Part shown: one piece after another, positions 1-64,000 of the stretch
Layout: each line of letters opens with the position of its first letter
How positions within the stretch are numbered: the stretch's first letter is position 1
Source: Syntrophotalea acetylenica
GTDB taxonomy: Bacteria > Desulfobacterota > Desulfuromonadia > Desulfuromonadales > Syntrophotaleaceae
Direction of reading: 5' to 3'
Length of the DNA: 64,000 nucleotides
Assembly: GCF_001888165.1 (NCBI RefSeq)
Contig: NZ_CP015455.1
Location: forward strand, 620,001 to 684,000
Notes under the pieces: generated by a model
What the model was told of the DNA's origin: nothing
Database searches by the model: none
What the model saw: only the letters and a program-made list of their open reading frames with translations
Translations under genes and position numbers: made by a program

Positions 1-957
1 TTGCTGGCGGCTTATCCGGATCGTGTGGCGCGGCGTCGTCCGGCCGATTGCCGACGCTATCTGATGGTCAACGGGCAGGGCGGCTGCCTGTCTCCGCGCA
101 GCGGGGTGGGGGATGCGGAATTCATCGTGGCGGTCGATGTGGGGGGAGGGCGTGGCGCAGACGCCATGATCCGCCTGGCCAGTACCGTTACGCGCTCCCG
201 CCTTGAAACGGAATGCGCGGGACACCTGGTCTGGAGGCAGCGGGTTTTCTGGGATGCCGGGCAGAACAAGGTGGTGGCTCGTAAAGAATATGGATTCGGT
301 GCGTTACTGCTTGACGAACGTCCTGCTCAGGCCGACCCTGCGCAGGTGTCGGCCGCGCTGCTTGACGGCCTGCGTCAGCTTGGTCTGGCGGCGCTTCCCT
401 GGAGTCCCGCCGCTGTCCAATTACGCTGGCGGGTGATGACCCTGGCGCGGATTTTTCCAGAGTTGCCCTGGCCGGACTGGTCCGAAGGGGCCCTGCTTGC
501 CGAACTGGACGATTGGCTCGCTCCCTGGCTGGACGGGATGCGCTGTCTGGAGGATGTTTCCCGACTGAATCTTTCGACGGTTCTGCTGGCCCGCCTCGAT
601 TGGCGCCTGCAGCAAGCGCTCGAAAAGGAGGCTCCGACCCAGTTGGCGGTCCCGAGCGGCCATCGGGTGGCCCTGGAGTACCGATCGGAAGGCCCGCCGG
701 TGCTGGCGGTCAAATTGCAGGAATTATTCGGTCTGGCAGAAACGCCGTGCGTGGCGGGCGGGCGTCTGGCGGTACAATTGCAGCTCTTGTCCCCGGCGCG
801 ACGACCGGTTGCCGTTACCCAGGATCTGCGCAGTTTCTGGGAGGAGGGCTACCCCGAGGTCAAGCGGGAACTGGCGGGGCGCTACCCGAAGCATCCCTGG
901 CCCGCGGATCCCTGGAAGGCTGTGCCGACCCGTTCTACAAAAAAAGCCATGCCCTGA
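1..957 (+). CDS. hrpB: ATP-dependent helicase HrpB, C-terminal part (5' end outside window)
   Basis: This is the C-terminal third of an HrpB-type DEAH-box RNA/DNA helicase. The reading frame is open from base 1, so the true start and the helicase motifs lie before the window. The 318 visible residues end in the HrpB C-terminal domain: LQELFGLAET, then LLSPARRPVAVT, then YPKHPWP near the stop, which is the hallmark end of the family. The role of HrpB in bacteria is poorly defined; no specific substrate can be read here. The stop codon lies inside the hairpin that terminates the opposing mscS-type gene, so the two genes converge and overlap a shared terminator. The TTG at base 1 is not a credible start. 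Confidence 0.9.
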   Translation: MLAAYPDRVARRRPADCRRYLMVNGQGGCLSPRSGVGDAEFIVAVDVGGGRGADAMIRLASTVTRSRLETECAGHLVWRQRVFWDAGQNKVVARKEYGFGALLLDERPAQADPAQVSAALLDGLRQLGLAALPWSPAAVQLRWRVMTLARIFPELPWPDWSEGALLAELDDWLAPWLDGMRCLEDVSRLNLSTVLLARLDWRLQQALEKEAPTQLAVPSGHRVALEYRSEGPPVLAVKLQELFGLAETPCVAGGRLAVQLQLLSPARRPVAVTQDLRSFWEEGYPEVKRELAGRYPKHPWPADPWKAVPTRSTKKAMP

Positions 958-981
958 AAAGCCAGGCTTTCCAGGGCATGG
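939..981 (-). terminator. Intrinsic terminator for the minus-strand MscS gene
   Basis: A 16-bp stem with one mismatch (left arm 947-962, right arm 966-981) is followed, in the minus direction, by seven T residues (A939-945 on the plus strand). This is a classical Rho-independent terminator placed 25 bp beyond the mscS stop. It overlaps the 3' end of hrpB. Confidence 0.85.
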
Positions 982-1005
982 GCGATGGGTGGTCCGACCG
1001 GATTT

Positions 1006-1824
1006 TCAGGCGGCATTTTCCGTCGATGCAGCGGATTGGACAAGATGTACATCCTGCTGCGGAAAGGGGATGGAAATGCCGTTTTCGTCAAAGCGCAGCT
1101 TGATCTTTTCCATGGTATCGAAGTAGGCCGGCCAGTAATCGGCAGTGCCGATCCACGGACGCATGACAAAGTTCAGGCTGCTGTCGGCGAATTCATTCAG
1201 CGCCACGACAGGCTGCGGTTCCTTGAGGAACCGGCTGTCCTCGGTGATGATATCCTGCAGGATCTGTTTGACTTTGTGGATATCGTCATCGTAGCTGACG
1301 CCGATGACAAGATCCATGCGTCTTGTGCCGCGCTCGGTGTAGTTGATAATGTTGTCGTTAAGCAGTTTGGCATTGGGGATGACAATGGTCCGGTTGTCCG
1401 GGGTCTGCAGGCGGGTATTGAAAATATGCACCAGTTCCACCGTGCCCATGACGCCGGCTCCTTCGATAAAATCTCCGGCCCGGAAGGGCCGCAGCAGGAT
1501 CATCATGATGCCGGCGGCGAAATTGGACAGCGAGTTCTGCAGGGCCAGGCCGACAGCCAGGCCGGCGGCCCCGATTACCGCGATCAGAGAGGTCGTCTGG
1601 ACGCCGATACGGTTCAACGCGGCAATAGCGACGAAGCTGACCAGCGCGACGTAAACCAGGGTGCTGATAAAGGACACCAGGGTCGGGTCGACATTTCGGC
1701 TGGTCATCATTTTGCGCACGATCCTGGACAGTAATTTGCTCAGCCAAAGACCGACGGCCAGAATCAGCAGGGCTCCCAGCAGGTTGAGGCCGTAAACAGT
1801 CAGCCAGGGTTTAATCTGTTGCAT
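1006..1824 (-). CDS. mscS: Small-conductance mechanosensitive channel, MscS family
   Basis: A 272-residue MscS-type channel, close to the 286 residues of E. coli MscS. Three hydrophobic segments occupy roughly the first 100 residues; the third is the pore helix, rich in Gly and Ala (GAAGLAVGLALQ) and followed by LSNFAAG and LRPFRAGDFI. The beta domain and the C-terminal alpha/beta vestibule follow (VIPNAKLL). It gates open under membrane tension to release solutes during hypo-osmotic shock. The frame is open upstream to 2082, but the start at 1824 is chosen because GGAGGAG lies just before it and the extra upstream codons run through a repeat element. A second, larger MscS homologue lies at 52995-54134. 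Confidence 0.92.
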   Translation of the reverse strand: MQQIKPWLTVYGLNLLGALLILAVGLWLSKLLSRIVRKMMTSRNVDPTLVSFISTLVYVALVSFVAIAALNRIGVQTTSLIAVIGAAGLAVGLALQNSLSNFAAGIMMILLRPFRAGDFIEGAGVMGTVELVHIFNTRLQTPDNRTIVIPNAKLLNDNIINYTERGTRRMDLVIGVSYDDDIHKVKQILQDIITEDSRFLKEPQPVVALNEFADSSLNFVMRPWIGTADYWPAYFDTMEKIKLRFDENGISIPFPQQDVHLVQSAASTENAA

Positions 1825-1880
1825 GTCTCCTCCTTTACGATGTTGACGGTTCCGGGTGAAATATCGATGCTGCAAAATAA

Positions 1881-2125
1881 TCATCGGGAAACGGCTCTTT
1901 CCCGACGTGGCGTCGTCAATCCGCAGGCTTGCGCTTGTGACTCGGGCCTTCCCTGCCCCTCGCCCTTCGGGCAGCCGGAGGCTGTGCACTTTGCTATGCT
2001 GCGCGTGATGCGGTGTACCGATGTACGCCTTCGCGCAATCCCTCGATTCCCTTGCCACAACGAAAAAAGGCTCGTTTCCCATATGAAAACTACGCTTTAT
2101 CCATCCGGAGTTTCCGGATGGACAC
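1881..2125. repeat. Dispersed repeat, long form (copy A)
   Basis: Non-coding element of about 245 bp between the divergent mscS and MFS genes. Its left end (CATCGGGAAACGGC) is a slightly degraded version of the ends at 7002 and 13332. Its right end is a palindrome (CCATCCGGAG / TTTCCGGATGG, to 2125). It shares long stretches with copies B and C, such as CGTCAATCCGCAGGCTTGC and CTCGTTTCCCATATGAAAAC. It carries an additional segment (about 1939-2008) with a small GCCCTTCGGGC hairpin that is shared only with copy D at 52365-52640. The function is unknown. Confidence 0.8.
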
Positions 2126-2204
2126 TACAAAAATATCGGGCAGGTCGGCTGAATGCAACCCTTTTAAGTTCCACCAGCCCCGGCGGAAAGCACGAGGAGC
2201 CAAC

Positions 2205-3389
2205 ATGACGGATGCCGCTCCGCGATTATACAGCCGCGCCTTCTGGGCCATGTCGTTGGCCAACTTTTCCACGGCCGCCGGTTTCGGGGTGTTCTTTCTT
2301 TTCCCCCTGTTTATCGAGGATCGCGGAGGGTCGGAGGCCGACATCGGCATTATCATGGGCCTGTTCGGCCTCGCGGCAACGCTGTGCCGTCCCTGGGTTT
2401 CGAATCTGGTCGATCGCGCCGGGCGACGGCGCAGTTTCACCATCGGATCTTTAATGATGGTTGTTCTGCCGGTCGGCTATATGTTGCTGTCCGGTCCTCT
2501 TGCAGGGGTTTATCCTTACCTGCTGGTCTTGCGCATTTTGCACGGCATCGGCATGGCAACCTGTTTTACCGCAGCCTTTACCTATGTGGCTGATATCGTG
2601 CCTCCGGAACGCCTCAACGAGGGGATCGGCATGTTCGGCATTTCCGGGTTGATTGGCATGGCGGTCGGCCCCGCCCTGGCTGAATTTGCTCTCAATCATT
2701 ACGGCTTTACCGCCATGTTCGGAGCTGCATCGCTGCTTGCCTGTATCGGGCTGGTCGCCCACCTGCCGCTGGCCGAGCCTTTGGCCGAAAGCCTTCGGGC
2801 AGATGGCGAGGCGACTTTTTTTGGCATATTGAAGCGCACCAAGATATTGACCGTCGCGCTGCTTGCGGTCATGTTCGGTGTCGGGCAGGCCGGCGCCGGT
2901 AATTTTGTTGCGCCGTTGGCGGCGGCGCGGGGTATTGCTCATGTTTCGTGGTTTTTTGTCGCCTATTCCCTGGCTGCGGCGGCAGTGCGGCTGTCGGGAG
3001 GCCGTCTGGCCGACCGGGTCGGCGAACTGCGCGTTATTCCTTACGCCCTTGTCCTTACAGGAGCAGGTCTGGCGGGCATCTCCCTTGTTCAACACGGTCT
3101 CACCCTTGCCATGCTCGGGGCTGTCACCGGTTGTGGCCACGGGCTGCTGTTTCCCTCACTCAACTCTCTGGCGGTGCGCGGCGAACCGTCGCAAATTCGC
3201 GGCAAGATCACCGGCATCTATACCGGTGCCCTTGACGGCGGCAATTTCGCCGGTTCCATCCTGCTGGGTTATATCGGCGAGTACCTGGGGCTGCAGGTTC
3301 TGTTTGTGGTTGCCGGCCTGGTACTTGTCTGCGGATTGATGGTGCTCCCCCGGGCGGTGGACCGTCCGGGGGGCGGGATGCAGCGCTGA
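2205..3389 (+). CDS. MFS transporter
   Basis: A 394-residue major facilitator superfamily permease with about twelve hydrophobic segments. The loop between segments 2 and 3 carries the MFS motif A pattern (NLVDRAGRRR), and a second copy (GRLADRVGELR) lies in the C-terminal half, as expected from the internal duplication of the fold. The start at 2205 is chosen because GAGGAG lies six bases upstream; the frame runs further upstream into repeat copy A, which is not coding. The overall pattern resembles drug- or sugar-efflux permeases, but the substrate cannot be inferred. It stands alone between a repeat element and the convergent chemoreceptor gene. Confidence 0.85.
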   Translation: MTDAAPRLYSRAFWAMSLANFSTAAGFGVFFLFPLFIEDRGGSEADIGIIMGLFGLAATLCRPWVSNLVDRAGRRRSFTIGSLMMVVLPVGYMLLSGPLAGVYPYLLVLRILHGIGMATCFTAAFTYVADIVPPERLNEGIGMFGISGLIGMAVGPALAEFALNHYGFTAMFGAASLLACIGLVAHLPLAEPLAESLRADGEATFFGILKRTKILTVALLAVMFGVGQAGAGNFVAPLAAARGIAHVSWFFVAYSLAAAAVRLSGGRLADRVGELRVIPYALVLTGAGLAGISLVQHGLTLAMLGAVTGCGHGLLFPSLNSLAVRGEPSQIRGKITGIYTGALDGGNFAGSILLGYIGEYLGLQVLFVVAGLVLVCGLMVLPRAVDRPGGGMQR

Positions 3390-3416
3390 TGACCGGCATC
3401 GGTTGTGGTGGGGGTG

Positions 3417-5606
3417 CTATCCGGGCTTTGTCGGTTCCCTGCCATTGGTCAGGCGTTTCGATTGATTCTGGGCCTTGCGTGCGATGGCCTGGGTTTGCAG
3501 TTCGGTCCAGGCAGCCAGGTTGTTTTTCTGCATGACCTTGAAGTTGGAAAGCAACTCCTTGAGCCGCTGTGCCTGTTGGGCGAGAGTTTCGGTGGGCACG
3601 GTGCTTTCCAGATCAGAGGCTGACCCTTTTTGCAAATCTTCTGATTCGGTTACCGGTTCCGGTTCATGGTTGACGCCGAGGGATTGTTCCCTGCTGGCCA
3701 CGGCAATTTCGGAAGCCAGATCGGTGATTTTTCCGATGCCGGCAACGATTTTGCGCAGGGTCTGGGCAGTGTGATCGGCCAGTTCGGAATCGGATCCGCT
3801 GCCATCCGCAGTGTTTTCGAGAAGGTCGGCGGTTTCCTTGGCCGCCCGCCCACTGCGTGCGGCGAGATTGCGCACTTCCTCGGCGACGACAGCAAAACCT
3901 TTGGTCCGCTGACCGCCGCGTGTCGCTCCCATGGCTGCATTGAGCGTCAGCAGGTTGGTCTGAAAGGTGATCTCGTCGATGAGCTTGATGATTTTGGATA
4001 TGTCTTCAGCCGAGGCGTTCATTTCCGCAACGGTATGCGCCATTTCCTCTTGCAGGGTTTCGCTGTCCGTCGTGTGAGGCGATTCGGCGGTCGGTGCTTC
4101 CTGGCTTGCCGATACGTGGGTCGCGCAGTTGGCGACCTGATCCGCTATGTCCTGAATTTCCTGCACCAGTTCATTCAGTGCAACGTTGGCCCGGGCCAGC
4201 GGTTTGGCGATCAGGCCTTTGGCTTTAAAGGTGAAGTCGCCCTGGGCGAGTCTGTCAAAGGCGGTATGGATTTCTTCTTGCAAATTGTCGGCAAAGTGAT
4301 CGACCGCGCCGGCGATCTCACCGATTTCATCCCTCCGCGTCATGTTCAGCCTCTGGTCAAGTTTGCCTTCCTCCAGGTTCAGAATCATGTCAAGGGTCTG
4401 CTTGAGCGGCCTGCTGATGTTGCGCGCCATCAGCAGGCCAATGACAACCGCCAGCACCAGCACCATGGCAGCGACAGCAGTAGCCGAACGGATGATGGAA
4501 AACAGCCCGGCCTTGACCGAGTCCTGTGCGGCCTGCAGGTCGTCTTCGTTGAACACGGCGAGGATGATCCAGTCCGACGGCTCGAAATAGGCGACTGCAG
4601 CGGTGCGCAAGCGGGGGTTTTTCTCGCCCTTTCCGCGGAAGGCAAACTGTTCGAAAGCCACCGGGATATCCGATTCGTTGTCGGTATGCAGGGCCAGGGC
4701 CTTGTCGATCAGGCTGCGGATGAAGAACCGGCCATCCCGGTGGTCCTGCAGATCCAGCAGGCTGGTACCTTCCAGCTTGCCCTGGCGACTTATCTGCACC
4801 ACCCCACGATGTTCGTTCTTGCCTCCCAGGATAAAGACTTCCCCGGTCTGTCCGACCTGCATGGCTTTGATGCCCTGCCGCAAGCTGGCGACATTCTCCT
4901 GCTTGGCGCCATGGTAAAGTACTCCGACCACCTCTTTGTGGCCTTTATCCCAGATTGGCTGATAGGCCGTGATATACCACGCGTTGACCACAAAGGCCCG
5001 TCCCAGGAAGGTTTCGCCGCGCAGCACCGCCTTGACAACTTCGTTGGGGGTGCCATCGGGATTGAGGGCCGGGATATAGGTGCCGATGGCCCGCATGCCG
5101 TTGGTTTGAATAACGTTGGTGGCGATGCGCAGCATGTCGCCATCTTCGTTGATGCGCTGGAAGACACTGGTGGTGCCGCCAACGAGTTGATGTACTTCAT
5201 CGATCAGGGGCGTCGGGTGGGCGGCATCGCGATTCTGCCCGAACCACCGGTTGCCGATGAGCATTTTAGGCAGAACAAGGGATCTGGTTTCCTTGGTGAA
5301 CTGGTTTACCGCGACCCATCGGATCGTCGTGGGGGCGAAGGAAATGCCTCCTTCCCGATGCAGCAGGGTGTCGGCGACCTTGAGGTTGTTGAGCACCGTT
5401 TCGGTCACCGATTCGCGCATGACCTCGCACATCAGGTGAATGCTGCGAGCTACCTTGGCGGTTTCCTGGCGTGCCTGGTTTTCGATGATGCCGGTTACTC
5501 GCTGGCCGATGCGCTTTTCCTGAAAATGGGTAATGCCGACAATTGCTGCGGCGGTCAACACCACGAGGGCAACCCCCATGGCGATGATTTTTCCCTGGAT
5601 TTTCAT
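3417..5606 (-). CDS. Methyl-accepting chemotaxis protein with Cache sensor and degenerate signalling domain
   Basis: A 729-residue chemoreceptor. An N-terminal membrane segment (about 8-26) is followed by a periplasmic Cache-type sensor, a second membrane segment (about 415-440), a HAMP domain ([13 protein letters not shown]) and a cytoplasmic MCP domain. The hairpin tip is recognisable ([16 protein letters not shown], then [17 protein letters not shown]). However, the usual EAARAGE stretch reads MGATRGGQ, the N-terminal arm before the tip is short, and the C-terminal arm has many Glu/Pro/Ser residues ([11 protein letters not shown]) that break the heptad pattern. The end ([13 protein letters not shown]) is normal. 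The start at 5606 has GAGGAT upstream. It may still bind ligand, but coupling to CheA/CheW could be impaired. Confidence 0.88.
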
Positions 5607-6092
5607 CACGATCCTCTTCGGAGAATTAAACCGCTTACCGGCCCGTCGGTTCCCGGCCGAGCGGCCGTCCTCTGGCTGGCACCCTTGCCGGCCGTTCCGC
5701 ACCAGAGCCTCGGGCGCTCAGCGGCTACAGTCAGATGGGCGGGTATTACACGGGAAAAGTGGAGACCGGTCCAGAGTTGGAGGAAAATGTTTTTTCGACA
5801 ACATTATTCTATGATCTGAACTTCGTGTGAAAATATAGCATCGATTGCCGGTGATTAAAATAGGTGAGATGTCTGGCCCCGAACGATTCTTCTCGGCTGT
5901 CATGCTGTCCTCGACGGCGGCAGGCGATGCTCTGGTCGGCTGGAAAAGGTAACGGCAGTGTTTTTGTCAGCTGATTTATGGTAAGGATGATAGAATGTTA
6001 TCGTTGCCGGACGGTTTGCATCGCGGCCCTGGAAGCCGTGCCGAAGGTGTCGTGCGCGGAACGGCTTCCCCCAAAGGATGCGAGAGGATTGC
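5607..6092. other. Intergenic region between divergent chemoreceptor and HAD genes
   Basis: No credible gene is seen. On the minus strand, TGCTATATT at 5842-5834 resembles an extended -10 for the chemoreceptor and would give a leader of about 230 bases. On the plus strand, TTGTCA (5964-5969) lies upstream of an AT-rich stretch, but no well-spaced -10 box is clear. The known c-di-GMP-I riboswitch core was looked for and not seen. Confidence 0.4.
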
Positions 6093-6932
6093 ATGCAGGA
6101 AACCATAGCTGTCATATTCGATTTTGATGATACTCTGGCGCCGGACAGCACGTCGAGTTTCCTCGACTGTCGCGGGGTGGATGTGCCGCATTTCTGGCAG
6201 GACCGGGTGTCGCCGCGCATCGAGGATGGCTGGGATCCCGTGCCGGCGTATCTTTACGAAATGATAGCCTTGTCACATAACGGGCCGCCCATCCGGCGTG
6301 ACGATCTGATCCGCTGGGGCAAGCGCATCAAACCTTTTTCCGGAGCCACGCGTATTTTCGAACGGGTGCGTCGTCATGCCGAGTCCATCAACGAGCGGGT
6401 TGCGGTCGAATTTTACCTGATCAGCAGCGGCATCGGCGATATTCTGCGCCACACCCGGCTGGCCCGGCATTTCAACGACATCTGGTGTTGCGATTTTCAT
6501 TATGATGACGAGGGCGGCATCGTCTATCCTAAAAACATCGTCAGTTTTACCGACAAAACCCGCTTTCTTTTCCAGATAGCCAAGGGCATTACCGGCCCCG
6601 AGTGTCGCAGCCAGCCATTTGCCGTCAATCGCAAGGTCGGGAGCCAGCAGCTGCGCGTTCCATTTGATCAGATGATCGTGGTTGGAGATGGTCTCACCGA
6701 TATCCCCTGTTTTTCCCTGATCCGCCGTAGCGGCGGATACGCCATCGGGGTTTTCGACCGGGCGAATAAAGCCAAGTGGGGGCGGGCCTGGGGTTTTATC
6801 GAGGATGGCAGGGTCTCGAACCTGGTACCGGCCGATTTCGGGAAAAATTCGGCACTGTCCCTGTCCTTGATGATGGCCGTTGAAAATCTGGCGCGCAAGC
6901 TCCGGTTGCGGGCACAGACTTACCAGGGATAA
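6093..6932 (+). CDS. HAD-superfamily phosphatase-like protein
   Basis: A 279-residue protein of the haloacid dehalogenase fold. Motif I is DFDDTLAPD near residue 10, with the nucleophile and acid aspartates both present. Motif II is probably the Ser in LISSGIGD, and motif III/IV is VVGDGLTDIP near residue 197. A large helical insertion between motifs I and II would form the cap. The substrate is unknown. The start at 6093 is chosen because GAGAGG is six bases upstream; an in-frame ATG at 6078 has no good ribosome site. It stands alone, followed by repeat copy B. Confidence 0.75.
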   Translation: MQETIAVIFDFDDTLAPDSTSSFLDCRGVDVPHFWQDRVSPRIEDGWDPVPAYLYEMIALSHNGPPIRRDDLIRWGKRIKPFSGATRIFERVRRHAESINERVAVEFYLISSGIGDILRHTRLARHFNDIWCCDFHYDDEGGIVYPKNIVSFTDKTRFLFQIAKGITGPECRSQPFAVNRKVGSQQLRVPFDQMIVVGDGLTDIPCFSLIRRSGGYAIGVFDRANKAKWGRAWGFIEDGRVSNLVPADFGKNSALSLSLMMAVENLARKLRLRAQTYQG

Positions 6933-7001
6933 GATTGTTCTCGCGATATTCTGGTTATGAACGGGTCGTGGCATAGTTGGCGTTGCTGTCGGCCATAACT
7001 A

Positions 7002-7177
7002 GTTTTCATCCGGAAACGGCCCTTTTCCGCCGTGGCGGCGTCAATCCGCAGGCTTGCTTGTGCGGCGTACCGATGTACGCCTCCGCGCAACCCCTTGATT
7101 TCCTTGCCACAACGAAAAATTGCTCGTTTCCCATATGAAAACTACGCTGTATCCATCCGGAGTTTCCGGACGGACAC
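7002..7177. repeat. Dispersed repeat, short form (copy B)
   Basis: A 176-bp element from GTTTTCATCCGGAAACGGCC to the palindrome ending at 7177. It is almost identical over its whole length to copy C (13332-13507), which has exactly the same length. The first bases and the reverse complement of the last bases share CATCCGGAAAC, so the ends form short terminal inverted repeats. An internal GTACCGATGTAC palindrome is conserved. It ends 43 bp before the flavoprotein start. Possible TAACTA-like flanking bases occur on both sides but are not decisive. Confidence 0.88.
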
Positions 7178-7220
7178 TAACTAAGGTCTCTTTTGCTGAT
7201 TGCAAGCCCCGGAGGTTGGT

Positions 7221-7868
7221 ATGCAGCGCTCCAGCACGATTATTGGTGTGGTCGGCAGTTATCGTAAAGGCGGCATCATCGATTCAGCGGTGGATGAGGT
7301 GCTTTCGGCGGCGGCGGAATGCGGCGCCCGTGTCAACAAGATCTACCTGCTGGACAAGCATATTGCGTTTTGCACCAACTGTCGCGAATGTACCCAGCAA
7401 CCAGGCGATCGCCGGGGGGCTTGCGTCATAAAGGACGATATGGCCGCCCTGCTCGACACTCTGGAGGGTGCTGACGCTATCGTGCTGGGCTCGCCAATCA
7501 ATTTTTTCTGTGTCACTGCCCTGACCAAGCGCTTTGTCGAGCGCCTGGTCTGCTATGCCTGGTGGCCATGGGGGGCGCGGGTTCCCAGGCGGCGCACCAC
7601 CCGCCGGCCGCGCCGGGCGGTGTTGTTGCTGTCCTGCGCCATGCCCGCATTCATGGCGCGGGTGTTCTGCGGGGCGCCGCGGGTGCTGAAGTCGGCGGCA
7701 ACGGTGCTAGGCGCCCGCTGCGCCGGTTTGCTGATTATTGGCGGAGTCGCGCAGCAGGAACATCAACCCCTGCCTGATCGGGCTCGCCGGCAGGCCCGAA
7801 GGCTGGGCTGCAAGCTTGTCAGGCAGCAGGTGGACGCCAACATGGGGAATAAAGGAGGCGAACGATGA
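7221..7868 (+). CDS. Flavodoxin-fold NAD(P)H-dependent reductase / iron-sulfur flavoprotein-like
   Basis: A 215-residue protein beginning with a flavodoxin-like FMN-binding fold (IIGVVGSYRKGGIIDSAVDEV) and containing a cysteine cluster, CTNCRECTQ followed by ACVIKDDM. This is the signature of the NADPH-dependent FMN reductase and iron-sulfur flavoprotein families. SPINFFCVTALTKRFVERL matches the FMN phosphate and dimer region. The second half is basic and hydrophobic (RRRTTRRPRRAVLLLS). The start at 7221 has GGAGG immediately upstream. Its stop overlaps the start of the next gene by four bases (ATGA), so the two are translationally coupled. It probably transfers electrons to an unidentified acceptor. 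Confidence 0.8.
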   Translation: MQRSSTIIGVVGSYRKGGIIDSAVDEVLSAAAECGARVNKIYLLDKHIAFCTNCRECTQQPGDRRGACVIKDDMAALLDTLEGADAIVLGSPINFFCVTALTKRFVERLVCYAWWPWGARVPRRRTTRRPRRAVLLLSCAMPAFMARVFCGAPRVLKSAATVLGARCAGLLIIGGVAQQEHQPLPDRARRQARRLGCKLVRQQVDANMGNKGGER

Positions 7869-8833
7869 GGATTGTGGTGCTTGATGGCCATGCTCTGAAT
7901 CCCGGCGATCTGAGCTGGGAAGCCCTGGCCGCGCTGGGGGAATTGACGGTGTATGACCGCTGCGAGCCCGGGCAGGAGTTACCGCGCGCCAGGGGGGCGC
8001 AAATTGTTCTTGTCAACAAGGTTGTGTTTGACGAGGCACGGTTTGCCCGACTTGGGGATCTGCAATATCTGGGGGTGACGGCCACCGGCTACAACATCGT
8101 TGATATACGCGCAGCCCGCAAACATGGGGTTGTGGTAACCAATGTGCCGGCGTACAGCACCCGTTCCGTGGCACAGATGGTTTTTGCGCTGCTGCTTGAG
8201 ATGACACAGCAGGTCGGGCATCACAGCCGTATGGTCCGGGAGGAAAGCCGCTGGAGCGGCAGCCCCGATTTTTGTTTCTGGGATCGCCCTCTTCACGAAT
8301 TGGATGGTCGGGTTCTGGGTCTGGTCGGGTTCGGGCAGATCGGTCGTCAGGTCGCCTGCATCGGCCGGGCCTTCGGCATGCAGGTGCTGGTGCATACAGC
8401 CCACCCGGGCAACTATGCCGAGCATGAGCAGCGCGGTGAGGTGACCTTTGTGTCTCTGGATGAGGTGTTCCGTCGCAGCGACGTGATCAGCCTGCATTGC
8501 CCCTTGACCGAACGTACCCGTTCACTGGTCGATGCTTCCCGCCTGTCCCTCGTGAAACCCTCGGCACTGCTGATCAACACCGCAAGGGGCGCTCTGCTCG
8601 ATGAAGCGGCCGTGGGCCGGGCCCTGGCCGATGGCCGGCTCGGCGGGCTCGGCGTCGATGTTTTGTCCTGCGAACCTCCGGATGTCGAAAATCCCCTGCT
8701 TTGCGCGCCGAATACCTTTATCACCCCGCATATTGCCTGGGCAACCCGCGAAGCCCGGCAGCGGCTCATGGATATCGTGGTTGACAACGTGCGAGCGTTT
8801 CTTGCGGGACAACCGCAGAATGTGGTCAGTTGA
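7865..8833 (+). CDS. D-2-hydroxyacid dehydrogenase (glycerate/hydroxypyruvate type)
   Basis: A 322-residue NAD-dependent D-isomer-specific 2-hydroxyacid dehydrogenase. The NAD-binding Rossmann motif is GLVGFGQIGRQVA near residue 153. The catalytic Arg lies in NTARGALLDE, the Glu in the segment leading to VLSCEPP, and the His in ITPHIAWAT near residue 290. The whole set matches hydroxypyruvate/glycerate reductases; the exact substrate cannot be fixed from sequence. AAAGGAGG precedes the ATG, and the gene overlaps the flavoprotein by four bases, which suggests a two-gene redox operon. Confidence 0.88.
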   Translation: MRIVVLDGHALNPGDLSWEALAALGELTVYDRCEPGQELPRARGAQIVLVNKVVFDEARFARLGDLQYLGVTATGYNIVDIRAARKHGVVVTNVPAYSTRSVAQMVFALLLEMTQQVGHHSRMVREESRWSGSPDFCFWDRPLHELDGRVLGLVGFGQIGRQVACIGRAFGMQVLVHTAHPGNYAEHEQRGEVTFVSLDEVFRRSDVISLHCPLTERTRSLVDASRLSLVKPSALLINTARGALLDEAAVGRALADGRLGGLGVDVLSCEPPDVENPLLCAPNTFITPHIAWATREARQRLMDIVVDNVRAFLAGQPQNVVS

Positions 8834-8862
8834 ATGTGGCGGGCGGTCATCTGCTTAATGAC

Positions 8863-8890
8863 TTGACATTGTCGAGTGACATTTTATGAT
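8863..8890 (+). promoter_or_regulatory. Sigma-70-type promoter for folD
   Basis: TTGACA at 8863-8868 and TATGAT at 8885-8890 are separated by 16 bases. The -35 box is perfect and the -10 box matches five of six positions. Transcription would start near 8897, giving a leader of about 70 bases before folD. Confidence 0.75.
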
Positions 8891-8965
8891 GGAGCGTTTT
8901 TCGAGTGCTGAGTGCCAGCAATTGACAACGGAAGACTGACAATATTTTTTATAAAAGGAGTTTTG

Positions 8966-9838
8966 ATGTCTGCAAATCTGCTCGAAGGCAAAGTGGTGGC
9001 TGCAGCGGTGCTGGAAGATGTGGCCCGGCGCGTGGTGGCCCTCAAGGAAAAAGGCATTCAACCCGGACTCGGCACCATTCTGGTCGGGGAAGACGGTCCC
9101 AGCATCAGCTATGTCAACAAAAAGCACGAAACCTGCAAGGAAGTGGACATCGCCTCTTTCCATATAGAGATACCGGCTACTGCAACCCAGGCCGATCTGC
9201 TGACCGCCGTGCGGGACTTTAACGACAGTCCGCATGTCGATGCCTATATCATTCAGTATCCCCTGCCCAAAGGTTTTGATTTCAACCAGGCTTTGATGCT
9301 GATGGATCCGGACAAGGATGCCGATGGCCTGCATCCGGTCAATCTGGGCCGACTGGTTCTGCAGGAGCCCGGGCCGGTACCCTGCACCCCGGCCGGCATC
9401 CGCGCCATGCTCAAGCATTATGACATTCCCGTCGAGGGCCGGGAAGTAGTGGTTATCGGACGCGGTCCGACCCTTGGTCGTCCTCTGTCCCTGCTGCTGA
9501 CTCTCAAACAGCCCTTCGCCAATGCCGCGGTTACGGTGGTTCATTCCGGGATTCGCGATCTTGGCGCTTATACCCGCCGTGCCGATATTGTCATCGCCGC
9601 CGCCGGCAGCCCCGGTATCGTGCAACCGGATATGATCCGGCCCGGCGCTGTGGTGATCAGCGGCGGCATCAGCTGGGAGGGGCGTAAGCTGCTGCCCGAC
9701 GTCGACGAATCCGTGGCCGATGTCGCCGGCTGGATTACCCCCCGCCTTGGCGGCGTCGGTCCGACCACGGTCGCCATGTTGCTGCAGAATACCGTGCTGG
9801 CGGCCGAGCAGCGTGCCCGTCAGGCGGGCAAGCTGTAA
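8966..9838 (+). CDS. folD: Bifunctional methylenetetrahydrofolate dehydrogenase / methenyltetrahydrofolate cyclohydrolase
   Basis: A 290-residue FolD, the usual length. It interconverts 5,10-methylene- and 10-formyl-tetrahydrofolate through the methenyl intermediate in the cytosol. Conserved residues are visible: the catalytic Lys in SYVNKKHETCKE, Gln in IIQYPLPKGFD, Asp in DADGLHPVNLGRL, the cofactor site GRGPTLGRPLSLLL, and GVGPTTVAMLL near the end. The usual GRS of the NADP site reads GRG, a mild deviation. The start at 8966 has AAAAGGAG upstream. It is a single-gene unit with its own promoter (8863-8890) and terminator (9891-9925). Confidence 0.96.
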   Translation: MSANLLEGKVVAAAVLEDVARRVVALKEKGIQPGLGTILVGEDGPSISYVNKKHETCKEVDIASFHIEIPATATQADLLTAVRDFNDSPHVDAYIIQYPLPKGFDFNQALMLMDPDKDADGLHPVNLGRLVLQEPGPVPCTPAGIRAMLKHYDIPVEGREVVVIGRGPTLGRPLSLLLTLKQPFANAAVTVVHSGIRDLGAYTRRADIVIAAAGSPGIVQPDMIRPGAVVISGGISWEGRKLLPDVDESVADVAGWITPRLGGVGPTTVAMLLQNTVLAAEQRARQAGKL

Positions 9839-9890
9839 GTTTTTCTGCCATCCGCTGGTATGCTTGCGGAATGACCGGTTGACATCTTTC

Positions 9891-9925
9891 GAGGGCGCTG
9901 GCCGTAAAGGGCAGCGCCCTTTTTA
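9891..9925 (+). terminator. Intrinsic terminator after folD
   Basis: The stem AGGGCGCTG / CAGCGCCCT (9892-9900 and 9912-9920) is followed directly by TTTTT. It lies about 50 bp past the folD stop. Confidence 0.9.
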
Positions 9926-10334
9926 AATCCCATCCATTTCCCGCCGCTGATGCAGTGTCCATCCGTCGTTTCCGAGTGGGCACAGCAACAGATCTCTTTG
10001 TGAGAAGAACCGGATCGTGCAGTGAAACAATCTAATGACGATTAGAGTTATGCCATATTTTTATATACTATCTAAAAACTCATGATCCCTGTCACAGGAT
10101 TGCGAAAAAAGATGATGCTCGTTTCATTTAACATGTTGTTTTTTGGCCGCAAAATTAGCCTGTGCAAAAAAATACGCGTTTTTTCGCGCGCATTAGTTAT
10201 CTTTCTCAAATTTTCACCGATTTTATGCAGACCATTCATAAAATCCGGTTCATGTTTCAGGAAATTGGGCGCCTCCAACTAAAAATTTTTTGGCTGCATG
10301 TGAGGTCTTTTGGTATAAGCGAATTTTCATGGGG

Positions 10335-10355
10335 GATTGGTTTGCACAACCAATC
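10335..10355. promoter_or_regulatory. Perfect inverted repeat, probable operator
   Basis: GATTGGTT and AACCAATC (8-bp arms) flank a 5-base spacer TGCAC. The repeat sits about 28 bases upstream of a likely -10 box and 92 bp before the oxidoreductase start. The size and placement fit a site for a dimeric transcription factor; no regulator gene is adjacent. Confidence 0.5.
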
Positions 10356-10380
10356 TCTGTCTGCACTTTCTGATAATTTC

Positions 10381-10389
10381 TGCTATAGT
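10381..10389 (+). promoter_or_regulatory. Extended -10 promoter for the rubredoxin-type oxidoreductase
   Basis: TGCTATAGT contains TATAGT (10384-10389) preceded by TG at the extended -10 position. There is no good -35 box at the expected distance. Transcription from here would give a leader of about 50 bases. Confidence 0.4.
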
Positions 10390-10446
10390 CGCGTTTAATT
10401 ATTGTCTCCGTAGTGGTCGGGTGTTTTCATAAGGAGGAATCGCTTT

Positions 10447-11949
10447 ATGGCTGGCGAATCGATGCGATGTACCGTTTGCGGATATGTTCATGTGGGAGGC
10501 GAACTGCCGGCTTGCTGTCCGGTTTGTGGTGTGGGCCAGGAGTTGTTTGAGGCGGAGGAAGTTTCTTCCGTTGCGGTACCAGGTTCTCCTGCGCGAGCCT
10601 GGCGCTGCCTGGTATGTGATTATCTCCACGAAGGCGCCGCCCCGCCCGAAGCCTGCCCGGTGTGCGGCGCTGGACCCGATCAGTTCGAGGCTGTTTACGG
10701 GCAGGGTGGCGAACCGGAGACGGCCGATTCGGGGGCAACCATTGTCATTGTCGGAGCCGGCATCGCCGGTATATCGGCAGCCGCCGCCGCTCGTGAGACC
10801 AACCCCGCAGCCAGAATTCTTGTTGTTGGCCGGGAACCGGAACTGCCTTATTACCGCATCAATCTGACCCGTTACCTGGCCGGCGAGCTGACTTCCGAAC
10901 AGCTGAGTCTTCACCCTGCCGGCTGGTATGAAGAGCGGCGCATCGAACTCAGACCCTCTGTTGAAGTGACGGCGATCAATGCTGCAGCCAGGTCGATCCG
11001 GCTAGGCACGGGCGAGACCGTTTCCTACGATCGGCTGATTCTGACCCTGGGTGCGCACTCCTTTGTGCCGCCTGTGGCTGGAATCGACAAGGCCGGGGTC
11101 ATGACGCTGCGCACCTACCGGGATGCCTGTGCCCTTCTGGAAAAGGCCGGGCGCGGGGCGGGGTGCGTGGTGATCGGCGGCGGCGTGCTTGGCCTGGAAA
11201 CCGCGGCGGCCCTTGCCGGGCGGGGTGCCAGGGTGACCGTTATCGAAAGCTTTGACTGGTTGTTGCCCCGGCAGCTGAATCCCGCCGCCGGAAAACGGCT
11301 CGCCACGTATGTCGAAAAGCTCGGCATCCGTTTGCTCTGCGGTGTCCGGCTGCAAAAACTCGCGGGCGAAAACAAGGTGTCCGGGGTTGTTCTGGAGACC
11401 GGGGAAACCCTGCCCGCGGATCTGGTGATTTTTGCCGCAGGGGTTCGTTGCAACAATGCTCTGGCCAGGCAGGCAAATCTGGAGGTTCATGACGGCATTC
11501 TGGTCGACAATCGCATGCAGACTTCCATTGACGATATTTTCGCGGCCGGCGACGTGGCCGAACATCAGGGCGTGCTCTACGGTGCCTGGCTGCCGGCGCA
11601 GCAACAGGGCAAGGTTGCCGGCGTCAATGCCGCGGGGGGTAGTTCCCGTTTTCCCGGCTTGCCGCGGTCCAATATTCTCAAGGTTCTGGATGTCGATCTG
11701 TTCAGCATCGGCAATGTTCATCCCGCCGATGGCAGTTATCAGGTTTTCGAAGACAGTGCCGACGAACATTACGCTCTGTTTGTGTTCCGCAACAGCACAT
11801 TGGCCGGGGCTGTTCTGCTTGGGGATACATCTCTGTCGGCCCGGCTCAAGGAGTTGATCGAAAACCGCACCAGTTGTTCGACGATTCTGCATGGGGTCAG
11901 AAACGGGGCCGAACTTCGACGGCGATTATTGTCCGCGGGGCGGTCGTAA
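10447..11949 (+). CDS. FAD/NAD(P)-dependent oxidoreductase with two N-terminal rubredoxin-like domains
   Basis: A 500-residue fusion. Residues 8-27 and 54-73 each form a rubrerythrin-type rubredoxin knuckle: C8, C11, C24, C27 and C54, C57, C70, C73, each ending CPVCG. Each could hold one iron. From about residue 95 a class-I pyridine-nucleotide disulfide oxidoreductase fold follows: FAD site IVIVGAGIAGISAAAA, NAD site VVIGGGVLGLETAAALA, and the FAD ribityl site DIFAAGDVAEH. It resembles NADH:rubredoxin reductases and related NADH oxidases, with the electron carrier built in. The likely role is electron transfer from NAD(P)H for oxygen or peroxide detoxification under anaerobic life; the acceptor is unknown. 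AAGGAGG precedes the ATG. Confidence 0.85.
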   Translation: MAGESMRCTVCGYVHVGGELPACCPVCGVGQELFEAEEVSSVAVPGSPARAWRCLVCDYLHEGAAPPEACPVCGAGPDQFEAVYGQGGEPETADSGATIVIVGAGIAGISAAAAARETNPAARILVVGREPELPYYRINLTRYLAGELTSEQLSLHPAGWYEERRIELRPSVEVTAINAAARSIRLGTGETVSYDRLILTLGAHSFVPPVAGIDKAGVMTLRTYRDACALLEKAGRGAGCVVIGGGVLGLETAAALAGRGARVTVIESFDWLLPRQLNPAAGKRLATYVEKLGIRLLCGVRLQKLAGENKVSGVVLETGETLPADLVIFAAGVRCNNALARQANLEVHDGILVDNRMQTSIDDIFAAGDVAEHQGVLYGAWLPAQQQGKVAGVNAAGGSSRFPGLPRSNILKVLDVDLFSIGNVHPADGSYQVFEDSADEHYALFVFRNSTLAGAVLLGDTSLSARLKELIENRTSCSTILHGVRNGAELRRRLLSAGRS

Positions 11950-11954
11950 ATAGT

Positions 11955-13316
11955 ATGCGCGGGCTGTTTGGGGAGAGCATCATATGCTGGCGGCTCCGGA
12001 TGCTGGCGGCGAGCATTGCAGCCCTGCTCCTTGCGGCTTGCAGCCCGGTGGCCAAAGAGCGTCGGCTGGGTGACCTGCTGTTTTTTCCCCAACATCTTTC
12101 GGCTTACGTGCAGGCGGATACGGCACACCGGCCGTTGCTGCCAACAGACCGTCAGGAGCGGATGCAGCTCGGATTCCGACGTCGTTTTCTGGCGCCCTGG
12201 CAACCTGGATGGTCCAAGTGGCAAGGGAAGGATTTTTTTGCCATCGGCAAATGGTTGCTCGACGCCCCGGTTTATGGCAGCAACAGGGAGCCGCTGCCCA
12301 TGTCCCTGCGCCGGCAGTGGCTGTTCTTGTGTGACGAGCAGGCTTTTCCGTCCGCCGACTATCCCGCCATAACCGTTCATGCCGCCAACCTTCGGGGCGT
12401 ACCTGCCCGACAGCCTGTCTTCTACAACCCGGCGCTGCCGGGCGAGGGCTTCCCCTTCGATTATCTGCAATATTCTTCCCTGCCCGCTGGTACCCCGGTT
12501 CGGGTTCGGCATCGTTCGGCGGATGGTTGCTGGCTGCTGGTGGAAACCGAGGCCATGTTCGGCTGGATTCCCGCTCCCGACGTTGCGCCGGTTGATGAAG
12601 CCTGCATCGATATGTATGCGGCGGCTCCGTGGCGCGTGGTGATAGCTGATGGGGTGCCGCTGCGCGATGAGTACGGAGAGGTGCTTGCGGTCGCCAGCCT
12701 CGGCAGTGTGTGGCCGCAGGCGCAACCCGGACAGGTGCTGGTGCCGGTTCGCGGCGAAGGGGGACGTGCCGAACTGCGCTCCGCCGGTTTGCGGGAGGTC
12801 GACGGTCCGGTCTTCCCCTTGTCCCTGACCCCGGCCAGCATCGCCGATCTTGGCGAGCGCCTGCTCGGCAACCCCTACGACTGGGGAGGCCAGTTCGGTA
12901 GTCGGGACTGCTCCGCGACCCTGCGCGATCTGTTTGCCTGCTTCGGCCTCTACCTGCCCCGGAATTCGGCGGCCCAGGCCAGACAGGGGGTGCGTCTTGA
13001 ACTTGCCTCTCTGACGGCTACGGAAAAGGCGTCGGTTATCCGTCTTCGTGCCGTACCCTGGCTGACCCTGGTTCACATGCCTGGGCACATCATGTTGTAT
13101 GTGGGGGAGTTCAACGGGCAGCCGGCCTTTCTGCACACCCTGTGGGGGCTCAGAATCCGTGAGCGCGGTGGCGTCGAGGGGCGCTATCCGGTCGGGCGCA
13201 CAGTGATTACCGGGTGGCGTCCTGGCGACGAACTGGACAGCCTGCTGCGTCCGGAGGGGGTTTTGCTGAATCGGATACAAACCCTGGTGCTGCTGGATCA
13301 AGAGGCGGGAGAATGA
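11955..13316 (+). CDS. NlpC/P60-family lipoprotein with N-terminal SH3-type domains
   Basis: A 453-residue putative murein endopeptidase. A signal peptide with hydrophobic core (AASIAALLLAAC) ends in a lipobox, so the protein is probably a lipoprotein exported to the outer membrane. The middle contains SH3-like segments (PAGTPVRVRHR, then WLLVETEAMFGWIP). The C-terminal NlpC/P60 domain has the catalytic Cys in YDWGGQFGSRDCSATLRDLF and a His in MPGHIMLYVGEF. The layout matches the NlpC/P60 family with N-terminal SH3b1/SH3b2 domains. The start at 11955 gives a complete signal peptide; 12000 is an alternative. No strong ribosome site is visible, and the gene follows the oxidoreductase by 5 bp. 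Confidence 0.85.
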   Translation: MRGLFGESIICWRLRMLAASIAALLLAACSPVAKERRLGDLLFFPQHLSAYVQADTAHRPLLPTDRQERMQLGFRRRFLAPWQPGWSKWQGKDFFAIGKWLLDAPVYGSNREPLPMSLRRQWLFLCDEQAFPSADYPAITVHAANLRGVPARQPVFYNPALPGEGFPFDYLQYSSLPAGTPVRVRHRSADGCWLLVETEAMFGWIPAPDVAPVDEACIDMYAAAPWRVVIADGVPLRDEYGEVLAVASLGSVWPQAQPGQVLVPVRGEGGRAELRSAGLREVDGPVFPLSLTPASIADLGERLLGNPYDWGGQFGSRDCSATLRDLFACFGLYLPRNSAAQARQGVRLELASLTATEKASVIRLRAVPWLTLVHMPGHIMLYVGEFNGQPAFLHTLWGLRIRERGGVEGRYPVGRTVITGWRPGDELDSLLRPEGVLLNRIQTLVLLDQEAGE

Positions 13317-13331
13317 ATCGGTTCTCCAGCA

Positions 13332-13507
13332 GTTTTCATCCGGAAACGGCCCTTTTCCGCCGTGGCGGCGTCAATCCGCAGGCTTGCTTGTGCGGCGTAC
13401 CGATGTACGCTTCCGCGCAACCCCTTGATTTCCTTGCCAAAACGAAAAATTGCTCGTTTCCCATATGAAAACCAGGGTGTATCCATCCGGAGTTTCCGGA
13501 TGGATAC
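13332..13507. repeat. Dispersed repeat, short form (copy C)
   Basis: A 176-bp element almost identical to copy B at 7002-7177, starting GTTTTCATCCGGAAACGGCC and ending in a near-perfect palindrome (GTATCCATCCGGA / TCCGGATGGATAC). It begins 15 bp after the NlpC/P60 stop. Small ORFs on both strands within it reflect the repeat and not genes. Confidence 0.88.
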
Positions 13508-13839
13508 CAACTAATAACCGGCAAGAAGTGCCATCCTCCCTCCGGCAAACATGAAAGATCGGGTTTGCCGCCTGGGAGAGGGCGGCGATTTGTTGCGGTA
13601 CGTGTCTCTCTGTCCTCTTTTGGATCACCTTCCGATTTTTAAACAGCGACTCCATAAATTCGCAAGAAAATTGCAACTGACTGAATTCACAAGAACAATT
13701 CCGGTTTTTCAAAAAATGGAAAGCTGGCAGAGCATTTGCAATGCTGTATACAGCACCCAGCGTTGTTCGGGTGCTTTCACGTGGATAGCGGTTGTTTGCT
13801 GTTGCAATGAAGTCAGGGACTCGCAAAGGAGACACAACA
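13508..13839. other. Leader region of the ribbon-helix-helix gene
   Basis: A non-coding stretch with several repeats. Two imperfect direct repeats (AATTCGCAAGAAAATT at 13657 and AATTCACAAGAACAATT at 13684) lie 27 bp apart. Two overlapping palindromes follow at 13731-13755. The upstream part also holds a weak GGGTTTGCCGCC / GGCAAAC pairing. No protein-coding signal was found. Confidence 0.5.
13731..13755. promoter_or_regulatory. Overlapping palindromes, probable operator of the RHH gene
   Basis: AGCATT-TGC-AATGCT (13731-13745) overlaps the perfect 14-bp palindrome TGCTGTATACAGCA (13742-13755). They lie about 85 bp upstream of a ribbon-helix-helix protein, a family that often represses its own promoter by binding short palindromes. 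Confidence 0.5.
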
Positions 13840-13998
13840 ATGGGTAAGAGCGTGGAAAATCCGAAAAAGAACATTATTTCCTGCCGTGTCAACGATCGGG
13901 AAATGCAGGTTCTGCAGAATCTGGCCAAAAAAGCCGGTACCAATATCTCCGACCTGGTGCGTCAGAGCATTCTGTCTCTGGCGCAGAATCATGGCTGA
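13840..13998 (+). CDS. Small ribbon-helix-helix (CopG-type) protein
   Basis: A 52-residue protein with the ribbon-helix-helix pattern: a short strand (NIISCRVND), a helix (REMQVLQNLAKKAG), the turn TNIS, and a second helix (DLVRQSILSLAQ). Such proteins act as dimers, with the strand entering the DNA major groove. AAAGGAG lies nine bases upstream of the ATG. No toxin or other partner gene follows, so it is either a lone regulator or an orphan antitoxin-like protein. The palindromes upstream suggest autoregulation. I cannot name its targets. Confidence 0.8.
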   Translation: MGKSVENPKKNIISCRVNDREMQVLQNLAKKAGTNISDLVRQSILSLAQNHG

Positions 13999-14144
13999 GG
14001 CTGCAGGTCGGGGCTGTGGTTTTCCCTTGAGGGTAACCCCGGTACCGACCGGCGGTCGTACAGCTTTGCGCGTCTGATTCGTGGTTGCCGGGTGGCTTCT
14101 GGCCATTGTGCCGGCATCGCAAGGCGCAAGCATTCCTGGGGAGG

Positions 14145-14196
14145 CGACAAAGGGCCGTCCAATGCGTGCCGAAACGCAGTGGGCGGCCCTTTGTCG
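14145..14196. other. Long perfect stem-loop upstream of ileS
   Basis: A perfect 13-bp stem (CGACAAAGGGCCG at 14145-14157 and its complement at 14184-14196) encloses a 26-base loop that can form a smaller GCGT/ACGC stem. No T run follows on either strand, so it is an imperfect terminator candidate for the upstream small gene or a structured RNA element. It is upstream of the likely ileS promoter and lacks the T-box antiterminator signature. Confidence 0.5.
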
Positions 14197-14217
14197 TTCC
14201 AAAAGTCCCCTTTTCTC

Positions 14218-14245
14218 TTGACTTATATGGGGGTTTTGCTAATTT
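14218..14245 (+). promoter_or_regulatory. Probable promoter of ileS-lspA
   Basis: TTGACT (14218-14223) and TAATTT (14240-14245) are separated by 16 bases, about 45 bp before the ileS start. Confidence 0.5.
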
Positions 14246-14291
14246 ATCAGACTTGTTTTTTGCCACCCAGCAGACTCTCGGGAGGAGTGCG

Positions 14292-17075
14292 ATGGACTAC
14301 AAACAGACCCTTAATCTGCCGGAAACCGAGTTCCCCATGCGCGGCAATCTGCCCAGGCGGGAACCCGAAATTCTGGAGCAATGGCAGGGCATGGGGCTTT
14401 ATGAAAAAATGGAGGAAGCCGGCCGCAAGCGGCCCAATTTCACCCTGCACGATGGCCCCCCCTATGCCAACGGCCACATCCATATCGGCCACGCCCTGAA
14501 CAAGATTCTCAAGGACATCGTACTCAAAAGCCGCCGCATGCAGGGCTATTATGCCCCTTACGTGCCTGGTTGGGACTGTCACGGTCTGCCCATCGAACTG
14601 ATGGTGGATAAACAGCTGGGAAACAAAAAGCGCGAGATGAGCAAGGCCGAGATCCGCAAAGAGTGCCGCACCTATGCCGATACCTGGGTGAAAATACAAA
14701 GCGCGGAATTCGAACGACTGGGCGTGCTGGGTGAGTGGAATCGCCCCTATCTGACCATGACTCACCATTACGAGGCGGTCACGGCCAGGGAATTGGCGCG
14801 TTTTGTGGAGAGGGGAGGGCTGTTCAAAGGTAAAAAGCCGATCCACTGGTGCTCGTCCTGCGTAACGGCGCTGGCGGAAGCCGAAGTGGAATACGCCGAC
14901 CATACGTCGCCTTCCATCTACGTCAAATTTGCTTATGCCGACGAACTGCCGTTGGAGCTGGCGGAGCTGGCCGGTCGCGAGCTGTCCTTTGTCATCTGGA
15001 CCACAACGCCCTGGACCATTCCCGCCAATTTGGCGGTGTGTCTGAATCCGGCCCTGTCTTATGCCATTGTCGAAGCCGGCGGCGAGCTGCTGGTGATGGC
15101 GGAAGATCTGGTGTCGTCGGTCATGCAGCAGATCGGCGTGGAAGCGTATCGGGTGGTTAGAACCTTCAACGCGGCGATTTTCGAACGCAAAACCTGCCGC
15201 CATCCCCTGTACGACCGTGCGTCCCTGATTATTCTCGGGGATCATGTTACCCTTGAAGCCGGCACCGGTTGCGTACACATCGCTCCAGGCCACGGTCAGG
15301 ACGACTACGTGGTCGGCCTCGCCTACGGGCTGGAGGTCTACAACCCGGTGGACGATTATGGGCGCTATTACGAGAATGTCGAATTTTTCGGCGGCATGAA
15401 GGTCAGCGAGGCCAATGCCGCGGTGAATGCCAAGCTGAGCGAGGTCGGGGCGTTGCTGCAGGAAAGCAATATCAGCCACAGCTATCCCCACTGCTGGCGT
15501 TGCAAAAAGCCGATCATTTTCCGCGCCACCGAGCAATGGTTCATTTCCATGGAGGCCAATGGCCTGCGTGCAAAGGCCCTGCAACACATCAACGACGTGA
15601 CCTGGATCCCGCGCTGGGGGCGCGACCGGATCTACAACATGGTCGAAAACCGCCCCGATTGGTGTATCAGCCGCCAGCGCAGCTGGGGGGTCCCCATCAC
15701 AATTTTCTATTGTGCGAAATGTGGCGAGGCCCTCGAGGACAGCAGGGTGATGCACCATGTGGCCGATCTGTTCGAGCAGGGCGGCAGCGACCTGTGGTTC
15801 GAAAAGGAAGCCCGTGACCTGATGCCGGCCGGCACGGTCTGCGCATCCTGCGGCCACGACGATTTCATCAAGGAAACCGATATCCTCGATGTCTGGTTCG
15901 ACTCCGGAGTGTCCCATGCCGCGGTTCTGGAAAACCGTGATTACCTGCAGTGGCCTGCCGATCTTTACCTGGAAGGCAGCGATCAGCATCGCGGATGGTT
16001 TCATTCCAGTCTGCTCGCCTCGGTCGGCACCCGCGAACACACACCGTACAAGGCGGTGCTGACGCACGGGTTCGTCGTCGACGGCAAGGGCAAGAAGATG
16101 TCCAAGTCCGTCGGCAACGTGGTTGCGCCCGAGGAGGTGATCAAGAAGTACGGCGCGGAAATTCTGCGCCTGTGGGTGGCGGCCCAGGATTACCGCGATG
16201 ATGTCCGCATCAGCGATGAGATCCTGCAGCGGCTTTCCGATGCCTACCGCCGCATCCGCAATACCGCCCGCTACATGCTCGGTAATCTGGCAGGGTTCGA
16301 CCCGTCCCGCGACATGGTTTCCGACGATCAGTTGCTGGAACTCGACCGTTGGGCCCTGGCCAAACTGGAAGATCTGGCCGGGAAAGTCGAGAAGGCCTAT
16401 GAAAGTTATGAATTCCACATCATTTATCACGCGGTGCACAATTTCTGCAGCGTCGAGATGAGTTCCTTTTATCTGGATGTGCTCAAGGACAGGCTGTATG
16501 CCTCTGGCGCCGAAAGCCTTGAACGGCGCAGCGCCCAGACCGCCATGTTCCGGATACTGGAGTGCGTGACGCGCCTGATCGCTCCGGTACTGTCGTTTAC
16601 CGCCGAGGAGATCTGGGGATTTTTGCCGGGGCCGCGCCCCGAAAGTGTGCATCTGGCCGATTTTGTTCGCTTCTCCGGAAATTCGCGCGACAAACTCATG
16701 GAAGATCGCTACGATCGTTTGCTCGCCATCCGGTCGGAGGTTTCCAAGGCACTGGAACTGGCCCGCAACGACAAGGTGGTCGGCCATTCCCTCGATGCAC
16801 GCGTGCTGTTGAGCAGTGCGGACAGCGGATTGCACGAACTGCTCAACAGCTACCGACAGCACCTGGCGGCCTTGTTCATCGTCTCCCAGGTCGAACTGCT
16901 CGATGATCTGCAGGGCGGCCTGCAGTGCGAATCCCTGCCCGGCCTCGGGATCCGGGTGGAAAAAGCCCTGGGCGATAAATGTGAGCGTTGCTGGAATTAT
17001 TCAACCACGGTCGGCGACAGCGCCGAACATCCGAATCTTTGCCAGCGCTGCGTCGAGGTTCTCAGCCGCCAATGA
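14292..17075 (+). CDS. ileS: Isoleucyl-tRNA synthetase
   Basis: A 927-residue class I aminoacyl-tRNA synthetase that charges tRNA-Ile. The HIGH signature is in [14 protein letters not shown] near residue 65, and the KMSKS loop is in [14 protein letters not shown] near residue 603. The editing domain ([14 protein letters not shown]) and the anticodon-binding domain are complete. The C-terminal zinc ribbon is present (CERCWNYS, then CQRC), as in the E. coli-type bacterial enzyme. The start at 14292 has GGAGGAG five bases upstream; the frame upstream has no homology. The stop overlaps the lspA start by four bases (ATGA). Confidence 0.98.
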
Positions 17076-17581
17076 AACATACCCGATATCGCCTGCTGCT
17101 GTTGATCGCGTCACTGGTCGCCGGGCTGGACCAGTTCAGTAAATGGCTCGTGGTGCAAAACTTTCACCTGCACGAGGCGCGTCCGCTGGTGCCGGGTTTT
17201 TTTGACCTGGTTTATGTGCGCAACAAGGGGGCGGCTTTCGGCATGCTGGCCGACAGCGGATTCCGGGTGCCTTTCCTGCTTACCACTACCCTGATCGCGG
17301 TGATATTTCTGGTGTGGTTTTACCGTCAGTACCGATGCGATCAGGTTTTGGCACGTTGGGCGGTCAGTCTTGTGCTCGGCGGTGCGGTCGGGAATCTTGT
17401 CGACCGCGTGCGGTATGGAGAAGTGGTCGATTTTCTCGATGTTCACTGGCACCAGTACCACTGGCCAGCTTTCAATATCGCCGATACGGCCATCTGTGTC
17501 GGCGTGGGGCTGCTGTTGCTGGCTCAGTGGCGGGAAGGGCGCCGCCAACAGAGCGCGGCACCCTGTTCGGATCGAAAATAA
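17072..17581 (+). CDS. lspA: Lipoprotein signal peptidase (signal peptidase II)
   Basis: A 169-residue inner-membrane aspartyl protease that removes signal peptides from prolipoproteins after diacylglycerol transfer. Four membrane segments are visible. The first ends in GLDQFSKW, and the catalytic aspartates lie in [19 protein letters not shown] and [22 protein letters not shown] matches the conserved NxGxAFG element. It is coupled to ileS by an ATGA overlap, the order commonly seen in proteobacteria. A terminator follows 22 bp after the stop. Its substrates would include the lipoproteins encoded in this window. Confidence 0.97.
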
Positions 17582-17603
17582 GTCATTCTCAACAACCATA
17601 ACC

Positions 17604-17638
17604 AAGCCGGTCCGGTAGTTTTACCGCGCCGGCTTTTT
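17604..17638 (+). terminator. Intrinsic terminator after lspA
   Basis: A stem of AAGCCGG / CCGGCTT extended by GGTA / TACC, with a TTTT loop region and a trailing TTTTT, lies 22 bp past lspA. Confidence 0.85.
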
Positions 17639-17769
17639 GCATGGTACGGCAGGCGGACGACACCACCCCCGGGGGAGGAGGGCCACATCGCTGAACAGGC
17701 GCTGCGCCCGTTTCCCGGATGTTTGGGGACAAGGCACCGGTGTCGTGGTTCTCTGTATAAGTGGTTCGT

Positions 17770-18672
17770 ATGTTACGAAAAAAAGATGCGATTTTGCTGC
17801 TGATCAGCTACGCCACCATGGCGCTGGGGATATTTCTGCCACAGCTGGCAAAACCGCTGTGGCATGCGCCGTCGATCTTTGTCATGGTGCTGCTGCTGTT
17901 GTCGTTTCTGGGCATCGATATGCGCGGGTTGCTCAGACACACGCTGAAAGCGCCCCTGGCCACCGCGGCGGTGCTGTTGGTCAAGACCGTTCTGATGCCC
18001 CTGCTGGTCTATGCTCTCTTCCATGTGTTCTGGCCCGGTTACGAACTGGCGGGGCTGCTGGTGGCCGGCGCCTCGACGGCCGTATTGGCCCCCTTTTTTG
18101 CCAACCTGTTCGGCGCCGATATCTTCGTGGCGGCGGCCGTGGTGATCCTTTCTTCCCTGGTGCTGCCCTTCACACTGCCGCCTCTGGTGGCCACACTTGC
18201 CGGGCAAACCATGCAGGTCGGCCTGGCGCCGATGGTGCGGATGCTGGCGGTGATGATCTTCGTGCCAGCCCTGCTTGGACGGATCTGCGCCAGATGGCTG
18301 CCGCGTACCACGGAGCGACTGTTGCGTTGCAGCTACCCTTTGTCCCTGTTCGCCGTCGGCATCACCAATGTGGGGGTTTTTTCCCGCTATTCGGGATTTT
18401 TCCTTGAACAGCCCGGTCTGGCGCTGGAGGCCATGGCTGCCGGCGGGGCTATGGTGGCCGGACTGATGGTGCTGTTCGGGGTAGCCTGCCGGCGCCTGCC
18501 TCCGGCGTTGCGGGCCACGTCGCTGGTGTGCCTGCTGTTTCCGAATTACATCCTGATTCTTGCTTTCAGTTGCGCTTTTTTCGGTCCGGTAGAGGCCACT
18601 TTTGCCGCGACTTACAGTGTTCCGTTTTTTCTGCAGCTGCTGTTTCTGAGAAACATCGCCGGTCTGGACTGA
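17770..18672 (+). CDS. Bile acid:sodium symporter (BASS) family transporter
   Basis: A 300-residue, very hydrophobic protein with about nine or ten membrane segments. The pattern resembles the BASS/ACR3 superfamily: an acidic residue after the second segment (LGIDMRGLL), VLAPFFANLFGAD with small residues in the crossover region, and YPLSLFAVGITNVGVFSRY in the C-terminal half. The substrate could be an organic anion coupled to sodium, but this is not certain. The ATG at 17770 is preferred over a GTG at 17761; neither has a clear Shine-Dalgarno sequence. It is a monocistronic gene facing the cyclophilin gene. Confidence 0.7.
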   Translation: MLRKKDAILLLISYATMALGIFLPQLAKPLWHAPSIFVMVLLLLSFLGIDMRGLLRHTLKAPLATAAVLLVKTVLMPLLVYALFHVFWPGYELAGLLVAGASTAVLAPFFANLFGADIFVAAAVVILSSLVLPFTLPPLVATLAGQTMQVGLAPMVRMLAVMIFVPALLGRICARWLPRTTERLLRCSYPLSLFAVGITNVGVFSRYSGFFLEQPGLALEAMAAGGAMVAGLMVLFGVACRRLPPALRATSLVCLLFPNYILILAFSCAFFGPVEATFAATYSVPFFLQLLFLRNIAGLD

Positions 18673-18682
18673 TACCCGTACA

Positions 18683-18720
18683 GGCAGGCTCCGTCTTGTT
18701 TCCGGGGTGCGGAGCCTGCC
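18683..18720. terminator. Stem-loop between convergent transporter and cyclophilin genes
   Basis: A perfect 11-bp stem (GGCAGGCTCCG / CGGAGCCTGCC) with a 16-base loop lies between the two convergent stops. There is no T run, so it is only a weak bidirectional terminator candidate. Confidence 0.45.
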
Positions 18721-18725
18721 AGTGC

Positions 18726-19238
18726 TCAATCGATGACCGTGACCCTGGTGATGATGACCGGCTCAAGAGGAACGTCTGCGTATCCCCCTTTGCTGGCGAC
18801 CGCCACCCGCTCAATTTCATACACAACATCCATGCCGTCCACCACCTGGCCGAACACGGCGTAGCCGAACACCGCCGGGTTGAGCCCGGCATGATCCAGG
18901 TCGCGGTTGTTTTCCGTGTTGATAAAGAACTGGGCACGGGCGCTGTCGATCTCCTCGCTGCGGGCCATGGCAATGGTGCCGGATTTGTTCTTCAGCTTGT
19001 TGCGGGCTTCGTTGACAATCGGTTCGTCGGTTGGCTTTTCCTTCATCTCGGGGGTCAGTCCCCCGCCCTGGATCATAAAGCCCTTGATGACCCGGTGAAA
19101 AATGGTGCCGTCATAGTGACCGGCACGGGCATAGCGCAGGAAGTTCTCCACGCTGACGGGCGCTTTGGCTCTGTCCAGTTCGAACAGGATTTCGCCGAAG
19201 CTCGTTTCCATCTGGATCAGGGGGTTGGAGACGCTCAT
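18726..19238 (-). CDS. Peptidyl-prolyl cis-trans isomerase, cyclophilin type
   Basis: A 170-residue cytoplasmic cyclophilin that catalyses cis-trans isomerisation of proline peptide bonds. The catalytic Arg is in FHRVIKGFMIQGG, and the binding surface includes GTIAMARS, SARAQFFINTENN and VFGQVVDGMDVV. There is no signal peptide, so it corresponds to the cytosolic PpiB type and not PpiA. GGAGG lies eight bases upstream of the ATG. It is followed, in the opposite orientation of reading, by the dehydrogenase gene further right with its own start. Confidence 0.93.
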   Translation of the reverse strand: MSVSNPLIQMETSFGEILFELDRAKAPVSVENFLRYARAGHYDGTIFHRVIKGFMIQGGGLTPEMKEKPTDEPIVNEARNKLKNKSGTIAMARSEEIDSARAQFFINTENNRDLDHAGLNPAVFGYAVFGQVVDGMDVVYEIERVAVASKGGYADVPLEPVIITRVTVID

Positions 19239-19313
19239 GAATTGGTACCTCCGATCATGTCGGGATGAGATGGCTGGTGGGACAGGTATCGCATCGCTCT
19301 GGCGTACGCCCGC

Positions 19314-20390
19314 TCAGTTGCCCAGCGCCTCCCAGACTTCCAGTTTCGATTTGACGCGGCGGATCACTTCCTCGGTGAATTCGGTCGTGGTGCAGCTGCC
19401 GCCGAGATCCGGTGTGCTGACGCCCCGATGCACCGCTTCGAAGACCGATTCATAAATGGCGCGGGCCGCCCGGTGGGCGTTGCGGTGGTCGATGTAGCGG
19501 AGCAGCGCGCCGCCAGCCAGTATCATCGCCATGGGATTGGCGATATTTTTCCCTTCGAGGGACGGTGCGGTACCGTGGGGCGCTTCGGCCATCACCACGG
19601 CCGGCTCCCAGTTTTCATCAAAGGACAGCAGCAGGGATTCGGCGCCGGCGATAGAGCCGAACATCTGCAGGACAAAGTCGCTCAGGCAGTCGCCATCCCG
19701 GTTCAAGGCCGGTATCACCATGCCGTCACCGCCGTTGATCAGCAGCAGGGCATAGGTTGCATCGATAAGCTGTGGCTCGTAGGTGACGTCCGGATAGCGT
19801 TGTGCCGCGGCGTCCATTTCTTCCTTGAGCATGCCTTCGTAAATCGGGCTGACGGTGAATTTGGGGCCGCCGAACACCTTGACCCCGAGTTTGCGCGCGT
19901 GGCGGAAAGAAAATTCGGCAACCGCGTGACAGTGGCGGCGGGTGATGCGCTCGGTACGGAAAGCGACCTCATCGAGGCCGTCGCCCTGCCGGGACTCCTC
20001 GGCACCATAGGCATCTCCGACAGCCATGCGCACCACCGATATCGGTGCGTAGGCGCCGCCGGCGGGGCGCACGCCAGGAATGCGGCGCCCGGTGCGAACG
20101 ATGACGGTGCCGTTTACCTCGTCGCGAAGAATGGCGTTGGGGCTGCCGACGTCGCCCTTCACGGCCGGTGTGATGGTGGCGGCCTTGAGCCCCAAACCGG
20201 TTTGCTTCATGGCTGCGGCAGCTTCATGGACAACCCGGTTTTTGGTTTTGCGGCGGTTTTCCAGGCTCAGATCGAAATGCTCAAACATTACCGGGACTCC
20301 CGTTACGTCGGGAGCGAGTACGCGCAGGGCTTCAATGAGCAGTTCCTGGCCGGTCTGGTCGCCGTCGAGAACGGTGATGGTTGGTGTCAT
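19314..20390 (-). CDS. Isocitrate/isopropylmalate dehydrogenase family protein
   Basis: A 358-residue beta-decarboxylating dehydrogenase. The N-terminal turn, usually GDGIGPE, reads LDGDQTGQE. The substrate-binding arginines are in IVRTGRRIPG, the catalytic Lys is in FGGPKFTVSPIYEG, and the metal-binding Asp positions are in LNRDGDCLSDFV. The NAD(P) loop is AEAPHGTAPSLEGKNIANPMA. All key positions are present, but spacing and sequence differ from standard IDH, LeuB and tartrate dehydrogenase, and the usual LYGDILSD reads DGDCLSD. It could act on isocitrate, homoisocitrate or a related malate. GAGAGGT precedes the ATG. No leu or TCA gene lies next to it. Confidence 0.8.
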   Translation of the reverse strand: MTPTITVLDGDQTGQELLIEALRVLAPDVTGVPVMFEHFDLSLENRRKTKNRVVHEAAAAMKQTGLGLKAATITPAVKGDVGSPNAILRDEVNGTVIVRTGRRIPGVRPAGGAYAPISVVRMAVGDAYGAEESRQGDGLDEVAFRTERITRRHCHAVAEFSFRHARKLGVKVFGGPKFTVSPIYEGMLKEEMDAAAQRYPDVTYEPQLIDATYALLLINGGDGMVIPALNRDGDCLSDFVLQMFGSIAGAESLLLSFDENWEPAVVMAEAPHGTAPSLEGKNIANPMAMILAGGALLRYIDHRNAHRAARAIYESVFEAVHRGVSTPDLGGSCTTTEFTEEVIRRVKSKLEVWEALGN

Positions 20391-20664
20391 GGGACCTCTC
20401 AGTTGGGATGATGCGGCAAAATGCTTTTCACTTTGTGGCAGCCGGTTAGCGTCGACCGGCTGCGATTATACTTTTTGCGTAGCACCGAGAGTTCCTGCCC
20501 GCGGCTTGCGAATCTGCCCCATGCAGGAAATTCTCGGGGCACCAATTTAATACACCCGGCAAGAAATGTCATGCCTGTTCGCAGGCAGATGGGCCACCGC
20601 CGGAAATCCCGGCCATTTTTGACGCGGCACGAAAAGGCTCTTTCAGGGGCGAGAGGTCTGGGTT

Positions 20665-21429
20665 ATGCTGCCAGGCATGAATACAGATGTTTCTGAAAGG
20701 ATCAGTGTGATCCTCGTGGAGCCGCAGAATCCGGGCAATATCGGTATGGTGGCCCGCGCCATGGGCAATTTCGGGGTTGGCGATCTGCGTCTGGTCAACC
20801 CGTGCCCACATTTGCATCCCGAGGCCCGCAAGTTTGCCGTGGGTGCCGCCCCTTTGCTTGGCCGCGCCCGCCTGTATGCCGACCTGAACACGGCATTGGC
20901 GGACCTGCCCCTGGCGATAGCGGCGACCCGCCGCCCCGGAAAGCTGCGCGGCGAGTTGCTAGATGTGGCGGAGGCCGCCAATCTGGCGCTTTCCCTTCCG
21001 GGGGATGAGCGGCTCGGGCTGGTTTTCGGCCGCGAGGATTCGGGCCTGACCAGCGCGGAAGTTTCCCTGTGCACCCATAGCGCCGCCATCGCCACCGCCG
21101 AGCAGGTCGGATCCATGAATCTGGCCCAGGCGGTGCTGCTGTTCCTGTATGAGTTCACTCGCTCGCCCCGTGTTCTGCCTGCAGCCCCACAGCCTGCCGG
21201 GCAGCGGCCGGCAGCCGCGGAATGCGAGGCGCTGTTTGCGCAGATGGAAAGCGTTCTCACGCGGATCGCTTTTCTCAATCCCGCCCGCCCGGCCGCCGTC
21301 ATGAACCGCCTGCGCCGCATGCTGCATCAGGCCGCTATCGACAGGGAAGATCTGTTGCTGCTGCGTGGTATGTGGACCCAGTTGTCGTGGAGCATCAACG
21401 ATTGGCGGGGGCGCAAGCGCGGGGAATGA
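20665..21429 (+). CDS. trmJ: tRNA (cytidine/uridine-2'-O-)-methyltransferase TrmJ-like
   Basis: A 254-residue SPOUT-class methyltransferase. The knot motifs are intact: NPGNIGMVARAMGNFG near residue 27, LGLVFGREDSGLTSAEV in the middle, and SMNLAQAVLLFLYE near residue 153. The length and helical C-terminal extension fit TrmJ, which methylates position 32 of certain tRNAs using S-adenosylmethionine. GAGAGG lies eight bases before the ATG at 20665; an in-frame ATG at 20677 is an alternative. It is monocistronic as far as can be seen. Confidence 0.88.
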   Translation: MLPGMNTDVSERISVILVEPQNPGNIGMVARAMGNFGVGDLRLVNPCPHLHPEARKFAVGAAPLLGRARLYADLNTALADLPLAIAATRRPGKLRGELLDVAEAANLALSLPGDERLGLVFGREDSGLTSAEVSLCTHSAAIATAEQVGSMNLAQAVLLFLYEFTRSPRVLPAAPQPAGQRPAAAECEALFAQMESVLTRIAFLNPARPAAVMNRLRRMLHQAAIDREDLLLLRGMWTQLSWSINDWRGRKRGE

Positions 21430-21707
21430 GGCGCGAAGCCGCCGCAGTGCTGCCCGCCAGCCGGGGACTGCGAAATCGTCAACGGACCTATGGAATCCCG
21501 CCGCCAGGGCCACGCTTCTCTTCGCTTCTGTGCGGCCTTCCGAGGATCATTGGCGGGCCGTTTGCCGCAAAAGAGTCCGACGCCGTTTCGCATCCCTGCT
21601 TTTGGAAGGATAGGCATTTTTCTTGCTTTTAAAAACCGGGTTTGAAAGTGGAATGTTATGTTGACGCCGACGGGCGTTTGCCAGGTTTTTCGAGGAGGGA
21701 CGTGGTA

Positions 21708-22958
21708 ATGAAAAAAGTGCTGGTTGCGGAGGATTCGGGGTTTTTCGGGCGCATGCTCAAAAAAAAGCTGGAGGCGGAAACCGGCCGGCAGGTCTGCTGG
21801 GCCCGCACCATGCAGGAAGCCTGTCAATTTATTGAAGAAACGCCCGGGGGCTTTGCCGCTGGCATCGTGAATTTCAACCTTCCGGATGCGCCGGGAGGCG
21901 AAATTGTCGCCAGGCTTCGTCAGAAGCATATCCCGGTCATTGTTTTTACCAGTGTTGTCAACAAAGAAATTCGCGACCGTATATGGGAACAGAAGGTTGT
22001 GGATTATGTGTACAAAGAGGGCGCTCAAAGCCTGGATTATCTGGTGACGCTGCTCAACCGCCTGGACCGCAACGACGCAATCAAGGTCATGGTGGTGGAC
22101 GATTCGCCCCTGCAGCGACAGGTCATGGCCGATCTGCTGCGGGTGCACCGTTACCAGGTGCTGGAGGCCGCCGACGGCGGTGAAGCGCTTGAGCACCTGG
22201 CCCGGCATCCCGATATCAAACTGGTGGTTTGTGATTTTCACATGCCCCATATGGATGGTTTCGAACTGACCCAGACCATCCGCAAGACCCATTCCCAGGA
22301 GAACCTGGCCATTATTGGCATCTCGGCTCTGGGTGACAACGTCATGGCGGCCCGTTTTCTGAAATGCGGCGCCAATGATTTTATCATAAAGCAGCATTTT
22401 CTCACCGAGGAGTTCTACTGCCGCATTTCCCAGAGTATCGAAAATCTGGAAAACATTCAGGCCATTCGCACCGCGGCGACTACCGATTTCCTTACCGGCA
22501 TATCCAACCGGCGCTTTTTGTTCGAGCATGGCGACCGTATTTACAATCAGATGATGGGTTCCTGCCAGGCGCTTTGCTGTGCCGTGCTCGATATCGACCA
22601 CTTCAAGAAGGTCAACGACACCTTTGGCCACCAGGCAGGCGACCTCGCTCTGAAAAAGGTGGCGAAGCTGTTGCAGGAGGAACTGCCTGTTTCGAGTGTC
22701 GTGGCGCGTATCGGTGGCGAGGAGTTCTGCGCTCTGGTGCCGGGCGGCAAGGAAGAGGTGGTGCCCCTGTTCGAAGGGATACGTTGTGCCATCGCCGATC
22801 TGCCTCTGTGCATGGCGAGCGACAGCGAATCGATCCGGATCACGGTTTCCATCGGCATCAGTTCCGAGCCGGGGCGCAATCTGCTCGATATGCTCAGCCG
22901 GGCCGATGCCTATCTTTACCAGGCCAAAAAGGAGGGCCGGGATCGCGTCGTTTTTTAA
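21708..22958 (+). CDS. Two-receiver diguanylate cyclase-type response regulator (REC-REC-GGEEF)
   Basis: A 416-residue protein with two receiver domains and a GGDEF domain. In the first receiver (about 1-120) the acidic pair is present (VAEDSGFF), but the phospho-acceptor position reads VNFNLPD, with Asn for Asp. The second receiver (about 127-245) has an intact acceptor (VVCDFHMPHMDG). The GGDEF domain (about 255-416) has DIDHFKKVNDTFGHQAGD and the active-site loop RIGGEEF, so c-di-GMP synthesis is likely. There is no RxxD inhibitory site five residues before GGEEF. The start at 21708 has GAGGAGGG upstream. It would convert a phosphorelay signal into c-di-GMP. Confidence 0.9.
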   Translation: MKKVLVAEDSGFFGRMLKKKLEAETGRQVCWARTMQEACQFIEETPGGFAAGIVNFNLPDAPGGEIVARLRQKHIPVIVFTSVVNKEIRDRIWEQKVVDYVYKEGAQSLDYLVTLLNRLDRNDAIKVMVVDDSPLQRQVMADLLRVHRYQVLEAADGGEALEHLARHPDIKLVVCDFHMPHMDGFELTQTIRKTHSQENLAIIGISALGDNVMAARFLKCGANDFIIKQHFLTEEFYCRISQSIENLENIQAIRTAATTDFLTGISNRRFLFEHGDRIYNQMMGSCQALCCAVLDIDHFKKVNDTFGHQAGDLALKKVAKLLQEELPVSSVVARIGGEEFCALVPGGKEEVVPLFEGIRCAIADLPLCMASDSESIRITVSIGISSEPGRNLLDMLSRADAYLYQAKKEGRDRVVF

Positions 22959-23057
22959 CGCGCCTCTGCTTGCAAAGCATGCAGGACATGGCTAGTCTTG
23001 AACGTGAACGGCAATTTTCCCCGGAGACTTTTCCCGTCTTAAAAGAGGAGACAGGTC

Positions 23058-23804
23058 ATGACGTGCATCGGTAAAAGGCTGGCAGGCAGAATCAGCGCGG
23101 CGGGTATGTTGTTGATGCTTTTTTCAGTTCCTGCCCTGGCCGGATTCGAGGATTTTTTCAAGGGGGTGAAGGATGTCTTTAGTGGAGGGGCGTCGCTTTC
23201 CGAGGGCGATATCGCCTCCGGACTCAAGGAGGCCCTGGTGATCGGCACCCAGAACGCCGTCGCCGATGTCGGCCGGGAAGGGGGCTATTTCAACAATCCC
23301 GAAATCCGCATCCCGTTGCCCGGTCCTCTGCAAAAATCGGAGAAATTGCTGCGCCTGGCCGGCTACGGTGCGCAGGTCGATGCTTTTTCGCAGAGCATGA
23401 ACCGCGCCGCCGAAGCGGCGGCTCCTCAGGCCAAGGAGATTTTCTGGCAGGCGATAGGGGATATGAGTATCGAGGACGCCCGGCAGATTCTCGGCGGCGG
23501 TGACACGGCGGCGACCGATTATTTCAAGAACAAAACCAGCGGCAGGCTGCAGGAACTGTTCGGTCCGGTGGTACACGACTCCCTCGCCGGTGTCGGCGCA
23601 ACCCGCTATTTCCAGGATCTGGACGCCAGGCTGAAGGCCCTGCCCTTCGGTGAAAGCCTGGGGCTGGATCTCGACAGCTATGTAACGGATCAGGCCCTGA
23701 ACGGGCTGTTTTACGTGGTCGGCGAGGAAGAGCGCAAGATCCGGGAAAATCCCGCTGCCCGGACCACGGAGTTGCTCAAGAAAGTATTCGGCGCCGCGCG
23801 CTGA
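23058..23804 (+). CDS. DUF4197 domain protein, exported
   Basis: A 248-residue protein with a clear Sec signal peptide (hydrophobic core about 14-27, likely cleavage after VPALA). The mature part begins with LSEGDIASGLKEALVIGTQNAV and GGYFNNPEIRIPLPGPLQKSEKLLR and ends with ALNGLFYVVGEEERKIRENP, the typical landmarks of DUF4197. The family function is not known to me. AAAAGAGGAGAC precedes the ATG. It lies 99 bp after the GGEEF gene and is followed by a strong terminator, so it may be the last gene of that transcript. Confidence 0.85.
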   Translation: MTCIGKRLAGRISAAGMLLMLFSVPALAGFEDFFKGVKDVFSGGASLSEGDIASGLKEALVIGTQNAVADVGREGGYFNNPEIRIPLPGPLQKSEKLLRLAGYGAQVDAFSQSMNRAAEAAAPQAKEIFWQAIGDMSIEDARQILGGGDTAATDYFKNKTSGRLQELFGPVVHDSLAGVGATRYFQDLDARLKALPFGESLGLDLDSYVTDQALNGLFYVVGEEERKIRENPAARTTELLKKVFGAAR

Positions 23805-23876
23805 GTGTGCCATGACGGGCGCCGATGGCGCCGGCATTGACCTTTTGTTGCGAATTACGCTATGATTCTTCGTCCA

Positions 23877-23902
23877 TCGGGCCTTAAGGCCCGGTTTTTT
23901 TT
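23877..23902 (+). terminator. Intrinsic terminator upstream of prfC
   Basis: CGGGCC-TTAA-GGCCCG (23878-23893) is followed by eight T residues. It would end the DUF4197 transcript; because it sits only about 25 bp before the prfC start, it could also act as an attenuator if transcription enters prfC from upstream. Confidence 0.85.
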
Positions 23903-23925
23903 CATTCAAGGCATGAGGAATCACT

Positions 23926-25512
23926 GTGAACAGGAACCACCGCAAGGAAGTCGACCGCCGGCGCACATTCGGTATCATCAGTCATCCCGATGCCGGCAAA
24001 ACCACCCTGACCGAAAAACTGCTGCTGTTCGGCGGCGCGATCCAGATGGCCGGCGCCGTCAAGGCGCGCAAGGCTGCGCGTCACGCCACCAGCGACTGGA
24101 TGGCCATGGAGCAGGAGCGCGGCATCTCGGTGACGTCGTCGGTGATGAAATTCAATTATCGCGACTACGAGATCAATCTGCTCGATACGCCCGGCCACCA
24201 GGACTTTTCCGAAGACACCTATCGTGTTCTGACCGCGGTGGACAGCGCGCTGATGGTTATCGACAGTGCCAAGGGGGTCGAGACCCAGACGCAGAAGCTG
24301 ATGGAGGTCTGCCGCATGCGCAACACCCCCATCATGACCTTCATCAACAAACTCGACCGCGAAGGGCGCGAGCCCCTCGATCTGCTGGCCGATATCGAAG
24401 AAACCCTGCAGGTCGAATGCGCGCCGCTGTCCTGGCCTATCGGCATGGGCAAGCGTTTTCGCGGCACCTATAACCTCTATCGCAAGCAGCTGTGTCTGTT
24501 TACCGCCGGCCAGGAGACGCGGCCCCAGGATCTGGTGGTGATCGAGGATCTCGACGATCCGCGCGTCGACGAGCTGCTGGGCAGCCAGGGCGATCAGCTG
24601 CGCGAGGACATCGCGCTGCTGGAAGGAGCCGCGAACCCCTTCGAGCCTGCCGAATACCTCAAGGGCAACCAGACGCCGGTGTTTTTTGGCAGCGCCATCA
24701 ATAATTTCGGTGTCCAGGAAATGCTCGATGCCTTCGTCGAGCAGGCGCCGCCGCCGCGCCCCGCCGCGACCACCACCCGCGAGGTATCCCCCTACGAGGA
24801 GGATTTTTCCGGCTTCGTATTCAAGATCCAGGCAAACATGGATCCGGCGCACCGCGACCGCATCGCCTTCTTCCGCGTCTGCTCCGGCACCTTCCATCGC
24901 GGCATGAAGGTACGGCATCATCGCATCGGCAAGGATGTGAACATTGCCAATGCCACCATTTTCATGGCGCAGGACCGCACCAACGTCGAAGAGGCCTATC
25001 CCGGCGACATCATCGGCATCCACAATCACGGCACCATCAAGATCGGTGACACCTTTACCGACAAGGAACCCCTCAAGTTCACCGGCATTCCCAACTTCGC
25101 ACCGGAACATTTCCGTCGCGTGCGGCTGAAAAATCCCCTCAAGAGCAAACAGCTGGAAAAGGGTCTGCTGCAGCTGGCCGAGGAAGGCGCCGTGCAGCTG
25201 TTCCGCCCGCTGTTCAACACCGATTACATTCTCGGCGCGGTAGGGGTGCTGCAGTTCGACGTAATCATGGCGCGGCTCAAGACTGAATACGGCGTCGACG
25301 CCATCTATGAAGGGGTGGAATACGCCACCGCCCGCTGGGTGGAATGTGACGACCGCAAGCTGCTGGATGATTTTGAAAAGAAAAATCAGGTCAACCTCGC
25401 CCGCGATGCCGAGGGCAAGCTGGCCTACCTCGCATCGAGCGAATGGCGCCTCGGGCACACCATGGAGCAGTGGCCCGGAATCGTTTTTCACAAGACGCGG
25501 GAGCACAATTAG
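23926..25512 (+). CDS. prfC: Peptide chain release factor 3
   Basis: A 528-residue translational GTPase, the normal RF3 length. It recycles RF1 and RF2 after termination. The G motifs are all visible: G1 [12 protein letters not shown] near residue 19, G3 [14 protein letters not shown] near residue 88, and G4 INKLDREG near residue 143. Domain II and the C-terminal [19 protein letters not shown] are typical. The start is GTG, with GAGGAA upstream. Right after the stop begins a lone copy of the repeat-family palindrome (25511-25541). Confidence 0.96.
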
Positions 25513-25541
25513 TATTCATCCTGAATTTCCGGATGAATACT
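25511..25541. repeat. Solitary palindromic end of the dispersed repeat (copy E)
   Basis: AGTATTCATCC and GGATGAATACT form perfect 11-bp arms around TGAATTTCC-type spacer bases. It matches the right-hand palindrome of copies A-D but without the rest of the element. It overlaps the last base pairs of prfC and could work as a simple hairpin at the transcript end. Confidence 0.75.
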
Positions 25542-25713
25542 GAAAACAGGGCAGACAGCAGCGGGGCGTATGAAACGTCCGGATGGGTGCGGCATCCGCG
25601 ATATTTAAGGCAAAGATTGAAAAACAGGGTAGAATTGTTACGGGTTACCAACCGGAAACGGTTCTTTTTTGCCTTGATAATCATTTGCAGTCACTTACAG
25701 GAGGCCGACACTT

Positions 25714-27138
25714 ATGCTGACCACCTCCCGCTCGCACCAGAATCTGGGTCCGGTAATTTTCTCCCTTGTTTTGACCCTGGCCCTCTGGCTGGGCAGCAAG
25801 TGGTACTTCAACGAGGGGTTCGACAACTTCTACAAATATCCGGCCAAGGCTGCCTCCCTGCTGGCGACGGTGCTTATGTGCTGGTGCATCGTGCTGTCGG
25901 CCCGGATGGCGTTTTTCGAAGACTATTTCGGCGGACTCGACAAGGTTTATCAGGTTCACAAGCGCCTTGGAAAAGCGGCGTTTTTTCTGATCCTGGCGCA
26001 TCCACTCTTTCTGGCTCTGGACCGGATGCCCGACGTCCCGGCATTTCTGCGACGTTTGTGGTTTCTTGCGCCGGGCGGTGACCGGTATCTTGCGGGGCAC
26101 AACCTGGGGGTTGCCTCCTTGCTGCTGATGGCGGGGCTGCTGGCGGTTACCCTGTGGATCAGGATCCCCTACCATCGCTGGAAGAGAAGTCACGAGTGGT
26201 TCGGCCTGGTTCTGCTGGCGGTCATGGCGCACGTCATCGTTGTGGATCGGGACATTGCCCGTTACCCCTTGCTCGGTCTATGGATGTATGCCCTGCTCGG
26301 CCTGGCGGCGCTGGCGTATCTTTATATCCGGTTTTTCTATGCCAGGTACGGGCCCCGTTATGCCTACTGCGTCGACGATATAGAGAAACATGGCGATATT
26401 CTGCAAATCACCTTTGCTCCTGAAGGGCAGAGGATGGACTTCAAGCCAAGCCAGTTCATCTATCTGGTGGTTCATAAGCAGGGCATTGCCGCTGAGCCGC
26501 ATCCCTATTCCATCGCTTGCGGGTACAACCGGGACTCCCGCTTCAAGCTCGGGATCAAGCAAGTCGGGGACCACACCCGCAGTCTCGATCGGCTTGAAAA
26601 AAACGATGCCGTGAGTGTTTACGGTCCCTACGGTCGCTTTAGCGACCGGTTCCTGGCTGCCGATCGGGATTGCGTGTTTATCGGCGGCGGCATCGGCATC
26701 ACGCCTTTCCTCGGCATGTGGCATGTCGCCCTGCATTCCGAAGAGCGTTTGTCTTTGGACGAAGCCGGCGAGAAGCTCATGGAAATGCATCCGGAATGCA
26801 TCCGAAACTGGAAAAGCCCCCTCGTTTCCCTTTTCTACGTCTGCATCACCGAAGACCAGGCCTGCTTTGACAATGATATAAAACATGAGGTGATTCAGAG
26901 CCATTTTCACGGATTTAAAGCCTTTGAGGAGCGCGGTCATTACTATGAACTGTATCTTGCCGACCGGCAGGGTTTGATTACCGCGGAATACATCGACAGC
27001 CGGGTAAGAGAGGGAGTGCGGGACAAAAATATTTTCCTGTGCGGACCGACACCCATGGTTTCGGCCCTGGTCGCTCAGTTCAAGACCCTTGGCGTGTCCG
27101 AAGAACATATCATCCTGGAGGACTTCAATCTTTTTTAG
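25714..27138 (+). CDS. Ferric reductase-like transmembrane flavoprotein
   Basis: A 474-residue membrane flavocytochrome of the NOX/ferric reductase superfamily. About six membrane segments fill the first 210 residues. Two helices each carry a spaced His pair (VHKRLGKAAFFLILAHP and HEWFGLVLLAVMAH), as expected for two stacked hemes b. The cytoplasmic half has an FAD site (PHPYSIACG), GPYGRF, an NAD(P) nucleotide site (IGGGIGITPFLGM) and FLCGPTPMVSAL. It probably moves electrons from NAD(P)H across the inner membrane to a metal or to a periplasmic acceptor. AGGAGG precedes the ATG. No neighbouring partner gene is evident. Confidence 0.85.
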   Translation: MLTTSRSHQNLGPVIFSLVLTLALWLGSKWYFNEGFDNFYKYPAKAASLLATVLMCWCIVLSARMAFFEDYFGGLDKVYQVHKRLGKAAFFLILAHPLFLALDRMPDVPAFLRRLWFLAPGGDRYLAGHNLGVASLLLMAGLLAVTLWIRIPYHRWKRSHEWFGLVLLAVMAHVIVVDRDIARYPLLGLWMYALLGLAALAYLYIRFFYARYGPRYAYCVDDIEKHGDILQITFAPEGQRMDFKPSQFIYLVVHKQGIAAEPHPYSIACGYNRDSRFKLGIKQVGDHTRSLDRLEKNDAVSVYGPYGRFSDRFLAADRDCVFIGGGIGITPFLGMWHVALHSEERLSLDEAGEKLMEMHPECIRNWKSPLVSLFYVCITEDQACFDNDIKHEVIQSHFHGFKAFEERGHYYELYLADRQGLITAEYIDSRVREGVRDKNIFLCGPTPMVSALVAQFKTLGVSEEHIILEDFNLF

Positions 27139-27469
27139 TCAGGCTGTTTTCAACAGGTCTCTCCATCGTGTTGCTGCAGGTTAAGGACCAATCACGTTAC
27201 TGAGCTGCTATGTGCAATGTCAAGGCTGCAGGGTGTCAGGGCATATCCATACGTGCCCGCTGTGGCCGGAAAATAGAGGGGTTTTTATCAATTCAGGCTA
27301 GCGGGCTCAAAAGGCAGGGTTCGTGGAAAGCAATGATTTGAAGGGGACGCCAGGTGTTACAAGGATGTGCCCGATGGTCAGGAAGAGGGAAAACCAGGCG
27401 GTACATAAACGGACAGGACCGGGGTAGCCGGTCCTGTCCGTTTTGCATGAGTCTGTTTTGGCTGCGGTG
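27139..27469. other. Intergenic region between convergent ferric-reductase and ompA genes
   Basis: About 330 bp without ribosome sites or conserved-looking frames. Apart from the stem-loop at 27411-27439 nothing is recognised. The composition is less GC-rich than the neighbouring genes. Confidence 0.5.
27411..27445. terminator. Bidirectional terminator candidate at the ompA 3' end
   Basis: A perfect 11-bp stem, GGACAGGACCG / CGGTCCTGTCC, has a 7-base loop and GTTTT on the plus side and GTTTA on the minus side. It lies about 30 bp past the minus-strand ompA stop. Confidence 0.7.
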
Positions 27470-28657
27470 CTATTCGGGAACAACCGTGCAGCAGACCAGT
27501 TCCACCCGGCGGTTCATGTAGCGGCCTTCTTCGGTGTCATTGCTGGCAACCGGCCGGGTTTCGCCATAACCGCGGGATTTGAGTTTGGCGGGATCCAGCC
27601 CGTAATTGTTGATCAGGGCCTGGCGAACCGCCTCGGCGCGCCGCTCGGAGAGGCGCTGATTGTAGGCGTCCTTGCCTTTGCTGTCGGTATGCCCGGTCAG
27701 CAGGATATAGGGGACGTTGGCATTGGCGCGTACAAAAGCCGCCGCCTTGTCGAGCTCTCCCTTGTATTCAGGCTTGATGACAGCCTGGTCGAAATCGAAG
27801 TTGATGCGCAGGGTAAGTTTGAGCTCACAGCCTTTTTCATCGACGCTCATGCCTTTGGGGGTGTCGGGGCACTGGTCGAGGTAGTCGTAAACGCCGTCAC
27901 CGTCGCTATCGAGGGGGCAGCCTTTGGCATCGACAGGTGCGCCTTCGGGGGTGCCGGGGCATTGGTCGAGGTAGTCGTAAACGCCGTCACCGTCACTGTC
28001 GAGGGGACAGCCTTTGGCATCGACCGGAGCGCCTTTGGGGGTGTCGGGGCACTGGTCGAGATCGTCGGTTACGCCGTCGCCGTCACTGTCCACGGGCGCT
28101 GCCGCCACCGGCTCTTCTTTTTTGACCGGCGCTTGGGTGCCGGCAAACTGGAATTTAAAGCCGGCGGTATAGATGAGGTTGTGTTCGAGATTGCTTTCGT
28201 TGAATCCCATCATGTGGCGCACATCGGCACGCAGGGCGACGTTTTCGCCGAGGAAGTACAGCAGGCCCGCGCCGTAATTGGCCATGAACTCATCGTCGCT
28301 GTCGAGAGTGTAGCCGCCGGCACCGGCCGCCAGGTAGGGAACCAGCCTGTTTTCCGGCATGAAATGATACAGGGCGTCGAGGCGATAGTTCCAGAAGTCG
28401 GCATCGCCGCCACCTTTTTTGTCGAGATTGGCGCCGCCGAGCACCGCTTCAAGTCCGAAATTAGGGGTGAAGTTGTAGCCGAGTCCCAGACTGTAGGCAA
28501 GGCCGCTGCTGTCGACGGGCTGGTCACCTTCCATGGTGATGCCGCCGAGCATCGGCGACAGGGTCAGAACGCCGGTTTTGATTTCCGCCTGGGAAACCGC
28601 CGGCAGGGTACAGCAGGCCAGGATGCATGCCGCTGCAATCAAGGAAGTGATTTTCAT
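27470..28657 (-). CDS. OmpA-family outer membrane protein with three thrombospondin type 3 repeats
   Basis: A 395-residue outer membrane protein. A signal peptide (ending near VSQAE) is followed by an eight-strand-type beta barrel (about 25-175), a linker of three 30-residue calcium-binding-type repeats (DSDGDGVYDYLDQCP units, about 190-280), and a C-terminal OmpA peptidoglycan-binding domain (NFDFDQAVIKPEY, LTGHTDSKGKDAYNQRLSERRA, SRGYGETRPVASN). It ties the outer membrane to the wall. GGAGG lies eight bases before the ATG. The repeats are also nearly identical at DNA level (27821-28090). Confidence 0.93.
   Translation of the reverse strand: MKITSLIAAACILACCTLPAVSQAEIKTGVLTLSPMLGGITMEGDQPVDSSGLAYSLGLGYNFTPNFGLEAVLGGANLDKKGGGDADFWNYRLDALYHFMPENRLVPYLAAGAGGYTLDSDDEFMANYGAGLLYFLGENVALRADVRHMMGFNESNLEHNLIYTAGFKFQFAGTQAPVKKEEPVAAAPVDSDGDGVTDDLDQCPDTPKGAPVDAKGCPLDSDGDGVYDYLDQCPGTPEGAPVDAKGCPLDSDGDGVYDYLDQCPDTPKGMSVDEKGCELKLTLRINFDFDQAVIKPEYKGELDKAAAFVRANANVPYILLTGHTDSKGKDAYNQRLSERRAEAVRQALINNYGLDPAKLKSRGYGETRPVASNDTEEGRYMNRRVELVCCTVVPE
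27821..28090 (-). repeat. Three tandem 90-bp units encoding thrombospondin type 3 repeats
   Basis: Three in-frame units of exactly 90 bp lie within the ompA-type gene. Units 2 and 3 are nearly identical in DNA as well as protein, suggesting recent duplication or gene conversion, and the array length could vary between strains. Confidence 0.85.
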
Positions 28658-28875
28658 GATGGACCTCCATGGTTAGATAACAGAGAGCTGAGCCGAGGCT
28701 CATTGAGGAACTTTGAGTGATGTTATCACACGGCCTTCAGGGGTTCAAGGCCGATCGATGCAGCGACTCAATGGCACCGGCCCGGCGGAAACGCCGACTA
28801 AATCAATATTTTAATGTTAGCAATCTTTTTTGCTTCGTCCAGCGGCAAATGTGCCTTATGGACACTACCCCACGC

Positions 28876-28902
28876 AAAAAAACCCCGGCGGGGACACCGG
28901 GG
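28876..28902 (-). terminator. Intrinsic terminator after lemA
   Basis: CCCCGG / CCGGGG arms flank eight bases and are followed in the minus direction by seven T residues (A28876-28882 on the plus strand). It lies about 30 bp past the lemA stop. Confidence 0.8.
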
Positions 28903-28929
28903 CGGTCTGCAGCATCGACGGATCGAAAC

Positions 28930-29499
28930 TCATGTGTGCTGGAATATGACCTCGACATCCTGGCGGTGGGCGGGGTCGATTTTCCACAGGGAGCGGCGCG
29001 CGAAGTTGAACCCCCGGGCAATGATCACATCGGGGAACTGCTCGATGCGGATATTGTACAGGTTGACCGAGTCGTTGAAAAATTCACGCCGGTCGGCGAT
29101 CTGGTCCTCGATTTCGGAGATGCGGCTTCCCAGGCTGCGAAACAGGGTATCGGCCTTGAGTTCGGGATAGCGTTCCACCACCATGAACAGGGATTTCAGG
29201 GTGTCGGTGAGCAGGTTCTGCGCTTCGAGTTTTTCCTGCGGGCCGCGCGCACCCTGTACCATGGAGCGTGCCTTGATGACCGCCTCCAGGGTTTTCTGCT
29301 CATGCTGCATGTAGCCTTCGCAGACCTTGATGAGTTTGGGCAGTTCGTCGAAACGCTGCTTGAGCAGCACATCGATATTGCTCCAGGCGCGATCGATATT
29401 GTTTCGCAGGCTGACCAGGCCGTTGTAGATGGTGACGCCATAAACGGCCGGAATCAGCAGCAGCAATCCCAATATCCCCAGAAAGATTACAAAAGCCAT
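28930..29499 (-). CDS. LemA family protein
   Basis: A 189-residue protein with one N-terminal membrane anchor (FLGILGLLLLIPAVYGV) and a helical domain. YNGLVSLRNNIDRAWSNIDVLLKQRFDELPKL and the end FPDVIIARGFNF are LemA landmarks. The function of the family is not settled; it is often paired with a GIDE-type membrane protein, as here. AAGGAG precedes the ATG, and only 25 bases separate it from the stop of the upstream gene, so the two form one operon ending at the terminator 28876-28902. Confidence 0.92.
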   Translation of the reverse strand: MAFVIFLGILGLLLLIPAVYGVTIYNGLVSLRNNIDRAWSNIDVLLKQRFDELPKLIKVCEGYMQHEQKTLEAVIKARSMVQGARGPQEKLEAQNLLTDTLKSLFMVVERYPELKADTLFRSLGSRISEIEDQIADRREFFNDSVNLYNIRIEQFPDVIIARGFNFARRSLWKIDPAHRQDVEVIFQHT

Positions 29500-29524
29500 G
29501 GTTTTCTCCTTGTCTGCAGCCGAT

Positions 29525-31426
29525 TTACGGTTGCATGAAATTCCGCAGTATTAGACCTGTCCAGATCAGGCCGGCCAGTGCGCCGGCGAACAGGGGCATG
29601 GTCAGCAGGGCATAGTTGCGCAACAGATGCTTTTCCGAGGTGGTTTCCGTGATGACGAAAGGGATGCCGCGCTTGCGTGGTCGACCGACCACCGCCCGGT
29701 CGCCCGGTGCAGGGCGTTCCGGCGCGCTCGACAGGCTTTGTTCCAGAACCTGTCGCTCGATGCCGGCGCGGGCCTGTTCCCATTCCCTTTCAGAAAGCCG
29801 CCCGTCGCCGTTGGTGTCGTAGCGTTGCAGCGCCTGGGGATCGCGTTTGAGTTCACGGAGCGCCATGGCGATGCGTTCCCTCAGTGGCTTGACGGGTGTG
29901 CGGTTTTCCCGGGCCTGGCCAAGAACGAAAAGGCTGGCGCCCTCGGCAACGGTTTCTTCCACCCATTTTTCCTGGTCGCTGCCGACGAAGGCGCCGAACA
30001 GGGAGGCGGCCGCTGCGCCGCGGGATTCCTGTCGGTTGCCTGCCGAAACGGTGGCGCCCCGGGGATCGATGGTGACCCTGCCGGTGTCGTCTTCCAGATA
30101 AAAGGGCACGTGTCCGCTATCGCTGGTGCTGGCCAGTCGCCAATTGTTCTTGCTGTCGCGGCGATATTTGCGCAGACGGTAATAGACGCACGATGTCTGG
30201 CTCAAGGGAGACACCAGTGCATATTTGCGTATCGCCCGCCCCTGCAGCTCGACCAGTCCCATGGAGAGGGAGCGGGTTTTGCTCGTAGGGGTGTTTTCGA
30301 TCTGCCGCTTCAGGCGCAGAAAGTGAAAACCGCCCCACAGGCACAATCCGGTCACCATGGCGGGAAGTACGGCGGTACGCATGGCCCAATCGAGGCAGGT
30401 TGTGGCCAGATCGTTTTCGATGACTGTCAATAGACCAAATCCGGCGGCCGTGGCCATGCCGATAGGCAAGCGCAGGTTTTTGCCGTTTGACACATTACGC
30501 ATAGGGGGTGGCGGGAGGCTGTCGCCAGCCGGCTGCAATTCCAGGCGGCCCGCGTTGCCCTCCGGCAATTCCTGCGGCATGGTTTCAGGCAGCGGCGCGG
30601 CAGCGGATGCCGTAATTCCGCCTGGTGCCGGAGCGGTTTCAAAATCCGCCATCAGCCAGCCGAAGCAGGTCAGGGCCGCGAGGTTGTCCCGTTCCCAGTG
30701 AAGCCCGTCTTCCGGGGTTTTGAGTCGGCATCCGGGCAGATTGGCGAGTCCGAAATCCAGCACCAGGCGGCAATCGGCCACCTGTTCCCGGATTTTTTCA
30801 AGGACGGTTTTGAGGTTGCCGACAGCGCTGAGGGAGGCTTGTTCGCCGAGACCGCCTGGATCGAAGCGGCCGGGAAAGATGCGCACGCCGGCATCAATGC
30901 GGCCCTGCCCACCGAAACGGTACAGGTCCAGGATGGGGCTGCCTTGCAGGATGGCTCTGGTGAATTCCTCGTCGTCAAGGGGCAGAATCTCGCGGCGGCC
31001 GTTGTAGACCCGCTGGGCCATGAGAAATTTGAGATTCCTGGCGGCGGCCTGCCCCGAGATGTCAGCCAAAACCGCCAGCACCCTGTGGTTCGGCCCGAGA
31101 GCGACGCTGCGCTCATCGGTCAGCAGAGCCATTTCACTGTCCTGGATGCGCAATGCGCGCAGTCTCAGCGGCACAAAACGCGGCGGCCGCACCTCGATCA
31201 CCCGGCAGTGGATGCCCGTTTCCGCCAGCCGGGCGGCGATCAGACCCAGCCGCTGCCGCGGCCCTTCGGCAATAAGGTTGGGGCCGCGCCCGATGAGTCG
31301 CTGCCTCAGGATATAGGCATCGAGTCCGTATTCGCGTGCCAGAAGCGGGCGCAGCCGGGCCAGCGACGCATTGTCGGCGGCGATACTTTGGACGATGAGC
31401 AGGTATGTCGGCTCTGCTGATGACAT
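29525..31426 (-). CDS. GIDE-domain membrane protein with an EF-hand
   Basis: A 633-residue protein. The first 300 residues are a poorly conserved soluble region. Then come membrane segments (about 330-380), a GIDE domain (VELQGRAIRKYALVSPLSQ, CVYYRLRKYRR, VPFYLEDDTGRVTIDPRGA) and a terminal membrane segment (ALLTMPLFAGALAGLIWTG). GIDE is the membrane-side domain shared with mitochondrial MUL1-type E3 ligases; no RING is present. Between them, YDTNGDGRLSEREW is a canonical EF-hand loop with D, N, D and the final E in place. The pairing with LemA is known for the family. It may respond to calcium, but this is inference. Confidence 0.78.
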   Translation of the reverse strand: MSSAEPTYLLIVQSIAADNASLARLRPLLAREYGLDAYILRQRLIGRGPNLIAEGPRQRLGLIAARLAETGIHCRVIEVRPPRFVPLRLRALRIQDSEMALLTDERSVALGPNHRVLAVLADISGQAAARNLKFLMAQRVYNGRREILPLDDEEFTRAILQGSPILDLYRFGGQGRIDAGVRIFPGRFDPGGLGEQASLSAVGNLKTVLEKIREQVADCRLVLDFGLANLPGCRLKTPEDGLHWERDNLAALTCFGWLMADFETAPAPGGITASAAAPLPETMPQELPEGNAGRLELQPAGDSLPPPPMRNVSNGKNLRLPIGMATAAGFGLLTVIENDLATTCLDWAMRTAVLPAMVTGLCLWGGFHFLRLKRQIENTPTSKTRSLSMGLVELQGRAIRKYALVSPLSQTSCVYYRLRKYRRDSKNNWRLASTSDSGHVPFYLEDDTGRVTIDPRGATVSAGNRQESRGAAAASLFGAFVGSDQEKWVEETVAEGASLFVLGQARENRTPVKPLRERIAMALRELKRDPQALQRYDTNGDGRLSEREWEQARAGIERQVLEQSLSSAPERPAPGDRAVVGRPRKRGIPFVITETTSEKHLLRNYALLTMPLFAGALAGLIWTGLILRNFMQP

Positions 31427-31628
31427 GCGGCCTCATTTTTTCGGTGGTGGCAGGACCCTGTTATAGCCTTTCGCAGGTCGCGGGATCAAGGGTTTTCAAA
31501 GACCCCGGCGGCTGGCATCCCGGCAGTGACCCCGCGCAACTTGCCATGCCGGCTGCGGCAATTGTCAGGCCGGGTCTTTTTATGGTAGGCTTGGACCGCT
31601 TGTATACTATTTTTCAGGAGCTTGATGT

Positions 31629-32191
31629 ATGGCGACAACAGCCGATTTGAAACGCAATCTGGTGATCCAGATCGACAATGCCCCTGCCTGGTGCTCGATG
31701 TCACGACCCAGACGCCCTCGGCGCGGGGAGGCAGCACCCTGATCAAAACCAAATACCGCAATCTGCTCACCGGCCAGGTGCTGGAAAAGGCCTTCAAGGG
31801 CGGCGAACGTATCGAGGATGCCGATTTCGAGCGGCGCAAGGGCCAGTTTCTGTATGCCGTTGACGATCACGGCGTGTTCATGGATCTGGAGAGTTACGAC
31901 CAGTACGAACTGGGCGGCGATATGTATGAAAATGCCCGCGGCTATCTGACCGAGGGCATGGATCTGCAGCTTGGCGTTTTCCAGGGGCAGGTGGTCAGCA
32001 TCGATCTGCCCCAGACCGTTGAATTGACTGTTGCCGAGACCGCTCCGGCGCTGAAAAACGCCACCGCCACCGCGCAGACCAAGGAGGCGGTTCTGGAAAC
32101 CGGCCTGCGCATTCAGGTGCCTCCCTATCTCGAGACGGGGGAGCGCATCAAGGTCGATACCCGCGAGAGCCGTTTTATCTCCAGGGCCTGA
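31629..32191 (+). pseudogene. efp: Elongation factor P family protein (EfpL/YeiP-like), frameshifted in this sequence
   Basis: The gene starts at ATG 31629 (AGGAG eight bases upstream) and reads MATTADLKRNLVIQIDNAP. It then loses frame at the C run 31681-31684. Continuing one base back restores PCLVLDVTTQTPSARGG and the rest of a normal EF-P: KGGERIEDADF, YLTEGMDLQLG, SIDLPQTVELTVAETAP, and the OB-fold ending ETGERIKVDTRESRF. One extra C would repair it to about 188 residues. The loop sequence SARGGSTL, with Arg at the tip, resembles the EfpL/YeiP branch. It helps ribosomes through polyproline stalls. Sequencing error, real loss or frameshifting are all possible. Confidence 0.85.
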
Positions 32192-32233
32192 GAACGCCAA
32201 TTATGTCATGAATGATGCCGAAGGGAGGGTATC

Positions 32234-32536
32234 GTGCCTGTTTCCGCGCCCCGCATCGTGCGGGAGACAAGGGAGTTCATCGCCGCTCACGGTGAAGACT
32301 GGCCTGGCTGGTATGTGGGGATAAGCGTCGATCCTAGCGATCGTCTGCCCGATTATCACAAGGTCCGGTTCGGTCATGATCGCTGGTTTTGCCGCGAGGC
32401 CTTTACTCCGGAAGAGGCGAGGGCCATCAAGACGCGTCTTGTCGAGGACCACGGCATTGACAGCGATGACGCCCGCGATGAAGCGCAGGGGAAATTCCTC
32501 TACCTTTACCGCAAGGCGCCGCATACCGAGCCTTGA
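32234..32536 (+). CDS. Small hypothetical protein, possibly GIY-YIG-like
   Basis: A 100-residue protein of unknown function. GAAGGGAGG precedes a GTG start. The stretch WYVGISVDPSDRL followed by a helix with EEARAIKTRLVEDHGI faintly resembles GIY-YIG-type proteins (the pattern YVGIS.DP..RL), but there is no clear catalytic Arg/Glu set. I treat the resemblance as weak. It lies 42 bp after the efp-type gene and may share its transcript; the palindromic terminator at 32596-32629 ends it. Confidence 0.6.
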   Translation: MPVSAPRIVRETREFIAAHGEDWPGWYVGISVDPSDRLPDYHKVRFGHDRWFCREAFTPEEARAIKTRLVEDHGIDSDDARDEAQGKFLYLYRKAPHTEP

Positions 32537-32595
32537 TCGATACGGCGCGCCGGTTCTTGTTAGCTGCAGGCGGGGTGGATGTGTCTGCCAGATAC

Positions 32596-32629
32596 AAAAG
32601 AGGCCGTTCCCCGGGGAACGGCCTCTTTT
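32596..32629. terminator. Perfect 34-bp palindromic bidirectional terminator
   Basis: The arms AAAAGAGGCCGTTCCCC and GGGGAACGGCCTCTTTT are exact reverse complements with no loop bases between them in DNA. T runs occur on both sides, as expected for a terminator shared by convergent genes. Confidence 0.9.
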
Positions 32630-32651
32630 GCGATGCGATGCTGAACGCTTT

Positions 32652-33242
32652 TTACAGCGGCATCAGTTTTTTGCCATAGACTTCGTTGATGACCTGGGCC
32701 AGGCCGGCGTAGATGGCGCTGAGTCCGCAGAAAATGCCTTCATAGCCGGCAATGTGGCCGATGGTGTGGCGCATCGGGTTGTCGCCGGGGATGGTGTGCT
32801 CGAAAGCCAGCAGGAAGAACAGGATGACCAGGGTGCCGAATACCACCTGCAGGGCGCGAGTCAGTTTCAAGGTGCCGATGAAAAGCACCAGGGTGAACAG
32901 ACCCCACATGAACAGGTAGGCGGTCATGCTCGCGTCGGAAGGCGCGGCGGCTTTGCCGAAACCCATGTCCGGCATGATCCACAGGCCAACGAGAGTCAGC
33001 CAGAACAGGCCGTAAGAGGTGAAGGCGGTGGTGGCGAAGGTGTTTTTCTTTTTCCACTCCATGCAGCCGGCGATAATCTGGGCGATGCCACCGTAGAAAA
33101 TGCCCATGGCCAGGATCATGGCACTGAGTTCGATGATGCCGGCGTTGCGCAGGTTGAGCAGAACGGTGGTCATGCCGAAGCCCATCAGCCCCAAAGGCGC
33201 GGGATTGGCGGTGGTGTCGACGATCGAGAGCTGGTCTGCCAT
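32652..33242 (-). CDS. Acetate uptake transporter, GPR1/FUN34/SatP family
   Basis: A 196-residue protein with six membrane segments. Signature stretches are [19 protein letters not shown] near the N-terminus (the family motif NPAPLGL), [23 protein letters not shown], and [10 protein letters not shown]. The family moves acetate or succinate with protons. The start at 33242 has GGAGGAAA upstream and a TTGACT-17-TAATAA promoter (33346-33374) is present. With ackA in the same window it fits acetate metabolism. The start at 33293 is possible but has no ribosome site. Confidence 0.9.
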
Positions 33243-33345
33243 TGTATTTCCTCCAAAATAAAATAAAGGTTTTGCCGGCAGTGGCGCCGGCACGAATGAT
33301 TCCTGACTGAATCTGTTTAGAACCCTGTTTCAAGAAATTTCGGAA

Positions 33346-33374
33346 TTATTATTTGGATTGTGACATGAAGTCAA
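33346..33374 (-). promoter_or_regulatory. Probable promoter of the acetate transporter gene
   Basis: On the minus strand, TTGACT (33374-33369) and TAATAA (33351-33346) are 17 bases apart, about 100 bp before the ATG. Confidence 0.5.
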
Positions 33375-33486
33375 GCCTTGAGTGGCCCCAACCGACCTGT
33401 TCCGAGGTATACGTTTTGTGCCACCGACAGGATTCAATGGCTTGATGTCGTGAACTTTTTTACACCTTGTTAGGGTGGGATCAGAT

Positions 33487-35325
33487 ATGTTCATTTTTGA
33501 CTCCGGAAAATATCCCGCGACCTGCGGCGTATATCTCATGAAGGGCAGCCAGGGGGAGGTCTTTTATGTCGGCAAGGCCAAAAACCTGCGCAACCGGCTG
33601 CGCAGCTATTTTTCGGAGCAGGGGGACAACCGGCCGCAGATCCGATTTTTGCTCAAGCGTGTGCGGGATATAGAAACCATTGTCACCGATACGGAAAAAG
33701 AAGCGCTGATCCTGGAAAACACCCTGATCAAGAAGCACCGTCCCCGTTACAATATCAACCTGCGCGACGACAAGACCTATCTGTCGCTGCGTCTTGATCC
33801 CCGTGAAGAGTTTCCCATGCTGCAGCTGGTGCGGCGGGTAAAACGCGATGGCGCCCTGTATTTTGGTCCGTATGCCTCATCGACGGCGGTGCGCGCCACG
33901 CTCAAGGAAATCTACAGGATCTTTCCACTGCGCCGCCACCCATGGGAAACCTGCCGCAACCGCAGCCGGCCTTGCCTCTATTACCAGATAGGGCAGTGCA
34001 GCGGTCCCTGTCACGGCAGAATCAGCCCGGCCGAATACCGGCGTCTGGTCCAGGGCGCCGTGGCGCTGCTCAGCGGTCGGGAGACGGAAGTTCTCGAAAC
34101 ACTGCGCCGTCAGATGGGGGCGGCGGCGCAGCGCATGGCCTTCGAAGAAGCGGCGCGTCTGCGCGATCAGGTTCGTGCCATCGAACAGACCGTCGAACGG
34201 CAGAAGGTGGTGGACGCGGGCGGCGGGGATCAGGACGTTGTCGGCCTGCATCGTGAGGGTGGCGAGGTGGAGATCGCCATTTTGTTCGTGCGGGAAGGCA
34301 AGGTCATCGGCCGCCGCAGCTACAGCCTCGAATGGCGGCTGGACGAGGATGAACTGCTATCCTCCTTTTTGCAGCGTTTCTACGGCCGCGAGGTGTGTAT
34401 TCCCGACAGGGTGTTGCTGCCCTTTGTGCCCGAGGATGCCGCGGTGCTGGCCGACTGGCTGAGCGAGCAGCGGGGCCGCAGGGTACAGGTGCTGGCGCCG
34501 CTTCGCGGCAGCCGCAGGGAACTGGTGGCTTTGGCCGAGCGTAACGCGGCGGAAAGCTTCCGGGAGCGCGGATCGCGCCGGGAAGCTCGGCAGGAGGTGT
34601 TGCGGGAGATCGCCGCGCGGCTGCACCTGAGCCGGTTCCCCCGGCGCATCGAGTGTTTCGATATCTCCAATGTGCAGGGGCGGTTCAGCGTCGGCAGTAT
34701 GGTGGTGCTGACCGACGGAGAGCCGGACAAGGCGGCCTATCGGCATTTTCGCATTCGCAGCGTGACCGGCAGTGACGATTACGCGTCTCTGCGGGAAGTG
34801 CTCAAGCGCCGCCTGCAGCGCGGCCTGCGGGAAGAGATGCTGCCGGATTTCATCCTCATGGATGGCGGCAAGGGGCAGTTGGGCGTACTTGATGCCGTGC
34901 TGAGGGAATTGAACCTCGAAGCACGTATCGACGCGGCCGGCATTGCCAAAAGCCGGGTTTTGGCCAACGTGCGCGGCAAGATGGTCGAGCGCAGCGAGGA
35001 GCGGTTCTTTCTGCCGGGACGCAAGAATCCCGTGGTTCTTCGCCAGGGTTCGCCAGCCTTGTTCATGCTCGAACGACTGCGCGACGAGGCGCACCGTTTC
35101 GCCATCACCCATCATCGCAAGCTGCGACGTCGCAGCAGCCTCGGTTCCGTGCTCGAGGATGTCCCGGGAATCGGCGAGAAGCGTCGCAAGGCCCTGCTGC
35201 GGCATTTCGGCAGCCTCAAGGCGCTGCGGGCCGCGAGTCTTGACGAACTGCGTGCGCTGCCGGGCCTGCCTGCCGCCCTGGCGGAGCGCCTCCATGCGGC
35301 CCTGCATCAGCAAAAACCGTCCTGA
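33487..35325 (+). CDS. uvrC: UvrABC system protein C
   Basis: A 612-residue excinuclease subunit that makes both incisions in nucleotide excision repair. The N-terminal GIY-YIG nuclease is intact (CGVYLMKGSQGEVFYVGKAK, LRNRLRSYF). A cysteine cluster follows (CRNRSRPCLYYQIGQCSGPC), then the UVR domain (MAFEEAARLRDQVRAIE), the RNase H-like nuclease (IECFDISNVQG, LMDGGKGQL) and a terminal helix-hairpin-helix pair (VPGIGEKRRKALLRHFGS). The ATG at 33487 is preferred over a GTG at 33475. It converges with malQ, with only 5 bp between the stops. Confidence 0.97.
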   Translation: MFIFDSGKYPATCGVYLMKGSQGEVFYVGKAKNLRNRLRSYFSEQGDNRPQIRFLLKRVRDIETIVTDTEKEALILENTLIKKHRPRYNINLRDDKTYLSLRLDPREEFPMLQLVRRVKRDGALYFGPYASSTAVRATLKEIYRIFPLRRHPWETCRNRSRPCLYYQIGQCSGPCHGRISPAEYRRLVQGAVALLSGRETEVLETLRRQMGAAAQRMAFEEAARLRDQVRAIEQTVERQKVVDAGGGDQDVVGLHREGGEVEIAILFVREGKVIGRRSYSLEWRLDEDELLSSFLQRFYGREVCIPDRVLLPFVPEDAAVLADWLSEQRGRRVQVLAPLRGSRRELVALAERNAAESFRERGSRREARQEVLREIAARLHLSRFPRRIECFDISNVQGRFSVGSMVVLTDGEPDKAAYRHFRIRSVTGSDDYASLREVLKRRLQRGLREEMLPDFILMDGGKGQLGVLDAVLRELNLEARIDAAGIAKSRVLANVRGKMVERSEERFFLPGRKNPVVLRQGSPALFMLERLRDEAHRFAITHHRKLRRRSSLGSVLEDVPGIGEKRRKALLRHFGSLKALRAASLDELRALPGLPAALAERLHAALHQQKPS

Positions 35326-35330
35326 TTGAC

Positions 35331-36881
35331 TTATCGGTCCCGGCTGTCCGCCGCGTCTCTGACGGTCTGTAGCTTTTTCGGCGCTCGTCCGTAGCGCCGG
35401 GTCAGTTGTGCCAGTCGCCGTTGGCTGTTGGCCGTAAGTTCGCCGGGGCGAAGCCGCCATCCCCAGTTGCCGTCGGGCTGGCCGGGGTGGTTCATGCGTC
35501 CTTCCGTGCCGAGTGGCAAAACATCCTGCAGCGGGCATATGGCAACCCGGGCGACGCTGGCCCAGGCCAGGCGGATCAGGTCCCATGGCATGTCGGCGTC
35601 ATTGCGGCCAAGGTAGCCCAGCACTTCGTCGCGCAGATTCCCCTCCAATTGCCGCCACCAGCCCAGGGTAGTATCGTTGTCGTGGGTTCCGGTGTAGATC
35701 ACGCAGCGCGACGTCAGGTTGTGGGGCAGGTACGGATTGTCCGGCCCGGAATCAAAGGCGAACTGCAGAATTTTCATGCCCGGCAAGCCGAGGGCGTCGC
35801 GCAGGTGTTCGACTTCCGGGGTGATGACACCGAGGTCTTCGGCCACCAGCGGCAGGTGGGGATGTCTGTGCCGCAATGCGGAGAAAAGATCTTCGCCGGG
35901 GCCTGGCCACCAGTGGCCGTTGACCGCGGTCGGGTCGCCGGCCGGGATGGCCCAGCATTCCACGAACCCGCGGAAATGGTCGATGCGCAGCAGATCGCAT
36001 TGTGCGAGGTTCCAGTCCAGGCGGGTCTGCCACCAGGCGAACTGTTCCTGCCGGTGCCGCTCCCAGCGGTACAGGGGATTGCCCCAGCGCTGGCCGGTTG
36101 CACTGAAGTAGTCGGGTGGCACGCCGGCGACCACCGTCGGTTGCCGTTGTGCATCGAGATGAAACAGGTCCGGCCGGGCCCAGACATCCACCGAGTCAAA
36201 GGCGATGAAAATCGGCAGGTCGCCGAGAATGCGTATTCCCTGCTGGTTGGCGTAGTTGCGCAGCGCCAGCCACTGGTCGAAGAACACGAACTGCATGTAG
36301 CGGAAATAGTGCAGGCTGTCAGACAGATCCCGGCGCGCCTGCGCCAGGGCCTCCGCTTGTCTGTAGCGCAACGGTTCCGGCCACTGCTGCCATGAACGGC
36401 CCTCGAATTGCCGGCGCAGGGCGCAGAACAGAGCAAAATCCTCCAGCCAGTTTGCGTGTTTTTCGCAGAAGACCTCAAAGTCCGCTTTGCGCCTGGCCGA
36501 GGCTGCCGCCTGAAAACGTCTGGCTGCCTTGCTCAGCAGGCGCGCCTTGTACGGTTCGACAAAATCGAAATCGGCTCGTCCCTCCTCCCGGCCTATGCCC
36601 GCCAGATCTTCGACATCCAGATCGCCCTCCTCCGCCAGGCGTTCCAGGGACACCAGCAGCGGGTTGCCGGCAAAGGCCGACAGGGCGCTGTAGGGCGAAT
36701 GGCCGTAACCCGTTGGCCCCAGCGGCAGGATCTGCCACAGGGTTTGTTCCGCGCCGGCCAGAAAGTCAACGAAGCGCCACGCTTCACGCCCCAGATCACC
36801 AAGACCAAAGGGACCGGGCAGACAGGTCGGATGCAGCAGGATGCCGCTTGCGCGGCGCCCTTCCGGCAGCATGGCCGCCAT
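35331..36881 (-). CDS. malQ: 4-alpha-glucanotransferase (amylomaltase)
   Basis: A 516-residue GH77 enzyme that transfers glucan chains between maltodextrins or glycogen ends in the cytosol. The family blocks are clear: PLGPTGYGHSPY near residue 46, GDLPIFIAFDSVDVWARPDLF, the nucleophile region LLRIDHFRGF, the acid/base AEDLGVITPEV and the transition-state Asp in YTGTHDNDT. The ATG shares one base with the stop of the upstream DUF5661 gene (TGATG), so translation is coupled. It converges with uvrC. Its role is probably glycogen or maltodextrin turnover. Confidence 0.95.
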   Translation of the reverse strand: MAAMLPEGRRASGILLHPTCLPGPFGLGDLGREAWRFVDFLAGAEQTLWQILPLGPTGYGHSPYSALSAFAGNPLLVSLERLAEEGDLDVEDLAGIGREEGRADFDFVEPYKARLLSKAARRFQAAASARRKADFEVFCEKHANWLEDFALFCALRRQFEGRSWQQWPEPLRYRQAEALAQARRDLSDSLHYFRYMQFVFFDQWLALRNYANQQGIRILGDLPIFIAFDSVDVWARPDLFHLDAQRQPTVVAGVPPDYFSATGQRWGNPLYRWERHRQEQFAWWQTRLDWNLAQCDLLRIDHFRGFVECWAIPAGDPTAVNGHWWPGPGEDLFSALRHRHPHLPLVAEDLGVITPEVEHLRDALGLPGMKILQFAFDSGPDNPYLPHNLTSRCVIYTGTHDNDTTLGWWRQLEGNLRDEVLGYLGRNDADMPWDLIRLAWASVARVAICPLQDVLPLGTEGRMNHPGQPDGNWGWRLRPGELTANSQRRLAQLTRRYGRAPKKLQTVRDAADSRDR

Positions 36882-37318
36882 CAACCGAGGTCGTCGGTTT
36901 GCGAGGCGTCCAGAGCCAGGCGCGCCGCCGCCAGACGCCGGTAATAGTCGGCGGCCTTCTGCGGATTGTTGCCGAGCATCGCCTTGTGCAGATCTCCCTC
37001 CAGTTCCGCCACTTCCAGCCGCTTGTAATAGTCGAGGGTTTCCAGCAGGTGGGCGACGACGATGCGGGCCGTCAGCAGGGGGTGGTTGTTGGTGACATTG
37101 GCTGCCGGATACCGGGTGCCATGTTCCAGTTCGACCTCCAGCCCCACGCGAAAATCCTCCAGCGGGATCCGCAGACCGGCGGTGTCGGTATTGGCCAGTA
37201 TCATGGCGGCTTCCTCTTCCGTTACCTCGGCCTTTTCCATGGTCGTCCAGTCCCGGATGTCCAGTTCCCTGCACACCCTGCGCACTTCTTCCTCGGTGAT
37301 ATAGACAGGCAGTTGCAT
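36881..37318 (-). CDS. DUF5661 family protein
   Basis: A 145-residue soluble protein. The block HGTRYPAANVTNNHPLLTARI followed by VAHLLETLDYYKRLEVAE matches the DUF5661 family as I know it. No catalytic residues are obvious; the function is unknown. Its stop overlaps the malQ start by one base, and AAAGG precedes its own ATG. It lies downstream of ackA on the same strand, so it could be co-transcribed with the carbohydrate and acetate genes. Confidence 0.7.
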   Translation of the reverse strand: MQLPVYITEEEVRRVCRELDIRDWTTMEKAEVTEEEAAMILANTDTAGLRIPLEDFRVGLEVELEHGTRYPAANVTNNHPLLTARIVVAHLLETLDYYKRLEVAELEGDLHKAMLGNNPQKAADYYRRLAAARLALDASQTDDLG

Positions 37319-37443
37319 GGCAATAACCTTTGGTTGGAGTTGAAGTCGGGGCCGGGTTCTAAAAACCCGCCTGGATTGTTTTCAGTGACTAGCATGCCGG
37401 CGGAATCCGAAGTCGGCGTTTTATTTTCGCGTCCCCCTATGCG

Positions 37444-37474
37444 CCGCTGACGACAGGGCTGGCGTCGTCAGCGG
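37444..37474. terminator. Stem-loop at the ackA 3' end
   Basis: A perfect 11-bp stem (CCGCTGACGAC / GTCGTCAGCGG) with a 9-base loop overlaps the ackA stop. No T run follows, so it may stabilise the mRNA end or give only weak termination. Confidence 0.4.
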
Positions 37475-38730
37475 GGCACGAAATCGGGCCGGGCAAAGGA
37501 GTAGGTGAATTCCATGTGATGGGCGTAGCGACCGTCGAGGATAGCCGCCACGTCCTCGATGAAAACCAGCTCTTCGTCGGTGGGAATGACGAAGGCCTTG
37601 ATGGGGGAGCCGTCGCCGGTGATGATTTTTTCACCGCCCCCGACCGCTTCACGGTTGCGCTGCTCATCGAGATGGATGCCGAGGTGCTGCAGTTGCTGCA
37701 GGGCCATCTGCCGGATAAGCCAGGAATTTTCGCCGACGCCGGCGGTGAAGACCACGGCGTCGAGCGGACCTGCGGCAGCCAGGTAGGCGCCGATATATTT
37801 GCGCAGGCGGTAGCTTTCGATCTCCAGGCAAAGCCGGCAGCGTTCATCCCCCTGTCGCGCTGCCTGAATGATGTCGCGGCGGTCGGTAAAGCGTCCGGTA
37901 ATGCCAAGCACTCCGCTTTTCTTGTTGAGCAGATTGTCCATCTCGTCGGGGGTCAGATTTTCCATCTTCATCATGAAATGGGGGATCGCCGGATCGATGT
38001 CGCCGCAGCGGGTGCCCATGACCGCCCCTTCGAGGGGGGTAAGGCCCATGCTGGTGTCGATGGATATGCCATTGCGGATGGCGCAGTGGGAAACGCCGTT
38101 GCCGATGTGCATGGTGATCAGGTTGCAGTCACACGATGCCTTGCCGAGCAGCGCCGCCGCCCGTTTCGAAACGTAAAGGTGGGAGGTGCCGTGAAAACCG
38201 TACCGGCGCACCCTGTAGCGCTCATACCAGTTGTAGGGCAGGGCGTAGAGATAGGCGTGGCGGGGCATGGTCTGATGGAAGGCCGTGTCGAAGATCGCGA
38301 TGTTGGGCACCTGCGGCAACACACTTGACACCGCTTCGATGCCGGCGATGTTGGGAGGGTTGTGCAGGGGGGCCAGGTGTTGTACCTCGCGAATGGCTTC
38401 CAGCACTTCCGCGTCGATGCGTACCGAACAGGTAAAACGCTCTCCGCCATGCACAACCCGATGGCCGACGGCCGCAATGGCGCTTATATCGGGGATCACC
38501 GCGGCGGGACCTTCGGTCATGGTGCGGATGATCAGGTCGATGGCGGTTTCATGGTCCGGACATTCCTTTTCCAGGCGGAAATCTTCGCGCCCCGGCACGC
38601 TCTGCACGATGAAAGAACCGCCGGCGATAACCCGCTCGACCAGGCCCATGGCGAGGGTCTGCTTTCGTGCCCAGTCAAAAAGGCTGTACTTGACCGACGA
38701 GCTTCCGCAATTCAGGGCCAGAATGATCAT
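37468..38730 (-). CDS. ackA: Acetate kinase
   Basis: A 420-residue ASKHA-fold kinase that converts acetyl phosphate and ADP to acetate and ATP. The phosphate-1 motif is LNCGSSSVKYSLF; HRVVHGGERF, DTAFHQTMP, HIGNGVSHCA, GTRCGDIDPAIP and TAGVGENS cover the substrate and nucleotide sites. AGGGAG precedes the ATG. No phosphotransacetylase gene is adjacent. It is the main route to ATP by substrate-level phosphorylation in fermentative relatives. It lies downstream of the lapA-like gene and upstream of DUF5661. Confidence 0.97.
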   Translation of the reverse strand: MIILALNCGSSSVKYSLFDWARKQTLAMGLVERVIAGGSFIVQSVPGREDFRLEKECPDHETAIDLIIRTMTEGPAAVIPDISAIAAVGHRVVHGGERFTCSVRIDAEVLEAIREVQHLAPLHNPPNIAGIEAVSSVLPQVPNIAIFDTAFHQTMPRHAYLYALPYNWYERYRVRRYGFHGTSHLYVSKRAAALLGKASCDCNLITMHIGNGVSHCAIRNGISIDTSMGLTPLEGAVMGTRCGDIDPAIPHFMMKMENLTPDEMDNLLNKKSGVLGITGRFTDRRDIIQAARQGDERCRLCLEIESYRLRKYIGAYLAAAGPLDAVVFTAGVGENSWLIRQMALQQLQHLGIHLDEQRNREAVGGGEKIITGDGSPIKAFVIPTDEELVFIEDVAAILDGRYAHHMEFTYSFARPDFVPR

Positions 38731-38820
38731 TTCGCACTCCCTGCGTCGCTGGCGTGTCTTTAATTTCTAACAACAATCCGGGGAAATGCAACGCAGGCGG
38801 CGGCTTTACGCCTGCAGGTT

Positions 38821-39036
38821 TCATGCATGGCGCTTTTTGGCCCGCCGGTCGAGGAGATAGGCGACAAGCACGCCAAGAACCATGCCCACCAGCAGGGTCA
38901 TGAACAGCAGAAACGCCAGCGGCGCGCTCATGGTCAGCGTGAGGATTCGCACCTGTACCGTGACGGTGTTCTGCAGAATAACCAGCAGCGCCAGCACGGC
39001 AAGAACAATAAAACAGGTGAGTTTCAGGTTTCTCAT
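38821..39036 (-). CDS. LapA-family (DUF1049) small membrane protein
   Basis: A 71-residue protein with two membrane segments and a basic tail (DRRAKKRHA). The pattern (QNTVTVQVRILTLTMSAPLAFLLF, then GMVLGVLVAYLLDRR) is that of the lipopolysaccharide assembly protein A domain. In E. coli, LapA works with LapB in controlling LPS synthesis; no LapB-type gene is adjacent here. GGGAGA precedes the ATG. Confidence 0.85.
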   Translation of the reverse strand: MRNLKLTCFIVLAVLALLVILQNTVTVQVRILTLTMSAPLAFLLFMTLLVGMVLGVLVAYLLDRRAKKRHA

Positions 39037-39098
39037 GGGGGGTGTCTCCCGGTAAAAGGCCCGTCAGGTCGCCGTTATGGTTGGAAACCCCGGCGCGT

Positions 39099-40676
39099 TC
39101 AGGCAACGATGTGTGGTCCCGCATAGCGTTGCGCCAACGATGCCGGCCATCCTTCCCGCTCTTGTTTCAGGGATTGGGGCAGGTGGTCGAGAATATCCTG
39201 GGCGGTCATGCCGTCTTCGCCCAGCTGCATGGCGGCCAGGTCTCCCGCCGCACCGTGCAGGAACACTCCCTTGCACACCGCATCCTCGATGCTCAGGCCG
39301 AGACCGTGCATGGCGGCGATGGTTCCGGTCAGAACGTCCCCCGAACCGGCGGAGGCCATGCCGCTGTTGCCGCTGGGATTGATGAAAACGCGACCGTCTG
39401 GAAAACCGATCAGCGAATGGGCGCCTTTCAGAACGATGATCGCCCCGAGTTCGCCAGCGGCCCGCTGTACGGTGCGGATGCGGTCTTTTTCCAAATCAGG
39501 GATGCCGATGCCTGTCAGGCGGGACATTTCCCCCGGGTGCGGGGTCAGCACCGTGGGGGCACGCCGTTGGCGCAACTGTTCCGGGTTTTGGCAGATAGCG
39601 GTGATGCCGTCGCCGTCGATGAGCAGGGGACGTTCGATGGCGGCGATCAGTTCTCGCGCCAGTTGCTGGGTCTGTGTCTGCAGCGACAATCCGGGACCGA
39701 GGACCGTCATGTCGAGGCTGTTGGCCAACGCCAGCAGGGCGTCGCGATTGCAAAGCGCAAGGCTGCCTTCCGCCGTGGAAACCTGGGGCAGAAACACGAC
39801 CTCACTGGCCTTCATGGCGATAAACGGCGTGATGGCCTGGGGTGCGGCGAGGCGGCTGTACCCGCCGCCGGCCTTCAGGTAGGAAAGCGCGGCAAAGCAG
39901 GGCGCACCCAGATAACCGGCGGCACCGGCGATGAACAGCGCCTGGCCGAAGCTGCCCTTGTGGCCGGTGTGGTCGCGGGGCGGCAGCGGCGGCGGCACAT
40001 TGAGTGCGATTTTCAGGGCCGCGTCACGGTACAAGGCTGGTGGAAAGGAAATGTGGCTGACATGCAGACATCCGCCCAGGGCAAAGCCCGGATACAGCAG
40101 ATTGCCTATTTTGGGAAGGCCGAAGGTGACCGTGTGGTCGGCGCGCACCGCGCAGCCCAGCGCCTGCCCGGTATCGCCCTCCACCCCGGACGGGATGTCG
40201 ATGCTCAGCACCGGCTTGCCGCATGCGTTGATGGCCTCGATCACCGCACGGTGCAGGCCGCCGACTTCGCGGGTCAGGCCGGTACCGAAAATGCCATCGA
40301 TGACGGCGGCGCAGGCGGCCAGTTCAGCAGCCAGCCCGGCGCTGTTTTCAAGCTGGCGGACCTCCAGCGGCAAGCGGCGGATGATCTCCAGGTTGAGGCG
40401 CGCGGCACCGGCAAGTCGGTCCGGATCGCCAAGAATCAGCACCTTGACCGTACCTCCCGCCGAGTGAATTTTGCGGGCGACGACAAACCCGTCGCCGCCG
40501 TTGTTGCCCAGGCCGCAGAAAACTACGAAGCGCTGATCCGCGACAGGGCCGATCTGCGCAAGGACGGAGAAGGCGGCCTGTCCGGCATTTTCCATCAGCA
40601 GTTCCTCGGCGATGCCGTAACAGTCGATGGCGGCACGATCCATGGCGCGCATCTGCGCTACCGTGCTGACTTTCAT
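39099..40676 (-). CDS. nnr: Bifunctional NAD(P)H-hydrate epimerase / ADP-dependent dehydratase
   Basis: A 525-residue fusion that repairs damaged NAD(P)H. The N-terminal epimerase domain has CGLGNNGGDGFVVAR and DGIFGTGL, with the catalytic Asp and substrate site visible. The C-terminal ribokinase-like dehydratase has GHKGSFGQALFIAGAAGYLGA, LTPHPGEMSRLTG and NSGMASAGSGDVLTG, the ADP-binding end. The start at 40676 has AAAAGGGAGG upstream; an upstream-extended frame shows no homology. It is followed by the lapA-like gene at 62 bp. Confidence 0.94.
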   Translation of the reverse strand: MKVSTVAQMRAMDRAAIDCYGIAEELLMENAGQAAFSVLAQIGPVADQRFVVFCGLGNNGGDGFVVARKIHSAGGTVKVLILGDPDRLAGAARLNLEIIRRLPLEVRQLENSAGLAAELAACAAVIDGIFGTGLTREVGGLHRAVIEAINACGKPVLSIDIPSGVEGDTGQALGCAVRADHTVTFGLPKIGNLLYPGFALGGCLHVSHISFPPALYRDAALKIALNVPPPLPPRDHTGHKGSFGQALFIAGAAGYLGAPCFAALSYLKAGGGYSRLAAPQAITPFIAMKASEVVFLPQVSTAEGSLALCNRDALLALANSLDMTVLGPGLSLQTQTQQLARELIAAIERPLLIDGDGITAICQNPEQLRQRRAPTVLTPHPGEMSRLTGIGIPDLEKDRIRTVQRAAGELGAIIVLKGAHSLIGFPDGRVFINPSGNSGMASAGSGDVLTGTIAAMHGLGLSIEDAVCKGVFLHGAAGDLAAMQLGEDGMTAQDILDHLPQSLKQEREGWPASLAQRYAGPHIVA

Positions 40677-40804
40677 CGGTTTTTCCCTCCCTTTTGCAAC
40701 ATGCCCGGCTGCGGGAACCCGGTTGGAAATCCTGTGACATGTCAGGCTCGCGGGTGCCTGTCGAACAGGATGGGCCCGTGCCGGTAACGGAGCCGGCACA
40801 CCGG

Positions 40805-41488
40805 CTAAATCGGAAAGCTGCTTTCTGTAAAAGAGGTTTCCGCGGCCAACTCCCCCTCCAGAAGCCGCCGTGCCATATCCAGGTTGGCCGCAACCTTCCA
40901 GGCGCCCGGATAAGCAGCATCCGGCGCCAGGCCGCCGGGAATGACCAGACAGCGCAGGCCGGCGGCCCGTGCCGCTTCGAGGCCGCGACGGGTGTCTTCG
41001 ATGACAATGCACTCTTCAGGACGCAATCCACTGCGGGCCAGTGCCTTCAGATAGGGTTCGGGGTGGGGCTTGGTGTTGTGGAAGTCCTCGCGGGTAAGGA
41101 TAAAATCGAACTGTTGCGGCAATCCGCTGTGACGATGCATCAGTTCGAAATGATCCCGCAGTGAGCTGGTGACGATGGCCATGCCGACGTAAGGACGCAG
41201 GGCCGCGACCGCCTCGACGGCGCCGGCAAGAGGGGTGATCCCGGCTTGCAGCATGCGGCTGTAGCGGGCGTTCTTGGCATCGCGCAGCCGGCTCAGGTCC
41301 GCGTCCGAAAATCCCGCTTCCTGTGCCAGGCACAGGCTGCTGCGGCCTTCCTCCAGGGTGATGCGGCGATACAGGTCCATTGGCAGGGGAATGCCGACCT
41401 CGGCCAGGGTTTCCTGCATGGCCCGATAGTAAAGCGGTTCGGTGTCGACCAGTATGCCATCGTTGTCCCAGAATATGCCCTTGAGCAT
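40805..41488 (-). CDS. HAD-superfamily hydrolase (phosphoglucomutase/phosphatase-like)
   Basis: A 227-residue HAD protein with motif I FWDNDGILVDTEP at residues 6-18, motif II TSS in AIVTSSLRDHFE, and motif III/IV KPHPEPYLKALA plus IEDTRRGLEAARAAG. The pattern matches subfamily IA phosphatases and beta-phosphoglucomutases, with a helical cap after motif I. The substrate is unknown. The start at 41488 has AAAGGGAA upstream; an alternative ATG at 41515 overlaps the preceding stop as ATGA, so coupling is plausible either way. Confidence 0.85.
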   Translation of the reverse strand: MLKGIFWDNDGILVDTEPLYYRAMQETLAEVGIPLPMDLYRRITLEEGRSSLCLAQEAGFSDADLSRLRDAKNARYSRMLQAGITPLAGAVEAVAALRPYVGMAIVTSSLRDHFELMHRHSGLPQQFDFILTREDFHNTKPHPEPYLKALARSGLRPEECIVIEDTRRGLEAARAAGLRCLVIPGGLAPDAAYPGAWKVAANLDMARRLLEGELAAETSFTESSFPI

Positions 41489-41511
41489 GGCGTTTTCCCT
41501 TTTTGCGACCG

Positions 41512-42144
41512 TCATCCTTCCATGGTGAGTCTCTTTACCGGTGTTTCACAGGCCGCTTCGAAATGCCGCGCATCAGCCTCGGAGCCGATGCCACGGCCAA
41601 AGTGCATCGGAATAGCCAGTTTGGGCCGAAGCACCCTGGCTGCTGCAGCCGCTTCCGCGGCGGTCATGACGTAGGTGCCGCTGACCGGCAGCAGGGCGAT
41701 GTCGCAGGCGATGGTTTCCATCTCCGGGATAAGATCCGTGTCGCCTGCATGGTAGATGCGGCGGTCGTCTACCGTCAGGACAAATCCCACCATACCCGCT
41801 TCTCGCGGGTGGAAAACAATCCCTGGCGCCCGGAATTTATCGATATTGTAAGCCGGGACGATTTCGACACACACCTCGCCCACTTCCCTGCGCTCGCCGG
41901 CTCGCACCACGCGTACCGGTTCCGGCAGTTTTGCCGCTGCTGCGGCCGGAGCCATGACGACGGTTCGCGCTGTGCGGATGCGGGCCACGTCTTCCGGCGA
42001 ACAATGGTCGTGATGGTCATGGGTGACAAGGATCAGATCGGCGGGCGGTCCTTGCGGGATCTGCCATGGATCGATGTAGATCACCAGACCGCTGCCTTCG
42101 ATACGAAAACTGTCGTGACCGAGCCAATGGATACCGTGAAACAT
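41512..42144 (-). CDS. Metallo-beta-lactamase-fold metal-dependent hydrolase
   Basis: A 210-residue UlaG/YtkL-type protein of the MBL fold. The metal ligands lie in THDHHDHCSPED, GDTDLIPEM and MHFGRG. N-terminal WLGHDSFRIEG is typical of the group. The substrate is unknown; relatives include lactonases and uncharacterised hydrolases. AGGAGG precedes the ATG. Its stop overlaps the possible upstream start of the HAD gene by four bases, so the two may be co-translated. Confidence 0.85.
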   Translation of the reverse strand: MFHGIHWLGHDSFRIEGSGLVIYIDPWQIPQGPPADLILVTHDHHDHCSPEDVARIRTARTVVMAPAAAAAKLPEPVRVVRAGERREVGEVCVEIVPAYNIDKFRAPGIVFHPREAGMVGFVLTVDDRRIYHAGDTDLIPEMETIACDIALLPVSGTYVMTAAEAAAAARVLRPKLAIPMHFGRGIGSEADARHFEAACETPVKRLTMEG

Positions 42145-42232
42145 GGCGTTCCTCCTTGCCGAGAGAAGCCGGAAAATCGCAGATGGCTCTATTATAGCAG
42201 ATTCGGCACAAAGGCTGCGGTTTGCGCAGGAC

Positions 42233-42631
42233 TCACTTCTGCCCGACCGGTTGCGATGCAGGGATGGCGAATTCCGCCAGAATACCGGAATAGCTTCGCT
42301 CGTTGGGTGAGGAACAGCGGTATATGAAGCTGTCCATTTTCAGATAGGCCTTGCCTTTCGAGGGCTTGTAGCGCACCCGCAGGCGTCCCTCGGCCGTGTT
42401 GGTTTCCGATGAAAGGTAGAACTGCCGGAAGGGTTCATCCGGGCTCAGCGTGAACCGGGACAGGGTTTCGTCGTTGATGACAAAGCGCACGTTGACCTGA
42501 TGATCGGGGGTCACGTCCCATTCCATTTCAAAACATCCGAACAGTTTGCTGCCGTAGGAAGAGTCAGCCAGGGACGTCGAGCAAACCAGACACAACAACA
42601 GCATGCAGATCGAGGTTTTTATGCAATGCAT
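42233..42631 (-). CDS. Hypothetical exported protein
   Basis: A 132-residue protein with a signal peptide (MHCIKTSICMLLLCLVCSTSLA, likely cleaved near residue 22). The mature part has two cysteines (GCFEMEW and YRCSSPN) that could form a disulfide, and a beta-rich pattern. I do not recognise a family. It lies on its own between the MBL hydrolase and the DUF1847 gene. Confidence 0.65.
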   Translation of the reverse strand: MHCIKTSICMLLLCLVCSTSLADSSYGSKLFGCFEMEWDVTPDHQVNVRFVINDETLSRFTLSPDEPFRQFYLSSETNTAEGRLRVRYKPSKGKAYLKMDSFIYRCSSPNERSYSGILAEFAIPASQPVGQK

Positions 42632-42686
42632 GACGACTCCAGGGGGATAAGGCAGGTGTCAGACAAACCCGACACCATGGTTACGC

Positions 42687-43196
42687 TCAGGAGATCAGGG
42701 CCAGCAGCGGATTGTGCCCGTTGCTCCGGTCCTTGACGATGAGCGTGGTGACCGGTGCCCGTGAGTGTTTGGCAAAGAGCAGGTCGTGTCCCAGACACAG
42801 GCCGAGGGATATGTTCAGCTGGGTGTCGGCCTGAGCCAGTTGTCGCGCCTGTCCGATGGGGTTGCAGGAGATTCCGCGGCCGCCCGGGCTCAGGGCGGCG
42901 GCCGGCAGCTTGCAGACCTTGCAGTCGACCCGGCTCACCTCGAATCCTTCCAGGGCAAGGCGTTCTTCCAGTCTCTGCGCGGCCTCCCGGACCGCGACGC
43001 AGTGGGCGATGCCCAGCCGGGAATACCCCGCCGCCCGGGCAAAGCGCGCGATTTCGTCAATCCGGCTCAATCCCTTGCCCTTGGCCGCATCGGCCAGGGC
43101 CATAACCAGAAGATCCTCCGCGTCGTAAAGATCCATACAGCGTTGCTGTTCTTCCGTCAGCGGGACCGACTCCCGCATTTGTAGTGCTGCTTCCAT
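42687..43196 (-). CDS. DUF1847 family protein
   Basis: A 169-residue cytoplasmic protein. AGYSRLGIAHCVAVREAAQRLEE, SRVDCKVCKLPAAAL, GISCNPIGQARQLA and GLCLGHDLLFAKHSRAPVTTLIVKDR match DUF1847 as I know it, and its conserved cysteines and histidine suggest metal binding. The cysteine-rich N-terminal segment I associate with the family is not visible. The start at 43196 has GGAGG upstream; the frame is open to 43271 without a good ribosome site. Confidence 0.75.
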   Translation of the reverse strand: MEAALQMRESVPLTEEQQRCMDLYDAEDLLVMALADAAKGKGLSRIDEIARFARAAGYSRLGIAHCVAVREAAQRLEERLALEGFEVSRVDCKVCKLPAAALSPGGRGISCNPIGQARQLAQADTQLNISLGLCLGHDLLFAKHSRAPVTTLIVKDRSNGHNPLLALIS

Positions 43197-43348
43197 TCCA
43201 GACAATCCTCCAGACAGATGATCCGCGGCGATCTTGGCTTCCAGGTCGCGGCATCGGACGTTAAGCTGCAAGCTTGCTTGATCGGGGGCGGGCTGTCAAG
43301 GGCAAAGCCGGTGAGAATGGCCACGCTCCGTCAGTAAAAGACGCTGCA

Positions 43349-45043
43349 TCATGGCCTTCGTGGCGGCATCTTCTCGATATAACGGTACAGCCAGCCACCC
43401 GCATAAAAGGTGACGCCAACCACCAGCAGACAGCCGATGCGGACCAGAGGCGCGGCTCCGGCAAGATCGTGCAGCAGTACCTTGAGGGCCGAAAACCCGA
43501 ACAGCAGCAGGGATGAGTGACCCAGTACGCGATCGTGCAGTTTCAGGCAGAGCCCCAGGCAGGTCAGGGCCAGCAGGCCCCAGGCGAATGAGACGCCCAG
43601 GCTGCTGTGCAGCAGCTGCCAGGCGGCGGCCATGGCCGCCAGGTGACCAAGGTAAATCAGGCTCCCCTGCAGCAGGCGATGAACGGTCGCCCGATTGCGC
43701 AACAGGGCATATCCGGCATACAGTTCAACGGCATGCAGCAGGGTGAGAATTGGTTGTCCGCTGATGCGGGTTGGCAATTCCTTGCCGAGAACCTGACTGA
43801 AGTTTACCAGCCATAACATTCCGATGGCGGCCAGCAATGGCCAGTCGGTGTTAAGCTGGCGATGTCGGGTCGCCGTCCAGGCAAGCAATGCAGGGAGTGT
43901 CAACAGGGCCAGCCAGGGTCGCAGCAAAGGCGGGGTCAGTTCCAGATAGCCGATATGCACCAGCGCCAGACCTGCAAAGCAGGTCAGGATCAAACGGCCG
44001 CCTGCCGAAGTGTGTTTCGACAGCCTGTCCGCCAGTTGGCCGCTGAATCCGATAGCGGTGGCGACGGCCAGGGCAACCCATGGTGCCAGGTTCGGAAGGT
44101 GGCGATGCAGCAGGCTGTAGTGCAGGAGATAAAAAATCAGCAGGATCGGCAGGTGCAGGGTGGCCGCGCGTTGGTCGAGAGGACGTTTGTGCCGAAGGCT
44201 GAACAGCACCGTGCAGGCCAGGAATACGGACAACTGCAAAAACTGGTAAATCAGGGCCACCTGCCATTGCTGCCGGGCTGTTTGCCGCCAGAGCAGGTCG
44301 AAGCCGACCACGGCGAGGTAGAAGGCCAGCAGGTAATAGCGCCGCCGCCCTGCCAGCAGCGAGTACAGGCAGAAGCCAATGCTCCAGGCCGAATAGTAAA
44401 GTGTCAGGCGTCCTACGGGCTGGGAGGGGATGTCGAGCAGAAACGGCGCCGAATAGGAGCCGGCAATGGCAAACAGGCCGTAGAGGTCGCTGGCAAATGT
44501 TCGGCACAGCCACAGGGAGGCGCCACAGGTCAGGATAATGCCGGAGGCGGCCGTCGCGCTGCCGATCAGCCGATAATGCAGGTGTGCGCCGTAGATGGCC
44601 AGAAACAGGATGACGACTCCCGCGGCCGGCAACAGGCTGGCGTAATGCCGATCCTTGTGCCGCAGGTGCAGGCCGGTGGCGATGAGGGCCCAGCCGCAGA
44701 CAAAGGCAATCCCGACGCGCATCGGTGCCGAAAGCATCAGCCATCCGCTGTCGTATGCCAGTTTTATCAGGTACGCGGCTGCCATGACCAGCGCCAGGGC
44801 GCCTCCCCAGCCCAGCAGGCGGGTGATGGCTCCGCCTGGCGAGCGGCTGGCATCGTGCTTTGCCTCCGGGAGGGGATGTGTCGCGGTGTTTTGTCGAGGC
44901 GGGAGATTTGATTCCTGTGCCGGAGGTATTGTGTGAAAGGCAAAGGTTTCTTCAGCGGGAGCTGACGGCGCCAGATTCAGGTGCTGCTCGATTCTTTCGA
45001 GACGCGACTCCAGGCGATCCAGACGTTTTTCCAGATTTTCCAT
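43349..45043 (-). CDS. DUF2339 polytopic membrane protein
   Basis: A 564-residue inner-membrane protein. It starts with a coiled-coil (EKRLDRLESRLERIEQHL), then a Pro/Ser-rich linker, then about fifteen membrane segments, of which GWGGALALVMAAAYLIKLAYDSGWL is typical of DUF2339. No function is known for the family. It is a long single gene with no obvious partner. ORFs on the opposite strand over this region are composition artefacts. Confidence 0.8.
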   Translation of the reverse strand: MENLEKRLDRLESRLERIEQHLNLAPSAPAEETFAFHTIPPAQESNLPPRQNTATHPLPEAKHDASRSPGGAITRLLGWGGALALVMAAAYLIKLAYDSGWLMLSAPMRVGIAFVCGWALIATGLHLRHKDRHYASLLPAAGVVILFLAIYGAHLHYRLIGSATAASGIILTCGASLWLCRTFASDLYGLFAIAGSYSAPFLLDIPSQPVGRLTLYYSAWSIGFCLYSLLAGRRRYYLLAFYLAVVGFDLLWRQTARQQWQVALIYQFLQLSVFLACTVLFSLRHKRPLDQRAATLHLPILLIFYLLHYSLLHRHLPNLAPWVALAVATAIGFSGQLADRLSKHTSAGGRLILTCFAGLALVHIGYLELTPPLLRPWLALLTLPALLAWTATRHRQLNTDWPLLAAIGMLWLVNFSQVLGKELPTRISGQPILTLLHAVELYAGYALLRNRATVHRLLQGSLIYLGHLAAMAAAWQLLHSSLGVSFAWGLLALTCLGLCLKLHDRVLGHSSLLLFGFSALKVLLHDLAGAAPLVRIGCLLVVGVTFYAGGWLYRYIEKMPPRRP

Positions 45044-45178
45044 GCTATGAATTTTCCCCGGGACGAAGGACTATCGAGATGGCGTTCATTCGGAAACAAA
45101 GTATGAACGCCGGGAAACGCCGACATGATGCCCGGGATGCCCATAACACAAGTCTGCGTTCCGGACAACGATTAAATT

Positions 45179-45451
45179 TTATCGGCAGGAAATCCCCGAT
45201 AACCGGTTAAGCTGGGTTTCTGCGTCCGGATGCAGCAAAAACAGCTCTTTGAGTTTGGCGCAGGGGAAAACGGAGCAGGTCGCGCAGATGGCTTGCCGGT
45301 TTGTGCGGGCGCAGAGGCGGATAGCGCAATTCCGGCCGAGAATATTGCAACCGGGCCCTTCCGAGCGGCAACCGCTGCAAAACGAGGCGTCCTCGACGAG
45401 CGGCGCATAGGCCTCGCATTGCTCACAGTCTTTGCCACAATAAGCCAGCAT
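45179..45451 (-). CDS. DUF3795 cysteine-rich protein
   Basis: A 90-residue protein with nine or so cysteines: YCGKDCEQCEAY, CSGCRSEGPGC, NCAIRLCA and CATCSVFPCAKL. This layout matches DUF3795, which probably binds metal or an iron-sulfur cluster. The start at 45451 has AGGAGG upstream and gives the expected N-terminus of the family (MLAYCGKDCEQC); the longer upstream frame has no support. Confidence 0.85.
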   Translation of the reverse strand: MLAYCGKDCEQCEAYAPLVEDASFCSGCRSEGPGCNILGRNCAIRLCARTNRQAICATCSVFPCAKLKELFLLHPDAETQLNRLSGISCR

Positions 45452-45841
45452 TGCCAAAGCCTCCTGGATAAGGAAAAAGAATTCTGGAACCAATCTGCTT
45501 AAAGAAGTGTGAATATTTGACGAAAGTTTAATTAGGTCTTTAGAAAAAATCAATATTTTGTTTGCGGCAACTCACGGAAAGTCCATTGCGTCCGTTGCGG
45601 GTCGCCTGGCAGGTCACACAAAGAGTTCTCTGACGTCGACCTTGCTGCGGAAATAACCTGGTTTTCGTTCGTTGTCTCCGGATGGATACAGCCTGAATCC
45701 ACATGCCGCAGTTTTTGCAGAAATGCGGCATTTATTTTGCTGGTATGAACGAAGCGGGTGCATCGGGTCCGGGGTGGCGAATTTTTGCCGGATTGCCGGG
45801 CATGGCTCTTCCACCTTCCAGCATGGAGACATTCAGGAATC
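45452..45841. other. Divergent intergenic region with a repeat-end remnant
   Basis: About 390 bp between the divergent DUF3795 and cheX-type genes with no credible gene. CTCCGGATGGATAC at 45676-45689 matches one half of the dispersed-repeat end palindrome and may be a worn remnant (copy G). Nothing else was recognised. Confidence 0.45.
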
Positions 45842-46318
45842 ATGGCTTATCATCAGATAATAGAGCAGACGGTCCAGGAGATTTTCGCAAGCATGGTGTT
45901 TCTCGATATCGTGCCCCGGCCCGATGTCGAACCCGAACCCATGGAAGGGCCCATGCTGACGTCCATGATAGGTCTGGCAGGCGATCTTCAGGGCAGTGTT
46001 CTGATTCATCTGCCCGCGCCGGTGGCGGTTGCCATCACCGGCGCTTTTCTGGGTCTGGAAATCGACGGTGTGGACGATGATGTCAAGGATGCCATCGGCG
46101 AGTTGGCAAACATGGTGGCCGGCGGTATCAAATATCTGCTTCCGCAAAAAGGGCAGGATGTGGGACTGGCGATCCCGTCGGTGGTCTGCGGACAGGGCTA
46201 TAGCTGCGAGGCGACCGGCCGTTTCGACCGAACCACGGTGGTGTTCGAGTTGGAAGCGGGACGGTTCATGGTGGAGATGCAGATCAAGGATTCCGCCGGG
46301 GTTCTGAAACGGGTGTAA
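45842..46318 (+). CDS. CheX/CheC-like chemotaxis phosphatase
   Basis: A 158-residue protein. GLAGDLQGSVLIHLPAPVAV, the helix DAIGELANMVAGGIKYLLP, which carries the E..N pattern used by CheX to attack phospho-CheY, and GQGYSCEATGRFDRTTVVFELE fit the CheX fold. It probably removes phosphate from CheY-type receivers. AGGAA precedes the ATG. It may serve the receivers of the chemotaxis system; no cheA or cheY is in the window. Confidence 0.85.
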   Translation: MAYHQIIEQTVQEIFASMVFLDIVPRPDVEPEPMEGPMLTSMIGLAGDLQGSVLIHLPAPVAVAITGAFLGLEIDGVDDDVKDAIGELANMVAGGIKYLLPQKGQDVGLAIPSVVCGQGYSCEATGRFDRTTVVFELEAGRFMVEMQIKDSAGVLKRV

Positions 46319-46506
46319 TGCCCGGCAGGCGCTCGCCATGCCGATGTTTGCAAAAAGACTGAAATTGCTTGGCCGGGCACAAGTGGCAACGCGGCCGCTG
46401 GCGCGTTCTGGTGACGCCATCGGTACCGGCATCGGGGTGGTCGTATGGCCGCCTTTTTTACGGCACGGAGCGGGACGCGGGACAAGGGGCGTCAAAGGCC
46501 TGCCTG

Positions 46507-46683
46507 TCAGAGGCGTTGCCGTCCGGAGCTGATCCGTTTGAAAATTTCGCAGTCCTGGTAATTCCCGGCGCAAAAAAGGACGGTTTTCTGGATGTCGCTG
46601 CTGGTCATCTTCATGAAATAGCAGTCTTCGTACTCTTCCTTGACCAGTGGGCACAGTCGATTGGCGCAATTGATTGATGACAC
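46507..46683 (-). CDS. Small cysteine-rich protein (58 residues)
   Basis: A short minus-strand gene that starts at GTG 46683 with AAGGA five bases upstream and an in-frame stop just before it. The protein has INCANRLCPLVKEEYEDCYFM, then TVLFCAGNYQDCEIFKR: five cysteines with spacing C-x4-C-x9-C and C-x5-C. I have seen similar short C..C..C...FC.G....C units in small proteins and as domain tails near signalling genes in Geobacter-like bacteria, but I cannot name a family. A metal or redox role is possible. Confidence 0.6.
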   Translation of the reverse strand: MSSINCANRLCPLVKEEYEDCYFMKMTSSDIQKTVLFCAGNYQDCEIFKRISSGRQRL

Positions 46684-47146
46684 GTCAATCCTTCATGGCG
46701 ATGCATGCCAGGAGGCATGGGACCATCCTCGGCGGTTAGCGGATATTCAACGCGGGTAAGGGTGGTGGATTCGCAAAAACGCCTCAACGCTGCGGCGGGA
46801 CTTTTTGCGACGCACATCAATGTGCTGGCAATGATGTTCTGTTAGCAACCCTCATGCCAGTGTCTTTCCCACCACCGGACGACGGACGCCGCCGGATAAC
46901 CGGCGGAGCCGAAAAACGCATTGGAGTTGTCCGTAAACAGCTTGTTTCAGCAGATTGAATAGAGCGTTCGCGTGAATTTTCCGGCTATGCGAAAGGGCAG
47001 GGAAATTCCTTGTTTCGCGTTTTTTGGTGGCAGCGCAATGTGGTCCTGGCCAATAAGCGCACCGATCAGGGCCTGGCGGTGTGGCAGTTGGTCCGCAGGC
47101 AGGTCCGCAGATTTGGGGTGTGCCACATGTTGCCGCAATGAAACGG
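46684..47146. other. Intergenic region with no recognised gene
   Basis: About 460 bp. One plus-strand frame (about 47027-47140) reads WQRNVVLANKRTDQ then WQLVRRQVRRFG but has no start signal and no homologue I recognise. A CCGCCGG-ATAA-CCGGCGG hairpin lies near 46900. I see nothing else. Confidence 0.4.
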
Positions 47147-47527
47147 TTATTCAGCGAGCCAGCGAAGGGCCTGGTCCCGGTCAAAAAAACAGTGGAGGCG
47201 TTCGGGTTGGGCCATCTGATCCTGCATCAGGCCCAGAACGGAATCGCTGCCGCGCTGCTGGACCGAAAACAGCAGAGCGGTTCTTTTCGATTGGCCGCAG
47301 ACGAGTTGATAGATCAGTCCGTCAAGGGGATTGCCTTGGTCGTGCAGTGACAGTTTGACGGTCCGCCGTTTATCAATGAGCACCTTGTCTATTTTCTGGG
47401 TGCGGGCCAGGGCCAGGGTTTCCGACAAGGCGCTGATCGTGTTCTGTTCGGAGAATGGACCGTAGATCTCCAGTTGGATGATCTCGGGGTTCTGGAGGGT
47501 GGAAATCTGCCATCCTGTATGGGTCAT
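47147..47527 (-). CDS. STAS-like small protein
   Basis: A 126-residue soluble protein. Alternating strands and helices (IIQLEIYGPFSEQNTISALSE, then IDKVLIDKRRTVKLSL, then RTALLFSVQQRGSDS) and the total length resemble the STAS/SpoIIAA-like fold, often found in bacterial signalling regions. No conserved phosphorylatable serine is clear. AGTTGCACC lies before the ATG, a weak ribosome site. It may interact with the nearby sensory proteins. Confidence 0.55.
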   Translation of the reverse strand: MTHTGWQISTLQNPEIIQLEIYGPFSEQNTISALSETLALARTQKIDKVLIDKRRTVKLSLHDQGNPLDGLIYQLVCGQSKRTALLFSVQQRGSDSVLGLMQDQMAQPERLHCFFDRDQALRWLAE

Positions 47528-47874
47528 GGTGCAACTCGATCCGGGTTGTATTAATTGATTGCTCGGTGCAACAGCAGGTTTTCCATCCGGCTTTTGCGGA
47601 TGGTGGTCTGCCTGGAAGATGGGCAGCCTTAACGCAAAACCGGGGCCAGCTTGAAGGCACCTTGCGCCCCGGTAACATCGATGAAGTGATATATGGTGGT
47701 ATTCTGAGGGGTTACTGGCTGGCCAGACGCGTCGTTTTGTTTGCGGGGCCGATCTGGTCGTTCTTTACCGGCGCATTGACGATTTGAGCGTCGTGCTATT
47801 TTGTGAAACAGAAATTTAAAATTGGGACAGTCTGGGACGCAATGTATCGAGGCCGCGGGTTGTCTTTTCGAGTC
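47528..47874. other. Intergenic region between STAS-like and Cache-GGDEF genes
   Basis: About 350 bp lying before the STAS-like gene start and after the stop of the Cache-GGDEF gene, both on the minus strand. A TTGACG / TATTTT pair near 47776-47802 has only a 15-base spacer on the plus strand, where no gene follows. No protein-coding signal was found. Confidence 0.4.
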
Positions 47875-49911
47875 TCATCCCGGCAATGTCGTATCGAGAA
47901 CCACCCGGTTGCGGCCACCTTTTTTTGCTGCGAAGAGTGCCCGGTTGGCGCGGGCGATGAGCTGCTCGTAAGTGTTGTCCCGCGTTGGTTGCATGCTGGC
48001 GACGCCGACGCTGACCGTGACCACGCCGAAAGCCCCTTCTCCCTGATGGGGGATGTGCAGGGCTTCGATTTGACTTCGGATTTTTTCAGCCAGGGAATTA
48101 GCTGCCTCGCTGTCGCTGTCGGGAACGATTACGGCGAATTGCTCGCCACCGAATCGGGCGATGCGCTCTTCGTCGCCCTGAATGCACGCCGCCATGGTCT
48201 GCGCGATCTTTTTGAGGCACTGGTCGCCGGCCTGGTAGCCGTAGGTATCGTTGAACGGTTTGAACCGGTCCATATCGACCAGCACCAGTGCCAAAGGGGT
48301 CTCTTTTTGCCGGGCTCGCTGCCAGAAGGACGGCAGGGCGGCATCGAAACTGCGCCGGTTGGCGACATCCGTCAGCGGATCCAGCATGGCCAGCCGCCGC
48401 AGAAACTGCTGGGCGCGTCGCCGCTGCTGAACTTCCAGTTCAAGCTTGATGTTGGTCTGCGCCAGTTTCTCGGTCCTCTCCGCGACCCTCTGTTCCAGTT
48501 CGCCACGGATGATGCGCAGCTGCTCCAGAGTATCGGCCAGCTTTCGCGTCCTGACGTTGAACCAGTAGGCGAAGGTTCCGAATTCGTTGTGGAAGGTTTC
48601 GTCGAGGCACAACATTTCTTCAGCATTGATGTCGATGGCGCTTCTGAGCTGGTGGGTCAGGCGGGCCAGGGGGCGCATCAGCATGGTGTTCAGAGTCAGA
48701 AAGGCCCCGAGGACTGCCGCCGATACGCTCATGATCAGAGCGATCAGCAACGCACGATAGATGGCCTTGGCCGTCGACATGGCATGGCTTACCGGCGTGA
48801 CGGTGACGATTTTCCAGTAGGTTCCGGGCACATGAAAAATCGCCACGCTGCATGGCTCTTCCAGGAGCAGGTCGCCGTCGGTGGTGAAATGCCGGAGCAG
48901 CAGACCGCCGTCCTGGCTGCCGAGTCGGGGTTCCTGCAGCACGGCCGTGATAAGCGCGGCTTCATCCGGCGATATGTCCGCACCCTGGCGGGCGATTGTC
49001 GCGGCCATGTCGGGGTCGAAACTGTCGGACTGGCGGGATTTTTCCAGCAGTTCCTTGCTGCTGGCGTAAACAGCCGACGCCAGGGGCGCGAATTGCGGTT
49101 TCTGGGCGGCGAGGTCGCGGGCCTGGATATATTCGATCTGTTTGCGCCCCAGCCTGTCCGTGCGGCTGAGGCGGGTAAGGGTTACATCGGGAAACGACAG
49201 AAACTTACCGTTGCGGTCGACGGCGAAGGCATAGCCGCTGATTTTTTTGGCCTGCGCATCAAAAAAGGCCTCCAGTCCTTCCAGTTTGAGGTCGACGGTT
49301 ACCACGCCGGTAAACCGGCCGTCGCGGTAGATCGGCGCGGTGCAGGTCACCATGGGGACATAGGTGTGGGGATCGACATAGGATCGGGACCAGAAAACCT
49401 TGCCGGGTTTGAGATACCTGCCCGGTACATACCATTCCTCCCGATGATAGCCGGGGCTGTCGGGGTCGTCATAGTCCTTGACAAAATCAAGGAGGCCTTC
49501 GGCGTTGCGCCCCCAGAAAAAACTGCGTCGCTCATGGTCCGGCTCAAAGCTGAAGGGTTCGTACCAGACCCCGCCGCCGATGATATAGGATGACGGACCC
49601 AGCTTGTCAATCAGGCGCGGGATTATCCGCATGTGGTCATCTGCCCGCAAGGGCAGTACGGCGCTGGTCGTGGAAAGGGCGCGGGCCAGCGTTTCGGCAA
49701 CGGCCAGTCGCTCGCCCAGTTGGGCGACCATGGTACTGCCTACCTGGTTGACCATGCGGAAGGACTGCTCCTCCAGGCGTGGCCGGGCGACGGTATCCAT
49801 GATAATGGTCAGGCTGGCTACCAGCACGGCAAGCAGCAGCAGAAACAGCAAAGGGGTGCGAAACAGAAGACTGTTATGCCAACGCACCGAAAACGCGCTC
49901 TTGGGGTCCAT
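47875..49911 (-). CDS. Membrane diguanylate cyclase-like protein with Cache sensor (GGEQF)
   Basis: A 678-residue inner-membrane protein. An N-terminal membrane helix (LLFLLLLAVLVASLTII) precedes a large periplasmic Cache-type domain (YVPGRYLKPGKVFWSRSYVDP, VTVDLKLEGLEAFF), a second membrane helix (LLIALIMSVSAAVLGAFLTL), a HAMP-like segment, a coiled coil (about 480-520) and a GGDEF domain. The catalytic core has DMDRFKPFNDTYGYQAGD and RFGGEQF; the E-to-Q change at the fourth position is unusual but tolerated in some enzymes. No RxxD inhibitory site is present. It probably makes c-di-GMP in response to an extracellular ligand. Confidence 0.88.
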   Translation of the reverse strand: MDPKSAFSVRWHNSLLFRTPLLFLLLLAVLVASLTIIMDTVARPRLEEQSFRMVNQVGSTMVAQLGERLAVAETLARALSTTSAVLPLRADDHMRIIPRLIDKLGPSSYIIGGGVWYEPFSFEPDHERRSFFWGRNAEGLLDFVKDYDDPDSPGYHREEWYVPGRYLKPGKVFWSRSYVDPHTYVPMVTCTAPIYRDGRFTGVVTVDLKLEGLEAFFDAQAKKISGYAFAVDRNGKFLSFPDVTLTRLSRTDRLGRKQIEYIQARDLAAQKPQFAPLASAVYASSKELLEKSRQSDSFDPDMAATIARQGADISPDEAALITAVLQEPRLGSQDGGLLLRHFTTDGDLLLEEPCSVAIFHVPGTYWKIVTVTPVSHAMSTAKAIYRALLIALIMSVSAAVLGAFLTLNTMLMRPLARLTHQLRSAIDINAEEMLCLDETFHNEFGTFAYWFNVRTRKLADTLEQLRIIRGELEQRVAERTEKLAQTNIKLELEVQQRRRAQQFLRRLAMLDPLTDVANRRSFDAALPSFWQRARQKETPLALVLVDMDRFKPFNDTYGYQAGDQCLKKIAQTMAACIQGDEERIARFGGEQFAVIVPDSDSEAANSLAEKIRSQIEALHIPHQGEGAFGVVTVSVGVASMQPTRDNTYEQLIARANRALFAAKKGGRNRVVLDTTLPG

Positions 49912-50192
49912 TCAGAGCCTCTGGGGAGGGTGTTTGGGAAAAAGAAATCTGTGTGCAAGAAGTGCCTGTCACATCAAGCGATGAAAAAATCCACCGTGCG
50001 ACCGATGCCCGCTCATGGGGCGAAGCATACCATACCGGTCCGACCGGAGGCACCCCTTTTTTGGCCGGAGTCTTTGGCGGGATTTGCACCTGACACTGCA
50101 ACGAGCGGCATGACAGTCTTTACGCCGACATGTTTGCCGGGCGGTCCGGGGACCCCTGGCCCCGGCCTACGTCATGATTTCCAGGAATTTGG

Positions 50193-50221
50193 TTGACAAG
50201 AGTGGGGCAGGCTGATAGGCT
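50193..50221 (+). promoter_or_regulatory. Probable promoter of the DEAD-box helicase gene
   Basis: TTGACA (50193-50198) is followed after 17 bases by TAGGCT (50216-50221). The -35 is perfect, the -10 poor. This would give a leader of about 90 bases. Confidence 0.45.
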
Positions 50222-50268
50222 GCTTCGATTAAAGCCGCTTTCCTTGCAAAAACGAAAAGACTTCGTAG

Positions 50269-50300
50269 GCCCCGGAATGCTTCCGGGGCTTTTATTTTTT
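50269..50300 (+). terminator. Terminator-like hairpin in the helicase leader (possible attenuator)
   Basis: GCCCCGGAA / TTCCGGGGC (9-bp stem, TGC loop) is followed by TTTTATTTTTT. It lies between the likely promoter and the ATG at 50320, so unless it terminates some other transcript it can act as an attenuator. Confidence 0.7.
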
Positions 50301-50319
50301 ACGGCTTTTAAAGGACACT

Positions 50320-51609
50320 ATGGAATTCAGTACATTCGATTTTCACCCGCAGATTCGCCAGGGCATCACTGCCGCCGGTTATGTTTCGCCCACTCCCATC
50401 CAGGCACAGGCCATTCCGCCCATTCTTGCCGGGCAGGATGTCATGGGGCTGGCCCAGACCGGCACAGGGAAAACCGCTGCGTTTGCCCTGCCGGTACTGC
50501 AGCGCCTCATGAAGTCGCGCGGTGGCCGGGTGCGGGCGCTGGTAGTGGCGCCTACGCGCGAACTGGCGGAACAGATTCATCAGGCCTTTTGCAGCCTTGG
50601 CGCCCATACGGGACTTAAAAGCCTGACTGTTTACGGCGGCGTGAGCATCCGGCCGCAGATCACCGCGCTCAAACGAGGTGTCGATATCGTGGTGGCTTGC
50701 CCGGGGCGGCTGCTCGATCATATTGAAAACAAGCACATCGATCTGTCCGCTGTTGAAGCTCTGGTGCTCGACGAAGCCGATCAGATGTTCGACATGGGGT
50801 TTTTCCCTGCCATCCGGCGTATTCTGGGCCACCTGCCGAAACGGCGCCAGACCCTGTTGTTTTCCGCCACCATGCCGGATGAAATCCGGCGCCTGTCCGG
50901 TGAAATTCTGGCGACGCCGATAACGGTGCGGATAGGAAATACCGCGCCGGCCGAAACTGTCACCCATGCCTTGTATCCTGTTGCCCAGCAGCAGAAAACC
51001 GCCATGTTGCTGGAACTTCTCGGAGCCGGCGACATGGGGTCGGTGCTTGTATTTACCCGAACCAAGCATCGCGCCAAGCGGTTGGGCCTGCAACTCGATA
51101 AAGCAGGATTCCAGGCCTGCTCCCTGCAGGGGAACCTCTCCCAGGCGCGCCGTCAGGAAGCGCTTGAGGGATTCCGGAAGGGTAAATACCGGATTCTGGT
51201 CGCGACGGATATCGCAGCGCGGGGCATCGATGTGTCTCGTGTTTCCCATGTTATAAATTACGACATGCCCGCTACCGCTGAAACCTACGTGCATCGCATC
51301 GGTCGTACCGGCCGGGCTTCGCGCCAGGGCGAAGCTTTTACCCTGGTCTCCGGCGAGGATACCGCCATGATCCGGGCCATTGAAAAGATGCTGAAAGCTC
51401 CGCTGGAGCGGCGCACTGTCCAGGGATTTGCCTACGAGGACCCGGCTGTATCCGATGCGCCGCCTGTCAAAGCAAACCCTGGGGCCAGTCGGCAACCCCG
51501 GAGCAAACGCCCCGTTGGGCGCGGTGCGGCGCCCAAACGGAACAGAAATTATGCCGGGACTTCCAGGGACGCCAGTTCCGGCGTCAGGGGGCGGCGCAAC
51601 GCTGATTGA
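50320..51609 (+). CDS. DEAD-box ATP-dependent RNA helicase, RhlE-like
   Basis: A 429-residue RNA helicase. All core motifs are visible: Q motif YVSPTPIQAQAIP, motif I AQTGTGKTAAF near residue 47, Ia PTRELAEQ, motif II LDEADQMFDMG, motif III SATMPDE, motif V ATDIAARGID and motif VI HRIGRTGRA. The tail is basic, Gly/Arg/Pro-rich and disordered (PRSKRPVGRGAAPKRNRN). It resembles the RhlE/RhlB branch used in RNA turnover and ribosome assembly. AAAGGA precedes the ATG. Single gene with its own leader and a shared palindromic terminator downstream. Confidence 0.93.
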   Translation: MEFSTFDFHPQIRQGITAAGYVSPTPIQAQAIPPILAGQDVMGLAQTGTGKTAAFALPVLQRLMKSRGGRVRALVVAPTRELAEQIHQAFCSLGAHTGLKSLTVYGGVSIRPQITALKRGVDIVVACPGRLLDHIENKHIDLSAVEALVLDEADQMFDMGFFPAIRRILGHLPKRRQTLLFSATMPDEIRRLSGEILATPITVRIGNTAPAETVTHALYPVAQQQKTAMLLELLGAGDMGSVLVFTRTKHRAKRLGLQLDKAGFQACSLQGNLSQARRQEALEGFRKGKYRILVATDIAARGIDVSRVSHVINYDMPATAETYVHRIGRTGRASRQGEAFTLVSGEDTAMIRAIEKMLKAPLERRTVQGFAYEDPAVSDAPPVKANPGASRQPRSKRPVGRGAAPKRNRNYAGTSRDASSGVRGRRNAD

Positions 51610-51644
51610 TGGCAGCCGGAATATCCGGAATGCCGATCATGTTG

Positions 51645-51686
51645 AAACACAAAGAGCCGGGTGCATGCACCCGGCTCTTTGTGTTT
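51645..51686. terminator. Perfect 42-bp palindromic bidirectional terminator
   Basis: AAACACAAAGAGCCGG then GTGCA, mirrored by TGCAC then CCGGCTCTTTGTGTTT: every base of one arm pairs with the other. It sits between the convergent helicase and LysE genes. Confidence 0.9.
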
Positions 51687-51713
51687 GGGATTTTGTTTTA
51701 AAAAACCCGCGTT

Positions 51714-52328
51714 TCAGTCGCGAACCAGGGCGATGCGCAGCCCCAGGGCGATCATGACGCCTCCGAAAATACGGTTGATAAGGGTATTGAACCGCGCCAG
51801 GCCCAGACGGACGAATCTGTGCTGGACCAGCAGTATGAACAGCGACCATCCGCACAGGGAGGTCAGCACGATGGTCATGCCGTAGCCGGTTTTTACCCAG
51901 AGGGAGTCTCCCGGTGCGATGAACTGGGTGAAAATGCTGAAAATATAGATGGTGACCTTGGGATTGAGCAGATTGCATAAAAAGCCGTCGCGCAGCCCCT
52001 GGCATGCTGAACGGCGGTTCTGAAAGGCCAGGTTTTCGAGATTCAGCGCGCCACGAAACCGCAAGGCCCTGATGCCGATAAACAGCAGGTAGGCGGCTCC
52101 AAGCAGGCGCACGGCATCGTGGATATAGACATTGCGCGTGATCAGCCAGGCCAGACCGGCCACGGACAGGGAGACATGCACCAGCAACCCTGCGCAGATA
52201 CCGAGCACCGTGGCAAAGCCGGCAGCGCGTCCTCCGGTGAGGCCGTTGCGCATCAGCAGCAACATATCCGGGCCGGGACTGGCCATGGCGACCAGGGTAA
52301 TGCCGGAGAGCAGAATATAAGATTCCAT
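51714..52328 (-). CDS. LysE/RhtB family amino acid exporter
   Basis: A 204-residue protein with about six membrane segments. The family N-terminal motif is ASPGPDMLLLMRNGLTGGRAAG; LGAAYLLFIGIRALR and CNLLNPKVTIYIFSIFTQF are the other typical blocks. It exports an amino acid or homoserine lactone-type solute; the substrate is not predictable. AGGAGG precedes the ATG. It shares a terminator with the helicase and has repeat copy D upstream. Confidence 0.9.
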   Translation of the reverse strand: MESYILLSGITLVAMASPGPDMLLLMRNGLTGGRAAGFATVLGICAGLLVHVSLSVAGLAWLITRNVYIHDAVRLLGAAYLLFIGIRALRFRGALNLENLAFQNRRSACQGLRDGFLCNLLNPKVTIYIFSIFTQFIAPGDSLWVKTGYGMTIVLTSLCGWSLFILLVQHRFVRLGLARFNTLINRIFGGVMIALGLRIALVRD

Positions 52329-52364
52329 GTTGAACGTCCTCCTGAAGCTGTGCCATGCTGGCTG

Positions 52365-52640
52365 GTTTTTATCCGGAAACGGCCATTTTCCGCCGTGGCG
52401 GCGTCAATCCGCAGGCTTGCTTGTAACTCGGGCCATCCCTGGCCCTCGCCCTTCGGGCAGCCGGAGGCTGTCCATCTGGCTATCCTGCGCATGGTGTGGC
52501 GTGCAGGGATACTAAAACTTTGTCCGGCGGTTCGCAAGCCTGTCCTTTTCGCACCGTTTTGGCATGCGGCGGCCCGCATGCAAAGATGTTGATTCGGTAC
52601 GGCGGCTGCGGTAGTGTTCATCCGGAGTCCGCGGATGGAC
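52365..52640. repeat. Dispersed repeat, long form (copy D)
   Basis: A 276-bp element upstream of the LysE gene and of the DUF4911 gene. It starts TTTTATCCGGAAACGGCC and shares CCGCCGTGGCGGCGTCAATC and GCAGGCTTGCTTGT with copies B and C, and the extra segment with GCCCTTCGGGC with copy A. The right half is diverged, then it ends in a worn version of the end palindrome (TTCATCCGGAGTCC / GCGGATGGAC). Confidence 0.75.
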
Positions 52641-52733
52641 AAGGGGCTGCGCAGCAGTCCGTCACGTCGTGTACCCAACCCGGACGGCACCGGAAAGCAG
52701 GATCGCGTAGACAGAAGGAGTGTGAAATCGGCT

Positions 52734-52973
52734 ATGCTGGATAAACGCTGGTACGTCGTATCCCGCAGAGACATTGGTTATCTGCGGTTCATTCTGGAAA
52801 GTTATGACGGATTGCTTTTCATGCGCACCGTCGATGCCGCCACGGGCACCATCGAAGTCGGCTTCCATCCTTCCCGGCGCCAGGATGCCCTGGCCCTTCT
52901 CCACGCCCTGAGCGACGAGGTCGGTCTTGCGCCGGCCGATCCGCCACGACTCACCGACCCGCCGGTTGTCTGA
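52734..52973 (+). CDS. DUF4911 domain protein
   Basis: A 79-residue protein. YVVSRRDIGYLRFILESYDGLLFMRTVDA is a clear match to DUF4911, a small domain I know from Geobacter-like bacteria, where it is thought of as a putative regulatory or nucleotide-binding fold. The start at 52734 is the likely one; AGAAGGAG lies 13 bases upstream, a little far, and a GTG at 52722 is too close to it. It lies just downstream of repeat copy D, and the convergent MscS gene ends 21 bp past its stop. Confidence 0.75.
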   Translation: MLDKRWYVVSRRDIGYLRFILESYDGLLFMRTVDAATGTIEVGFHPSRRQDALALLHALSDEVGLAPADPPRLTDPPVV

Positions 52974-52994
52974 TTTTCCCTGGCTCGGCCCGCC

Positions 52995-54134
52995 TCAGGC
53001 GGGCAGCGCCGGCGATGCCGATGCTGCCCCGTCTTTTTCCCCTTCCCGTCCGCGCAGGTACACCGAATGGCTGGGGAAAGCGATCTCCAGGCCCAGTTCA
53101 TCCAGGATGTCCATGATTTTCAGGCAGATGTCCTGGCGGGCTGCCAGATATTCCTCCCAGACGGTGGTTGTGGTGAAGCAATAGACCATGATGTCCAGGG
53201 ACGATGCGCCGAAGTCGTTGAAATTGACCAGGAAAAAGTCCTGCTGAATGGCTGGATGGCTGGCCAGCATGTCGCGGATTCGGGACACGGCCCGGCGCAT
53301 TTGTGCCGGGCCTGTTTCGTAGGTCACGCCGACGTTCAGCTTGATGCGCCGTTTGGGCATGCGGCTGAAATTGTCCACGGCCAGATTGGCTATTATGTTG
53401 TTGGGGACGGTGATCAGGGTTTTGGCGAAGGTGCGGATCTTGGTGGAGCGGAAGCCGACCTCTTCGACCACGCCTTCCATGTCGCCGGCCTTGACCCAGT
53501 CGCCGATATGAAACGGCCGGTCGAGGATGATCATGAACGAGCCGAACACATTCGACAGGGTGTCCTTGGCCGCCAGGGCCACGGCCAGGCCGCCGATGCC
53601 GAGGGAAGCCAGCAGTCCCGAGATGGAGTAGCCGAGGTTCTGGATGGTCATGATCACCGCCAGAAAGATGATAAACGCCCGCAGGCTCTTGCGGATAAAC
53701 GGCAGCAGGTGGTCATCGAGGGGTGATTCGGTTTTGCTGACCCATCCGGACAAAAAGATGTCGAGGAGGCTGACCAGATTGAACAGGGCCCAGCCGATAT
53801 CGAAGGTGACCAGCACCTTGAGCAGAGCGTGGGCACCGCGCCGGATGTCGACCGGAGCGGTGGGCAGTTGCAGGACCTGCACGGCGATGAACAGACCGAT
53901 GATGATCACCAGCAGTTCGGCCGGTTTGCGGATGCAGTTCAAAAATTCGTCGTCATAGCGGCTCTGCGTCCGGGTGGCCAGTGGGAAGATGACGTTGACG
54001 AATACATGGCCGAAAACTTTTTTCAGGATAAGGAAAGCAACGATGATACCGAATGCGGCGGCAAAACGGCCGACGCCGATGCCGAGAAAGGTTTCGTGAA
54101 AGAGGGCATCGAGGGCTTCCAGAAAATCACTCAT
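52995..54134 (-). CDS. Mechanosensitive channel MscS family, larger type
   Basis: A 379-residue MscS homologue with five or so membrane segments, more than the first MscS here. The pore helix region is GISGLLASLGIGGLAVALAAKDTL followed by LSNVFGSFMIILDRPFHIGDWV, then the beta domain VEEVGFRSTKIRTFAKTLITVPNN. The C-terminus is long and polar. It releases solutes on osmotic down-shock or has a related gating role. CAAGGAGAA precedes the ATG. Confidence 0.9.
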   Translation of the reverse strand: MSDFLEALDALFHETFLGIGVGRFAAAFGIIVAFLILKKVFGHVFVNVIFPLATRTQSRYDDEFLNCIRKPAELLVIIIGLFIAVQVLQLPTAPVDIRRGAHALLKVLVTFDIGWALFNLVSLLDIFLSGWVSKTESPLDDHLLPFIRKSLRAFIIFLAVIMTIQNLGYSISGLLASLGIGGLAVALAAKDTLSNVFGSFMIILDRPFHIGDWVKAGDMEGVVEEVGFRSTKIRTFAKTLITVPNNIIANLAVDNFSRMPKRRIKLNVGVTYETGPAQMRRAVSRIRDMLASHPAIQQDFFLVNFNDFGASSLDIMVYCFTTTTVWEEYLAARQDICLKIMDILDELGLEIAFPSHSVYLRGREGEKDGAASASPALPA

Positions 54135-54469
54135 GTCGGGTTCTCCTTGGAATTTTTATACATGAGTCTTAACAGATGCCATTTTTCATTGCAAGGCTAT
54201 CGGGGCGCAGGTTTGCAAGGACCGGCACGGAGCGTATCAATACTCCAGCTATCCACAGGCGCTGTGTAAAACCCCCCGTAAAAGTCTGATAGACAGTGTG
54301 CTGAGCCCTGATTTATCAGGCTAATTTCCTCATTGCCTATTCTTTGGACAGGGGCGGTTCGCGATCCGCCCCTGCACGTCTCGTTGCCCAAACCCTCCGT
54401 GCTGCTAAACTGTGTTTATCCGGAAACCCGGCCAAATGCTGACCTGTTTTGTCGAAAGCGGAGGTGCCT
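54135..54469. other. Intergenic region between divergent mscS and lat
   Basis: About 335 bp without a gene. A 9-bp perfect stem (CAGGGGCGG / CCGCCCCTG, 54349-54374) has no T run. GTTTATCCGGAAAC near 54414-54427 resembles the left end of the dispersed repeat but is too short to call a copy. Confidence 0.45.
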
Positions 54470-55831
54470 GTGATTCATCCCCACGATGTAAAGCGGACCC
54501 TGGGCCGCTATATGCTGACCGAAGGGTACGATATTATTCTCGATCTGGATCGTTCCCTGGGGAGCTGGTTTGTCGATCAGCGCACGGGGGAACGGTTCCT
54601 CGATTTCTTTTCCATGTACGCTTCCATGGCGGTGGGCTACAACCATCCCCGGTTGCTGAAGGAGCGGGCGCGGCTGGGCCGGTTGGCGGTGAACAAGCCT
54701 TCCAACTCGGACGTCTATACCACGGCCATGGCCGAGTTCGTCGATACCTTCGCCCGTGTCGCCATGCCCTCGGCGATGCCGCATGTGTTTTTCATCGACG
54801 GCGGTGCGCTGGCGGTGGAGAATGCCATGAAAACCGCCTTTGACTGGAAGGTAAGGAAGAATCTGGTCGCCGGATACAAAGAAGACATCGGCAGGCAGGT
54901 GATTCATTTCCGCCAGGCCTTCCATGGCCGTTCCGGCTACACCCTGTCGCTGACCAATACCTATGATCCGCGCAAGACGCGCTTTTTCCCCAAATTCGAC
55001 TGGCCGCGAATCGTCAATCCGAAACTGACCTTCCCCATCACCGAAGAGAACCTGGCTTCGGTTTGCCATCTGGAGAACGAGGCACTGGGAACCATCGGCC
55101 GGATCATTGACGAGCAAGGGGAGGATGTCGCCGCGATCATCATCGAGCCGATTCAGGGGGAGGGGGGCGACAACCATTTCCGCGCGGAATTTTTGCAGGC
55201 CCTGCGGCAGTTGTGCGACCGTCACGATATCCTGCTGATCTTCGACGAAGTACAGACCGGTGTCGGGCTGACGGGACGGTTCTGGGCGTTTGAGCATTTC
55301 GGCGTGCAGCCCGACCTGTTGGCTTTTGGCAAGAAGACCCAGGTGTGCGGGATGCTCGCCTCGCGCCGTATCGACGAGGTCAGTTGCCACGTGTTCCAGG
55401 AACGCAGTCGCATCAATTCGACCTTCGGCGGAAACCTGGTCGACATGGCGCGCTGTACCCATATTCTGCGCATCATCGAGGAGGAAGGGCTGGTTGAAAA
55501 TGCCCGGAGGCAGGGCGAACTGCTGTTGGCGGAGCTGTGCCAGCTGGCTGCGGAATTCCCGCGCGTGGTGTCCAATCCTCGGGGGCGCGGTCTGATGTGC
55601 GCCTTTGACGTACCGGATAACCATACAAGGGATCAGCTGGTAAGGGCATTTTTCCGCCGCAGATTGTTGCTGATCGGTTGCGGCGGCTGCAGCATCCGTT
55701 TCCGCGCCCACCTTATCGTGACGGAGGAGGAGATCCTTCACGGCATCGGGATTATCCGCAGCGTGTTGCGCGAAGGTGATTACCTGAGCCTGGAGATCGC
55801 CCGCGATCCCTGCCATTGGAGCGGTACATGA
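54470..55831 (+). CDS. lat: L-lysine 6-transaminase (LAT-type aminotransferase)
   Basis: A 453-residue class III pyridoxal-phosphate aminotransferase. TLGRYMLTEGYDIILDLDRS at the start, FFIDGGALAVENAMKTAFDWK, EPIQGEGGDNHFR, FDEVQTGVGLTGRFWAFEH and the PLP-lysine region AFGKKTQVCGMLASRR match L-lysine epsilon-aminotransferases, which produce 2-aminoadipate semialdehyde from lysine and 2-oxoglutarate. The GTG at 54470 has GGAGG five bases upstream and is preferred to an earlier TTG. No partner dehydrogenase is adjacent. Distant homologues acting on other diamines cannot be excluded. Confidence 0.85.
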   Translation: MIHPHDVKRTLGRYMLTEGYDIILDLDRSLGSWFVDQRTGERFLDFFSMYASMAVGYNHPRLLKERARLGRLAVNKPSNSDVYTTAMAEFVDTFARVAMPSAMPHVFFIDGGALAVENAMKTAFDWKVRKNLVAGYKEDIGRQVIHFRQAFHGRSGYTLSLTNTYDPRKTRFFPKFDWPRIVNPKLTFPITEENLASVCHLENEALGTIGRIIDEQGEDVAAIIIEPIQGEGGDNHFRAEFLQALRQLCDRHDILLIFDEVQTGVGLTGRFWAFEHFGVQPDLLAFGKKTQVCGMLASRRIDEVSCHVFQERSRINSTFGGNLVDMARCTHILRIIEEEGLVENARRQGELLLAELCQLAAEFPRVVSNPRGRGLMCAFDVPDNHTRDQLVRAFFRRRLLLIGCGGCSIRFRAHLIVTEEEILHGIGIIRSVLREGDYLSLEIARDPCHWSGT

Positions 55832-56094
55832 CGAAACCCTGTCGGCGCTTTATGCGGGAAGGTTTCGGAACCGGCCTGCCGGCCAGGTGCTGTCCGGCCA
55901 TGCCGAACAGCACAGGAGCAGCCGCGCCATGATTCTCTCAACCCATTGACGGATGTAAACGTCAGGGTACGCTTTTTCCGGGAGACGAGCCAGGCTGGAT
56001 GTGCTATGTACAACCAATCACTGATCGCCAATTACCGGGGGGGCGGTTTTCATGTCCCGCAATTTTGGCCCCGACGAAAGCTACGTTACCCGCC

Positions 56095-56883
56095 ATGCAG
56101 GAAATCCTCAATACCGCCGAAACCGCTGCCCGCCGTGCCGGCGCCTATATTCTGGAAGCCATGCGCGGTTCGCGCCGCGTCGATTACAAGGGGCGTGTCG
56201 ACATGGTCACCGATGTCGATCGCGGCTCGGAGGCCCTTATCCTCGCCTGTATCCGCCGGGACTGGCCGCAGCACGCGATTCTGGCCGAGGAGAGCGGCGC
56301 CAGCCAGGCCGGCAGCGATTGGCGGTGGGTTATCGACCCCATCGACGGCACCACCAATTTCGTGCATGGCTATCCCTTCTTCTGCGTATCCATCGCTGTG
56401 CAGCAGCGCCTGCGGACGGAGGTGGCGGTGGTGTACGACCCCGTGCATGACGAAATGTTCACCGCCGTGCGCGGCGGTGGGGCGTTCCTCAATGGTGCGC
56501 CGTTGCAGGTGTCGCGGGCCGACGACCTGTCCAGGACGCTGCTGGCGACGGGGTTTCCTTACGAGCTTGGCGACCGCTGGCACCGCTCGATGGATTATTT
56601 CAAGCTGTTTTATTATCGGACCCACGGCGTGCGTCGCGACGGTGCCGCGGCGCTTGATCTGTGTTATGTGGCGGCGGGGCGGTTTGACGGTTTCTGGGAA
56701 TTCGATCTCAAGCCCTGGAACGTGGCCGCCGGCCTGTTGCTGGTGACCGAAGCCGGTGGCAGGGTGACGGACTTCGCTGGCCGCCCTGCCGCGATCGATG
56801 GCCGGCAGCTGGTGGCCAGCAATGGCGCTATTCATGATGCCATGCTCGATGTGCTCCGGGCTCTGCCGTCTGATCCGCCCTGA
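56095..56883 (+). CDS. Inositol monophosphatase family protein
   Basis: A 262-residue phosphatase of the IMPase/SuhB type. The metal-binding motifs are intact: EESGAS near residue 66, [16 protein letters not shown] near residue 84, and [20 protein letters not shown] near residue 210. It dephosphorylates inositol phosphate or a related sugar phosphate; some relatives act in RNA processing. No good ribosome site precedes the ATG at 56095. The gene precedes ppsR by 26 bp, so the two may be co-transcribed. Confidence 0.9.
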
Positions 56884-56909
56884 ATCCCGCATCCGTTTCC
56901 GGAGGTTGC

Positions 56910-57716
56910 ATGACCACGCCCCAAGTCATTTATCTGATGTCCGACGCCACCGGCGAAACCGCCGAGAAGATTGTCAATGCGGTCCTGACCCAGTTCCGGG
57001 ACAAGCCGGTGCGGTTGCGGCGCATCAGCAATGTGCGCAATGAAACCGCCGTGCTGCAGGGTATCGGTGAGGTCATGCAACACAAGGGCATGGTCGTCTA
57101 TACGGTCGTCAACCGGGCGCTGGCGCAGTTTATCCAGGAGACCTGTGAAAACCGGGGGATTCTGGCTTTTGACCTGGTGACGCCCCTGCTTTCCCAGTTT
57201 TCCAAGTTTTTCGGGCGTTCGCCCGGGCAAACGCCGGGCTTGCTGCACGATATGGATGATGACTATTTTCGTCGCATCGAAGCGGTGGAATTCACCGTCA
57301 AGCACGACGACGGGCAGGAGGTGCGGCACCTGTTGCAGGCGGATATCGTGCTGGTCGGGGTTTCCCGGACCAGCAAAACGCCCCTTTCAACCTACCTGGC
57401 CCACCTCGGCTGGAAGGTCGCCAATGTGCCGCTGGTGCTGGGGATCGAACCGCCCAAGGAGCTGTTTCAGGTCGATCCGAAGCGGGTCGTCGGGTTGTAT
57501 ATCGACCCCCAGCGGCTGGTGGAGCTGCGTGTCGCCCGCCTTAAACATCTGGGTCAGGATCCGCGTGCCGCCTACGCCGATCTGGGGGAGATCGAGGAGG
57601 AAATTCGCTATGCCAAAATTCTGTTCCGACGCCAGGGGTGGCCTACTGTCAATGTTTCCGGCAAGGCACTGGAGGAAACTGCCAACGAGGTGCTGGTCAA
57701 AATGAATCTGAAATGA
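56910..57716 (+). CDS. ppsR: PEP synthase/pyruvate phosphate dikinase regulatory protein (DUF299)
   Basis: A 268-residue bifunctional kinase/pyrophosphorylase that switches PEP synthase or PPDK on and off by ADP-dependent threonine phosphorylation and Pi-dependent dephosphorylation. The family start [19 protein letters not shown] and the P-loop [27 protein letters not shown] are intact. GGAGG lies eight bases before the ATG. Its target, PEP synthase, is encoded 1.4 kb downstream (59114), beyond a minus-strand murein transglycosylase. Confidence 0.93.
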
Positions 57717-57751
57717 CCCTTCCGCATCAGGAGGTCGGTGCAATGTAGCGG

Positions 57752-58825
57752 TTAAAGCGGCGAGGCGGGTCCCTCGACCGGAATGTTCCGGTCGGCCTGC
57801 TCGAAGCGATCCGCCAGATGTCCGACCGCCAGCGCGAAGGCAACGGAGCGGTTCCAGCGCATCAGCACCCGCAGGTTGTCGGTGACCAGGAAGGCCGGTC
57901 CCTGCGGTCCGTCGGGCAATAGCAGTGCGGCCTGCACCTCGTCGCTGCCGGCCACGGCAGGCAGGCCCAGCGCGCGCCAGTCGGCCAGGCTCTTTTTGAC
58001 CCCCGGATCGGCCAGGGTGCGATCGAAGGCCGCCGGCAGGTCGATTCTCCACCCCCAGGCTGTTTGTCTTTGCCACCCCGCCCGGACCAGGTAGCTGGCC
58101 GCGGAGGCCAGTGCATCCTCCACATCGGTCCAGATATCCCGTTTCCCATCGTCGTTGAAATCGACCGCATAGTCGAGATAGGTGGTGGGGATGAACTGGA
58201 AATGTCCCATGGCGCCGGCCCAGGAACCGCGCAGCTGCTCGCTTGGCATGCGCTCCTGATCGAGGATCTGCAACGCGGCCAGCAATTGCTTGCGGAAAAA
58301 GGCCGGCCGTTGGCTACGCCACGCCTGTGTGGCCAGGGCACGGATCACCGGGTGGCGGTTTGCACCCTTGCCGAAGTCGCTTTCAATCGCCCACAGGGCC
58401 AGCAGGTAGGCTTCCGGAACGCCATAGCGCCACTCTATCTTTTGCAGCAGATCCCGCAGTTCGTCCTTTCGTTTCAGCCCTGCCTGAAAACGCTGCTCGG
58501 AGGCGAGACGCTGCACGTATTCCTGTTTGGAGAGAGCGAACTCGGCCTGTTTATGGCGGGGCATGAGCAGTTCCGGAGCCGGCTGCAGGTCCGCCAGCGC
58601 GTCGTGCAGTACCTCTTTGCTGATACCCTGCGCCAGGGCTTCCTCGCCGAGATCTTCCAGCCAGGTGCGCCATTGCAGATCCTGATCGTCAAGGGCCGCT
58701 GCCGGCTGGCCCGGATCCGGCGCGGACCCCGGCAGAGGGGGCGGAGCCTGAGGTTTCGGTGTGCAGGCGGAACACAAGCCCAGCAAAACGGTGGCTAAAA
58801 AAAGGCTACGGCAATCAAACGGCAT
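57752..58825 (-). CDS. Lytic murein transglycosylase (MltB-like)
   Basis: A 357-residue exported transglycosylase. An N-terminal signal with a possible lipobox (VLLGLCSAC) suggests a lipoprotein, though the residue three before the Cys is itself Cys. The catalytic Glu is in LWAIESDFGKGANRHPV, followed by GSWAGAMGHFQFIPTTYLDYAVD and NDDGKRDIWTDVEDALAS, all standard for the SLT-2/MltB domain. It cleaves peptidoglycan glycan strands. CGGAGA precedes the ATG. It interrupts the ppsR-pps neighbourhood on the other strand. Confidence 0.9.
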   Translation of the reverse strand: MPFDCRSLFLATVLLGLCSACTPKPQAPPPLPGSAPDPGQPAAALDDQDLQWRTWLEDLGEEALAQGISKEVLHDALADLQPAPELLMPRHKQAEFALSKQEYVQRLASEQRFQAGLKRKDELRDLLQKIEWRYGVPEAYLLALWAIESDFGKGANRHPVIRALATQAWRSQRPAFFRKQLLAALQILDQERMPSEQLRGSWAGAMGHFQFIPTTYLDYAVDFNDDGKRDIWTDVEDALASAASYLVRAGWQRQTAWGWRIDLPAAFDRTLADPGVKKSLADWRALGLPAVAGSDEVQAALLLPDGPQGPAFLVTDNLRVLMRWNRSVAFALAVGHLADRFEQADRNIPVEGPASPL

Positions 58826-59113
58826 ACATGTCTCCGTTGCGGGGTAAATTGGTCTGGCGAAGCGTGGCCAGGCTGCGACCGCAACCATTAAAGCATCAGT
58901 GCCCGATATTTTTCAATCAATATGGTGGTCCCGCGGACTGTGCTTCGCAAGCCTGCCGTCGGCGTCCGTTGATCTCGGCTTGTGAACAGGTCGAGCGGGG
59001 CGGCGAACGCAGGGATATCTGTTAGAATTTACGGTGACAGAAACGCCCGGGATTTGCGGGCGATGGCAAGGTAGCGTACCGTTTTGCATGCCGGCTTGGA
59101 AAGGGAGGAACCG

Positions 59114-61520
59114 ATGACAGAGTTTGCGCACATCATGTGGTTCGAGGATATCGCTCTTGACGATCTGCCTCTGGTGGGAGGGAAAAATGCCTCGCTGGGG
59201 GAAATGATAGGCAACCTGACGGATCTCGGTATCAAGGTGCCGGGCGGTTTTGCCGTGACCGCCGAGGCTTATCGGTTCTTTCTGCGCGAAACCGGGCTCG
59301 ATGAGCAGATAAGTCGCCTGCTGACCGATCTCGATGCCGACAGCATTGACAGCCTGACCTCCGTCGGCCACCAGGTGCGCCGGGCCATCCGCCATGCCGA
59401 ATTGCCGGATGCCCTTGAACAGGCGATCCGTACCGCCTATGCCCGGATGGAGCAGCAGTACGGGGCCGACTGCGATGTGGCGGTGCGTTCCAGCGCCACC
59501 GCCGAGGATTTGCCGGACGCCTCTTTTGCCGGTCAGCAGGAAACCTATCTCAACATCCGCGGTGCCGACGAATTGCTCGCCGCCTGCCGCAACTGCTTCG
59601 CCTCGCTGTTTACCAATCGCGCCATTTCCTACCGGGAGCATCATGGTTTCGACCACATGAGCGTGGCGCTGTCCGTCGGCGTGCAGAAAATGGTGCGCTC
59701 CGACCTGGCCAGCGCCGGTGTCATGTTCACCATTTCCACGGAAACTGGATTTCGCGAGGTGGTGCTGATCAACGGGGCCTGGGGGCTGGGCGAAAACGTA
59801 GTGCGCGGTGCGGTCAATCCCGACGAGTTTTTTGTCTTCAAACCGACCCTCAAACAGGGATTTCGCCCCATCATCAGCCGGCGTCTGGGAAGCAAGAAAA
59901 AAAGATCGTTTACAGCCTCAATAATGGTCCGCAAGCAACGCGCGAGATTTCCGTGGCACCGGAAGACCGCGAGCGCTTCTGCCTGGACGACGACGAGGTG
60001 CTGACCCTGGCGCGGATGGCCTGCACCATCGAGGAACATTATCGCCGCCCCATGGATATCGAATGGGCCAAGGATGGTGAAACCGGCGAACTGTTCATTG
60101 TGCAGGCGCGGCCGGAAACGGTGCAGTCGGCCCTGACCGGCAACGTGCTGGAGGAATACCAGCTGCAGCAGCGCGGGGAAATTATCACAACGGGCCGGGC
60201 GGTCGGCAGCAAAATCGGCGTCGGCCGGGCCATGGTCATCAAGGACGCAGCGGAGATCGGCCGCTTTCAGCCCGGAGCCGTGCTGGTGACGGACATGACC
60301 GACCCCGACTGGGAGCCGGTCATGAAAAAAGCCGCCGCCATCGTTACCAATCGCGGTGGCCGGACATGCCATGCCGCCATTGTCAGCCGCGAGCTTGGCA
60401 TTCCCTGCGTGATCGGCACCGGCGACGCGACCTCCGTTATTGCCGACGAGCATCCGGTGACGGTGTGCTGCGCGGAGGGGGAAACCGGCTTTGTGTATGC
60501 CGGCAAGCTGCCCTTCGAGATCAAAAAGACCAATCTCGCGGAATTGCACCGCCCGCGCACCCGTATCATGATGAACATTGGTAATCCGCAGCAGGCGTTC
60601 GGACTGCGCCGCATCCCCAACGACGGGGTGGGGCTGGCGCGTCTTGAATTCATCATTAATACGGCCATTCAGGCGCATCCCATCGCCCTGTTGCATCCGG
60701 AGAGGGTCGAGGACCGCGAGACACGGGAAAAAATCGCCGATCTGATTGCCGGTTATTCCGACGGCGGTGAATTTTTTGTCGATCAGCTTTCGCAGGGGGT
60801 CGCCACCCTGGCCGCGGCTTTCTACCCCAACGACGTCATCGTGCGCATGAGCGATTTCAAGAGCAACGAGTACGCCAACCTGCTGGGGGGAGCTATTTCG
60901 AGCCGGACGAATCGAACCCCATGATCGGATTCCGGGGGGCCTCGCGCTATTACGATGACCGCTACCGCGAAGGTTTCCTGCTCGAATGCCGTGCCATGAA
61001 GCGGGTGCGGGAGGATATGGGACTGAAAAACGTCAAGCTCATGATCCCCTTCTGCCGCACCGTGGAAGAAGGGCGACGGGTGATCGAGGTCATGGCCGGC
61101 GCCGGTTTGCAACGGGGCAGGGACGGTCTGGAGCTGTATGTGATGTGTGAGATCCCTTCCAACGTGGTGCTGGCCGAAGAGTTCGCTGCGCTGTTCGATG
61201 GTTTCTCCATCGGGTCCAACGACCTGACCCAGCTGTTGCTGGGGCTGGACCGCGATTCCGAGATTGTTGCGCATCTTTACGACGAACGCAATGAGGCGGT
61301 AACCCGCATGATCTCGGATGTCATAAGACGGGTCAAGGCCTGTGGATGCAAGATCGGCATCTGCGGTCAGGCGCCAAGTGATTACCCCGAATTTGCCGCG
61401 TTTCTGGTGGAATGCGGCATCGACAGCATCTCCCTTAATCCGGACACGGTGCTGGCGACCACTCTGAGTATTCTGGCACTGGAGCAGCAGCTGGATACTG
61501 GTCGGCCGGCAGGGGGATGA
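59114..61520 (+). pseudogene. ppsA: Phosphoenolpyruvate synthase, split into three frames
   Basis: One gene of about 802 residues, close to the usual 790, is spread over three frames. Frame one runs from ATG 59114 (AGGGAGG upstream) through SAGVMFTISTETGF to the A run 59897-59903. One more A restores KKKKIVYSLNNGPQ and the second part, which has the catalytic His in GGRTCHAAIVSRELG. That part ends at the G run 60885-60890, where one more G restores LLGGSYFEPDESNP and MIGFRGASRYYDD. The third part carries CEIPSNVVLAEEFA, SIGSNDLTQLLLGLDRDS and the end. It makes PEP from pyruvate and ATP for gluconeogenesis, under ppsR. Each break is one base short in a homopolymer. Confidence 0.9.
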
Positions 61521-61562
61521 TCGGCCGGCAAAATCGTCTTGCGCCAGGCCGTCGCGCTCAAT

Positions 61563-61595
61563 GCGTATTCATCCGGAATTTCCGGATGGATACGC
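61563..61595. repeat. Solitary palindromic end of the dispersed repeat (copy F)
   Basis: The arms GCGTATTCATCCGGAA and TTCCGGATGGATACGC pair with one mismatch. It is nearly the same as the right end of copies A-D and lies between pps and the UPF0316 gene. Confidence 0.75.
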
Positions 61596-61701
61596 AGGCG
61601 GACGATGAAAAGCGGTCCAAAGCCAAACTGGCCTGCCTATTGGGCGGCGCAGAGGATCAGCTGCAAGCGGATGTATCGCTTTCACACAAGGGAGTCTGCA
61701 C

Positions 61702-62289
61702 GTGAGTTCAGTTCTGCCCGATAGCGGGGCTCTCGGCCTGGTTTTGTTGCCGCTGCTGGTGTTTTTTGCCAGGATTATCGATGTCAGCATCGGAACGCTG
61801 CGGATCATTTTCGTGTCCCGGTCGCTGAAAGGGTGGGCTGCGGTGCTGGGATTTTTCGAGTCGCTGATATGGGTATTGGCCATCAGCCAGGTGATGCAGA
61901 ACCTGACCAATGTTCTTACCTATCTGGCCTTTGCCCTCGGCTTCGCCACCGGCAATTATGTCGGCGTGCTGATCGAAGAACGTATCGCGCTGGGCAGCCT
62001 GATTGTGCGCATCATTACCCGCAAGGATGCCACTGTGCTGACGGAACATTTGTGGAAAGCCGGCTACGGCGTCACCAATCTGCGGGCGCGGGGTGAAACC
62101 GGCCCGGTGCAGCTGATTTTCACCGTCTGCCGACGTCGCAATCTGCAGGATGTGCTGACGTTGGTCAAACGCTTCAATCCCCGCGCCTTTTACACCATCG
62201 AGGATGTGCGTTTCGTGCAGGACAACCTGCCGCCCAACCCCCGCCGCCGCGGCGTCATGTCACGGCTGGCGCTGCGCAACCGGAAATGA
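61702..62289 (+). CDS. UPF0316 (DUF5698/DUF2179) membrane protein
   Basis: A 195-residue protein with three membrane segments followed by a soluble DUF2179 domain. ARIIDVSIGTLRIIFVSR, FFESLIWVLAISQVM and LGFATGNYVGVLIEERIALG match the B. subtilis YebE-type UPF0316 family. Function unknown. AAGGGAG precedes a GTG start at 61702. The last third (LIFTVCRRRNLQDVLTLVKRF) is the DUF2179 ligand-binding-like fold. Confidence 0.88.
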   Translation: MSSVLPDSGALGLVLLPLLVFFARIIDVSIGTLRIIFVSRSLKGWAAVLGFFESLIWVLAISQVMQNLTNVLTYLAFALGFATGNYVGVLIEERIALGSLIVRIITRKDATVLTEHLWKAGYGVTNLRARGETGPVQLIFTVCRRRNLQDVLTLVKRFNPRAFYTIEDVRFVQDNLPPNPRRRGVMSRLALRNRK

Positions 62290-62314
62290 ACCTGAAGCCC
62301 GGGGATCAAGGTTT

Positions 62315-62824
62315 TTATTGCCACATGCCCCGTTTAGCCAGGCGGGCGTCTTCTTCCTTTTCGATAAAATCCCCTTTCAGAGAAAAATCGAAGCGTCGGT
62401 AGACCGCGGCGAGGCCCTGTTGCAGAAGCAGTCTGTTGAGCATGTGTCCGTCGGGCAGGGTGACATAGGCGAGAAGTCGCCCGTAGGTGTCGCGCGTTGG
62501 CGGCTCTGTTCGCAGGACTACGATCCGTCCGAGGCTTTTTGCACGGACATAGGCGTGGGCGCGGTGGTGGATGCGGCGCAGCCTGTCCGGCGCGATGCCT
62601 CGTTGCCGCAAATAGCGATCCCGGTATGAAGCTTCCTTTTCCGGCACGTCGATGCCCAGCAGTCTGACCTTGCCGATGCCGGCAACCCGGATGGTGTCGC
62701 CATCGTAGATATGTGTGACGCGACCCCGCAGGCTTGAGGCGGCGAGGGCATGCGAGGCGCAGGAGACAAGGCACAGAACCAGGGCGAATGCAACGCAAGC
62801 TCCCCGAGAAAAGACCGCGATCAT
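62315..62824 (-). CDS. Thermonuclease-family (SNase-like) exported nuclease
   Basis: A 169-residue protein with a signal peptide (core CVAFALVLCLVSCASHALA) and a staphylococcal nuclease domain. THIYDGDTIRVAGIGKVRLLGIDVPEK holds the metal Asp and first catalytic Arg; RDTYGRLLAYVTLPDG holds the second Arg; NRLLLQQGLAAVYR is the end motif. It cleaves single- or double-stranded nucleic acid with calcium. Its ATG overlaps the stop of the upstream membrane gene (ATGA), so the two are coupled. Confidence 0.88.
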   Translation of the reverse strand: MIAVFSRGACVAFALVLCLVSCASHALAASSLRGRVTHIYDGDTIRVAGIGKVRLLGIDVPEKEASYRDRYLRQRGIAPDRLRRIHHRAHAYVRAKSLGRIVVLRTEPPTRDTYGRLLAYVTLPDGHMLNRLLLQQGLAAVYRRFDFSLKGDFIEKEEDARLAKRGMWQ

Positions 62825-63249
62825 CGGCTGCGGCCGTAGAAGGCGCGGGCGAAAATGCCGGTGGTAGCGCCCCAGATGAGGTTGTAGAAAAGGATGAACA
62901 AGGGGGTGAGAGTGCCAAGGCCGAGGCCGAGCATGCCCGCGTCCGTGCGATTGGGAAAGACAAAAAACAACTGCCAGGCGCAAGGCAGCAGGCTGACCCA
63001 CAGCCCCTTGCGCATCCATTGGATACGACCCCGGGGAGAACTGACCGTTGTGTAATAGAACAGTCCCCACAGCCCGCCCCATACCAGGCGAGGGTGAATC
63101 CACGCGCCGCTCCAGGCGGGGACAAGCTTAACGCCGAGCCATTGGGGCAGTCCGGCGTTGCCTGCCATCCAGGCAGCTCCGCTGCTGATCAGGGCGGCGA
63201 ACACACCGGCGCAGAAACAGATGCACAACAGGCAGCGGGAATTATTCAT
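62821..63249 (-). CDS. Small polytopic membrane protein, function unknown
   Basis: A 142-residue protein with four probable membrane segments (CICFCAGVFAALISSGAAW; VWGGLWGLFYYTT; WVSLLPCAWQLFFVFP; GTLTPLFILFYNLIWG). I do not recognise a family. The start at 63249 gives a compact N-terminus, although no strong ribosome site is seen. It overlaps the nuclease start by four bases and lies 94 bp past the larE stop. Confidence 0.6.
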   Translation of the reverse strand: MNNSRCLLCICFCAGVFAALISSGAAWMAGNAGLPQWLGVKLVPAWSGAWIHPRLVWGGLWGLFYYTTVSSPRGRIQWMRKGLWVSLLPCAWQLFFVFPNRTDAGMLGLGLGTLTPLFILFYNLIWGATTGIFARAFYGRSR

Positions 63250-63343
63250 CGCATTACGTCCATCGGTTGAAATGATTTTTGTGAATACCCCCGCGAAACG
63301 AAGCGGGAACAATTCCGTGGCGGTACGATGGTGCGGAGAAAAA

Positions 63344-64000
63344 TCATCCCTCTGCCTCGGTCAGGATTTCGTTGAGGCTGCCGCTGCGGTAGCCTTCCAG
63401 ATCGAGACAGACATAGGTAAACCCGGCCTCTTTCGCCGCCCGGATAACCGCTCGCCGTGTCGGCTCCGCCAGTATTTGCGACAACAAGGGCAGCGGAATT
63501 TCAATGCGGACGCTGGCGCCATGATGCCGGGCGCGGGATCCGTCGAAACCAAGGCTGCGCAGCGCCGATTCGCATCGATCCACCTGCCGCAGTGCGTGAG
63601 CACTGATGGGCGAACCGTAAGGGATGCGCGACGCCAGGCAGGCGAAGGCCGGGCGCTTCCAGGTTGGCAGCCCGAGCCGTCGGCTCAGGTCGCGGATGTC
63701 CTGTTTGCCAAGGCCGGCCTCGGCCAGCGGGGATCGCACGCCCAGTTCCCGGGCGGCCCGGCTGCCAGGGCGGTAATCCCTGCCATCGTCGAGGTTGGTG
63801 CCGTCCAGCATCAGGGAAAATCCGGTTTGCCGCGCCATTTCGGCACAATCACCGAACAGGGCTTTTTTGCAATGATAACAGCGCAGCGGATCGTTGCGGA
63901 CCACGGCCGGCAGGGCCAGCAGATCGCATGGTACCAGCAGCTGGCGCGCGCCGATCTGATGCGCAAGATCACGGCTGTATTGTTGCTCCCAGGCAGGGAA
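63344..64000 (-). CDS. larE: ATP-dependent sacrificial sulfur transferase LarE, C-terminal part (5' end outside window)
   Basis: The minus-strand frame stays open to the window edge, so the N-terminal PP-loop ATPase start is missing. The visible 218 residues include RQLLVPCDLLALPAVVRNDP, RCYHCKKALFGDC, MLDGTNLDDGRDYRPG, SPLAEAGLGKQDIRDLSRRLGLP and KRPAFACLASRIPYGSPI. These are the conserved blocks of LarE, including the cysteines that donate sulfur. LarE helps to build the nickel-pincer nucleotide cofactor of lactate racemase and related enzymes. LarB and LarC are not in the window. Confidence 0.92.
   Translation of the reverse strand, partial: FPAWEQQYSRDLAHQIGARQLLVPCDLLALPAVVRNDPLRCYHCKKALFGDCAEMARQTGFSLMLDGTNLDDGRDYRPGSRAARELGVRSPLAEAGLGKQDIRDLSRRLGLPTWKRPAFACLASRIPYGSPISAHALRQVDRCESALRSLGFDGSRARHHGASVRIEIPLPLLSQILAEPTRRAVIRAAKEAGFTYVCLDLEGYRSGSLNEILTEAEG

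Follow-up and report, generated by a model that had tools for sequence, protein, structure and literature searches.

A four-cysteine small protein behind a sigma-54-like promoter in Syntrophotalea acetylenica and its possible role in signalling

The window, by which we mean the whole 64,000-nucleotide stretch of DNA analysed here, carries on its minus strand a short open reading frame for a 58-residue cysteine-bearing protein. It is preceded by elements resembling a ribosome-binding site, a sigma-54 promoter and an enhancer, and genes of likely signalling function lie nearby. The features of the locus are as follows.

45842-46318, plus strand: CheX-like phosphatase gene (PF13690, E 5.3e-21), with synteny in five congeneric loci (L060-L063, L071)
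46507-46683, minus strand: 58-residue Cys4 protein, supported by homologues, pN/pS and invariant cysteines (C11, C21, C38, C45)
46689-46693, minus strand: Shine-Dalgarno sequence AAGGA, 5 nt before the GTG, read from the sequence
46844-46859, minus strand: sigma-54-like (-24/-12) promoter TGGCATGAGGGTTGCT, GG-N10-GC, the best match in the window
47077-47128, minus strand: enhancer-like site (UAS) ATGTGGCACACCCCAAATCTGCGGACC...CTGCCACAC, located with a matrix from two other genera
47147-47527, minus strand: gene for a 126-residue protein, the upstream same-strand neighbour, genus-restricted and with no Pfam match
47875-49911, minus strand: dCache-GGDEF protein, likely a diguanylate cyclase (PF00990, E 8e-47; PF02743, E 5.7e-15)

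An earlier note on this DNA had proposed the small protein as a minus-strand frame with a GTG start, five cysteines and a good ribosome site. Re-reading the sequence confirmed each of these: the frame at 46507-46683 starts with GTG, its cysteines are residues 6, 11, 21, 38 and 45, and AAGGA at 46693-46689 is followed by the GTG 5 nt on. The cysteine spacing given there was correct for C6-x4-C11-x9-C21, but the last pair is C38-x6-C45 and not x5. Comparison of six congeneric orthologues over 49 codons (15 species pairs) gave a mean pN of 0.165 and a mean pS of 0.577, with pN/pS at 0.29 across the six species. The nearest rival among the five other frames, one antisense frame with pN 0.19 and pS 0.42, contains stops in 6/6 sequences. 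The start codon is also aligned, being GTG in the window and TTG in 4/4 congeners aligned. The frame is a genuine gene, under purifying selection in the six congeneric orthologues. Our home-made codon-score caller overlooked it in the window (score 5.8 against a cut-off of 8), and this weak score would suit a chance reading frame within a regulatory region. That explanation is refuted by the conservation of the frame, namely its pN/pS over six species, its aligned start and its class-wide homologues, and we give it practically no chance.

Of 58 relatives, 24 have homologues of the protein. Every one of the six genomes in the genus is among them, with 65-77% identity to the window protein in the five other congeners. 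A profile (A1), made from 26 of the 28 hits in relatives after one near-duplicate and one divergent MFS-fused hit had been dropped, matched at least 109/277 class genomes (approximately 39%) at E <= 1e-3. Outside the class, the family profile matched at least 5 of the 395 genomes sampled in the phylum at E <= 1e-4; both counts are lower bounds, since first-look candidates were scored partly in some genomes. The earlier note had named conservation of the cysteines in relatives as the test of its proposal, and four of the five passed. In an alignment of 53 of the 81 distinct hits, hand-picked for diversity (A3), C11, C21, C38 and C45 are invariant (53/53 rows), whereas C6 is not conserved. Every row has an aromatic residue, Tyr or Phe, at position 48. 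The window protein has the cysteine frame of subfamily A, C-x9-C-x16-C-x6-C; a few rows carry indels of one or two residues inside the x16 stretch. A fifth family cysteine, at position 23 (CYC), is present in 48/53 rows. It is Phe in the window genus and is therefore not counted as defining the subfamily.

Database searches returned little. No Pfam or NCBIfam model matched the window protein above its curated cut-off, and the 26 A1 members had no Pfam match and only stray NCBIfam matches (E >= 0.026). The family had no match among PDB sequences and was negative in PADLOC and in PHROGs, where six families were each matched by one member (best E 0.011). A tblastn search gave no match to plasmid-borne relatives, and scanning the window for Rfam families and tRNA genes showed nothing relevant to the gene. 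We found no literature on the family in open-licence papers, and the available passages of PMC2725144, PMC12316311, PMC7726332, PMC7894505, PMC8691401 and PMC11227281 contain no description of it. The 58-residue protein represents, in Pelobacter/Syntrophotalea, a previously undescribed family of Cys4 domains that occurs in the iron- and sulfur-cycling Desulfuromonadia.

Two AlphaFold models (pLDDT 76 and 81) consist of two to three short helices with no strands. Their comparison with solved structures, a weak test at 58 residues, produced no credible PDB match and one chance hit (E 8.7). Zinc ribbons are defined by two CXXC knuckles, and such knuckles are absent from both the window protein and the family consensus. 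The four invariant cysteines make metal binding plausible. A small, cysteine-bearing protein might also be used for metal storage or as a metallochaperone, in the manner of metallothionein and with no signalling role. This is highly improbable given only four to five cysteines in 58 residues, their long fixed spacings, the conserved aromatics, and the recurrent signalling neighbours and fusions described below.

The -24/-12 consensus of sigma-54 promoters is GG-N10-GC. This arrangement, a sequence criterion for sigma-54-dependent genes, is present in the element upstream of the Cys4 gene, TGGCATGAGGGTTGCT, which outscored every other site on either strand of the 64 kb window (40.8 of 41.5, with the next at 40.0). 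Scores of 39.5-41.1 were obtained upstream in 4/4 congeneric loci scored. Over the whole set of 81 members, which includes both subfamilies, a score of at least 38 was reached upstream of 23, compared with 1/81 on the reverse strand and 2/81 downstream. The same threshold was reached at 18/53 standalone loci and at 4/317 control genes, the controls being taken from the same loci at a distance of more than 4 kb. Its upstream sequence makes the Cys4 gene look like one that sits behind a sigma-54 genetic switch.

The association with signalling genes that the earlier note suspected in related bacteria is borne out: in many relatives the gene adjoins those of sensor kinases, NtrC-type activators, CheW or MCPs, and fusions join the domain to GAF/PAS proteins and a histidine kinase. 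We counted neighbours at 53 of the 81 hits, leaving out fused, short-contig and subfamily B loci. In these standalone loci, which were hand-picked from the best hits, are not phylogenetically independent and count L085 and L091 twice, the next upstream same-strand gene encodes an NtrC-type activator in 23/53 cases, against 1/317 control genes. An activator lies within the two nearest upstream genes in 26/53. By the same motif test, 27/53 have none in those two positions, among them all five loci of the window genus. CheW or an MCP is encoded by one of the two downstream genes in 16/53. All of these classes were assigned with regular-expression motifs rather than profiles, on gene calls from a home-made codon scorer, and both miss cases, for example the probable variant activators beside L119, L099 and L123. 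Pfam checking of locus L072 gave the order PAS kinase, NtrC-type activator (REC-PAS-Sigma54_activat-HTH_8), Cys4 gene, CheW and MCP; the gene lies between activator and CheW in this and four further sister-genus loci (L066, L067, L069 and L070). A second type of neighbourhood was seen in L082, L084, L085, L090, L097 and L098, where the Cys4 gene is directly downstream of a gene for a protein of 127-143 residues with weak hemerythrin-like features. We do not claim a hemerythrin-like identity for these neighbours, as the three scanned (L082, L085, L090) gave one Pfam match below the cut-off (L085, E 0.025) in addition to the motif reading.

Five loci from two sister genera carry, between the activator and the Cys4 gene, an element of about 50 bp with GTGTGGCGTGCCCCATAAGTGTGGAC and an inverted GCC(A/C)CAC end. 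A 28-base matrix built from those five loci alone ranked the site at 47128 first in the window (17.9 versus 14.5), directly behind the 126-residue protein gene. Its window score was reached in 0/500 pair-block shuffles, and at each of five loci from the window genus the matrix score was higher than in any of 500 shuffled sequences; these shuffles, like those used in promoter scoring, move bases in pairs and only approximate a true dinucleotide shuffle. A relaxed pattern, designed with the window site already known, had one match in the 3.2 Mb genome to which the window belongs. The site is diverged in the window genus, where it scores 14.5-25.5 bits, compared with 45 for the loci used in training. 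Dyads resembling TGTGCCATGGCACA, which are perhaps activator sites in other families, were seen approximately 250-360 bp upstream of the Cys4 gene in L081, L091, L073, L074 and L057.

The orthologue of the activator in the window genome (REC-PAS-AAA-Fis, 59% identical to the L072 activator) is encoded at C1:753950-755674, 87 kb from the Cys4 gene. CheW and MCP genes follow it, and the gap between activator and CheW, where the five sister-genus loci carry a Cys4 reading frame, holds none. The two genes are also far apart in genome G004, at 0.69 and 2.78 Mb. Across the 14 genomes of the taxonomic family, an activator orthologue (E <= 1e-150) is present in 12, the Cys4 gene in 13 and both together in 12. 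Genome G006 has neither; G005, which is 84% complete, has the Cys4 gene and no activator match. The 620 bases after the activator gene of the window genome contain no dyad or half-site. A full TTGTGGCATGCCACAA dyad is present in one of the four activator loci from congeners, L186; the other three, L187, L188 and L189, have half-sites only. The simplest account is that the Cys4 gene moved along with its control region and would still be regulated in trans; alternatively, the activator gene may have moved instead. The lack of such a site behind the activator gene in the window genome counts against this account. A gene that parted from its presumed regulator yet retained its control sites would illustrate regulatory conservation cleanly, and the conserved promoter and enhancer-like site offer a directly testable regulator-target pair.

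Gene order in the window genus is GGDEF, 126-residue protein and Cys4 protein, followed by the convergent CheX gene and a DUF2339 gene, with L061 cut off on the GGDEF side. The 126-residue protein, found in 6/58 relatives that all belong to one genus, is encoded between the GGDEF and Cys4 genes in the window, L060, L062, L063 and L071. The PF13690 gene at 45842-46318 does face the 58-residue frame, as the earlier note had reported. A tie to CheX did not hold up more widely: this neighbourhood is restricted to the genus and is not recurrent elsewhere, and we rejected a CheX partnership as the general context. A CheX-specific link is unsupported because the neighbourhood is genus-only, the genes are convergent and the Cys4 gene has a sigma-54-like promoter of its own. 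Beyond CheX, at 45179-45454 on the minus strand, lies a gene for a cysteine-rich DUF3795 protein (PF12675, E 1e-9), the second small cysteine protein within 1.5 kb.

Fusions place the Cys4 domain at the N-terminus of larger proteins. It precedes GAF/PAS proteins in L048, L050, L076 and L078; PAS_4 scored above cut-off in 4/4 of these and GAF in L076 only. In L105 it is N-terminal to a kinase, with HisKA_3 just above its cut-off (24.1 versus 24 bits) and HATPase_c below its own. In 3/3 loci (L076-L078), the Cys-GAF-PAS gene precedes a gene for a 627-residue sodium:solute symporter, with PF00474 in the one scanned (L077). A second subfamily, B (consensus CPFF-K-ED-CDVGCGYIS-HDV), has the same cysteine frame as subfamily A (hhalign probability 97.2%, E 4.7e-11) and differs from it by the CDVGC insertion. 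By Pfam, subfamily B is N-terminal to SatP/YaaH in L112, L113, L116 and L118 and to MFS transporters in L111, L114, L115 and L117; no Pfam domain covers the subfamily B part of the proteins in these loci. Standalone copies occur in L120, where two genes separate the copy from a downstream MFS gene, and in L175, where it follows the gene of an NtrC-type activator. Sigma-54-like sites scoring 37.8-41.1 were found at 8/9 subfamily B genes scored, the ninth, in L120, reaching 36.2. Subfamily B matched at least 200/271 class genomes at E <= 1e-5, again a lower bound from partial scoring, and none of the six genomes of the window genus.

By the usual logic of fusions, the Cys4 domain would contact or regulate its partner. 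It could tentatively be seen as a metal- or redox-linked coupling element used in common across Desulfuromonadia, with subfamily A plugged into sigma-54-controlled sensor kinases and chemoreceptor modules and subfamily B into acetate-type (SatP) and MFS transporters behind sigma-54-like promoters. We consider this rather doubtful; if true, a single intracellular signal would be connected through the plug-in domains with both taxis and nutrient uptake. An N-terminal position on kinase and transporters, from which the domain could gate their activity, together with four to five conserved cysteines in a taxonomic class known for its anaerobes, would also suit a redox or iron-sulfur sensor. Such a sensor would feed information into the partner kinase, chemoreceptor or transporter and would not be an induced output. 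Many members are themselves behind an inducible-type sigma-54 promoter and the window genus has lost the fifth cysteine, both of which count against a sensor and leave it an unlikely explanation.

We favour a reading in which the Cys4 protein is a sigma-54-induced, probably metal-binding signalling adaptor and the target of a two-component system, and we put its probability at about 45%. A PAS-containing sensor kinase would phosphorylate the NtrC-type activator (C1:753950-755674), and the phosphorylated activator would bind 47077-47128 and open the sigma-54-like promoter at 46844-46859. The Cys4 protein would then bind one metal through C11, C21, C38 and C45, zinc being more likely than Fe-S, and may serve the system as an adaptor or a feedback component by docking on its kinase, activator or chemoreceptor. 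Several observations weigh against this reading: the 27/53 standalone loci with no activator in the two nearest upstream positions, the divergence of the enhancer-like site in the window genus, the lack of a site behind the activator gene of the window genome, genome G005 with its Cys4 gene and no activator match, and the two models with no credible PDB match. The family consists of unannotated small proteins whose genes often occupy what is presumed to be the output position of NtrC/sigma-54 systems.

The output could instead be transcriptional. According to the parts of the cited papers available to us, HgtR (GSU3364) is an RpoN-linked repressor of Geobacter sulfurreducens (PMC2725144, PMC7726332, PMC7894505, PMC8691401) that is induced by hydrogen (PMC7894505), and its gene has an activator (EBP) gene upstream and a predicted RpoN promoter (PMC2725144). 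The Cys4 protein could likewise be a small transcription factor and the next step of a sigma-54 cascade, its Cys4 module and basic tail binding DNA or RNA. The wiring is similar to that of hgtR, and a basic C-terminus was seen by eye in many A1 rows. Fusions to GAF/PAS, kinase and transporters are, however, better suited to protein contact or sensing, and neither the window protein nor the 26 A1 members matched a DNA-binding family; we allow this role only a minor chance. Because of the similar wiring we considered whether the Cys4 gene is hgtR itself, and we infer that it is not, as the gene found behind a hydrogenase-domain activator in one genome of the class is of ribbon-helix-helix-like type. 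There (L176, 1828-4519), an activator with ferredoxin and Fe-only-hydrogenase domains and a sigma-54-like site are followed by a 58-residue ribbon-helix-helix-like gene at 4343-4519 (RHH_1 17.0 bits, cut-off 20.5; DUF6290 23.4, cut-off 27), which is not Cys4. This pair is a candidate hydrogen-sensing switch, and its small gene is possibly HgtR. In L086 the Cys4 gene is followed by a small gene of similar kind, with RHH_1 above its cut-off at 21.4 bits.

Three known systems bear comparison with the adaptor that we propose. The CheX phosphatase (PF13690) has a signalling context in common with the Cys4 protein and is adjacent to it in the window genus; we found no sequence relation between the two, and their genes are not co-oriented. 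The zinc-ribbon protein FlgZ/HP0958 (DUF164), as described in the part of PMC3372290 available to us, has four cysteines and a link to RpoN, as the Cys4 protein does. The Cys4 protein differs from it in having no CXXC, a C-x9-C-x16-C-x6-C spacing and no profile match. In the accessible passages of PMC2725144, some activator genes adjoin their targets and hypothetical genes occur in che clusters. Compared by the description of its wiring, the Cys4 gene is like hgtR in lying behind an activator gene and a predicted RpoN promoter.
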